From IMG/VR virus record IMGVR_UViG_3300025687_000185, positions 1-32,345 of that record: DNA of 32,345 bases, one strand, 5' to 3'. The notes beneath the pieces were generated by a model. It was not told the DNA's origin, made no database searches, and saw only the letters and a list, made by a program, of their open reading frames with translations. Positions 1 through 32,345 of this stretch are shown piece after piece (position 1 is the first letter of the stretch; every line of letters begins with the position of its first letter). Source of the DNA: a virus. The translations under genes were made by a program, and so were the position numbers.

Positions 1-138
1 TGCGGCATACCAAACCTCTGAAGTAGGTGCCCGAACCTAGCTAGGGACTGACTAGGCTCGGGCGGCCGGTGTTAATACAGGGAAGCACATACCCTGTACA
101 AGCCGCCCACATCCGGCGAGGGCATATGGCCTGTTCTG
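1..138 (-). other. Structured gene-free stretch downstream of the head-tail adaptor gene
   Basis: I see no credible gene here. Two dense secondary-structure elements are visible. First, 30-40 and 52-62 form an 11-bp inverted repeat with an 11-nt loop; in minus-strand RNA the only imperfect pair is a G-U wobble, while plus-strand RNA would have an A-C mismatch, so the minus transcript is favoured. Second, 60-66 (GGGCGGC) pairs with 102-108, enclosing an inner perfect 7-bp stem, 76-82 with 92-98. Bases 60-62 are shared, so the two folds are mutually exclusive at their edge. No U-run follows, so this is not a standard terminator. It could be an mRNA-processing or stabilising structure between late genes. 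The next late gene presumably starts left of the window. Confidence 0.45.
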
Positions 139-822
139 TCATAACCCTGCGTACGCCACCGGGCGATTCTGGTGATTGCGCCTAGAGTCCTCAGTCTTAA
201 CTCGGTCGCAATAAAAACGAAACTCTGCCCCATATCGCTCAGCCCGGGCTCTGTCATATGTTTCGGCGTCGTGCTTGTTATACGCCAGATGCTTCATCCA
301 CAAAAGCAGACTGCGGCGGTGTTTTGCCGAGATTTCGAGGTCGGAATTAGCATTTTCGATGTGTTCTAGCGGCAATCGATAAACAGACATCTGAATGTAA
401 TCATTAGCCTGAGGAGTATCTAGAACGCGTACGCGCTCCTCATCCCCACCGACCACGATCGCCCGAACCTCTCCGGGAACGCCTGTATAAACGGAATTTC
501 TAGGAATTCCATAGTCATCTAGACCGAGATCTCGGTCCATATCCTCTACATTCAGCACGGCGACAGGCTTTTTATCAGAAACTCGCCATGCGCGTCGGAT
601 CTCTAGAATGAGCGGGTTTATATACGCCCAATCACGTCCGGCCCTGATAATAATCCTGGTGTCCGGCGAATAGTCGTCCCTGATACCGTCGGTCAAGCGA
701 CAGAACTCGTACTGGGCATCGTCGATAAACGACAAAATCTCGTCGTCGGACCAAAGATACGGGGCTACCTGGTCATAAACCTCCGCTCTAAAAGCAGCAA
801 TCAACCAAGCAGCGTCGTACAT
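139..822 (-). CDS. Putative head-tail adaptor (neck) protein
   Basis: This 227-residue protein lies at the end of the visible head module, after the capsid and two small head genes, where short-tailed phages usually carry the adaptor that docks on the portal ring. The N-terminus is acidic and helical (WSDDEILSFIDDAQYEFCR), followed by a mixed alpha/beta core and a helical, basic C-terminus. This outline resembles DUF6682-type adaptor-like phage proteins, as far as I can recall without a search. The start is fixed by a TAATG overlap with the stop of the upstream gene (822-824), which implies translational coupling. No transmembrane segment or enzyme motif is visible. Position supports the role more than sequence does; another neck or tail-tube component remains possible. 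Confidence 0.6.
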   Translation of the reverse strand: MYDAAWLIAAFRAEVYDQVAPYLWSDDEILSFIDDAQYEFCRLTDGIRDDYSPDTRIIIRAGRDWAYINPLILEIRRAWRVSDKKPVAVLNVEDMDRDLGLDDYGIPRNSVYTGVPGEVRAIVVGGDEERVRVLDTPQANDYIQMSVYRLPLEHIENANSDLEISAKHRRSLLLWMKHLAYNKHDAETYDRARAERYGAEFRFYCDRVKTEDSRRNHQNRPVAYAGL

Positions 823-1208
823 TAGTTACCCGCCTCAGCAAGTTCGTCATGGTACCGCTGCCAGACGGGAGCGAACTCCTTGGCCTGAACACGGAAACCT
901 ACTTCCTTAGAAATAGCATCTGCGCGCGGAGCGCCAGCAGCAGTAAAATCTTCCCGATCATTACGCTCAACAAGAAGCAAAATAGCCTCCATAATCAGTC
1001 CGGCGCGTTCGGATAAATCAAATGGCTCGTATGACTCTTTCTTATCTTCTAAGATGTCAACATCAGAACCGTCGGCCGGAGTTGCGCCGATAGCTACAGC
1101 CTCGCGGATAGCTACTTTCGGTACAAAAACCGGTTCCCCCTTTACGAAACCAACTGTGTGCCCAGTCAGAGTACTGAGGACGTGGTTTCTATTAAGAACC
1201 ATCATCAT
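822..1208 (-). CDS. Small conserved head-module protein, function unknown
   Basis: A 128-residue protein between the putative decoration gene and the adaptor gene. The N-terminal third is predicted beta-rich and hydrophobic (residues about 14-42); the middle is acidic (DGSDVDILEDKKE) and the last half is helical and charged. I do not recognise the family. Three consecutive ATG codons open the frame; AGGGAGA lies 8 bases before the first, so 1208 is kept as the start. Its stop overlaps the start of the next late gene by one base. It sits behind the strong hairpin at 1234-1259, so its expression may be lower than that of the capsid genes. A neck, head-completion or virion-associated role is inferred from location only. 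Confidence 0.55.
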   Translation of the reverse strand: MMMVLNRNHVLSTLTGHTVGFVKGEPVFVPKVAIREAVAIGATPADGSDVDILEDKKESYEPFDLSERAGLIMEAILLLVERNDREDFTAAGAPRADAISKEVGFRVQAKEFAPVWQRYHDELAEAGN

Positions 1209-1233
1209 GTGCTTTGTCTCCCTGATTCAAGGA

Positions 1234-1259
1234 AAGAGGGGGACTTGCGTCCCCCTCTT
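1234..1259 (-). terminator. Strong GNRA-capped hairpin, probable partial late terminator
   Basis: A perfect 11-bp inverted repeat (1234-1244 with 1249-1259, core AGAGGGGGAC) has a four-base loop. In minus-strand RNA the loop reads GCAA, a stable GNRA tetraloop. It follows the stop codon of the putative decoration gene by 7 bases. The downstream U-tract is broken (UUUCCUUG), so termination is probably incomplete, or the hairpin protects the 3' end of the abundant capsid mRNA. Confidence 0.75.
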
Positions 1260-1266
1260 AACCAGC

Positions 1267-1710
1267 TTAGTGGGTCTGTGCCTCGTTGATGCGGCTATCA
1301 ACCACATATTCAACGATCAAGCGCAGAGCACCAGTAGCAGCGTCACCATCGGTACACGCCATAGTCAGCTGCAGGTCATAACCTGACGGGTTAGAGTAAC
1401 CGGTAAAGTCAAGCGAGGAGATTGCTGCAGAAGCGATATTCACCTGCGTTGCGCTGTAACGGTCGTCGTCGCCACGGTCACCGATGTCCAGAGTAGCGGC
1501 AGTACCGTCATTGAATGCTGCGGATACGATCAACTTACCAGAAGTGATCGTAGCGCCTGCAGGCAGACGGATAGCGTCGAATACTACGGAGCCGGCTGCA
1601 CCAATGGTTGCAGTGGAACCATCGGTAGCAGTCACGGTGTCACCGACAGCCAGATCATAGATGGCGGTCAGCGCGTACTGAGCGCCACGAGTCGGATTAA
1701 CTTGGGCCAT
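1267..1710 (-). CDS. Putative capsid decoration/stabilisation protein
   Basis: A 147-residue Ala/Thr/Asp/Gly-rich protein, with alternating hydrophobic strands throughout and almost no helix-forming stretches, consistent with an all-beta fold. It follows the major capsid gene by only 18 bases on the same strand and is closed by the strong hairpin at 1234-1259, so the capsid promoter probably makes a capsid-plus-decoration message. Small beta-rich proteins directly after the capsid gene are often head decoration or fibre proteins; that role is inferred from position and composition. A TAAAGGAGA ribosome site precedes the ATG. No signal peptide, membrane segment or catalytic motif is seen. Confidence 0.6.
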   Translation of the reverse strand: MAQVNPTRGAQYALTAIYDLAVGDTVTATDGSTATIGAAGSVVFDAIRLPAGATITSGKLIVSAAFNDGTAATLDIGDRGDDDRYSATQVNIASAAISSLDFTGYSNPSGYDLQLTMACTDGDAATGALRLIVEYVVDSRINEAQTH

Positions 1711-1728
1711 GATTAGTCTCCTTTACTG

Positions 1729-2838
1729 TTACTGAGCAGCGTATACGGAGATAACGCCGAAGTCTTGCTCGGTGTTACCAGCGTAGATGCTGTTGTACTT
1801 AGGCTTCAGGAAACCAAGGATCTTCGAAACCGAAATACCCTGCTGGTTTTCGTAGTCGAAGCCCTTCTCAACCCACTCTGGGTTACCCAGATCTGCCATA
1901 CCGAGTGCCTGAGCACCGCAGAACAGAATCTGACAGCCGTCCTGAGTACCGGACGCGCCCCACTTAGAGCCAGATGCAGCACCGGCGGTGTTGTATACAT
2001 GGCGGAACTCGTGGAACACGATGCCGTCGATCATGACGCTAGAACCAGAGAACAGTTCGTTGTCACCACGAGTGCGTGCGTGACGTACGTTCTGCATGTA
2101 GGTGTCGTCCAGCTTCAGTTTAGCCATAGCCTGCGGAGTCAAGAAAGCGTGGAACACTTCTTCGCCGCCAGAGGACTTGATACCGCGCAGGTACTGATCC
2201 TTAGCATAAGCCTTCAGCTGCACGAACAGTTCCCAAGACGGGGTGTCGTCAGCATCGACGGTGTTGGTAGCGCCGTTTTCAACGAGAACGCTGTTAGTAC
2301 CGTCCCAACGCAGGCGACGCTTGCTAGTCGGGGTAGATACGTCAGAAGCGAACTCAAGGAACGGAAGATCGGAACCTACACGAGAGGTACCGTTGGTACG
2401 CATAGCGTAAGAAACACCAGACAGAGTCAGGAACGCCATCTGATCCATACGGTCAGCAAGCCAGTAAGCCAGAACGTCACGGCTGTTGTTGCGGAATTCA
2501 ACAACAGACTTCTGATCGGCCATACGACCTTCATGGCGGTTAGCGTGACGAATCTGGTCAACGCGAATCACCTGATCGTAGCTCTTCATCGCTTCTTCGT
2601 TACCTTCCAAGGTACGATCGCCTGCGATGCCATCACCTTCGAGATCAGCCAGCAAAGTCAAAACGGCGCGTGCGCCCTTTTCGGACTTCTTCAGCTCGGT
2701 GATCTGCTGGATCATTGCATTCGGACCAGTTCCCATGAACTTGTCCACGAAAGAGTAGTTGCGAGCAGCCTTCCACAGGTCCATTGACCAAATAGTTTTC
2801 TGCTCATCAGTCAACAGACTAAAGTTAGTCATTGCCAT
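1729..2838 (-). CDS. Major capsid protein, N4-gp56-like family
   Basis: A 369-residue protein that looks like the N4-gp56 family of major capsid proteins, which have an HK97-like fold. Recognisable features are the N-terminal pattern ending in NYSFVDKFMGTG, the segment DRTLEGNEEAMKSYDQVIRV, an RHANRHEG segment and the late GISVSKILGFLKPKYNS region. The length fits the family. The ATG at 2838 is chosen because AGGAGG lies 8 bases upstream; a second ATG two codons in is less well spaced. Scaffold lies upstream and the decoration candidate downstream. Unusually for a gene inside a late block, it has its own near-consensus promoter and a structured leader, which suits the need for hundreds of copies per virion. 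Confidence 0.9.
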   Translation of the reverse strand: MAMTNFSLLTDEQKTIWSMDLWKAARNYSFVDKFMGTGPNAMIQQITELKKSEKGARAVLTLLADLEGDGIAGDRTLEGNEEAMKSYDQVIRVDQIRHANRHEGRMADQKSVVEFRNNSRDVLAYWLADRMDQMAFLTLSGVSYAMRTNGTSRVGSDLPFLEFASDVSTPTSKRRLRWDGTNSVLVENGATNTVDADDTPSWELFVQLKAYAKDQYLRGIKSSGGEEVFHAFLTPQAMAKLKLDDTYMQNVRHARTRGDNELFSGSSVMIDGIVFHEFRHVYNTAGAASGSKWGASGTQDGCQILFCGAQALGMADLGNPEWVEKGFDYENQQGISVSKILGFLKPKYNSIYAGNTEQDFGVISVYAAQ

Positions 2839-2981
2839 GATGTGAGCCTCCTAGGCATTTTGAAAGTAAAAATACGTCAAACCGTATCAAGTTGTTCACA
2901 GTTTCGCTCTGTGATCGCGCTGAAAACGAGTTTTTAGGAGGTCGCACTCCATACGAACTATCGTGTCGTATAAACGAAAGT
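2839..2981 (-). promoter_or_regulatory. Structured 5' leader of the capsid message with an anti-Shine-Dalgarno element
   Basis: From the predicted start near 2981, the minus-strand RNA would carry three hairpins in a row: 2951-2956 with 2966-2971, 2896-2901 with 2909-2914, and 2872-2876 with 2883-2887. Between the first and second lies CCUCCUA (complement of 2935-2941), exactly complementary to the UAGGAGG ribosome site of the capsid gene (complement of 2847-2853). Pairing would hide the ribosome site. The sequence matches are seen directly; regulation is an inference. Confidence 0.5.
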
Positions 2982-2987
2982 AACTGC

Positions 2988-3016
2988 ATAATAGAAAAGC
3001 TATTTTTAACTGTCAA
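2988..3016 (-). promoter_or_regulatory. Sigma70-type promoter for the major capsid gene
   Basis: On the minus strand, TTGACA (3011-3016) is followed after exactly 17 bases by TATTAT (2988-2993). This is a perfect -35, optimal spacing and a five-of-six -10, and it points at the capsid gene 150 bp downstream. It lies in the 189-bp gap after the scaffold gene. It is the best-matching promoter in the window and indicates use of host RNA polymerase. Confidence 0.8.
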
Positions 3017-3027
3017 ACAACCTTTCT

Positions 3028-3984
3028 TTAAACATCATCCCCACGTAAACGGGCCTTAGTCTCTTCATCGAGCTTAGCAAACTTAGACTGAGACAGCTTC
3101 ATAATATCAATGCCCAATTCGCCGGCAACTCCCGCTTTATCCGAATCCACGCCTGCCTTATTGATAGGCGCTGGCTGTTTTTTATCGGCCTCGGCTGCTT
3201 TTTCACGAGCTTTACGGGCCCGGTCTGCCTTCATCACTGCCGTTTCTTCTTCTGAAGCAGCTTTGTCCTTAGAAACTGGGTTTCCTAGTACATACTTAAC
3301 TGATTTCTGCAACGAAACGTGACGGTTAAAACCACGAGCCATAAACGCTTCAACCAAAACCGCCACCTCGTCGGTCTTTTCTTCGTCGAAACTATCTAAA
3401 TCTGGGTTCAATTCCGGATACTCTGACTCAATACGGGCCAGAGCAGACTCGTACTTCATATCATCGATGGCGGCCTTACGGGCGGTGTCCGATTTAGTAC
3501 TGGTCTGTAATTCAATCAGCTCGTCGCGCATAGCATCCACTTCGCGGCGGACCTTACGAGCGGCTTCCTTCTCGCCGTCCATAATTAAGTCTTCGTATTT
3601 ATCCTGCAGCTCTTCGATTTTCGACTTCATGTCGGAAATTTCGTTGGTCTGTGTAGTAGAGCCTAATTGGCCCTCCAACTCCTCAATGCGACGGTTCAGC
3701 TCTGCTTCGCGAGCACGAGCCTTGGACACTGCTTCGTCGAACCGGGCTTTAGGTATACGGATATTGCGTTTACGGGCCTCTTCGGCCTCAGCCGCTTCGC
3801 GTTCTTCACGCTCTTCGTCAGTCTCTTCGCCCTCTTCCTCAGAAACGTCAGCCTCGGCTGCGGGCGCTTCATCCTCAGTTTCAGGTTCTACGTCCTTACC
3901 GGCGTCGGAAAGAGGGGACTCGCTAACCAGCTCGTCGCCACGGTCTACAACTTCTTCCTGCTCTACAACTTGTTCTTCACTCAT
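3028..3984 (-). CDS. Capsid scaffolding protein
   Basis: A 318-residue, highly charged protein directly before the major capsid gene, the usual place for a scaffold. Residues 1-70 are extremely acidic (runs of E and D with few hydrophobics). About 75-170 is a predicted coiled coil rich in E, K, R, A and L. The C-terminal part is a mixed, more basic helical region ending near FAKLDEETKARLRGDDV, the kind of end that binds capsid protein in other scaffolds. AGGGAGA before the ATG supports the start. Function is inferred from composition, length and position, since scaffolds diverge too far for motif recognition. No protease motif was seen. Confidence 0.8.
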   Translation of the reverse strand: MSEEQVVEQEEVVDRGDELVSESPLSDAGKDVEPETEDEAPAAEADVSEEEGEETDEEREEREAAEAEEARKRNIRIPKARFDEAVSKARAREAELNRRIEELEGQLGSTTQTNEISDMKSKIEELQDKYEDLIMDGEKEAARKVRREVDAMRDELIELQTSTKSDTARKAAIDDMKYESALARIESEYPELNPDLDSFDEEKTDEVAVLVEAFMARGFNRHVSLQKSVKYVLGNPVSKDKAASEEETAVMKADRARKAREKAAEADKKQPAPINKAGVDSDKAGVAGELGIDIMKLSQSKFAKLDEETKARLRGDDV

Positions 3985-4000
3985 TTCTAATCTCCCTATT

Positions 4001-6112
4001 TTAGGTCGTCTGTGCTTCGACCTGTTGATTGCTAGCGACAGCGGCCGCTTCGCGTTTGATTCTAGACTCCTGCTGCATCATCTCGCGCTTGAGCTGGATC
4101 TCCATCTCCATCTGCTCACGTTTGAGCTGATAGTCACGGTCCATCTCTTCACGCTTGAGTTCATACTCCTGCTGCATCTGGGCGTTCTTTAGCTGGAACT
4201 CGCCCTGAAGCTTCAGCAACTCGGTGTTCGGTGGCTCTTGAGCCCCCTTCTGAATGTTCATAGCCTCAGTCTGAGCGCGCATCTGCTTCAGTTCGGCATC
4301 GGTGCGCTTCTCTACCGCCTCGGCCTCCATCAGGCTCAGCTCGGCCTCCATACGGCGGGCCTGTGCCTGCCCTTCTGGGCTCTCAGGATCAACCTGCAAG
4401 GACTGTACGATCTCAGTCTTGTTCCGTAAACGGCTGGACTCTATGAGGAAACGGTCTGGGATATTGACCCCTAGCTGAGTACGAAGCGCCACGGCCTGGT
4501 CAAACTGAGAATCTTCAAATACTTCGCGATCAGGCTGACTAGACACTACAACGCCGTACTCTCCAAGAGTCAGGTCGTTGAAAATCTGCCCCTCTGGGCC
4601 TACCTGATTAACAACCATCTGCTCAGTCTGTTGAGATAACCGGTCGCCTGTAATCAGAACTACGCGCTCTTCAGTGTAGTACTCCTGAACAATATCCAAG
4701 ATATTGCGGGCCAACATGTTGTCGGTCCGCATCATATTGTCCATAACCTTAGCCAAATTGGCCTGACCGCTACGCTGGTTAGCGAGCACGCTCTTGGCGG
4801 ACACATCCTCGCGTGCAAACCCCTGCATATAATCGCTAACACCGGAGATGCTCTTGATGTGCTCCTCAGCCTTATAGGAGATACGGTCAAGGCCGGTAGG
4901 CGTTGAGTTAGGCGTAATCTTTTCGGCGCTATTAAGTTCATCAAGCTCAAGAACAAGCCCTGACTGCGCCCCACGCTGCTCCAACTCCGCCACAGACATA
5001 TTCTGTAGAGCGTTGCGCTTGACCTTCCAGCCGCTATTGGCGGAGGTGTTAACGACGTGCAGTTCCTGACTAGAAGTCTTATTCAGCAACTCCTGCGGGC
5101 CGATCAGGTTCTCGACCAACCCCATAGTATGACCACGGCGGAAATATGGGAAAAACGGAACAACCGTGAAGTGCTTGTACGGGCTCCAGTCATCGTGCAA
5201 GACGATGTTGTCAGCAACTACGGTCCAGCGGATACGACGAATCATCTTCTTCGTGATCGTCAACCCAGGATTAGCTTCTAAGTACTCATCTACCTGCTCT
5301 TTGCCCCAGTCCGGAGGAACAATCCGCATATCCCCCGTAGCAATATCTACAAAGTGCGCTACGCGGTCGAGCTTTCGCCACTGGCGCTCGATGATGCGGA
5401 CGGAACGTGCATTATCGCCGTCGCGCCCCCACTCGTCGGTATAAGAAACCGCGCGGGGCTTACCGAAACGATCTCGGTCCATGTCCACAGCGTCGTAGCT
5501 GTACGGCCAGTAACTGCCGGTGCGATTACGCAACATATCGGCATCGGCCTTGGAATACAGCATCTCAATCTCGTCGATCGTCATCCATTTAGTGACAATC
5601 ACGTCTCCCCATTTATCAGGGTCGTATTCGTCTGCGTCAGCATCCACCAACACATTCTTAGGATTCAGTGGCTCGATACGAACTTCCCCGCGCAAAGAAT
5701 CGGAGAAATCAAGGCGCACATCAAAGAACCCGCGGCTAGTGATAACACCGTCCGCAAACACGTCGCTGCGAATCCACGGTAATTGGTTGTTATCCGAAAT
5801 CTGCATAAACACTTTGGTCAGAGCGTCTGCGATCTCGCTGGTAGCCCCCTCGTTACGCGGGCGGAAAGAAATATCAGTGCGGTTATAAATCTGTTCACCT
5901 AGTACATTGCTGATCGTACTGAGGATCTTATTGATTGTAAGAGCAGGGCGGCGATACGCCTTCAGAAGCGATAAATCTTTAGGTTCCCACTGTTCGCCAG
6001 CGAAAAAATCCTCACATTTATCTGCCTTGTTTACAAAGTCGATATGCCCGTTGTCACGGAGCCACTGATACCGGTTCCAAACGTCATCCGCAAGTTTCGT
6101 GTTTACTGGCAT
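4001..6112 (-). CDS. Portal protein, P22-like
   Basis: A 703-residue protein between terminase and scaffold, with the length and layout of P22-type portals. It should form the dodecameric ring at one capsid vertex through which DNA is packaged and ejected. The N-terminal half carries motifs typical of the family, such as FFAGEQW near residue 38, RPALTINKI and the PLNPKNVLVDADADEYD region. About 600-700 is a long Q/E/K/R-rich helix with repeated blocks of the type LKREEM and LKREMM, likely the coiled coil of the portal barrel. AGGA lies 7 bases before the ATG. The gene is separated from TerL by 10 bases and from the scaffold by 16. Confidence 0.9.
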   Translation of the reverse strand: MPVNTKLADDVWNRYQWLRDNGHIDFVNKADKCEDFFAGEQWEPKDLSLLKAYRRPALTINKILSTISNVLGEQIYNRTDISFRPRNEGATSEIADALTKVFMQISDNNQLPWIRSDVFADGVITSRGFFDVRLDFSDSLRGEVRIEPLNPKNVLVDADADEYDPDKWGDVIVTKWMTIDEIEMLYSKADADMLRNRTGSYWPYSYDAVDMDRDRFGKPRAVSYTDEWGRDGDNARSVRIIERQWRKLDRVAHFVDIATGDMRIVPPDWGKEQVDEYLEANPGLTITKKMIRRIRWTVVADNIVLHDDWSPYKHFTVVPFFPYFRRGHTMGLVENLIGPQELLNKTSSQELHVVNTSANSGWKVKRNALQNMSVAELEQRGAQSGLVLELDELNSAEKITPNSTPTGLDRISYKAEEHIKSISGVSDYMQGFAREDVSAKSVLANQRSGQANLAKVMDNMMRTDNMLARNILDIVQEYYTEERVVLITGDRLSQQTEQMVVNQVGPEGQIFNDLTLGEYGVVVSSQPDREVFEDSQFDQAVALRTQLGVNIPDRFLIESSRLRNKTEIVQSLQVDPESPEGQAQARRMEAELSLMEAEAVEKRTDAELKQMRAQTEAMNIQKGAQEPPNTELLKLQGEFQLKNAQMQQEYELKREEMDRDYQLKREQMEMEIQLKREMMQQESRIKREAAAVASNQQVEAQTT

Positions 6113-6122
6113 AGCCTATCCT

Positions 6123-7691
6123 TCACGCCGCCATGTGGCTTCCGCCAAAAGATGTAGTGTTCAATTTGTCTTTCCACGACGGAATATGGACGGCAGGTTT
6201 CTGGCTAGGGGGCTCTTTGTCCATGCACAGCCGAGTAGCCCATGCCAAGGCGTCAACCACGTCATCGTGTGCACCGGCTGGGAACCTCAGCAACTCTTGA
6301 ACGGCCTGCTCTTTCCAATGCGCCTCCTCAGGAAAAACTACGCGCCCCTGCTGCATGCGACCTTGTAACGGGCGGGCACGCACCATTTTATCAGTATACG
6401 GCCTTAGAACCTCAAACGACACATATTGTCGTCGTTCGAGACTCCGTTTCTTGTATAACGGCTCAATAGCGCGCCAGATCTGTCCATCTTCCACGCCAAT
6501 CATATAATCGCTGTTGTACGCGCTCTCGTAGCGCTTAGCAACATCGAGCATAGCCTCTACTATCGCAAAACTATCGCCCTTCATGCGATGGATGTCGAGA
6601 ACATATAGTACATCATTTTCGCTCTGCAGTATCGTGGCCCCTACGGTCCAGTCATTCTGCTGTTTCTGCCCAATAGCAAAGTCCCACGCCGTGTAGATGT
6701 GCGCATTTGCAGCCTCGGGCATAGAAATCTGAAACCGGAAATATTCCTTTTTGAAATATACACCCTCGTCCGGAGTAGGATTCTGCTGATACAGAGCGGA
6801 CCAAATACGAGGCTGCATGTTAGCCCGGATTTTCTGCAACGCGTCTGTAGGGTACCGCTCCTCGTGCAAACATGTTTCCGGAGGACGGAGTAACTGGAGA
6901 TTCGGGGTCTGCTCCTCAATTTTATCGTCTGTGCGGATAATCTCGTCTGTATCCGAGTCCAGATACTCCCATTTCTCAGACAGGGCGGGGTATTTGATAA
7001 TCTCAAACTGGTCCGCCTCTTTATCCGCCTGCATACTGTTCTGCAAACGCCCCGCCAAATCGTCGTCGTGCCACCACGTCTCGATCACCAACACTCCGCC
7101 GCCGGGGGCTAGTCGTGTGTACGCAGTCGACTGGTACCAGTCCCACAACTTGTCGCGTGTACCAACCGAATCCGCTTCCTCCTGATTTTTTAATGGGTCG
7201 TCAATAATCAGAATCGTCGCGCCCTTACCCGTAATACCGCCCCCAACACCGGCGGCGGTAAACCCGCCCCCAGCAGTTGTGTTCCACGCCTCTACGGATT
7301 GAGAGTTAGGATCAAGCTGCATGTGCGGGAACATGGCTGCGTACACTGGTTCGCGCACCAAATCACGGACTTTCCTCGAAAACCGCATGGGTAGGTCGAG
7401 GTTGTACCCGACATTGATGATTTCATGCTCAGGATTACGTCCTAAGTGCCACGCAGGGAAGCGGATCGAAGCGATTTCCGATTTACCATGCCGAGGTGGC
7501 ATCAGGAGCATAAGCCTAGGGGACTTTTTCTCCAGAACTTGCTGGCTAAACCGCTCGAGGCGGCGGCAAATATCGTCATGCACCCAACCGGCCTGGTACG
7601 TTGGGTGAGTTTGACTCGTAAACTGAAGCAGGCGGCGGCGTGCCAGTTCGCGGCGAGCTAAGATCTGCTTAACTGTCGATTTGTTCGCCAT
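6123..7691 (-). CDS. terL: Terminase large subunit (packaging ATPase and nuclease)
   Basis: A 522-residue DNA-packaging motor with both expected domains. ATPase: Walker A-like PPRHGKS at about 65-71, Walker B LIIDD at 161-165, and a coupling-motif candidate near VIETWWHDD. RNase H-like nuclease: D337 in YTAWDFAIG, E401/D402 in GVEDGQ and D476/D477/D480 in GAHDDVVDA form the expected acidic metal site. It docks on the portal and cuts concatemers. The start overlaps the end of terS by 23 bases, which couples their translation; no strong separate ribosome site is seen. All motifs look intact, so it should be active. Confidence 0.95.
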   Translation of the reverse strand: MANKSTVKQILARRELARRRLLQFTSQTHPTYQAGWVHDDICRRLERFSQQVLEKKSPRLMLLMPPRHGKSEIASIRFPAWHLGRNPEHEIINVGYNLDLPMRFSRKVRDLVREPVYAAMFPHMQLDPNSQSVEAWNTTAGGGFTAAGVGGGITGKGATILIIDDPLKNQEEADSVGTRDKLWDWYQSTAYTRLAPGGGVLVIETWWHDDDLAGRLQNSMQADKEADQFEIIKYPALSEKWEYLDSDTDEIIRTDDKIEEQTPNLQLLRPPETCLHEERYPTDALQKIRANMQPRIWSALYQQNPTPDEGVYFKKEYFRFQISMPEAANAHIYTAWDFAIGQKQQNDWTVGATILQSENDVLYVLDIHRMKGDSFAIVEAMLDVAKRYESAYNSDYMIGVEDGQIWRAIEPLYKKRSLERRQYVSFEVLRPYTDKMVRARPLQGRMQQGRVVFPEEAHWKEQAVQELLRFPAGAHDDVVDALAWATRLCMDKEPPSQKPAVHIPSWKDKLNTTSFGGSHMAA

Positions 7692-8259
7692 CTTCTATGA
7701 CTTCGAAATCGCCCTCTAGTGCTTCGTCCTGAGATTCTTCGGCTAAGCGGAGAAGTTCTTCGTCCGACATAGTCTGTAACTTCTCGACCAAGACCTTACC
7801 AGACACCGACACCTCGACTTTGTGCTTGACCGGCTCGTAAAAACCACAAATTCGCCCAATTTCGCGCCAACCTGCAACCATAACGGCCGGGTCGGCCTTC
7901 ACTCGGGCCATGTCGATGGCTTCTTTCATGCCATCGACGACCTTTTTCCGGGTCATCTCGTTGGCTTTAGCAAACAATTCCCGCTCTTTGGCAATAGCAG
8001 CACGGATTTTGGGGTTTCCCGTCAGCGTAGACACGATCCCATTCTTAGCTACAGTCTCTGAGTACCCGGCGGCTCGGGCTGCGGCAGACTGCGTCATACC
8101 GTTCCAGACTACGTTCTTAACAAAATTGGCTTGCTGATCAGTCAGCGGGCGGTCTATTTGTACTTTTTTGAGTTTCTCGTGCGAATGGAGCGCGTCCAGA
8201 GAGGCTAAGTCCGCGGCTCGACGCTCGTCCCTAGTCAACTTCTTGTCTTTGAGTTCCAT
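7669..8259 (-). CDS. terS: Terminase small subunit
   Basis: A 196-residue protein with an N-terminal helix-turn-helix region of the Terminase_2 type: PLTDQQANFVKNVVWNG followed by MTQSAAARAAGYSE (about residues 40-72), then a helical oligomerisation region and an acidic C-terminal tail (EEDGEQIDS-like end) that would contact TerL. It recognises the packaging site. It is the first gene of the leftward late block and borders the repeat-rich region 8260-8692, a natural place for that site. No Shine-Dalgarno precedes ATG 8259 and no in-frame alternative start exists just upstream, so initiation may be weak or leader-dependent. Confidence 0.9.
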   Translation of the reverse strand: MELKDKKLTRDERRAADLASLDALHSHEKLKKVQIDRPLTDQQANFVKNVVWNGMTQSAAARAAGYSETVAKNGIVSTLTGNPKIRAAIAKERELFAKANEMTRKKVVDGMKEAIDMARVKADPAVMVAGWREIGRICGFYEPVKHKVEVSVSGKVLVEKLQTMSDEELLRLAEESQDEALEGDFEVIEDGEQIDS

Positions 8260-8368
8260 AGGACTAAATTTAACACAGGTTAGTTGGTAGTGTAAGTGGG
8301 CGCTTACTTGTTAAGTTGAGTATTTTAGTCAAGTATTTAGAAAATTAGGGCTGAGTGACTGAGCAGCT

Positions 8369-8399
8369 CCCCTCCCCCTTCGCCCCACAAGAGCCCCCC
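8369..8399 (-). other. Putative G-quadruplex motif
   Basis: The minus strand carries four G-runs of 6, 4, 5 and 4 bases (complements of 8394-8399, 8383-8386, 8374-8378 and 8369-8372), separated by loops of 7, 4 and 1 bases. This satisfies the strict G3+N1-7 rule with longer than minimal tracts. It lies about 110 bp upstream of terS on that gene's coding strand. Confidence 0.6.
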
Positions 8400-8471
8400 T
8401 ACTTCGGTTTTGGTTTCGGATCTCATAAGGGACCCTAGTCACCAGCTCTAAAAACTTTTTTGCAAACGTTC

Positions 8472-8610
8472 CGGCACCACGCCCCCGTACCCAGCCCCAG
8501 CACCGCGCCTCCCTGCACTATCCCCTCAGCACCTCGCCCTCAGTACCAAGTCTCAGCACCACGCCGCTCTGCGACTCGTACTCAGCACACAACCCTCGGT
8601 ACCAAGCTTC
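8472..8610. repeat. Five degenerate 26-29 bp repeats beside the terminase genes
   Basis: Units begin at about 8472, 8498, 8527, 8554 and 8583, each opening with a variant of CAGCACCNCGCC; several end with a GTACC or GTACY block. Spacing is 26-29 bp. They are too degenerate and too short between copies to be a CRISPR. The location next to terS suggests a packaging-protein binding array, comparable in layout to lambda cosB R-sites, but this is inference. Confidence 0.5.
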
Positions 8611-8642
8611 CCAGTGCTTCGCACTGGCTGCCCTTTATTTTT
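8611..8642 (+). terminator. Intrinsic terminator-like hairpin before the first early gene
   Basis: CCAGTGC (8611-8617) and GCACTGG (8621-8627) form a 7-bp stem with a 3-nt loop, followed after six bases by TTTATTTTT (8634-8642). The six-base gap before the T-run weakens it, so it may act as an attenuator. It sits 50 bp before the first rightward gene, so any early transcript starting in the repeat region must pass it. Confidence 0.6.
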
Positions 8643-8692
8643 GTTCTTTCCAGAACATATGCAATTTAACTTAAATCTAAGAGGACATACAC

Positions 8693-9007
8693 ATGAAGAC
8701 TATGACTAAGACTATCAACATTGTCGTGCCTGATATTGCAGCCATCGCTACCTCGATCAAAGAGAAGCTTCCTAAGTACAAACGCTCGAAGAACCTCGAG
8801 CCTGTGCACGAAGAGCCTTTGTCCGACGAGCTTATCGCAGCTATATCGAAAACCGCTGACGCGCAGGTACGTTCCATGGATCGATACACGCTCATGACTT
8901 GTGTCTGGGTTAACACAGTTGAGTACTGGGAGAAACAACCCGCTGCAGCTGTAGAGCAGTACATCAAGTGGTGGGACAAGCAGGTTAATAAGGAGGAGTC
9001 AAAATGA
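8693..9007 (+). CDS. Early protein of unknown function
   Basis: The first rightward gene, 104 residues. The N-terminus is basic and hydrophobic (TMTKTINIVVPDIAAIATS), and the C-terminal half is helical with several tryptophans (WVNTVEYWEKQ, KWWDKQ). No known domain is recognised. AAGAGGA before the ATG supports the start, and the stop overlaps the next start by ATGA. First-expressed small genes in phages commonly act on host processes, but nothing in this sequence indicates a target. Confidence 0.65.
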   Translation: MKTMTKTINIVVPDIAAIATSIKEKLPKYKRSKNLEPVHEEPLSDELIAAISKTADAQVRSMDRYTLMTCVWVNTVEYWEKQPAAAVEQYIKWWDKQVNKEESK

Positions 9008-9225
9008 GTACTGGTAACTATTACGTAGCGCCTAAGAATCTATCCATTCACGACAGAGTAAAGGATGCGTTTAAGTCTTACGAAACAGGTAGGGTTGATC
9101 TCGATCAAGTAACAGACAAGTTGATTCAGATAAGAGCTCTATCAACTGCGTTGCGAGCGATTAACGCTATGAATGAAGAGTCAATGTCAGAGGTATATGC
9201 GTACTTAGGAAAGTTCAGCCGTTGA
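9004..9225 (+). CDS. Small early protein of unknown function
   Basis: A 73-residue helical protein. The start is well set by AAGGAGGAG and by the ATGA overlap with the previous gene. It has a basic N-terminal part and a hydrophobic helix near residues 40-65. No family is recognised and no membrane segment or cysteine motif is seen. It is co-transcribed with its neighbours. Confidence 0.6.
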   Translation: MSTGNYYVAPKNLSIHDRVKDAFKSYETGRVDLDQVTDKLIQIRALSTALRAINAMNEESMSEVYAYLGKFSR

Positions 9226-9244
9226 CAATACTAGGAGCTTATAA

Positions 9245-9412
9245 ATGAGTATTGAATTTATAACTGGCTTAGAACCTAGGGACCTAGAACTTAGTTCTGA
9301 TCCCGTGGCTTCCGTTGAGGATATTCTCACCCGCCTCGAGGAAGATATTGAATTAGGGGTGATAACCATTGAAGAAGCTAACTTTTATCTTAAAGATCTA
9401 ATCGGAGAATGA
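9245..9412 (+). CDS. Short acidic early protein
   Basis: A 55-codon gene starting MSIEFITGLEPRD and ending FYLKDLIGE. It is strongly acidic (many E and D) and predicted helical in its second half. TAGGAGC 7 bases before the ATG is a good ribosome site, and the stop overlaps the start region of the next gene, as is typical for this operon. No function can be assigned; small acidic early proteins sometimes mimic DNA or bind host enzymes, which is speculation here. Confidence 0.6.
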   Translation: MSIEFITGLEPRDLELSSDPVASVEDILTRLEEDIELGVITIEEANFYLKDLIGE

Positions 9413-9414
9413 TT

Positions 9415-10218
9415 ATGTTTGAAGTAATTGAAAACCTAGACCGTGCCGCACAAGTACCAGCGTACAAGGCTATTGTTCATAGTTCCATGGCTCGTACCAT
9501 CGGATCCATCAGTGCTCATATCAAAGGACAGAGGTTCCTAGAACGTCAGGCTGAGCAAGAAAGTGGTGAAGTAGGGCAGACTATAGATAACCGTAATTTC
9601 ATCGATTCTGACAATGAATACGAACGTACTGCCCCTTATGGCTTAGATGTTATCCCTTCGCACTTTGAACGAGCTCGCTTAATGCACAGCGTTTATAACT
9701 GGGCATCTCAGCAGCTCGAGAATATTTCACAAAGTAAATGGGATGACCCATTAACGTTGGAACAAATGCTCGATTATATGCAAAACAATGCAGGCACAAT
9801 CAGTGACGCTTTTGTCCACGCTTTATCTACCGCGACCAAAATTGCTGTCGACGACCTTAAACGTTTCAATGACATCAATGAACGTATGGAAAAAGAACGG
9901 TTCGCAAATGATCGACCAGAAATTATTGACGTGTTTAATAGTTTCGATGGATTTGGCTCCTCACTTGCAATCGATGAGCTTCCGCCAATTACCCAGTACC
10001 AACTTGCTGGCAAAGTAGTTGACGGTCTCATAAAAGAAAAGAGCCGAGCAATCACGCGAATTATGCGCAGTAAGCGTATCGATCAACTGGCTGACCTAAA
10101 ACTCATTGACGACGGTATTGACCAAATCAAAAACTGGGCAGACACCTTTCACACGAAACATCGTACTGAGATCGATGACGCTATCCACAACGGTGCCGCA
10201 GTATCTGACGATCTGTAA
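9415..10218 (+). CDS. Early protein of unknown function
   Basis: A 267-residue, mostly helical, soluble protein (starts MFEVIENLDRAAQVPAYKA). I do not recognise it. The ATG at 9415 is preferred over the in-frame ATG at 9409 because GGAGA at 9404-9408 lies six bases before 9415 but directly abuts 9409. The sequence alternates amphipathic helices, with an acidic stretch (NRNFIDSDNEYERT) near residues 58-71. It ends the first early group and is followed by a GC-rich hairpin. Confidence 0.65.
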   Translation: MFEVIENLDRAAQVPAYKAIVHSSMARTIGSISAHIKGQRFLERQAEQESGEVGQTIDNRNFIDSDNEYERTAPYGLDVIPSHFERARLMHSVYNWASQQLENISQSKWDDPLTLEQMLDYMQNNAGTISDAFVHALSTATKIAVDDLKRFNDINERMEKERFANDRPEIIDVFNSFDGFGSSLAIDELPPITQYQLAGKVVDGLIKEKSRAITRIMRSKRIDQLADLKLIDDGIDQIKNWADTFHTKHRTEIDDAIHNGAAVSDDL

Positions 10219-10230
10219 CACCTAAACCAG

Positions 10231-10256
10231 CCGCGGCCGTCTTAGGATGGTCGCGG
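10231..10256 (+). other. GC-rich hairpin after the first early gene group
   Basis: CCGCGGCC (10231-10238) pairs with GGTCGCGG (10249-10256) over 8 bp with one G-U wobble and a 10-nt loop, 12 bases after a stop codon. No T-run follows, so it is more likely an mRNA-stabilising or processing element than a rho-independent terminator. Confidence 0.5.
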
Positions 10257-10352
10257 CCCTACCAAAGCCAGGGAGTTCATGGGCAATGAGCACACAATTT
10301 CACGAATTTAAGATCGCAGGTAACAGGTTCATCGTAATGAGGATTGACGAAA

Positions 10353-10643
10353 ATGATCATCGAAAGCGGAGTAATAATCTTCTTAGGTCTCGTCTTACTA
10401 GCCTTAAAACTGCCACTCAAAGTAACCTTGCGCTGGCTAGGTGTGCCGTTCGTACTCGATCTAAGCGCATCAGCACTAGCGTTCATCATGCACTACGGCA
10501 CGTTCTCGGGCGTCATGGCAGCAGCAGTCGCAGGTCTGATGGTATCAGGCTTTAGTTCAGCAGCCAGGTACGCAGTCGGCTACATCAAGGACAACAACTA
10601 CTACCCCGGCAAGATCTGGGATGTACGCGAAAAACTGCTCTAG
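10353..10643 (+). CDS. Small integral membrane protein
   Basis: A 96-residue protein with hydrophobic helices at about 5-20 (SGVIIFLGLVLLALKL), 28-50 and 50-72 (GVMAAAVAGLMVSGFSSAA), and a charged cytoplasmic-type tail ending KIWDVREKLL. It is likely a three-segment inner-membrane protein. The ATG at 10353 has GAGG about 10 bases upstream; an in-frame TTG at 10344 is a less likely start. A different open frame overlaps it from 10286 and has plausible N-terminal residues but an Arg/Ser/Thr-rich composition afterwards, so I prefer this frame. The stop codon lies inside the terminator stem. Function unknown. Confidence 0.6.
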   Translation: MIIESGVIIFLGLVLLALKLPLKVTLRWLGVPFVLDLSASALAFIMHYGTFSGVMAAAVAGLMVSGFSSAARYAVGYIKDNNYYPGKIWDVREKLL

Positions 10644-10666
10644 CAGCACTCTGCTAGGCCATTTTT
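10640..10666 (+). terminator. Intrinsic terminator ending the first early block
   Basis: CTAGCAG (10640-10646), loop CACT, CTGCTAG (10651-10657), then GCCATTTTTT. The stem is a perfect 7 bp and overlaps the TAG stop of the membrane protein gene. A further T-rich stretch follows. It separates the first early group from the origin-like region. The stem arms share the TGCTAG core of the neighbouring repeats. Confidence 0.75.
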
Positions 10667-10690
10667 TGCCTTTTCCTTTAAAATCAACGA

Positions 10691-10963
10691 CCTAGCAATC
10701 CTAGCAAAAACGGCACATAACCTCCCCTATATATAATGTATATTTACATAAATACATATTTTTTTAATTTGTTAAAAGAATAGGTGCTAGGAATGCTAGG
10801 AATGCTAGAACCCTTACTGCTATTGACTTCCCCCCTATCAAACCTAGCACGCTCTAGCATTCTGTATGCAAATAACCTTGCAATAAGTTAGTAAGTACTC
10901 ACATCAGAAAATGTTAGTGATCACTAACATAAACCCAATTTCGGCTTTTGCAAAATGCTAGAA
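10691..10963. repeat. Iteron-like TGCTAG repeats (eight copies)
   Basis: Copies read TTGCTAGG on the minus strand at 10691-10698 and 10700-10707 (9-bp period), TGCTAGGA/TGCTAGGA/TGCTAGAA on the plus strand at 10785-10792, 10794-10801 and 10803-10810 (9-bp period), minus-strand copies at 10843-10849 and 10853-10859, and a plus copy at 10956-10963. The AT-rich core lies between the first two groups. The last copy falls inside the spacer of the putative primase promoter. Confidence 0.75.
10911..10930. promoter_or_regulatory. Perfect 20-bp palindrome, putative operator
   Basis: ATGTTAGTGA followed directly by its exact reverse complement TCACTAACAT. It lies 16 bp upstream of the -35 box of the primase promoter candidate. 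A symmetric 20-bp site without a spacer suits a dimeric DNA-binding protein; the protein is unknown. Confidence 0.7.
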
Positions 10964-10975
10964 CACAAGTATACT
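10947..10975 (+). promoter_or_regulatory. Promoter candidate for the primase-helicase gene
   Basis: TTTGCA (10947-10952), 17 bases, TATACT (10970-10975); a register using TTGCAA with 16 bases is equally possible. The -10 matches 5 of 6 and the -35 4 of 6. The predicted start near 10982 leaves a leader of about 37 nt before the ATG. A TGCTAGAA repeat occupies the spacer. Confidence 0.5.
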
Positions 10976-11018
10976 TGCCGTCCTTCTACTGACTCTAAAA
11001 CTACAAAACGGAGCGCAT

Positions 11019-13355
11019 ATGGACTTCGATTTTCTGTCTGCGGACAAGCCAATCGTCAAAAAGTACGAACTCAACGCAGACAATTCCATTCACAAGCACA
11101 GTTATCCATTCATCTACGAAGTCACTAGCCACCACGAACGCTGCTCTAAAATCGAAGACCTTTATCAAGCCATCGCAGACCACTCAACTCGTGGGCACTG
11201 CCTGCTTAAAGGCCGCCTCACCCGCCCTCTGTCCGCAGAATCTAGGGCCGGAACAACTAATCCAGACGACCCCACACGCTGGATCTGCCTCGACCTTGAC
11301 GGCATAGACAACTACGCCTCAGTTGACGAGTTCTTAGCCGACATCGGAGTCGGGGACTCCGACTACGTCCTACAGTGGTCCTCGTCTCAAGGTATCGAAT
11401 CTCAAGCCGGCCTGCGCTGCCATGTCTTTATGCTGCTTGATAAAGAAACCCACCCCAAGATGCTGAAATACTGGCTCCAACAACTCAATCTAGTAACTTC
11501 GAACATAGAACGTCAGCTCGAACTAACCAAAACCGGTAACAGCCTCCGTTTTCCACTCGACATCACCACATGCCAAAACGACAAACTCTTGTATATAAGC
11601 CCACCGGACCTTGGTCCGGGAATCTCAGACCCGTTCGCCTCCAAACCACGTATTGAGCTCATCAAACGCAAAAGACGTACAATCACCCTCCCTCAAGTGC
11701 TGCCTACACGCGAAGCCTTACGCCAGCAAGTAGACTCAAAGGTCAACTTTCTTCGAGCCAATGCCGGGCTTCCTAAGCGCCGTAGTACTAAATTCAAATT
11801 CGCAGGCCAGATCGAGTACATGGAAAAACCCGACTCGGCCGTCATCACTGACGTAAAGTCCGAACGCAATTTCGTGTACTTCAATTTAAACGGCGGGGAT
11901 TCATGGGCATATTACCACCCGATCGATAACCCACAATTTATCTTTAATTTCAAAGGCGAACCCGTATATCGCACTCAAGACTTGCTCCCTGAATACTGGG
12001 CCCGTCTCTCCTCTAGTGCTCAATCAGGTAAACCTGATCACGCAGGACGTATTTACTTAGCGTTTCGAGACTTCAAAACCAGCAACTACTACAACGGCTA
12101 CTACGACCAGGGCGCGGAGCGCCTAACCTTGGCGCAAGCCAAATCCGAGACCCAGCTGCGTCAATTCATGGCACAACACAACCGCCCCATGGGCGAAAAC
12201 GTGCCTGATTGGGACATTATTTGGGACCCGCACAGCTCCACAGTAGTAGACCCTACCAATCGGTCTCTGAATATCTATCAGCCTAGCGAATACTTTCAAA
12301 TGGAGCCGAGCAGCTTACCTACTCAAATCCCTCCTACAATCGAAAAAATAATCGACCACGTATTAGGTAACGACCCACAAACAGTAGATCACTTCATAAA
12401 CTGGTTAAGCGTGATCGTGCAAAAGCTAACGATCACAGGCACTGCTTGGGTATGGCAAGGCACACAAGGCACAGGCAAAGGAATTTTGTTCCACAAGATC
12501 CTAACTCCGATTTTTGGAGATCCGAACGTTGTTTCGAAGCGAATGGAGGAACTGACTTCTGAATTTACAGAATTTATGGAGAATAAATTCATTGTATTCA
12601 TCGACGAAATTGAGTCTGGACGGAGTCTGTACCACAACAAAGTGATGTCAAAGCTAAAGAATCTGATCGTAGAACCTACGATCTCGATTCGGAAAATGTA
12701 TACCTCAGCGTTCAACGCCAAAAACTACGCCAATATGATCTTTGCGTCGAATAAATCGATGCCTGTTGAAGTCGATCCTGATGACCGTCGTTACAACGTC
12801 GGTCCATATCAGACGAAAAAGATTCAGATATCGAGTCACGAGATCGACGAGCTGCTGCCCCAAGAGCTGCCAGTATTTATGAACTACTTACTACAGTACC
12901 CAGCGGATACGCACCGAGCTAGAAACCCACTTGTTAATGAAGCACGTAGAACTCTGATCAATATTGGCAGAACAGCCATCGACACAGTATCCGACGCTTT
13001 GCTCCAGGGAGATTTAGAGTTTCTGTGGGATCACCTACCTAGCTCGAAGCACTCAGATGCCAACAGCCTGTCTGTCTCGTTCAAACTCGAAGCGTTCAAG
13101 AACTTAATGGTCGATCTTGTAAAAACAGGTGAAAACAAGCTCTCACGAGATGATCTATTAGTGATCTTCGACTGGTGCATAGGCAACATGCCGATGAGCC
13201 CAAATAAATTTTCTGCTCTTTTGAAACACCACCGAATACATATGAAACAAATATGGAAAGACAATCGAAATATACGAGGAATTGAAGTTACTTGGCGCTA
13301 TGACGCTACATGGCATAAAAACGCGCTGCAAGAGATTGCTCACGGCGCTATCTAA
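11019..13355 (+). CDS. Primase-polymerase / SF3-type helicase fusion
   Basis: A 778-residue replication protein. The N-terminal part fits an archaeo-eukaryotic primase (PrimPol) core: D92 and D94 in ICLDLDG, H135 in LRCHVF and D181 in RFPLDIT correspond to the hhDhD, sxH and hD motifs. The C-terminal part is a D5/DUF5906-like superfamily 3 helicase: Walker A GTQGTGKG at 481-488, Walker B FIVFIDE at 524-530 and a sensor asparagine N578 in FASNKS. Such fusions (NrS-1 polymerase is the best known phage example) prime, unwind and sometimes polymerise DNA, replacing separate DnaG- and DnaB-type proteins. GGAG precedes the ATG. The gene follows the origin-like repeats it may act on. Domain assignment of the primase half is from motifs only. 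Confidence 0.85.
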   Translation: MDFDFLSADKPIVKKYELNADNSIHKHSYPFIYEVTSHHERCSKIEDLYQAIADHSTRGHCLLKGRLTRPLSAESRAGTTNPDDPTRWICLDLDGIDNYASVDEFLADIGVGDSDYVLQWSSSQGIESQAGLRCHVFMLLDKETHPKMLKYWLQQLNLVTSNIERQLELTKTGNSLRFPLDITTCQNDKLLYISPPDLGPGISDPFASKPRIELIKRKRRTITLPQVLPTREALRQQVDSKVNFLRANAGLPKRRSTKFKFAGQIEYMEKPDSAVITDVKSERNFVYFNLNGGDSWAYYHPIDNPQFIFNFKGEPVYRTQDLLPEYWARLSSSAQSGKPDHAGRIYLAFRDFKTSNYYNGYYDQGAERLTLAQAKSETQLRQFMAQHNRPMGENVPDWDIIWDPHSSTVVDPTNRSLNIYQPSEYFQMEPSSLPTQIPPTIEKIIDHVLGNDPQTVDHFINWLSVIVQKLTITGTAWVWQGTQGTGKGILFHKILTPIFGDPNVVSKRMEELTSEFTEFMENKFIVFIDEIESGRSLYHNKVMSKLKNLIVEPTISIRKMYTSAFNAKNYANMIFASNKSMPVEVDPDDRRYNVGPYQTKKIQISSHEIDELLPQELPVFMNYLLQYPADTHRARNPLVNEARRTLINIGRTAIDTVSDALLQGDLEFLWDHLPSSKHSDANSLSVSFKLEAFKNLMVDLVKTGENKLSRDDLLVIFDWCIGNMPMSPNKFSALLKHHRIHMKQIWKDNRNIRGIEVTWRYDATWHKNALQEIAHGAI

Positions 13356-13370
13356 AACTCTGGAGGCTTT

Positions 13371-13544
13371 ATGAAGCTATTTCAAATTTACGATCGACAT
13401 ACCAATAAGGCGCTGGAAGGCGCCTTTTTTGACTCTAAACCGAGTGCAAAACAACATAGAGCAGAGCTCAATGAACAGAGCGGTGAAACCGCCCGGTATA
13501 TTGTAATTCCGGGACCCGACCACTGGAGATACGCACAGAGGTAG
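13371..13544 (+). CDS. Small ORF containing an internal terminator
   Basis: A 57-residue open frame (starts MKLFQIYDRHTNKALEGAFF) with an excellent ribosome site, TGGAGG, 15 bases after the primase stop. It ends three bases before the next gene. No family is recognised. An intrinsic terminator lies within codons 13-20, so translation of this frame could control read-through into the downstream ATPase block. It may be a true small protein, a leader peptide, or both. Confidence 0.55.
   Translation: MKLFQIYDRHTNKALEGAFFDSKPSAKQHRAELNEQSGETARYIVIPGPDHWRYAQR
13407..13430 (+). terminator. Intrinsic terminator or attenuator inside a small ORF
   Basis: AAGGCGC (13407-13413), loop TGGAAG, GCGCCTT (13420-13426), ending in a run of six Ts (13425-13430). 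Stem, loop and T-tract are canonical. It lies 36 bases into the 57-residue ORF after the primase gene. Confidence 0.7.
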
Positions 13545-13546
13545 TC

Positions 13547-14446
13547 ATGAAATATGAACAGATATTTAGCTTTGACGGGATTCGTAACTACGCTGATGCA
13601 GAAATCTATTACAGCCACTGCCGTACCCCGAGCAAAGGTAAAAGGTTTCGAAACTGGGGGCGGATATACAAAATGGACGGATTTTATTCATTCCGGCTTG
13701 TATACAACTCTAAAGATCACAAAGAGTTTTTTCGTATTTACGAAAACGACATTGCTGAATTCGTAGTAGATCCGACAACGATTCAAGCGTGGGCGCACAC
13801 GTTAGTAGGGCATTTATTCGTTGCGTTGCCGTTTGCTCTTTATCGTAAAAGCACAGGTGTATACCGCATTGCTCATTTACAAGAAATGGCTGATTACGCA
13901 GACCAGCACCCAAATGAACGGTTTCCTGTATGGCCCGCTTGGGACTTTCTCCGAAAAGGAGACGCCGGGTACTACTTCAACGGGATTAAATACGATCTGA
14001 AAACAGGCAAATGTTTAAACCCACTTTTAGCGATAGCAAAACCAGAAGCCAATCCTGATATACGCAAACAATGGCTTCGGGATCTAAAAGCGTTCAAGCT
14101 TGGTTTCAAAGCCAGAATCAAACTAGGCGTCATGGACACAGTTGCTACAAGCGTATACAACAAAGTTCAACAAAACCTCATTGTAAAAGCCACCGAATGG
14201 ACCGACGACAACGTTAAATTCGTAACTGATTGCATAAAAAATCAGTCTTTTCCTACAAAACTGTTAGAAATGTTTGCTTTTAGAGCCAATGGGTACATTT
14301 GGGCCTCGTTAACTTCTAAACCTACGACACATGAAATAGAAGTATTTTTTGATAAAGCTATGAAAACTTTAAGTTTTAAGCTCCGTACTGAGTATGGAGT
14401 ATTTGATTCAACCCAGGAGAAAGCCAATGAAACCAGAACTTCTTAA
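13547..14446 (+). CDS. Protein of unknown function upstream of the MoxR ATPase
   Basis: A 299-residue protein rich in aromatic residues (many F, Y, W), for example FAFRANGYIWASL near its C-terminus. No transmembrane segment or known motif stands out. GAGG before the ATG supports the start. Its 3' end overlaps the start of the AAA+ ATPase gene by 20 bases, so the two are probably translated together. The family is not recognised; a role linked to the downstream ATPase is possible from context only. Confidence 0.6.
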   Translation: MKYEQIFSFDGIRNYADAEIYYSHCRTPSKGKRFRNWGRIYKMDGFYSFRLVYNSKDHKEFFRIYENDIAEFVVDPTTIQAWAHTLVGHLFVALPFALYRKSTGVYRIAHLQEMADYADQHPNERFPVWPAWDFLRKGDAGYYFNGIKYDLKTGKCLNPLLAIAKPEANPDIRKQWLRDLKAFKLGFKARIKLGVMDTVATSVYNKVQQNLIVKATEWTDDNVKFVTDCIKNQSFPTKLLEMFAFRANGYIWASLTSKPTTHEIEVFFDKAMKTLSFKLRTEYGVFDSTQEKANETRTS

Positions 14447-15425
14447 AAGCACTATCAAGTCTTTGTTCCCTATTCAGCGCACTATGTCCGTCGAAGGCCC
14501 TCCAGGTGGCGGCAAGACAACGATCGTAAAAGACACAGCTCGTGAACTTGGTGTCCACTACATCGAACGTCATATGCCGACTATGTTGACCGAAGACTTT
14601 GGCGTTCCTGATATGACAACCGCATCTGATACCTTTGGTTATAAAACTCCAGAGTGGTACCCAGCCAAAGGATCTAAATACGACGACGGTCGTGGCGGCA
14701 TTTTATGTTTCGACGATCGCAACCAGGCCAATAACGACTTACAAAAAGTTCTAGCTAATATTTGCCAAGCTCGTAATCTCCACGGTGTTCCGCTTGCAGA
14801 TGGTTGGCAAGTTATCTCTACTGGTAACCGTCAATCCGACCGTGCCGGTGCCAATCGCGTACTGTCTCACTTGCGTATGCGTGAAACCGTAATCGAGCTT
14901 GAAACGCACCTAGATAACTGGTCTTCATGGGCTATCGACAACGGTATCAAGCCTGAAGTTATTTCGTTTATTCGTTTCCGCCCTAACTTGCTGCACGATT
15001 TCGATCCGCAGCGTGATCAGAACCCATCACCTCGTGGTTGGTCTGAAGGCGTTAGTGATGTCCTGACCGTTGTTCCACCCGAAGCTGAGTACGAGGTGTT
15101 TAAAGGCGCAGTTGGTGAAGGCGCCGCAGCCGAGTTCGTAGGCTATCTGAAGATCTTCCGCACGCTGCCCAATCCAGATCATCTGATCATGAATCCTACG
15201 ACTGCTAACGTACCAACTGATCCTGCTACGTTGTATGCACTATCGGGCGCTATCGCTGAACGTGCTTCGGAAAATAATTTCGAGCGTGTATGTACTTACG
15301 CTGAGCGCATGCCGCCTGAATTCTCAGTTCTGTCTATTTCGTACGCCACACGTAAAAATCCAGAACTAGCTGACACAGCAGCGTTTACAAAGTGGTCGAT
15401 CAACCACCAAGATATTTTGTTCTAG
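14427..15425 (+). CDS. MoxR-type AAA+ ATPase
   Basis: A 332-residue AAA+ ATPase. Walker A is GPPGGGKT at 24-31 and Walker B ILCFDD at 92-97; a sensor-1-like STGNRQSDRAG and an arginine-rich SHLRMRETVIELE segment follow. Glycine spacing and overall size match MoxR-family chaperone ATPases, which work with VWA-domain partners to remodel protein complexes. AGGAGA lies 8 bases before ATG 14427, so the longer in-frame version starting at 14394 is rejected. The DUF3150-like gene (15867) and VWA gene (16920) nearby complete a set also seen in other mobile elements; N4-like phages carry an AAA ATPase beside a VWA gene. Substrate unknown. Confidence 0.85.
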   Translation: MKPELLKSTIKSLFPIQRTMSVEGPPGGGKTTIVKDTARELGVHYIERHMPTMLTEDFGVPDMTTASDTFGYKTPEWYPAKGSKYDDGRGGILCFDDRNQANNDLQKVLANICQARNLHGVPLADGWQVISTGNRQSDRAGANRVLSHLRMRETVIELETHLDNWSSWAIDNGIKPEVISFIRFRPNLLHDFDPQRDQNPSPRGWSEGVSDVLTVVPPEAEYEVFKGAVGEGAAAEFVGYLKIFRTLPNPDHLIMNPTTANVPTDPATLYALSGAIAERASENNFERVCTYAERMPPEFSVLSISYATRKNPELADTAAFTKWSINHQDILF

Positions 15426-15427
15426 TT

Positions 15428-15880
15428 ATGGGATACAGAAGTGACATAGCTATTGGTATAGCGTTCGATACTTATGAACAGTTCGTATCCTTCGTGACTA
15501 AAACTAAACTTTCTCCTGATTTTAGCCAGGAAGAGTTTGATGCTTATTACCACACGATCTACAAACACGGTGAGTCTGAAGTACATACAATTTATATGTA
15601 CAACGAAGATGTTAAATGGTACCCAGGTTATCCAGATGTTGAATGGCACAACAAACTAATGGAAGAAGCTAAAAAATCCGATGCTTCTGTCTATTTTATT
15701 CGTATTGGAGAAGAGCTTGGAGACATAGAAACTGATTACAGTTCAAGCAATTCGTCAGACTCGATGGATGCGCTATTTAATATGATGGGGGTCAATCAAT
15801 CTATTTATGCTCCCGTATCTGAGCAATCAGTAACGGAGTTTTTGTCACTAAGTAAAGGAATTAACCATGAATCTCTCTGA
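15428..15880 (+). CDS. Conserved phage protein with MGYRSD start, function unknown
   Basis: A 150-residue acidic protein beginning MGYRSDIAIGIAFDTYEQF. This opening recurs in small hypothetical proteins of unrelated phages, as I recall. A Ser/Asp-rich linker (SSSNSSDSMD) precedes the C-terminus. The ATG lies two bases after the stop of the ATPase gene without a clear ribosome site, so it probably depends on coupled translation. It overlaps the next gene by 14 bases. Being between the ATPase and its likely partners suggests co-function, but this is context only. Confidence 0.6.
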   Translation: MGYRSDIAIGIAFDTYEQFVSFVTKTKLSPDFSQEEFDAYYHTIYKHGESEVHTIYMYNEDVKWYPGYPDVEWHNKLMEEAKKSDASVYFIRIGEELGDIETDYSSSNSSDSMDALFNMMGVNQSIYAPVSEQSVTEFLSLSKGINHESL

Positions 15881-16718
15881 CAAAGCATTATTAGTACAAC
15901 TCAACATTTCCCAATGGTCCGCTCGTCGTCTAGACAAGAAAGCTACAAAACAAGTAGCTGAATCAAACGGTGCCGATGGGGCAGTCGGTAATTACAACAA
16001 ATGTTTATTGCCCGCCAACAACGCGCTTGATCTTATCCACAAGAAAACTTCCATGATTCGTAAGAAGTTTTATACCAACACTTTACCGTGGGGTATGGAA
16101 GGCATTCAGATTTTGCCGAACAACAACTACTTCGAATTCATGACTGAGTTTCGTAAAGAAAAGAACGAATGGGAAAAACTCGTTAACGACTTTCTAATTC
16201 ATTACCCAACCGCTAAGGACACAGCCAAAAAGCACTTAGGTAGTTTGTTTTCTGAAGACGATTACCCACCCATCGATCAGCTTCGTAACAAATTTGGCAT
16301 GAGCTTATCGGTCATGCCTGTACCTAACGCCGATTTTCGTACTCAGTTAGCCTCTAACGAAGTCGAAAAGATTCAACGTCAGGTGGAAGACCAGCTCAAA
16401 GCAGCGCAGCAAACAGCTATGAAAGAGTTGTGGACTCGTCTTTACGACAAAGTTAAGCACATGGCTGACAAACTTAGTGATGAATCAGCCATTTTTAAAA
16501 ATACTTTAGTGGAAAACATTCGCGAACAAACGATGATGTTGACTCGTATGAATTTTTCTGACGACCAAGATATTAAAAATATTCGCGACGAAGTAGAAAA
16601 ATTACTAATTGCTTATGAACCAGATACTTTGCGCTTTGATCCAGCGGTCCGTAGGACCGTAGCAGCTGATGCACGCGCTATCAGCGACAAAATGGCGGTG
16701 TTTATGGGGGGCTTATGA
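15867..16718 (+). CDS. DUF3150-like protein, likely partner of the MoxR/VWA pair
   Basis: A 283-residue protein. The opening LVQLNISQWSARRLDKKATK, the segment NTLPWGMEGIQILP (about 72-85) and PVPNADFRTQL are patterns I associate with DUF3150-type proteins, which sit in operons with MoxR ATPases and VWA/metallopeptidase-like genes. Much of the second half is helical and charged. AAGGA precedes the ATG; the stop overlaps the next start by ATGA. The role is unknown: probably a structural or adaptor subunit of the ATPase complex. Family naming is from memory and should be checked by profile search. Confidence 0.65.
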   Translation: MNLSDKALLVQLNISQWSARRLDKKATKQVAESNGADGAVGNYNKCLLPANNALDLIHKKTSMIRKKFYTNTLPWGMEGIQILPNNNYFEFMTEFRKEKNEWEKLVNDFLIHYPTAKDTAKKHLGSLFSEDDYPPIDQLRNKFGMSLSVMPVPNADFRTQLASNEVEKIQRQVEDQLKAAQQTAMKELWTRLYDKVKHMADKLSDESAIFKNTLVENIREQTMMLTRMNFSDDQDIKNIRDEVEKLLIAYEPDTLRFDPAVRRTVAADARAISDKMAVFMGGL

Positions 16719-16969
16719 ACTTTTCACAGGTAACTATGTACGACGTTTGGGAGCATCAGTACAAAACGCATGACACCCATCAATGCGAAGACTGCGAAAA
16801 CGCTACTTATATACCGTTTGGTCCAGACGACGCAGGCGGGTATGAGTGCAATTTAAATCACGATGCTCCAGCCGACGGTTGTCCGTACTACGTAGATAAC
16901 ATGGAGAAGGAAGAAGACTATGAACTTAGAGACGAAGCTCAGCAAGGCAAAGACCAGCTTAATTCTTGA
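16715..16969 (+). CDS. Small cysteine-rich putative zinc-binding protein
   Basis: An 84-residue protein with a CxxC pair (CEDCENATY), a later C near YECNLNHDAP and another in DGCPYY, consistent with one zinc site formed by four cysteines and nearby histidines (residues about 20-60). The rest is acidic. Its start overlaps the stop of the DUF3150-like gene (ATGA), and its 3' end overlaps the VWA gene by 50 bases, so expression of all three is tightly coupled. No specific family is assigned. Confidence 0.6.
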   Translation: MNFSQVTMYDVWEHQYKTHDTHQCEDCENATYIPFGPDDAGGYECNLNHDAPADGCPYYVDNMEKEEDYELRDEAQQGKDQLNS

Positions 16970-18029
16970 GCACCCGTTTATCGGCACTATCGCTCTTAAT
17001 ATGCCGTTCAAGCTAGATGAAAACGTTCAGACTGCGGCTACTGACGGCAAACAGGTGCTGTTCAATCCAGATTTTATCAAGGATCTAACTGACGAAGAAA
17101 TGAAGTTTCTCGTAGCGCACGAGTGCATGCACCCAATGCTTGAGCACACTACGCGCCGTAATGGCCGTGATAACTATCGTTGGAACATGGCTGGTGATTA
17201 CGTCATTAATCAACTGCTGACTCAAGAAAACATCGGGCGTATGCCCGAAGGCGGGCTTTGTGACGGCACCATTTATAACAACGGTGGGGGTACGTCGGAC
17301 GGAATTTACAATCTTTTGCCGGAAGGTTCTGGAGGCGGCGGTTATGGCGGCAACGGTGAGCCACTTGACGAAATTCTAGACTCTTCGTCTAGCCCGGCAG
17401 AAACTTCTAAACAGCAGGCTGAGTGGCGCATTAAAGTAGCTCAGGCGGCGCAAGCCGCAAAAATGATGGGCAAGCTCTCATCTGGTTTGGAGCGCCTAGT
17501 TTCGGGTTTACTTACCCCCAAAGTTGTTTGGCAAGATGTTTTAGCGCGTTTCGTAGAACGAGCGAAAAACGACGAACGTTCTTGGGCACGTCCAAATCGT
17601 CGTTTCGTCGCGCAGAACATGTATCTACCGAGCGTGTCGGGCGAAGTTATGGGCGAGATTGCCATCGCTGTCGATTGTTCTGGCTCTATTGGCCAGGAAG
17701 AAATCGATCAGTTTGCAGCTGAGATTCGGGCTATCCAAGAAGACTCACGCCCGGCCACTATTCACGTAATCTATTTTGATTCGGAGGTATCGCATTATGA
17801 GACCTATGGCCCTGACGATGGACTCAATATCCGTCCGCACGGGGGAGGGGGTACTGCCTTTTCTCCTGTCTTTAACTATATGGCCGATAAAGATATTAAC
17901 CCTGTGGCTTGTGTTTTTCTTACTGACCTTTACTGCAGCGATTTTGGCCCTGAGCCAGATTATCCAGTTCTTTGGGTTACAACTGGAACAGATGACGCAC
18001 CGTTTGGCGAAGTAGTCAAAATGAAATAA
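16920..18029 (+). CDS. VWA-domain protein with metallopeptidase-like N-terminus (DUF2201-like)
   Basis: A 369-residue protein with two parts. The N-terminal part has a zinc-peptidase signature, AHECMH at 66-71 (HExxH form), within a DUF2201-type putative metallopeptidase region. After a glycine-rich linker (about 121-146) the C-terminal part is a von Willebrand A-like domain with an intact MIDAS motif D252-x-S254-x-S256 (VDCSGSIG). Proteins of this kind are partners of MoxR ATPases; the VWA domain binds targets through a metal ion. Whether the peptidase site is active is unknown. AAGGAAGA before ATG 16920 supports the start. It follows the DUF3150-like gene after one small gene, as in other MoxR/VWA clusters. 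Confidence 0.85.
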   Translation: MNLETKLSKAKTSLILEHPFIGTIALNMPFKLDENVQTAATDGKQVLFNPDFIKDLTDEEMKFLVAHECMHPMLEHTTRRNGRDNYRWNMAGDYVINQLLTQENIGRMPEGGLCDGTIYNNGGGTSDGIYNLLPEGSGGGGYGGNGEPLDEILDSSSSPAETSKQQAEWRIKVAQAAQAAKMMGKLSSGLERLVSGLLTPKVVWQDVLARFVERAKNDERSWARPNRRFVAQNMYLPSVSGEVMGEIAIAVDCSGSIGQEEIDQFAAEIRAIQEDSRPATIHVIYFDSEVSHYETYGPDDGLNIRPHGGGGTAFSPVFNYMADKDINPVACVFLTDLYCSDFGPEPDYPVLWVTTGTDDAPFGEVVKMK

Positions 18030-18039
18030 GGAGATATTT

Positions 18040-18720
18040 ATGGCAGTTGTTCATTTTTCCCAAAAACTACGCGATGAAATCCTCAAAAAAGGCAGACGGA
18101 TTTACATAGATAAAATGGAAAAGCACAAAGATGCTTTTCCAGCAGCATTCAACAAAGATCTGTACGAAGCACTTATGTCTCCGTACATCGGGACTATTAA
18201 CAAGCTTCCTACTCAGTTCTTTTCCCAGATTACTACCATCAATGTACTGTCTGTATCTGGCGTAAAAGTAGAAAAGGAGTATACAACCGGTAATCCGGTG
18301 GTATGGCCGTATATCTCCACTTCGCAAGCGTTTAAAGAGCTGTTCCCGTATGTACAAAGTGAATATACGTACCGCAACACTGAGATTAATCTAGCAGTTA
18401 AAGATTTAGATGGCCTATTTGCTCACCGCCCAGTGTTAGAGCCATACCGCGAGCCTTTAATAAACTGGGTAGCTAAAGCTCAAGAAATTAAAGCCCAAAG
18501 CGAAAAGTTTGAAGCTGGCGTTAAAGACATTATCAATTCATACAAGACGCTAGCTCCTGCACTAAAAGCATGGCCGCCGCTATGGGACCTTCTTCCTGAA
18601 GATGCACAAACTCGTCACAAACAGACGGCTACACGTAAGTCAGCCAACGTAGTAGATGAGTTAGATGTCGATCTAAACGCCCTAACTTCAGCCGTTGTGT
18701 CACATAAACTTGGGGTTTAA
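18040..18720 (+). CDS. Protein of unknown function, faint resemblance to Nmad5
   Basis: A 226-residue protein opening with a helical segment (LRDEILKKGRRIYIDKMEKH), then a beta-rich middle (about 55-85) and a helical tail. The overall pattern faintly recalls Nmad5-type phage proteins predicted to be associated with nucleotide modification; this is memory-based and weak, and no catalytic residues can be named. The ribosome site AAGGAGA is strong. It follows the VWA gene by 10 bases and its stop abuts the next ATG. It may instead belong functionally with the ATPase/VWA set. Confidence 0.6.
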   Translation: MAVVHFSQKLRDEILKKGRRIYIDKMEKHKDAFPAAFNKDLYEALMSPYIGTINKLPTQFFSQITTINVLSVSGVKVEKEYTTGNPVVWPYISTSQAFKELFPYVQSEYTYRNTEINLAVKDLDGLFAHRPVLEPYREPLINWVAKAQEIKAQSEKFEAGVKDIINSYKTLAPALKAWPPLWDLLPEDAQTRHKQTATRKSANVVDELDVDLNALTSAVVSHKLGV

Positions 18721-19290
18721 ATGATCACTGACGAGCAGATCGAAGAGAACCGTTTGATCTTCGTAGATCACGAAGACTGGTGGGAAGGTACTGAAAATAA
18801 CTTTACAGAACGCATGCGCAGTCGCGGAGTTGAAGTCGAGCGCGTTTTCTTTTCTGGGTTTTGGTCGCAAGGTGACGGCGCGTGTTTTGAAGGCAGTATT
18901 TGCGACATGGACGATTTTCTTAAGTTTTATTTTAACGACGACGAGTATCCGTTTATTCGCCGTCTACTAAAAGAAAACGGAGCTGTAAATCTGTCTTGTC
19001 ACCAACATGGATATTATTCTCACGCAAATAGTGTTCTTTTTAGCGAACAACACGATACGTGGGAATTAATCCATCACGACGAAGAAGATGAGTTTCGTTT
19101 AAAAGTAATCAACGCTATGGATGAGAAATTAGCCGATGAGCTTACCGACTTTTATTCCGCAGCTCATGAAATATTTAGGGATGCTATGCGCAGCCTCTAC
19201 GATGATCTGCAAGCTGAGTACGAGTATCTTACAAGTGACGAAACAATCCGAGAATATCTTGAAGACCAGGAAGAAGAGGAAGATCAATGA
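18721..19290 (+). CDS. Acidic protein with GFWSQGDGACFEG motif, unknown function
   Basis: A 189-residue, very acidic protein ending in a run of E and D. Near residue 42 it has FSGFWSQGDGACFEG, a pattern recurring in hypothetical phage and plasmid proteins; the biochemical role of that family is not known to me. A His/Tyr-rich patch (SCHQHGYYSHANS) follows at about 95-107. The ATG directly follows the upstream stop, with GGGG as a weak ribosome site. Its extreme acidity could suit a DNA mimic, but the conserved core argues for a specific fold. Not assigned. Confidence 0.65.
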   Translation: MITDEQIEENRLIFVDHEDWWEGTENNFTERMRSRGVEVERVFFSGFWSQGDGACFEGSICDMDDFLKFYFNDDEYPFIRRLLKENGAVNLSCHQHGYYSHANSVLFSEQHDTWELIHHDEEDEFRLKVINAMDEKLADELTDFYSAAHEIFRDAMRSLYDDLQAEYEYLTSDETIREYLEDQEEEEDQ

Positions 19291-19490
19291 AACTGACAGT
19301 ACAGATTAAAGTCCCTGAATGGGCGAAGTGGATGGCCCAAGACGAAGATGGTAAATGGTGGTTCTTTGAAGCAAAGCCGTTTGTGGATGTATGTGACAGT
19401 GTTTGGGTTATAAGTGAAGGTACTTTCCAACTCGCTTATCAAGACGAGTCTCCTATAAACTGGGAGCTTGAACTTTGGGAATTGTATTAA
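19287..19490 (+). CDS. Small tryptophan-rich protein, unknown function
   Basis: A 67-residue protein with ten tryptophans or phenylalanines arranged in short strands (KVPEWAKWMAQDEDGKWWFF). The composition and pattern suggest a small beta-sheet protein. It is joined to its neighbours by overlap: its ATG overlaps the upstream stop (ATGA) and its own stop overlaps the next start (TAATG). GAGGAAG provides a ribosome site. No domain is recognised. Confidence 0.6.
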   Translation: MKLTVQIKVPEWAKWMAQDEDGKWWFFEAKPFVDVCDSVWVISEGTFQLAYQDESPINWELELWELY

Positions 19491-19657
19491 TGGAAGAACA
19501 AAGCAACAACGAACGCGCGTTTCAGATTTATGTGGAAATCTTGCGAATTCACATGATGGACGAAGACCCCTTACCGCTCACAGATGAGTTAGCAAGGAAA
19601 TACGCGCTACGTGCTAAACGGCTAGTTACTGCGTTTAATTTGTCAGAAAAGAGCTAG
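19490..19657 (+). CDS. Small helical protein, unknown function
   Basis: A 55-residue protein starting MEEQSNNERAFQIYVEILR. The start at 19490 is taken from the TAATG overlap; the longer in-frame version beginning upstream would overlap the previous gene without a ribosome site. Charged, helical and soluble. No family recognised. Confidence 0.5.
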   Translation: MEEQSNNERAFQIYVEILRIHMMDEDPLPLTDELARKYALRAKRLVTAFNLSEKS

Positions 19658-19661
19658 CAAA

Positions 19662-19754
19662 ATGAAACAAAACTGGGAAGTTTATGTTCTTACAATCATA
19701 GCTCTAACTATGCTGACTATAATCCCGTACCTTATTTTAGACGTTATCTACTGA
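19662..19754 (+). CDS. Very small single-span membrane protein
   Basis: A 30-codon frame (MKQNWEVYVLTIIALTMLTI and a further ten residues) consisting of a short polar N-terminus and one clear transmembrane helix. It fits exactly in the gap between two genes, 4 bases after one stop and 10 before the next ATG. The ribosome site is weak (AAGAG). Probably real by spacing and composition, but conservation would need checking. Confidence 0.4.
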   Translation: MKQNWEVYVLTIIALTMLTIIPYLILDVIY

Positions 19755-19764
19755 GACTATATTT

Positions 19765-19977
19765 ATGGAACCTATTTGGAAAGAGGATAAAGAAGACGAT
19801 GTAGTTATGGTACCCAGAACTCATTTAAAGGATCTTTTCAACAGCATAAGCAACTTTACTCTCAATGAAGTAATGACGGCCATCGACAACAGCCCTTTTG
19901 AGAACAGAGAAGAAATTACCGCTTACTTAGAGGACAAACTTAACCTCGAAGTAAAGACCACAGAAGAAGAAACCTAG
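19765..19977 (+). CDS. Small acidic protein, unknown function
   Basis: A 70-residue acidic, mostly helical protein (starts MEPIWKEDKEDDVVMVPRTH). No strong ribosome site is visible before the ATG, so translation may be coupled to the tiny membrane gene before it. It is the last gene before the promoter candidate of the nuclease/helicase/polymerase group. No domain recognised. Confidence 0.5.
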   Translation: MEPIWKEDKEDDVVMVPRTHLKDLFNSISNFTLNEVMTAIDNSPFENREEITAYLEDKLNLEVKTTEEET

Positions 19978-20006
19978 TTTACTTACCAAGTTTTCTTTAG
20001 TATACT
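19978..20006 (+). promoter_or_regulatory. Promoter candidate for the replication gene group
   Basis: TTTACT (19978-19983), 17 bases, TATACT (20001-20006), located in the only intergenic gap of this area and directly upstream of the nuclease, helicase and polymerase genes. The -35 matches 4 of 6, the -10 5 of 6. The -10 is the same hexamer as in the primase promoter candidate. Confidence 0.45.
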
Positions 20007-20041
20007 CGTACTCCCGATTACCCCCATGAACAAGGTGCAGT

Positions 20042-20746
20042 ATGAGCAATATTCCTACTTGGAGCTATTCCAGACTTTCAATCTACGAACAGTGTCCTTT
20101 TCGAGCCAAGCTGGCTTACATCGACCGTATCCCTGAACCTCCACGTCCTTTACCTCCGGGTAAAACCGAGCACGCAAATGATCGCGGTACACGTATTCAC
20201 GAAGCTGCTGAACTTTATGTGCAAGGCGGCGTAGAGCTGGTTCCAGAGCTAGCTAAGTTCAAAGAGGAGTTCGTAAAGCTCCGCCAGATGTACAGCGAGG
20301 GAAAAGTAGCTCTGGAAGGCGAATGGGGGTACACGACCGATTGGGCGCCTACCAGCTGGACATCAGCTGACGTATGGCTACGAGTCAAGCTAGATGCCCT
20401 TGTCCATTTGTCTGACACTCATGCGGTCGTGGTCGACTACAAAACAGGTAGGAAATTCGGTAACGAGATTAAGCATGCTGAACAGTGTCAGCTGTATCAG
20501 CTAGCCACGTTTATGAGGTATCCAGAACTTCAAAATATCGAAGTCGAGTTGTGGTACCTCGATCAAGATGACATTACCAGAATGTCATACACCAGAGATC
20601 AAGGCCTTAGATTTCATTCTGGATTCAATATCCGTGGCTGTTCAATAACTCAATCCGAAGAGTTTCCAGCCAAACCAAACATGTTTAACTGTAAGTGGTG
20701 CCCTTACGGACCTAAAGGCACCGGACACTGTAACCAGGGAGTTTAA
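20042..20746 (+). CDS. Cas4/RecB-like PD-(D/E)XK nuclease with iron-sulfur cysteines
   Basis: A 234-residue nuclease. The start WSYSRLSIYEQCPF is the typical opening of RecB/AddB/Cas4-type nucleases. H53 (TRIHEAAE), D118 (KLDAL), D132 and K134 (VVDYKTG) and Q149/Q153 build the PD-(D/E)XK active site. C18 together with C217, C220 and C230 (NCKWC and GHC) match the four-cysteine iron-sulfur site of this family. It probably acts as a single-strand exonuclease or end-processing enzyme in replication or recombination, next to the SNF2 helicase that starts two bases later. No cas genes or CRISPR are near, so it is a phage replication enzyme and not part of an adaptation module. Confidence 0.85.
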   Translation: MSNIPTWSYSRLSIYEQCPFRAKLAYIDRIPEPPRPLPPGKTEHANDRGTRIHEAAELYVQGGVELVPELAKFKEEFVKLRQMYSEGKVALEGEWGYTTDWAPTSWTSADVWLRVKLDALVHLSDTHAVVVDYKTGRKFGNEIKHAEQCQLYQLATFMRYPELQNIEVELWYLDQDDITRMSYTRDQGLRFHSGFNIRGCSITQSEEFPAKPNMFNCKWCPYGPKGTGHCNQGV

Positions 20747-20747
20747 T

Positions 20748-22133
20748 ATGTCGGCACCTCCGTTATTTGACCACCAAGTGCATAGCGTAAAATTTATGCT
20801 TGAGCACGACCGTGTGTTTGATACTTCGGACCCAGGTACCGGCAAAACACGCGTCCAAATCGAAACGTATGTCGCCCGCCGTAAGCGAGGCGGCGGTTGC
20901 GCTTTGGTCATTGCTCCTAAGTCCTTGCTTCAAAGTGCTTGGCAAGACGATTTCCGTAAATTTGCTCCACATATCGTCACGTCCGTAGCTACCGCCAGCA
21001 CTCGTGAAAAAGCGTTTGCTATGGAAGCCGATGTATACATTACGAATACAGACGCTACTAAGTGGCTCGCCAAACAGCATCCTAGCTTTTTTGCAAAATT
21101 CGATACGCTAATCGTGGACGAGATCTCCTTGTTCAAGCATCGTACTAGCCAGCGCTCAAAAGCACTGAACAAGATTAAAAAACATTTTGACCATCGTTAT
21201 GGCTTGACCGGCACTCCAAACTCAAACACTATCGCCGATGTCTGGCACCAAGTGTTTATTATTGATGACGGTCAACGCCTAGGTTCTTCGTTTTTTAATT
21301 TTAGAAACGCCGTTTGTTCGCCCAAACAAGTAGGGCCCCAACCAAATATGGTTCAATGGGTTGATAAAGAAGGATCTGAGTTAGTCGTAGCCAATCTTTT
21401 AACGGACATAACTGTTCGCCATAAGTTCGAAGAGTGCATCGACATCCCGGAAAATTTCACATACGTTCGCCCATACCATATGTCTAAAAAGCAGCAAGCT
21501 GCCTATAAAGACATGGAGCGAGCAGCAATTACGTTACTGAAAAACGGGGAAGTTATCGCAGCTGTTAACGCAGCAAGCGTGGTGACTAAGCTTCTACAGA
21601 TCGCTTCTGGCGCTTCTTATACCGGGGTGGAAGGTAAATACGCACTTGTAGATGATAGTCGTTACGAACTTATCTGCGATTTGATCGAGCAGCGGGATAA
21701 CAGTGTTGTGTTTTTCAACTGGCAGCACCAGCGCGACCAGCTGATCGAACATTTTAAATCTCGTGATATTACTTACACTGTTATTGATGGGAAAACATCA
21801 GACAAAGCGCGTAAAGACGCAGTTGATCATTTTCAATCTGGATTTTACAAAGTTCTTTTAGCCCATCCGCAGAGTGCGGCACACGGTCTTACCCTTACTC
21901 GCGGCAGTGCTACGATCTGGGCTAGCCCTACTTACAACCTTGAACACTTTACTCAGGGTAACAAGCGCATTTACCGTGCAGGGCAGACTAAGCGTACAGA
22001 GACGATCGTGATTCTAGCCAAAGGCACGATTGAAGAAGACGTATATAACAAGCTGTTAAGTAAAGATGCACGTCAAGCTAGCATGCTTGACTTTTTGAAA
22101 GAGCATTTTACCGAGGTCAAAAATGCAGCATAA
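20748..22133 (+). CDS. SNF2-type SF2 helicase/translocase
   Basis: A 461-residue superfamily 2 ATPase of the SNF2 group as found in many phages. Motif I DPGTGKT at 28-34, motif II VDEIS near 123-127 (DE in place of DEAH), motif III LTGTP at 153-157, and motif VI GNKRIYRAGQTKR near 405-420 with the SNF2-typical RAGQ. Such proteins translocate on duplex DNA; in phages they may clear bound proteins or assist fork restart. AGGGAG precedes the ATG. It is packed between the Cas4-like nuclease and polymerase genes, overlapping the latter by 11 bases. Confidence 0.88.
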   Translation: MSAPPLFDHQVHSVKFMLEHDRVFDTSDPGTGKTRVQIETYVARRKRGGGCALVIAPKSLLQSAWQDDFRKFAPHIVTSVATASTREKAFAMEADVYITNTDATKWLAKQHPSFFAKFDTLIVDEISLFKHRTSQRSKALNKIKKHFDHRYGLTGTPNSNTIADVWHQVFIIDDGQRLGSSFFNFRNAVCSPKQVGPQPNMVQWVDKEGSELVVANLLTDITVRHKFEECIDIPENFTYVRPYHMSKKQQAAYKDMERAAITLLKNGEVIAAVNAASVVTKLLQIASGASYTGVEGKYALVDDSRYELICDLIEQRDNSVVFFNWQHQRDQLIEHFKSRDITYTVIDGKTSDKARKDAVDHFQSGFYKVLLAHPQSAAHGLTLTRGSATIWASPTYNLEHFTQGNKRIYRAGQTKRTETIVILAKGTIEEDVYNKLLSKDARQASMLDFLKEHFTEVKNAA

Positions 22134-23994
22134 CGACGGAGTTATTGAGCTCCATAATAAAAAGTACAAAGTCGTAACGCTCGACTTCGAAACCTTTTAT
22201 TCGCAGGACTATACGCTGTCTGGCAAGATGAACACATCTGAATACGTTCGTGACGAGCGATTCAAAGCGCACGGCGTTGGTATTAAGGTCGGCTCGGGGG
22301 GCACTTACTGGTACTCCCGTCAGGATGAGATAGCCTCTGCGCTGTACGCTATTGACTGGGCCAACTCCGCTGTTTTATGCCACAACACAGCGTTCGACGG
22401 TTTTATTCTGTACCAGCGGTACGGGATAGTGCCGGGTCTTTATTTGGACACCTTGTCCATGGCCCGGGCTATTCATGGGCACCACCTCCGTCACAACCTC
22501 GATTTTTTAGCCAAACTGCATGGGCTAGGCGGTAAGGTTAAAGCGCACGCCTTGACCAATACAAAGGGCAAAGAAGAGCTAACTGAGGAAGAGGCGGAAG
22601 CTCTTGGCGAGTACTGTATAGACGATGTTAATGACACCTACGAACTTTTTTGGAAGTTCTACGATTACATGCCGGACAACGAGCTTCGTCTCGTAGACAT
22701 TACGATGCGTATGTTTTGTGAGCCAATTTTAGAACTAGACTCCGACCGTATTAAACGAGAATTAAAGGCGGAGGTGTCCAGTAAGAAGGCTGCTATCGAC
22801 GCTGCTGGCGTAGGCACGTCAGAGTTGTCCAGCAATAACAAGTTTGCCGAGCTTTTAAGAGCTGAAGGCATAGAGCCCCCGACTAAGATTAGCCCTACTA
22901 CTGGAAAAAGTACTTTCGCCTTCTCTAAAAGCGATCTGGATTTCCAGAAGCTTCTCAAACATGAAAACCCACGCATTGCAGCTTTGTGCGAGGCTCGTGT
23001 TAAAGCTAAATCTACGATTGGAGAGACTCGGGCCAACAGGTTCCTGCATGCCGGTGAAGGAAATTATAAATTTCCTATTCTGTTGAATTATTGCGGAGCG
23101 CATACCCATCGATGGTCCGGCGGCAACAAAATGAATCTTCAGAACCTTGTTCGAGGCGGTGAGCTTCGAAGGTCAATACTGGCCCCGAAGGGGCATGTTC
23201 TGGTTGTAGCGGATGCCGCTCAGATCGAAGCACGCATTAACGCATGGTTAGCGGGACAAGCCGACGTTGTCGACGCTTTTGCCAACAAGCAGGATGTATA
23301 CAAACTCATGGCATCGGCTATCTATGGTGTACCGGTGGATCAGGTGGACGGGGATAAACGATTTGTAGGTAAAGTCGCGGTTCTCGGCCTTGGCTACGGT
23401 ATGGGGGCGGCCAAACTCCAGAACACCTTAGCGGTCGGTGCCATGGGTCCACCCGTCGCCATGAGTTTAGCTGAGTGCAAACGCATCGTTAACATCTATC
23501 GATACACAAACAACAAGATATTTAAACTATGGGCGGAAATGGACAAAGTCATCTTTGCTATGACCGTAGGTAAAGCTGGAACTTTTGGCCCTATGTCGTA
23601 TGACAAAGGATATATCCAGATGCCAAGCGGGCTGTTTCTACACTACCCTGATCTGCATACAGTAGTTGAAGAGTCCGCCAGTGGGTTTGTGAATACTGAT
23701 ACTACATATCTAGGTAAAAAAGGCGCTAGATTGAAGCTTTATGGTGGACTGCTGACTGAAAATGTCGTACAGTCCTTGGCCCGTTGCGTAATTGCGGAAC
23801 ACATGCTGAAAGTCCACGACGCTGGATACCGCATTGCGACGATGACCCACGATGAGATTGTAGCAGTTGCTCCAAAAGACAAAGCGGAGCGGTGTTACGA
23901 AGACATGATTAACATCATGTCTGAATGCCCAGTATGGGCGCAAGGGTTGCCTCTATCAGCAGATGGAGGCTGGGACGAGTGTTATTCAAAGTAA
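22123..23994 (+). CDS. polA: DNA polymerase A family with 3'-5' exonuclease
   Basis: A 623-residue replicative polymerase. Exonuclease: D21/E23 in LDFETFYS, N88 and D92 in CHNTAFDG, Y164/D168 in YCIDD, all present, so proofreading should work. Polymerase: motif A D364 in VVADAAQIEAR, motif B R413, K417 and Y425 in KRFVGKVAVLGLGYG, motif C H576/D577/E578 in MTHDEIV. The residue equivalent to E. coli Pol I F762 (four after K417) is leucine, L421. There is no 5'-3' exonuclease domain. The ATG overlaps the helicase stop, with GAGG 7 bases upstream. It should copy the genome together with the PrimPol-helicase. Confidence 0.92.
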   Translation: MQHNDGVIELHNKKYKVVTLDFETFYSQDYTLSGKMNTSEYVRDERFKAHGVGIKVGSGGTYWYSRQDEIASALYAIDWANSAVLCHNTAFDGFILYQRYGIVPGLYLDTLSMARAIHGHHLRHNLDFLAKLHGLGGKVKAHALTNTKGKEELTEEEAEALGEYCIDDVNDTYELFWKFYDYMPDNELRLVDITMRMFCEPILELDSDRIKRELKAEVSSKKAAIDAAGVGTSELSSNNKFAELLRAEGIEPPTKISPTTGKSTFAFSKSDLDFQKLLKHENPRIAALCEARVKAKSTIGETRANRFLHAGEGNYKFPILLNYCGAHTHRWSGGNKMNLQNLVRGGELRRSILAPKGHVLVVADAAQIEARINAWLAGQADVVDAFANKQDVYKLMASAIYGVPVDQVDGDKRFVGKVAVLGLGYGMGAAKLQNTLAVGAMGPPVAMSLAECKRIVNIYRYTNNKIFKLWAEMDKVIFAMTVGKAGTFGPMSYDKGYIQMPSGLFLHYPDLHTVVEESASGFVNTDTTYLGKKGARLKLYGGLLTENVVQSLARCVIAEHMLKVHDAGYRIATMTHDEIVAVAPKDKAERCYEDMINIMSECPVWAQGLPLSADGGWDECYSK

Positions 23995-24015
23995 CTAAGT
24001 AACTAAGTAACAAGT
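23989..24015 (+). repeat. 8-bp tandem repeat carrying stop codons in all frames
   Basis: AAGTAACT repeated three times (the third copy incomplete) from 23989, followed by AAGT directly before the next ATG. With period 8, the TAA triplets fall into all three reading frames. It lies at the polymerase stop and forms the whole spacer to the J-domain gene. Confidence 0.7.
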
Positions 24016-24267
24016 ATGGACGCGTATCAAGTTCTAGGTGTCACAAAAGAATCTTCTGACGAAGAAATTCGCACAGCCTATAAGCGCAAAGCTATGGCTT
24101 GTCACCCCGATCGAGGTGGCAACATCGATGAATTCCAAACCATAAAGAAAGCATATGAGACGTTACAGCGTCGCGTATGTCCTGTTTGCGGTGGTCGCGG
24201 AGAAATCGAAGTTAAGCAAGGGGCTGTTAAGCACAAAGAACTGTGTCCTAAATGTTGGAGAAAATGA
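24016..24267 (+). CDS. Miniature J-domain protein with a four-cysteine zinc site
   Basis: An 83-residue protein. Residues 1-52 are a J domain: YQVLGVTKESSDEEIRTAYK, then HPD at 30-32, the essential motif for stimulating DnaK ATPase, then the helix IDEFQTIKKAYETL. Residues 55-80 hold two CxxC pairs (CPVCGGRG at 55-62 and CPKC at 77-80), one zinc centre of the DnaJ type where host DnaJ has two. No Gly/Phe region or client-binding domain follows. It lies straight after the polymerase gene without a Shine-Dalgarno, behind tandem stops. It probably recruits host DnaK to a phage complex. Confidence 0.85.
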   Translation: MDAYQVLGVTKESSDEEIRTAYKRKAMACHPDRGGNIDEFQTIKKAYETLQRRVCPVCGGRGEIEVKQGAVKHKELCPKCWRK

Positions 24268-24268
24268 G

Positions 24269-24637
24269 ATGGCTACACTAGGATCTACGATCGACAGAAT
24301 GTATCAGCTTCGCGAGTTCAAGCGTACGCTTGAACAGGAAGTAAAACAGGTAAACGAAGATATTCAACAAGTCGAGCGTGAGTTGATCACGCTTATGGAA
24401 GCAGAAAACGTAACCAAGTCAACTGGTAGTAAGGCAACCGCTTCGATCTCCGAAAGCGTCAAGCCGTCTGTCGAAGACTGGGACGATTTTTATGATTACA
24501 TTCACAAGATGAAATACTACCACTTGTTGGAACGTAGACCATCTGTGTCTGGCTGCCGAGAGTTGTTTGAAACTAAAGGCAGCATCCCGGGCGTTGTGCC
24601 CTTTGTCCAGCGTAAGATCAGCTTACGCACACTGTAA
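24269..24637 (+). CDS. Coiled-coil protein, unknown function, in the replication group
   Basis: A 122-residue protein: residues about 8-50 are a heptad-rich coiled coil (LEQEVKQVNEDIQQVERELI), followed by a conserved-looking core with DWDDFYDYI, LLERRPS and GSIPGVVPFVQRKISLRTL. I recall similar C-terminal patterns in phage proteins encoded beside polymerase or SSB genes, without known function. The ATG overlaps the region of the J-protein stop by context (AAAATGAGATGG), with GGAG upstream. An oligomeric accessory replication role is possible, inferred from neighbours. Confidence 0.6.
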   Translation: MATLGSTIDRMYQLREFKRTLEQEVKQVNEDIQQVERELITLMEAENVTKSTGSKATASISESVKPSVEDWDDFYDYIHKMKYYHLLERRPSVSGCRELFETKGSIPGVVPFVQRKISLRTL

Positions 24638-24652
24638 CTAGGAGTCAAAGTA

Positions 24653-25345
24653 ATGAGTCGCGAAGTAAAAAACGTACCAATGTCATATGAAGAACAACTT
24701 GCTGCAGAAGTAGCGAACATGGCTAAGCGCATCTCAGCGCCTACCGGCAATCGCCTTCGTTTTAATAGCAACATGTCCATTATTACCCCAGATGGTAATG
24801 AAGGCGAAGCAGTAGATGTAGTTATTGTTGACTTTGTATCAACAAATTTGTTCTACGATCGCCCGTACAATAAGGACAAACCAGTTCCACCGGCGTGCTT
24901 TGCTATTGGTTCTGAACCGTCCATGCTTATTCCGTCTGAGAACAGCCCGAATGTCCAGTCTACTACTTGCGCTACTTGCCCTATGAACCAATTCGGCTCG
25001 TCCCCGAACGGTCGAGGCAAAGCATGTAAGAACACTCGCGTTCTAGCGGTAGCTCCTATTCTTGAAAATGGAGAAGCACCGCCGCTATGGCTAATGTCCG
25101 TGTCACCGAGCGCTATGAAGCCGTTCGATGCCTACGTACATTCTTTGGCGTCTAAGCATCGTACTATTCCTACTGGTGTAGTAACCGAAATTACGCTAGA
25201 TACCAACGTACAGTACTCATCTCCTAAATTCCGCGTTGTTCGTCCTCTTGAAGGCGCAGAACTTGGGGTATACATGGAGCTTCGTGGTGAAGCTATGGGG
25301 CTTTTGAGTACTGAGCCGGATGTATCGTCGTACGAAAAGCGATAG
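24653..25345 (+). CDS. Putative DNA-associated protein with Cys motif
   Basis: A 230-residue protein with a beta-rich core and a short cysteine cluster near residues 104-124: CATCPMNQFGSSPNGRGKAC. This could bind a metal ion. Proteins with this look are common beside phage polymerase genes and are sometimes proposed to be single-strand DNA-binding proteins; the window otherwise lacks an obvious SSB, so this is the best candidate, but an OB fold cannot be shown by eye. AGGAG precedes the ATG. The C-terminus is acidic (STEPDVSSYEKR) only weakly. Confidence 0.6.
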   Translation: MSREVKNVPMSYEEQLAAEVANMAKRISAPTGNRLRFNSNMSIITPDGNEGEAVDVVIVDFVSTNLFYDRPYNKDKPVPPACFAIGSEPSMLIPSENSPNVQSTTCATCPMNQFGSSPNGRGKACKNTRVLAVAPILENGEAPPLWLMSVSPSAMKPFDAYVHSLASKHRTIPTGVVTEITLDTNVQYSSPKFRVVRPLEGAELGVYMELRGEAMGLLSTEPDVSSYEKR

Positions 25346-25404
25346 TTTCAGTGGGACCAGTTTCCGGTCTGGCTAAAAACCGGATTTAAACTCAAGGGGG
25401 ACCT

Positions 25405-25662
25405 ATGCCGCATATACCTAGTCTTATTATTACGTTCGACGAAACAAAGAAACCAGAGACGCCTAAAGCGGATCTAACTCCTACGCAGGCAAAGAGCGAG
25501 ATTAAGTCTTTGATAAACGATATCCACGTTCTGACTAGAGATCACGCAGCTACGATCAAAAAGTTAGAAGACGAGGCTAAAAAAGCCGAAAAAGACTTTG
25601 ATAAGCAGTACAAAAAGCTATCGAAGCGCTTAGAGTCATTACAAAAGGCGGCTAACGAATGA
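25405..25662 (+). CDS. Small coiled-coil protein
   Basis: An 85-residue protein with a proline- and lysine-rich N-terminus and a long charged helix (about 30-84; IKKLEDEAKKAEKDFDKQYK) expected to form a coiled coil. AGGGGG lies five bases before the ATG. The stop overlaps the next gene (ATGA). No family recognised. Confidence 0.6.
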   Translation: MPHIPSLIITFDETKKPETPKADLTPTQAKSEIKSLINDIHVLTRDHAATIKKLEDEAKKAEKDFDKQYKKLSKRLESLQKAANE

Positions 25663-25847
25663 ACTCTCCTAGTTTATCTGGACTTCGTATATCTTTACTA
25701 AACAGAGTCCGCACAGCAGACAGATTAATAGCCGCCTCTACCAAACGAAAGAACCATAGAGCCGAGCTAGATAAACTGACTGCTTTACAAGCCATCGAGC
25801 TACTTGACACCTACGTAGAGAAAGCCAATGAAAAACAAAAAGATTGA
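25659..25847 (+). CDS. Small basic helical protein
   Basis: A 62-residue basic, helical protein (starts MNSPSLSGLRISLLNRVRTA), translationally coupled to the coiled-coil gene by an ATGA overlap. Its last 20 bases overlap the start of the small membrane gene that follows. Function not recognised. Confidence 0.5.
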   Translation: MNSPSLSGLRISLLNRVRTADRLIAASTKRKNHRAELDKLTALQAIELLDTYVEKANEKQKD

Positions 25848-25977
25848 AGCCATTCGTTGGGTATGGGACTTAGCCCTTACTCCTTTTTATTTTATTTGTA
25901 TAGCTGCCGCTAGTTTATTTGTTTTAGCTTCAGGCGGAGTTTTTGAGTTCAAAGAGTTTTGGAAGCGCAACATATGA
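25828..25977 (+). CDS. Small single-span membrane protein
   Basis: A 49-residue protein: basic N-terminus (MKNKKIEAIRW), one transmembrane helix (about 15-36; TPFYFICIAAASLFVLASGG) and a short charged tail. Topology by the positive-inside rule puts the N-terminus in the cytoplasm. It overlaps the previous gene by 20 bases. Small membrane proteins in phages can serve lysis or superinfection exclusion; nothing here decides between these. Confidence 0.5.
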   Translation: MKNKKIEAIRWVWDLALTPFYFICIAAASLFVLASGGVFEFKEFWKRNI

Positions 25978-26011
25978 ACATATTCATATTAGCCCAAAGG
26001 AGCGGAGAACT

Positions 26012-26554
26012 ATGCGCACACCTCTGATCGGAATCGCTGGTAAGGCCAGATCCGGAAAGGACACAGTAGGTAACTTTATCGTATCCGCAGTAGGCGGATA
26101 TTGTTTTGGTTTCGCCGACCCAATCCGTAGCATGATGCGTCAGATTGGGATCGACATGTCAGATCCGTACTGGACTGACCACAAAGAGGAAGTAATTCCG
26201 GCATTGGGCGTCAGCCCAAGGTATTTGATGCAGACTCTCGGTACCGAGTGGGGGCGAGAACTGGTCAATCCAGACTTGTGGGTTACGATCGCCAAACAGC
26301 GCGTGTTGTCTTCAGGCTCTAGCTTAGCTATAGCCACGGACGTGCGGTTCGAAAACGAAGCCGCTTGGATTCGCGACATGGGCGGTACGATTATCCACAT
26401 CCGTAGGAAATTAGATAAAAACGATCAGCACGCCAGCGAAGCTGGCGTAGCCGTCCAGCCAAGCGACATTACCATCGATAACGATCGTGATTTAGAAGAC
26501 CTTCAGCACGCCACGCACGAAGCACTGGTTTACTGTGGCCTCCTCAAAACCTGA
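26012..26554 (+). CDS. Deoxynucleoside monophosphate kinase
   Basis: A 180-residue P-loop kinase. Walker A is GIAGKARSGKDT at 7-18, the form seen in phage dNMP kinases (T4 gp1-like group); a DVRFENEA segment near 110 and a SDITIDNDRDLEDL segment near the C-terminus are also typical of the family. It phosphorylates dNMPs from degraded host DNA to dNDPs for phage synthesis. ATG 26012 is selected because GGAG lies directly upstream at good spacing; an in-frame extension from 25943 is rejected. Its end overlaps the next gene by 20 bases. Confidence 0.85.
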   Translation: MRTPLIGIAGKARSGKDTVGNFIVSAVGGYCFGFADPIRSMMRQIGIDMSDPYWTDHKEEVIPALGVSPRYLMQTLGTEWGRELVNPDLWVTIAKQRVLSSGSSLAIATDVRFENEAAWIRDMGGTIIHIRRKLDKNDQHASEAGVAVQPSDITIDNDRDLEDLQHATHEALVYCGLLKT

Positions 26555-26954
26555 AACAACGTTCATTCGGGGGGTGCATAAGTACCTACCTCACACGTAT
26601 TTCGAAAAAACAAACAACCCATACCGCGGCGGTACGGCCGATGTCTGGTATTCGGGCGATCTAGGAGACTTATGGGTAGAGTATAAATATGTGCCAAAAA
26701 TAGTGCGCAGCGACTCGATCCGGTTAGGGTTATCAGAATTACAAAAACTATGGCTAAACAGCCGCTATGACGAGGGCAGGTCAATCGCGGTGATCCTAGG
26801 CTGCCCAAAAGGAGGGGTTATCTTTGAAAATAAAGACTGGATGAACGCGTTTACACAGACGCAGCTTATGGACCGAGTTATCACTCGGAAAGAAGTGGCC
26901 GCATGGATTTTCTCAAAAGTAGGGACAAAGATATGTCCGTCACACTTGCCATAG
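26535..26954 (+). CDS. VRR-NUC-like PD-(D/E)XK nuclease
   Basis: A 139-residue protein with a compact nuclease core: RGGTADVWYSG supplies the aspartate, LWVEYKYV the E-x-K, and LSELQKLWLNSR with GRSIAVILG match the helix and strand found after the active site in VRR-NUC and related enzymes. VRR-NUC proteins cut branched structures such as Holliday junctions, which fits a phage replication group. The start is a GTG inside the kinase gene with no Shine-Dalgarno; translational coupling is likely. The exact family is uncertain; other PD-(D/E)XK nucleases remain possible. Confidence 0.7.
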   Translation: MASSKPETTFIRGVHKYLPHTYFEKTNNPYRGGTADVWYSGDLGDLWVEYKYVPKIVRSDSIRLGLSELQKLWLNSRYDEGRSIAVILGCPKGGVIFENKDWMNAFTQTQLMDRVITRKEVAAWIFSKVGTKICPSHLP

Positions 26955-27091
26955 TAAATGTATCCAGAGCCGTTACAGCAGGGTACAAAGTTTTGGCTAC
27001 AGCCATACTTGCCTATTATTTAATCAAAGACACTAAAGAACGACGAAGAATCGAAAAGCTGCAAAAAAATCCCCCTCAAAAGAGGGGGTAA
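26933..27091 (+). CDS. Small membrane protein with basic tail
   Basis: A 52-residue protein with one membrane helix (about 15-31; TAGYKVLATAILAYYLI) and a strongly basic C-terminus (KDTKERRRIEKLQK). ATG 26933 is supported by AGGGAC upstream; a longer in-frame start at 26903 lacks one. The gene overlaps the nuclease gene by 22 bases, and its last codons lie in the terminator of the opposing regulator gene. Unknown function. Confidence 0.5.
   Translation: MSVTLAIVNVSRAVTAGYKVLATAILAYYLIKDTKERRRIEKLQKNPPQKRG
27063..27088 (-). terminator. Intrinsic terminator of the minus-strand regulator gene
   Basis: On the minus strand CCCCCTC, loop TTTT, GAGGGGG (27082-27088 with 27071-27077), then ATTTTTTT (27063-27070). 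It is a textbook terminator 8 bp after the regulator stop. In the plus direction the hairpin lacks a T-run, so rightward transcription is not stopped. Confidence 0.85.
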
Positions 27092-27095
27092 AGAT

Positions 27096-27332
27096 CTAAC
27101 CTTCTGGAGAAGAGGTTGAAGACAGCGACGGAGGAGTGCTGTCAGGAGGATTGTCTAACGGGTCGGGCAAAAGGTCAATCATATGGTTACGGTGCAGAGC
27201 GCCAGCCACACGATCCTGGATTCTTTGAGTCAGAGGATTTGGCCAAGAATACACTGCCTGATGCGTGACCCCGATGAGGTCTGCTAACCTAGCTACTCCC
27301 CCGACTCTCTTGATCAGCAGTTCTTTGTTCAT
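27096..27332 (-). CDS. Cro-like DNA-binding regulator
   Basis: A 78-residue protein, the only minus-strand gene inside the rightward block. Residues 10-45 form a helix-turn-helix of the P22 Cro type: VGGVARLADLIGVTHQAVYSW, then PNPLTQRIQDRVAGAL. The C-terminus is Pro/Ser/Asp-rich and probably disordered. The start at ATG 27332 is chosen because a TATAAT lies 7 bases upstream, so the message would be leaderless, as for lambda cI from PRM. A longer frame to 27368 would run through the promoter and is rejected. It is isolated by its own promoter and terminator and faces a divergent promoter, which it may control. Repressor or Cro role cannot be decided. Confidence 0.8.
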   Translation of the reverse strand: MNKELLIKRVGGVARLADLIGVTHQAVYSWPNPLTQRIQDRVAGALHRNHMIDLLPDPLDNPPDSTPPSLSSTSSPEG

Positions 27333-27339
27333 AGAGCGG

Positions 27340-27368
27340 ATTATAAAGGCGCAACATTTTTTGCGCAA
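27340..27368 (-). promoter_or_regulatory. Promoter of the regulator gene, predicted leaderless
   Basis: Minus strand TTGCGC (27363-27368), 17 bases, TATAAT (27340-27345). The -10 is perfect, the -35 weak (3 of 6), as in promoters that need activation. The predicted start falls at the A of the ATG or one base before it. Confidence 0.65.
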
Positions 27369-27370
27369 CA
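27349..27370. promoter_or_regulatory. Direct-repeat operator candidate in the divergent promoter region
   Basis: GCGCAACA occurs at 27349-27356 and 27363-27370, 14 bp apart, separated by six Ts. The copies cover the spacer and -35 box of the regulator promoter and lie 5 bp from the -35 of the rightward promoter. They are candidate binding sites for the Cro-like protein. The same octamer occurs once more at 25965-25972, before the kinase gene. Confidence 0.55.
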
Positions 27371-27374
27371 GGGG

Positions 27375-27403
27375 TTGACTACTTTTTGCAAGTTTACTAT
27401 AGT
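27375..27403 (+). promoter_or_regulatory. Rightward sigma70-type promoter opposite the regulator
   Basis: TTGACT (27375-27380), exactly 17 bases, TATAGT (27398-27403): five of six at both boxes with ideal spacing. It would drive the genes from 27473 to 28499. Its -35 is only 6 bp from that of the regulator promoter, back to back. Confidence 0.75.
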
Positions 27404-27472
27404 TGGGCTACTCCATTTTACATGGAAGTCCACTAGGGAAAAGCACACACTATCTAACGAAGGAACGTTTAA

Positions 27473-27670
27473 ATGACTGAAAAATCGAATAGTGGGGCTC
27501 CGTCCGAGCCTCAAATGGTACTCGCCGTTGTCTCGTTAAAGGCATACCTAGAGGCTATTTCTGGAATGCGTAAATACCTCGATACTGTCGAGGACAACCT
27601 TAAAACTCAGCTTTCAGAAACTGAGAAAAAACTTTCGGAGCACCATGTAGGTGACTCCTCCGTTAATTAG
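27473..27670 (+). CDS. Small helical protein under the divergent promoter
   Basis: A 65-residue protein (starts MTEKSNSGAPSEPQMVLAVV). Residues 14-55 are helical with a coiled-coil tendency (LDTVEDNLKTQLSETEKKLS). First gene after the promoter at 27375, with AAGGAA as ribosome site and a leader of about 60 nt. Family not recognised. Confidence 0.55.
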   Translation: MTEKSNSGAPSEPQMVLAVVSLKAYLEAISGMRKYLDTVEDNLKTQLSETEKKLSEHHVGDSSVN

Positions 27671-27680
27671 GAGAAGACAA

Positions 27681-28052
27681 ATGGCTAAGAAAGAGAAGCC
27701 GGTTGTAGAAAGCGAGCTTAGCGTAAGCCAACTTGCTAAGCAGAGAGGACTAAATCCTACGCTTGTCCATAACAGGATGCACCGTGGTTGGAGCTTGGAA
27801 AAAGCTCTGGACACCCCAGTACGTCCGCGCAAAACTGCTAAGAAAAAGGCCAAAGTATCGAAACCCAAAGCTGACCCGGCGCAGCCGCAGGTAGCTGAAA
27901 CAGCTATGCCCGAGGCGGCAGAACTACCGCAGGTTGACTGTACAATGCCGGCCCCGGCTCCAAAGAAAGAGGAGAGCTATGGCGTTGTTCTGTTTACTAT
28001 GATGGCAGTGGTTATTCTTATGCTAGCATTGCTATTTTTCGGGCCGGTATGA
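27681..28052 (+). CDS. Helix-turn-helix protein with C-terminal membrane anchor
   Basis: A 123-residue protein with three parts. Residues about 12-47 (SVSQLAKQRGLNPTLVHNRM, then HRGWSLEKAL) look like a small helix-turn-helix of a type common in phage DNA-binding proteins. A long Lys/Ala/Pro-rich linker (about 50-100) follows. The last 22 residues (VVLFTMMAVVILMLALLFFG) form a transmembrane helix, so it should be tail-anchored in the inner membrane with the DNA-binding part in the cytoplasm. AGGAGA before ATG 27681 fixes the start. It might tether DNA to the membrane or regulate; function is unknown. Confidence 0.65.
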   Translation: MAKKEKPVVESELSVSQLAKQRGLNPTLVHNRMHRGWSLEKALDTPVRPRKTAKKKAKVSKPKADPAQPQVAETAMPEAAELPQVDCTMPAPAPKKEESYGVVLFTMMAVVILMLALLFFGPV

Positions 28053-28261
28053 ACCCATTTGAGACCCTAGATTTAGCGCCGCTCCGCAAGGAGCTGGCGC
28101 TAGTTTGTAAAAAGATGATTATAATCGCGAAAAAGCCCGGGGCTGCTAAAGGGTATCACTTCTACGAAGACAGCTCTGCGGAATACGAGGCGCTAGCTAA
28201 AAAACGAGACGCCCTAACAAGAGAAATCGTCAAATTATGGAATAAGAAACGATTCTCTTAG
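28049..28261 (+). CDS. Small basic helical protein
   Basis: A 70-residue basic protein with two predicted helices (PLRKELALVCKKMIIIAKK and EYEALAKKRDALTREIVKL). Its ATG overlaps the stop of the membrane-anchored HTH gene (ATGA), so translation is coupled; no independent ribosome site is seen. Not recognised. Confidence 0.55.
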   Translation: MNPFETLDLAPLRKELALVCKKMIIIAKKPGAAKGYHFYEDSSAEYEALAKKRDALTREIVKLWNKKRFS

Positions 28262-28277
28262 GCACCAAAGGAACAAC

Positions 28278-28499
28278 ATGGCCGATGATGCAGATGACGC
28301 CCAAACGCAGATCGACCTACATATCGCAGCAGCAATAAAGCTACGCAAGCAATATGCTGGCGTGTCTAACGAATTCTGTGAAGAATGTGAGGAGCCTATT
28401 CCCGAAACACGACGTAAACTTCTTCCCGGAATAACTCTGTGCGTAGAGTGCGCAGAATTATCCGAGAAGCTTTCTAGACTTAATCAACTACAAATCTAG
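28278..28499 (+). CDS. DksA/TraR-type C4 zinc-finger protein
   Basis: A 73-residue protein with an N-terminal helix and a four-cysteine zinc finger: CEECEEPIPETRRK followed by CVECAEL (cysteines at about 34, 37, 55 and 58). This is the TraR/DksA signature; such small proteins enter the secondary channel of host RNA polymerase and alter promoter choice, as F-plasmid TraR does. The residues at the coiled-coil tip that matter in DksA lie in the short N-terminal helix (DDADDAQTQID), an acidic start consistent with TraR-like action. AAAGGA precedes the ATG. It ends the rightward block and overlaps the convergent virion gene by 20 bases. Confidence 0.8.
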   Translation: MADDADDAQTQIDLHIAAAIKLRKQYAGVSNEFCEECEEPIPETRRKLLPGITLCVECAELSEKLSRLNQLQI

Positions 28500-31400
28500 C
28501 GCCCGGAACGGTGCGGGCTACTACGTCACCGAAATCGGTCCGTGGATCGCCAGTAAGCCAATTTGCAATATCAACGGCGTGTTCAGCGGTCGGGCCAGCA
28601 AAGCTGAACCCAGGAACACCGCCCCGGCCTGCATCGCCAATAGCCTCTGCGCCAAATTCAAACTTACCGAGAATCCCAGAACGGGCTACTGCGTGCCCGA
28701 AGTGGTCGTAGAAATCCCAGTTCTGCGGCACTGACCCGGTAAGCACCCATTTCGCCATATCTGCCGCGAACATAACGGGTACGTATGCAGCTAACATGAG
28801 CATGGGCTGGTCATTCCCCTGCTTAGCCTCCGCCAGCGCTCTGGCTAGAATCACTCTCTGGAACGAGTACGCAAACTGCTTTAGGTGGGAGATCAACATG
28901 AATCTAGGGTCTGACATCCACGTAGCACGCTGCGAGGCGCTCGGACGAATAACCGCGCCATCTACGAACTTGAACATCGCTTGAGACACTCGTTTGAACG
29001 ATTCTGGTCCTAGAGTATCTGCGTCTACGATCAACCTGCCATCATTCGACACCTGAATGTCTTCCGGGCGAAGCCCGAGTTCATTCATGCGGCGTTCGTC
29101 ATCCTTGTACTGAATAACATAGCGCTCCCCGGCTACAGTAGCCGCGATACGCATGGAGTTGTTCCACCCCTGCATACCGTTGAGGCGGAAGAACGCTCTG
29201 TTGATATTACGAGTAGCACGAGTCATATACATGCTGCCGTATGTCTGCCCCATGGCCTCCATCATGCTGTCTTCGTTAATAATCCCCAGCATTCTGGTCA
29301 TTTCGCGGTCGTAGTCGAAGCTCTTATCCTTCGTAATCGTGCGACGGAGGTCTTTGAGGGCACGCTTATATCCTTCGCCAGCCTCTTTAATGTTCCCCGT
29401 ACGGACAGCGATTCCGAGCGGGTCTACCATTTGAGAGAAAATAGCTAACGGTAGCAACACCATGTTCTGAAGAGTCATGACCGAGGCCTGAATCTCTTTC
29501 ATGCGTACCGACATATCGTTGCCGAGAGACCCTTCTAGTGCACGGATGTTGGTGGCGGCTTCTGCTAGGGTCACTTGGTCAACCCCGGTATCCGCCGCTT
29601 TCGACAATAAGTTAGTGATTACTTCGCCGTTATTCCCGAAAGTACGGGCATATTCCCCTCGATGCACTGCCTGCTTAATGTATCCGCCGACGGCATCATT
29701 AAGATCCTTGGACTGAAATTCAGCGAACTCAGCGGCGTTGCTCTCGTTAATGAATTTGAGAGAGCGGTCCTGCACATTAGCGTGGAACGGAGTGAACCCC
29801 AGGTGATGCTCGGTTTCGGCCAGTTCGAGTCGACCGTCCCCACTGAGAATAGCGTCAGTAATGGCACTAGCCTGCTCTGGTGGGACGTATTTGTTCAGCA
29901 GAGCTTCCCATTCCCCTCGTCTGGCGGAAATTGTAGATTTATCCCAGACACGCGGGTAGTAGTTCTCTACTTTAGGTATTCTCACCCATTGATCTTGCTC
30001 GGCATCAAACCGCATGACCCCAGCTTCGTCCATGTAGGTGTATAGGTCGGAGAACAGCTCTGCTAGGTCCTTTTCAAGCTGAGTTTCTGGCTTCTTCATC
30101 GATTGAAGATTCGTAACAGCGTTTTTGCGCTGCTGCTCAGTCGTGCCTTCGAGAATATCCTGCAAGCGGTTGCCGAAAACGCCTTCCTGCTGGAAGCGTG
30201 CCTGCAGGAACTCCAGCCCGCCTTCTTCACGACCCACGCCACGCTCGAACATGTCTGCTACTTCTACCAGCTCAGGGACACCAGTATCTCTTAGGCGGTC
30301 GGTAGGAGAGCGGAACACTTTGCTCATACCGCGGGCAAACGGAGCCGCTACTCTATCCAGTTTATCCGACAGGGTTTCTACGCCCTTCTCACGGAGTACC
30401 TGAGTCACGGTGTTGGGGTCGGTCAATTCGCCTTTATGTAGGGCTACAAGAACCTGTTCGATTTTCTCGTCCTTAGAGAGTACTCCGAACAGATCTCTGA
30501 AAAATGCAGCAACCTTCTGGAAGAAACTCTCGGCTTTTGGAGTCAGCGACAGCTGACCGGCAGCCCAGAATTGATACATATACGCTAAGCGTTCTTCCTG
30601 ACTATCCTTAATCTGCTGGAGGGCAGCTGGGTGTCCTTTCAATAAGGTACGCAGCTGATTCATCACGAACGGGGAGCTAGCTACGGCCAGCATCTGTGCT
30701 TTCAGATTGCGCGCCGCTTTTTCCATTCCGAGGGTGAGGAAGAAATCATGCAGTGACTCGTGCCAAGCTACGGACGTAGGATCAGCTGCTGTTATTGCGA
30801 TGCGGATGAAGCGTTCCTTAGTTTTAGGATTCATCTCATATTCGCCAGCCGCTTTCAGATCAGCGAATTTTTCAAACGCGACAACCACATCTGGACCGCG
30901 AGTACGGAGAATCTCGTCAATCGCCGCTTGCTGCTGCTCTTTCGTAGCAGCCTTAGCCGCAGGTTCCTGCAGCGACGCTCTCTGAATCACCCAATCTCTG
31001 AGCGCTTCGCGCTCAGCCGCTGTCATATCAGGGTTTTGTTCTAAGAACTTGTTGATGAACGCCTCAGCCGATGGGGCGGCTTTGGGAAGTCCGGTTTCCT
31101 CAGTCGCCGCCAAAGCAGCAACTTGGCGAGCGAAGTCTTCCATGCTGCTGGATAACCTTGACTTCTCTTCTGCGGCCAACGCAGTTGGAGCCGCCCTCTC
31201 GCCCGGGGCAAGCTTAGGTTCCGGCAACGGGGCTTTCTGTTCTGCCTGCATAGCGGGGGCGGTACGACCCACGCGCTCAGCGCCTTGAAGCGCCATGCCA
31301 GTATCTTCTTCTGCGAAACGAGGCCCGAGTTTAGGAGCAGTATCCCCAGGCTCGGTGGTTTCTAGCTGACTGGGATCGAAATCTTCTCTGGGGTTAATCC

Positions 31401-32345
31401 GTCCCAAGGCCGCGGAATAAGCATCCATGAGCCTGCTGAGCCTGTTGCGCTCACGCGCATCGGCCGGTACTCCGCGCTCAGCTCCTAGATTCTCGTATCT
31501 AGTGGCAGCGTTTTCGTACCTATCTATAAGAGCCTGTTCAACAGCGCCCGCAGTAGCTGGATCGTTAGTCTCAGTAGCGGTATACAGTTCTACCAGCGCC
31601 TCGATATTACTACGAAGCTTTGAGTAGTTGTTCTCGTCGTTCTGCAGCCTAGTTACGATCTTGCCTGAGCGTTCGGCGTCTATGGCGCTTACCGGAGTAG
31701 CTCCGCGAAGCCCAGTTTTACGGTCTAGCAGAACACTGTCTAAGTTTGTTTCTACACCGGCTACGTCCGGTCTGGCGAGAATCGACGCAACCGCCTCGCT
31801 GAACAGTCTCTGGGCACGGCGCGCATAATTCTCGCCACTGCCAGTACCTTCTTTGTCGCCTTGCGTCTTCCACATGGACTCGGCGGATAGCGTGCGGACG
31901 CTCCCATCCTGCATGCGGAAACGTACGCGAGTGTCACGGATTTTTTGGTTGTACTCGCTACTCGCTTCTCCTCTGCCTCTGCGCTCACTCTTTAGTAGAC
32001 GCCCCATCTGGGCGAACTCTCGGTCAGTAGCTTCTAGCGGGTTGGCCTCGGCATCGGTTTGTTCGATAACCTGGTACTGGTTAAGGGCTGCTTTAATACC
32101 TTGAGATTCACGGGTAGCCTCAATCAGTGAACGTTCCCCCTGCAGAGACTGAATAGCTTGCCTGCGATCCTCGCCCCTACGAGCTTGGTTTTGAGCGATA
32201 CGGCTATCAATATCGGCAAGTCTTTGGTTATACAGCTGTTCTAGATTTTGCCCCTGCTGCTCGGCGGCGTCGCCAAAACCTACAACACGGGCGTAAGTAC
32301 CGCCAAACCTAGCCTGTCTGGCAGCCTCGGCTTCAGTAACTTTTT
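28480..32345 (-). CDS. Very large virion protein, probably ejected internal protein (N-terminus outside window)
   Basis: The frame is open from the right edge to the TAG at 28480, giving at least 1287 codons; the first visible ATG at 32007 is internal and has no ribosome site. The visible start is Gln/Ala/Arg/Glu-rich and helical. HESLH at 30748-30762 (in AWHESLHDFF) is a zinc-peptidase signature, near the middle of the part seen. The last 250 residues (NRAFFRLNGMQGWNNSMRIA, WMSDPRFMLISHLKQFAYSF and nearby hydrophobic helices) resemble the LPD38-type region of large polyvalent phage proteins. Such proteins usually sit inside the capsid and are ejected with DNA. The C-terminal family name is from memory. 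Confidence 0.8.
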   Translation of the reverse strand, partial: KVTEAEAARQARFGGTYARVVGFGDAAEQQGQNLEQLYNQRLADIDSRIAQNQARRGEDRRQAIQSLQGERSLIEATRESQGIKAALNQYQVIEQTDAEANPLEATDREFAQMGRLLKSERRGRGEASSEYNQKIRDTRVRFRMQDGSVRTLSAESMWKTQGDKEGTGSGENYARRAQRLFSEAVASILARPDVAGVETNLDSVLLDRKTGLRGATPVSAIDAERSGKIVTRLQNDENNYSKLRSNIEALVELYTATETNDPATAGAVEQALIDRYENAATRYENLGAERGVPADARERNRLSRLMDAYSAALGRINPREDFDPSQLETTEPGDTAPKLGPRFAEEDTGMALQGAERVGRTAPAMQAEQKAPLPEPKLAPGERAAPTALAAEEKSRLSSSMEDFARQVAALAATEETGLPKAAPSAEAFINKFLEQNPDMTAAEREALRDWVIQRASLQEPAAKAATKEQQQAAIDEILRTRGPDVVVAFEKFADLKAAGEYEMNPKTKERFIRIAITAADPTSVAWHESLHDFFLTLGMEKAARNLKAQMLAVASSPFVMNQLRTLLKGHPAALQQIKDSQEERLAYMYQFWAAGQLSLTPKAESFFQKVAAFFRDLFGVLSKDEKIEQVLVALHKGELTDPNTVTQVLREKGVETLSDKLDRVAAPFARGMSKVFRSPTDRLRDTGVPELVEVADMFERGVGREEGGLEFLQARFQQEGVFGNRLQDILEGTTEQQRKNAVTNLQSMKKPETQLEKDLAELFSDLYTYMDEAGVMRFDAEQDQWVRIPKVENYYPRVWDKSTISARRGEWEALLNKYVPPEQASAITDAILSGDGRLELAETEHHLGFTPFHANVQDRSLKFINESNAAEFAEFQSKDLNDAVGGYIKQAVHRGEYARTFGNNGEVITNLLSKAADTGVDQVTLAEAATNIRALEGSLGNDMSVRMKEIQASVMTLQNMVLLPLAIFSQMVDPLGIAVRTGNIKEAGEGYKRALKDLRRTITKDKSFDYDREMTRMLGIINEDSMMEAMGQTYGSMYMTRATRNINRAFFRLNGMQGWNNSMRIAATVAGERYVIQYKDDERRMNELGLRPEDIQVSNDGRLIVDADTLGPESFKRVSQAMFKFVDGAVIRPSASQRATWMSDPRFMLISHLKQFAYSFQRVILARALAEAKQGNDQPMLMLAAYVPVMFAADMAKWVLTGSVPQNWDFYDHFGHAVARSGILGKFEFGAEAIGDAGRGGVPGFSFAGPTAEHAVDIANWLTGDPRTDFGDVVARTVPGARFVVD

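Follow-up and report, generated by a model that had tools for sequence, protein, structure and literature searches.

Iteron origins of replication are known, and the evolution of initiator specificity is rarely readable at the level of residues and bases. The alpha protein of P4, with ori1 and crr, works similarly to PICI-type origins. The rep-ori modules of PICIs and SaPIs combine element-specific iteron words with a self-loading initiator helicase of the D5/SF3 type that has a C-terminal double-stranded DNA-binding domain, and the origin lies directly 3′ of the rep gene. In PICI origins, two sets of iterons surround an AT-rich region (PMC6092414). The isolated C-terminal domain of SCCmec Cch2 binds the 5-nt iterons of a putative origin (PMC7581432); the iterons number only three, the primase is a separate protein, and no residue code is reported, three points on which that system differs from the one described here. 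For the NrS-1 PrimPol (PDB 6k9c, 6k9e, and 6lrb), the literature examined reports a link to short template sites only, among them the published 8-nt primase site TTTGGTTA (PMC8718748). Finally, the cultured phages closest to the virus analyzed here are KPP25 (Kochitakasuvirus) and phiR18, which belong to PHROG 24712 and whose PrimPol-helicase is 41% identical over 98%; no recognizable array was found upstream of this gene in KPP25.

The DNA under study is a 32,345-bp virus record (IMG/VR IMGVR_UViG_3300025687_000185), a fragment referred to in its full length as the window, in which a first-pass annotation had proposed a candidate replication origin at 10667 to 11018. Eight copies of TGCTAG are indeed present, at 10692(−), 10701(−), 10785(+), 10794(+), 10803(+), 10844(−), 10854(−), and 10956(+), directly 5′ of the gene for a PrimPol-helicase (11019 to 13355, plus strand). 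A left pair on the minus strand (10692 to 10697 and 10701 to 10706) and a right triple on the plus strand (10785 to 10808, sequence TGCTAGGAA TGCTAGGAA TGCTAGAA) show the claimed 9-bp period and the claimed reversal of orientation across an AT-rich core; these are followed by a second minus-strand pair with a 10-bp period (10844 to 10849 and 10854 to 10859), an element that also occurs in relatives, and by a single, promoter-proximal plus-strand copy (10956 to 10961). The core (10723 to 10782), a putative melting site, is the AT-richest 60-mer of the window (85% AT), and the inner iteron blocks around it form a 16-nt inverted repeat (arms 10691 to 10706 and 10785 to 10800) that is 94% complementary.

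The 20 TGCTAG sites of the window do not exceed the chance level (mean, 17), and the signal is therefore one of clustering: 322 bp (10640 to 10961) hold 10 of the 20. The word occurs 10 times in the 500 bp 5′ of the gene, compared with a maximum of 5 in 200 shuffles of that stretch, and none of the 309 other 500-bp stretches of the window has an equally frequent word. The enrichment expected by the annotation is thus borne out, and the observation that would have spoken against it, sites equally frequent elsewhere, was not made within the window; the window being a fragment, whole-genome word counts were made in relatives. Slippage can multiply short words in AT-rich intergenic sequence, and the plus-side copies of some relatives resemble simple repeats, but functionless repeats produced by chance or slippage are exceedingly improbable here, given a clustering beyond that of the shuffles, a geometry and word frame that are conserved while the sequence changes, a protein residue that predicts the sequence, and blind predictions that contradict this explanation (see below).

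Several other elements surround the array. An intrinsic terminator serving the upstream gene (10639 to 10658, plus strand; 8-bp stem, loop of 4, CCATTTTTTG) has two of the 10 clustered sites, 10640(−) and 10652(+), as its stem arms, and these two copies probably do not belong to the origin core. A perfect 20-bp palindrome, ATGTTAGTGATCACTAACAT (10911 to 10930), is located between array and gene and may be an operator for another regulator. Rfam and tRNA scans gave no match, and neither did a DNA-level similarity search of the region against phage records. The 15-mer TGCTAGGAATGCTAG had 47 scattered matches in viral contigs, of which only L120, the contig of the near-identical relative L006, was recognized as related.

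The product of the adjacent gene, the proposed initiator (778 amino acids), carries DUF5906 and VapE-like helicase signatures and is a member of PHROG 24712. Residues D92, D94, H135, and D181 and the Walker A motif (481 to 488) are invariant in 60 relatives, and the four residues appear to fit an AEP primase (DxD, H, and D). No initiator of the Rep_3/RepA type was found next to the iterons, the neighboring gene having only DUF5906/VapE-like helicase and primase signatures. The gene belongs to a plus-strand replication operon (PrimPol-helicase, AAA ATPase, PD-(D/E)XK nuclease, SNF2-type helicase, family-A DNA polymerase, and dNMP kinase), and the minus strand encodes the small and large terminase, a P22-type portal, and capsid proteins. 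At 18040 to 18720, the nucleotide modification associated domain Nmad5 is matched weakly, with a score under the curated cutoff, which hints at modified DNA. In three relatives (L181, L195, and L203), the PrimPol-helicase reaches 1,065 to 1,080 amino acids through an intein (PF14890) beside the helicase Walker region; that of L291 (1,062 amino acids) has a similar look.

In organization, the window array resembles the origins of satellites (PICI/SaPI) and of P4. The fold matches of the PrimPol-helicase include the SaPI5 primase-helicase (7ola) and PriRep1 with double-stranded DNA (7pds), and covariation together with structural models suggests that, as in the PICI/SaPI systems, the C-terminal domain of the initiator reads the iterons. 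In contrast to those systems, the window array lies 5′ of the gene, the primase, a PrimPol, and the helicase are fused, and the element is not a satellite but a phage with its own capsid, P22-type portal, and terminase genes. Classification of the window as a PICI was accordingly rejected on two grounds, the 5′ position of the array and the phage's own head genes. With P4 alpha, the window protein shares primase, helicase, and, by prediction, origin binding in one polypeptide; the iterons at two genome sites, as at ori1 and crr, recur in relatives of the window, whereas the window fragment itself has one array, and the word, the spacing, and the phage type differ.

Profile searches of viral contigs yielded about 100 distinct relatives; in bacterial genomes, the PrimPol profile detected none. 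The conservation of the array that the annotation had suggested looking for is found in many of these relatives as a recurrent layout with other repeat words. In many, the array lies 50 to 450 bp before the gene; in others, it lies at 0.5 to 1.2 kb, with intervening genes or with the array further up. About 20 distant relatives have no array upstream of the gene. In the shared layout, two iterons on the minus strand come first, followed by an AT-rich core, by two to four iterons on the plus strand spaced 8 to 9 bp apart, and by another minus-strand pair. Relative to the gene, these elements are at about −327/−318, −234 to −216, and −175/−165 in the window, and at −324/−310, −229/−221, and −178/−167 in the relative L024. 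The repeat words vary (TGCTAG, CGTAAG, TGGAAG, TGGAAC, TGAGAT, TGTAAT, and TGTAAC), and all conform to the frame Y-R-n3-n4-A-n6. The first two letters tend to be TA in copies adjacent to the core, as opposed to TG or CG further out (L022, for example, has TAGAAG beside CGGAAG); this may reflect selection for melting. The AT-rich core often begins with a CTATATAG-like box, and in many relatives this box left of the core is accompanied by a semiconserved motif, ATCAAnnACTTAG, right of the plus-strand iterons; both are possible primer start or helper-protein sites. A simple count of 6-mers was insensitive (P ≤ 0.01 in only 15 of 75 relatives), and a frame-based word caller was therefore used.

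The word varies in step with two residues of the PrimPol-helicase. Words were assigned by eye before any protein was viewed, and the alignment columns were then asked which one follows the word; the best column was residue 744 for n3 and residue 746 for n6. Among the 45 relatives with automatic word calls at P ≤ 0.02, n3 was G in 23 of 23 with K or R at 744 and in 0 of 22 otherwise, whereas n6 was G in all 26 with W746 and C in all 13 with R or K at 746. On a tree with 62 labeled tips (automatic calls at P ≤ 0.05, by-eye labels for the remainder), K/R744 and n3 = G agree in 62 of 62, each changing 8 times and jointly 8 times, and R/K746 and n6 = C agree in 61 of 62; agreement in the next-best columns is 85% and 89%. 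For comparison, 300 traits per base, similar in frequency and number of changes, were simulated on this tree and scanned across 42,109 column splits: the best column averaged 86 to 87% and never exceeded 93.5%, so that 0 of 300 reached the observed agreement. L058 (K/W, GAAG) and L063 (R/R, GAAC) are a natural sister pair that differs in these residues and in the word.

The code was also examined in relatives found later, with predictions from residues 744 and 746 written down before their words were called. Across 15 distinct loci (word P ≤ 0.05, C terminus present), n3 was correct in 12 of 14 and n6 in 14 of 15, the misses being L204 (n3) and L289 (n3 and n6; a low-complexity word). L271 (V, R) had TAAC as predicted, although this combination was absent from the first set. 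Two arrays beyond 450 bp likewise agree with the code, namely, GAAC at −1031 to −732 in L074 (R, K) and TAAC at −1200 to −965 in L086 (P, R); the exceptions outside the blind set are L036, L089, and L225. These results bear on whether another DNA-binding protein, such as a small XRE-type HTH protein, reads the repeats, as might be suggested by the HTH-like ORFs between the array and the PrimPol gene in one subclade (L007, L009, L010, L016, L019, and L044) and by TGCTAG copies just before the HTH gene of L007. Such a reader is very unlikely, considering that the window and most relatives encode no HTH protein there and that two PrimPol-helicase residues predict the word over 8 independent switches and in held-out loci. 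In L007, three TGCTAG copies (3469 to 3520) precede the XRE-like HTH gene, and the main array uses GTAAG words.

Both residues fall in a C-terminal winged-helix domain predicted by AlphaFold2 (residues 684 to 756; 13068 to 13286, plus strand). The whole protein was modeled with a pLDDT of 91, and the C-terminal 141 residues were modeled with a pLDDT of 93 and a pTM of 0.84; helices at 684 to 703, 710 to 720, and 728 to 737 are followed by wing strands at 743 to 747 and 750 to 756. The candidate specificity residues in the window, identified by covariation, are Q744 (13248 to 13250) and W746 (13254 to 13256) of the first wing strand (plus strand); as alternate residues of one strand, they should face the same side, and they may touch the bases. 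The pairing of K or R with G, and of R or K with a G on the partner strand, makes chemical sense. The residues of the recognition helix, which were the first candidates for reading the word, were rejected, being largely conserved while the word changes.

The distant NrS-1 offers a further comparison. Its PrimPol shares with the window protein homologous AAA+/SF3 helicase and C-terminal regions (helicase region, sequence E value of 3.7e−28 and Foldseek E value of 3e−28; winged-helix counterpart in VIA-align, Z score of 7.2 over 107 residues at 3.9 Å), whereas the proteins are distant overall. In NrS-1 (L015, AB746912), 11 TGTAAC sites that fit the frame span about 315 bp (7019 to 7334) directly behind the PrimPol gene, which ends at 7008, unlike the window array, which precedes its gene. 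In an hhalign alignment, gapless in the wing stretch, the counterparts of residues 744 and 746 are V and K. The code then calls for n3 = T and n6 = C, which is what the array shows; because the array had been seen before the alignment was made, the agreement tests consistency only and does not count as a blind prediction. The hhalign probability is only about 50%, making the register plausible but not certain, and MAFFT profile addition set the NrS-1 wing in another register; the hhalign register was used. The published primase site TTTGGTTA occurs once in the NrS-1 locus, inside the TGTAAC array. No iteron origin is described for NrS-1 in the literature examined, the original 2017 paper aside, and the array behind its PrimPol gene is probably an unreported origin.

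Initiators commonly autoregulate. In the window, the array separates the upstream gene from the start codon, and copy 10956 sits between weak −35-like (10947) and −10-like (10970 to 10975) matches, a promoter-like match at the chance level; the PrimPol-helicase might then bind the array only to repress its own promoter, with the origin elsewhere. We consider this unlikely. An AT-rich core and paired blocks of divergent orientation are not features that an operator requires, and the NrS-1 array lies behind its gene. Furthermore, when clusters of each genome's own word were ranked in 19 long relatives (59 to 73 kb), the array preceding the PrimPol gene came first or second, and about ten of these relatives have a second array of the same word, 26 to 43 kb away, at or near the 3′ end of a giant virion protein gene (for example, L297, 14444 to 14547; L299, 8668 to 8818; and L306, 2571 to 2737). 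Replication explains these second arrays behind a late gene, and the downstream position in NrS-1, better than simple autoregulation does. At 27.9 to 28.5 kb of the window, where relatives have a second array, none was found, and the window fragment contains a single array. The GC skew that had been put forward as a check gave no independent support: the cumulative minimum of the window is near 17 kb, away from the array. Among 19 contigs, roughly 11 to 12 have the cumulative maximum, rather than the minimum, within about 5 kb of the array, which was not counted as support because it tracks the divergent gene orientation.

The candidate origin of the first-pass annotation is thus supported by the layout in relatives, by the prediction of the word from residues 744 and 746, and by genome-wide clustering, all of them evidence from sequences and models. 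It is highly likely that the array is a replication origin, or at least an initiator-binding site, of a podovirus-like phage, bound by the adjacent PrimPol-helicase via its winged-helix domain, with residue 744 reading n3 and residue 746 reading n6. Very probably, the PrimPol-helicase binds the iterons and opens the AT-rich core. Under the proposed mechanism, the C-terminal winged-helix domain would bind the TGCTAG iterons, with wing residues 744 and 746 contacting n3 and n6 of the frame Y-R-n3-n4-A-n6; the iterons on both sides point outward from the core, and their occupation would lead to initiator rings at either flank and to melting of the core. The PrimPol-helicase would then unwind the DNA, prime at the array, and hand over to the phage family-A polymerase. 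Copy 10956 and its neighbors could, in addition, autoregulate the PrimPol-helicase gene.

Taken as a type, this is a known kind of iteron origin; the new part is the readable code and its evolution. The code is likely a modular one of amino acids to bases, shared by a wide group of PrimPol-helicase initiators from the phage clade to NrS-1, in which two wing residues choose two bases of each iteron, origin specificity switches by one or two substitutions, origins can be located and read from the protein sequence alone, and many of these phages have two origins. Nature offers at least 8 independent switches as well as sister pairs with a one-letter difference in the word, and the code also fits the distant, structurally solved NrS-1. 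Such a code would allow origins to be located in uncultured phages and would make the coevolution of origin and initiator directly testable.

Follow-up and report, generated by a model that had tools for sequence, protein, structure and literature searches.

Several described systems join an AAA+ ATPase to a VWA protein. Bacterial pairs of the CobS-CobT, NorQ-NorD and CbbQ-CbbO class perform cofactor or metal insertion, and midasin acts through a MIDAS domain. In the MoxR-vWA ternary systems there is also a third component, which is VMAP, an inactive STAND (iSTAND) protein, FtsH or a vWA-fused beta-propeller (PMC7159879). The minigluzincin Wss1 is reported to partner with Cdc48 on chromatin (PMC4559962). 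Our literature search returned no functional account of the gp24/gp25 pair of phage N4, and no openly available paper that mentions DUF3150.

The window analysed here is the whole 32,345-base stretch of IMG/VR virus record IMGVR_UViG_3300025687_000185. Family scans identify two blocks of genes. Those for head and packaging (terminase, portal, major head protein) read leftward; those of the replication region (primase-helicase, RecB-like exonuclease, SNF2 helicase, DNA polymerase) read rightward, and between the primase and the exonuclease sit the genes of an ATPase, a DUF3150 protein and a VWA protein, which we call the trio. All genes whose coordinates are given below lie on the + strand. An initial annotation had placed this set in a phage replication region, which the flanking primase-helicase, exonuclease, helicase and polymerase bear out, and its coordinates and reading frames for the gene cluster at 13547-18029 proved right apart from minor start and overlap corrections. 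Its assignments also held: the MoxR-clade ATPase paired with a VWA protein is backed by the AAA_5 match, the motif alignment and midasin as top match, the HECMH and intact MIDAS of the VWA protein by the invariance of both motifs in aligned relatives, and the DUF3150-like protein by profile-profile alignment. It had further described three small unknown genes, all with overlapping starts. Overlaps are indeed present between the 299-aa and ATPase genes (20 nt), the MGYRSD and DUF3150 genes (14 nt), the DUF3150 and Cys-rich genes (4 nt, ATGA) and the Cys-rich and VWA genes (50 nt), but the MGYRSD gene does not overlap the ATPase gene, because its conserved ATG at 15428 is 2 nt past the ATPase stop, and the first 'small' gene encodes 299 residues. 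The frames of the set are kept at 45-80% identity across about 100 relatives, and on this sequence conservation the cluster is more than chance.

The ATPase (332 aa, 14427..15425) starts at a conserved ATG, the listed open reading frame beginning at 14394. It matches Pfam AAA_5 (1.3e-5) and phrog_1297 'ATPase' (5.7e-69), and its closest solved relative in the PDB by profile is midasin (3e-24). Its motifs are Walker A GPPGGGKT, Walker B ILCFDD, a sensor-1-like GNR and a conserved arginine, R152; in an alignment of relatives the Walker A, sensor-1 and arginine positions are invariant. The protein therefore carries the Walker A, sensor 1 and arginine finger of the MoxR/midasin clade and deviates from it in Walker B, where D replaces the usual catalytic E. 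Walker B reads DD in the clade of the contig and in Burkholderiales plasmids, and DE in readable AAA-VWA pairs. DUF3150 accompanies all 107 readable cases of DD, while the seven readable AAA genes without DUF3150 are all DE. We nevertheless rejected DD as a signature of DUF3150: DE also occurs at five DUF3150 loci, and given the relatedness of the loci DD reads as lineage history. The substitution of Asp for Glu in this clade could mean slow or no hydrolysis.

The VWA protein (369 aa, 16920..18029) consists of a metallopeptidase-like domain (Pfam DUF2201_N, 'putative metallopeptidase domain', 3.8e-51) and a VWA domain (DUF2201, 'VWA-like', 6.1e-27), the latter also matching VWA folds by structure. 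The MIDAS residues D252, S254, S256, T312 and D336 are invariant in 30 aligned relatives, so the locus has the co-encoded VWA protein with an intact MIDAS that is expected of MoxR-vWA systems. HECMH extends to HECMHPMLEH, giving an HExxHxxxxH motif at residues 67-76 of the N-terminal domain, and both this and the MIDAS are invariant out to N4-like, Thermus and Synechococcus phages. Two copies, one from a phage (L149:4521-5699) and one from a plasmid (L122), have lost the peptidase glutamate and keep the MIDAS; they read HTVMH (L149) or have no HExxH at all. DUF3150 was not detectable in the L149 fragment. The metallopeptidase-VWA family is labelled 'HNH endonuclease' in PHROG 1314 (phrog_1314) and in many GenBank phage records (for example L193 and L195); this looks like a propagated mislabel, contradicted by the Pfam matches and the motifs.

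The DUF3150 protein (283 aa, 15867..16718) is our proposed third subunit or client adaptor, on the grounds of profile-profile match and co-occurrence. Against Pfam DUF3150 (PF11348) it scores 13.1 bits, under the curated cut-off of 24.9, and four of 38 aligned relatives reach E<=0.01. Profile-profile alignment with curated DUF3150 (hhalign) covers 278 columns at a probability of 97% and an E of 1.4e-10, whereas two decoy families come out at about 0.1%. Judged by these profiles, the contig protein is a remote, full-length member of the DUF3150 superfamily. Its AlphaFold model is mostly helical (pLDDT 77, pTM 0.47). Searching the PDB for the fold returned no match at E<=0.001, which is weak evidence of a new fold because the model is moderately confident; structure matches in BFVD include DUF3150 proteins. 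Three positions, D233, D132 and D23, hold an acidic residue in 98% of a diverse set of 52 DUF3150 proteins, and D233 is contained in a near-invariant loop, LN-x-x-x-D-P.

Two scans of viral contigs yielded 106 related loci. Counting only related IMG/VR contigs with enough flank, every one of 87 loci has DUF3150 upstream of the VWA gene and every one of 64 has the ATPase with it, and the order AAA-DUF3150-VWA, on the same strand, holds in all 89 loci having the three genes; since viral loci share ancestry, these counts speak of stability rather than of independent events. MinM2, a Synechococcus phage, has the same contiguous trio, as do plasmids from Cupriavidus, Burkholderia and Caballeronia (Burkholderiales) and from Rhodovastum; in Simplicispira the AAA gene is 3.6 kb upstream of the other two. 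Among 300 Burkholderiaceae genomes, 31 have the family, and in the 20 loci retrieved DUF3150 is always beside the VWA gene and the trio is contiguous in 18 (in the two loci without the ATPase, the locus was short or the frame not recovered). On several plasmids the trio has a PRTRC cassette on one side and type IV secretion genes on the other. In the Burkholderiales plasmids L114 and L138-L141 it follows that cassette (ThiF-like E1, ParB and others) about 5-9 kb downstream, in some cases directly before the type IV secretion genes. At five curated Pfam DUF3150 loci an HExxH+VWA protein is adjacent in all five and a MoxR ATPase is nearby in four. In a tree built from the ATPase and VWA proteins most trio loci group together and MinM2 joins a Rhodovastum plasmid, with several long branches. 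A window-type trio filed under an actinobacterial MAG (L111, CAKZRW010000107.1) falls inside the phage clade of this tree, and is probably phage DNA binned with that MAG. The side-by-side occurrence of the trio in many phages and conjugative plasmids suggests a widespread machine with DUF3150 as its third part.

The N4-like phages examined do carry an AAA/VWA pair, as had been claimed, without DUF3150, and the same holds for the jumbo phages examined. Using MinM2 as positive control, we found DUF3150 absent from the whole records of the pair-bearing phages G7C (N4-like), Thermus phiFa, Bacillus G, Vibrio K477, Rhizobium RHph_TM3_14A, S-TIM5, Ettore and RD-1410W1-01. A divergent DUF3150 hidden in Bacillus phage G, phiFa or Vibrio K477 was rejected, given that neighbour candidates score 0.1-0.2% by hhalign against 100% for the positive control. 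It follows from this absence that the AAA-VWA pair works without DUF3150 in those genomes. The set itself is missing from the closest cultured relative, the sister phage KPP25 of Pseudomonas (terminase 44%, polymerase 40%), whose primase, exonuclease, helicase and polymerase are in the same order as in the contig. The whole genome of KPP25 contains neither a VWA protein nor DUF3150, and the 34 kb examined show no match to the ATPase, 226-aa or 299-aa proteins. The set thus behaves as a removable cassette, as KPP25 is without it at the syntenic place, and not all phages of this general type need it.

A survey of gene neighbourhoods separates companions of the trio from passengers. Besides DUF3150, which is fixed in the set, two genes co-travel with it. 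The 299-aa gene (13547..14446), whose product has no notable family match in Pfam or PHROG scans, accompanies the trio in 68 of 70 relatives and is downstream of it in those phages. The 226-aa gene (18040..18720) accompanies it in 85 of 89 related phages, shifting place but staying close (it lies between AAA and DUF3150 in L151 and L154), and was not seen in the plasmid loci tested. Its product has a match to Pfam Nmad5, a nucleotide modification associated family, that is just under the cut-off (2.1e-5), and 18 of 33 family members match. The MGYRSD (150 aa, 15428..15880) and Cys-rich (84 aa, 16715..16969) proteins had been suggested as extra subunits. This did not survive the survey: MGYRSD is found in four of about 105 contigs and the Cys-rich protein, which has weak zinc-finger hints under cut-offs, has no relative in the loci collected from them. 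Neither is conserved with the ATPase and VWA genes, and we rejected both as subunits, regarding them as accessory; the small genes in the gaps of the core vary from lineage to lineage. Upstream of the 299-aa gene is the gene of a 57-aa protein (13371..13544). In L149 and L151, two phages whose DNA polymerase is similar, a relative of this protein is the immediate neighbour of the ATPase; the role of the 57-aa protein in the set is uncertain.

Our preferred reading, which we consider probable, takes the trio for a MoxR-vWA type of AAA+ remodelling machine, carried by mobile elements, in which DUF3150 is the third component. The predicted ATPase ring would supply the force, and the VWA protein would dock on the ring, its MIDAS metal site gripping a carboxylate of the partner. 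DUF3150 would be dedicated to presenting the client, as a helical scaffold or adaptor, or would itself be the MIDAS ligand, with D233 in the conserved loop a candidate residue for its function. Going by motifs and gene order, a physical complex of ATPase and VWA protein is very likely, and we infer with rather less assurance that DUF3150 belongs to it. The metallopeptidase-like domain may clip what the ring pulls apart, or may act as a metal-stabilised binding domain; whether the set performs proteolysis we judge to be evenly balanced. Counting against the preferred reading are the AAA-VWA pairs that occur without DUF3150, the Walker B Asp, and the L149 and L122 copies that have lost the peptidase glutamate. 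The client would be a protein complex on the DNA of the element, such as a host roadblock or a replication or defence complex, because phages carry the cassette within their replication region and plasmids carry it next to partition or transfer genes. Gene neighbourhood being the whole basis for DNA-bound clients, we hold this step to be doubtful.

The alternative that survives best, though we think it unlikely, is an AAA+-powered metalloprotease, in which the ring would unfold specific proteins and the HExxH domain cut them, as the minigluzincins Wss1 and Spartan do with Cdc48/p97; proteins bound to DNA, or host factors, would thereby be cleared while a phage infects or a plasmid becomes established. 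HExxHxxxxH is intact in all 105 related viral VWA copies collected and in MinM2, G7C and phiFa, but the catalytic Glu is lost in L149 and L122, which keep the VWA site. The N-terminal domain is closest to selecase, a minigluzincin (probability 1.00, with a partial TM of 0.5 over the target), and combines HExxH with a selecase-like fold as minigluzincins do; by sequence the match is weak (E 0.0055), and the third zinc ligand is at the stage of candidates, the invariant H76 and D93. The replication and transfer setting in phages and plasmids is consistent with such a protease, and the reported Wss1-Cdc48 partnership on chromatin (PMC4559962) provides a precedent. Against it stand the Walker B Asp and the lack of a compartment-forming protease partner. 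Wss1-Cdc48, as a minigluzincin-AAA partnership, would be the most attractive model for the set, and we treat it as a lead.

Improbable, in our view, is a counter-defence or element-borne conflict system with DUF3150 as sensor or effector. Such a system would share the three-part logic of the ternary systems of Kaur et al. 2020 (PMC7159879), and the cassette-like presence, with absence in KPP25, would suit it. However, the distribution of the set in the phage clade is close to fixation and not patchy, DUF3150 is not VMAP, STAND, FtsH or a beta-propeller, and the PADLOC models of known anti-phage defence give weak P-loop matches only; NCBIfam and PADLOC scans otherwise returned nothing useful. 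Least credible is an insertion chaperone of the CobS-CobT, NorQ-NorD or CbbQ-CbbO type for one metalloenzyme, for which bacterial AAA+/VWA pairs of that class and a weak ATPase match to phrog_249 'porphyrin biosynthesis' (0.012) can be cited, but against which the larger genes scanned on this fragment contig include no large CobN/BchH chelatase subunit, as in CobNST or BchHID, and no obvious client enzyme; nor was an enzyme seen that is common to the unrelated elements in which the trio recurs.

The finding equates a module of phages with one of conjugative plasmids, makes a testable third subunit of a family whose function was unknown, and provides a reference point, in terms of what DUF3150 adds, for hundreds of phages with an orphan AAA-VWA pair (569 records have the VWA protein). 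A bolder version is that the machines with DUF3150, as carried by phages and conjugative plasmids, form a MoxR-vWA ternary class of their own, whose AAA+ ring, MIDAS-bearing minigluzincin-like protein and DUF3150 would together strip or cut proteins on element DNA as a mobile-element counterpart of Cdc48-Wss1/Spartan; this we regard as speculative and rather improbable.

Compared with known systems, the trio is nearest to the N4-like gp24 (AAA) and gp25 (DUF2201 metallopeptidase-VWA), which are homologous, adjacent or nearly so, and have MIDAS and HExxH intact. That pair differs in lacking DUF3150 (in the whole records of G7C and seven other pair-bearing phages), in the Walker B DE of readable pairs and in the type of phage. 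The curated DUF3150 (PF11348) loci, from genomes of the same class as Paraburkholderia G001, resemble the trio in having DUF3150 by an HExxH+VWA protein, with a MoxR ATPase nearby in four of five and remote full-length homology, but their partner VWA proteins are larger (frames of about 540-780 aa), have the motif context HExxH...T and are not DUF2201. RavA-ViaA and midasin share a MoxR/midasin-clade ATPase with a MIDAS-bearing VWA domain; the trio differs from them in having no known ribosome or respiratory client, in the metallopeptidase-like domain on its VWA protein and in the addition of DUF3150. With the ternary systems of Kaur et al. (PMC7159879) the trio has in common a MoxR AAA+ protein, a vWA protein and a conserved third component. 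An iSTAND match in the set reaches 14.3 bits against a cut-off of 24, and the third component is DUF3150 instead of one of theirs; the vWA protein bears an intact peptidase-like domain, and the genes are on phages and conjugative plasmids. Because its third component differs, the trio falls outside the four published ternary classes.
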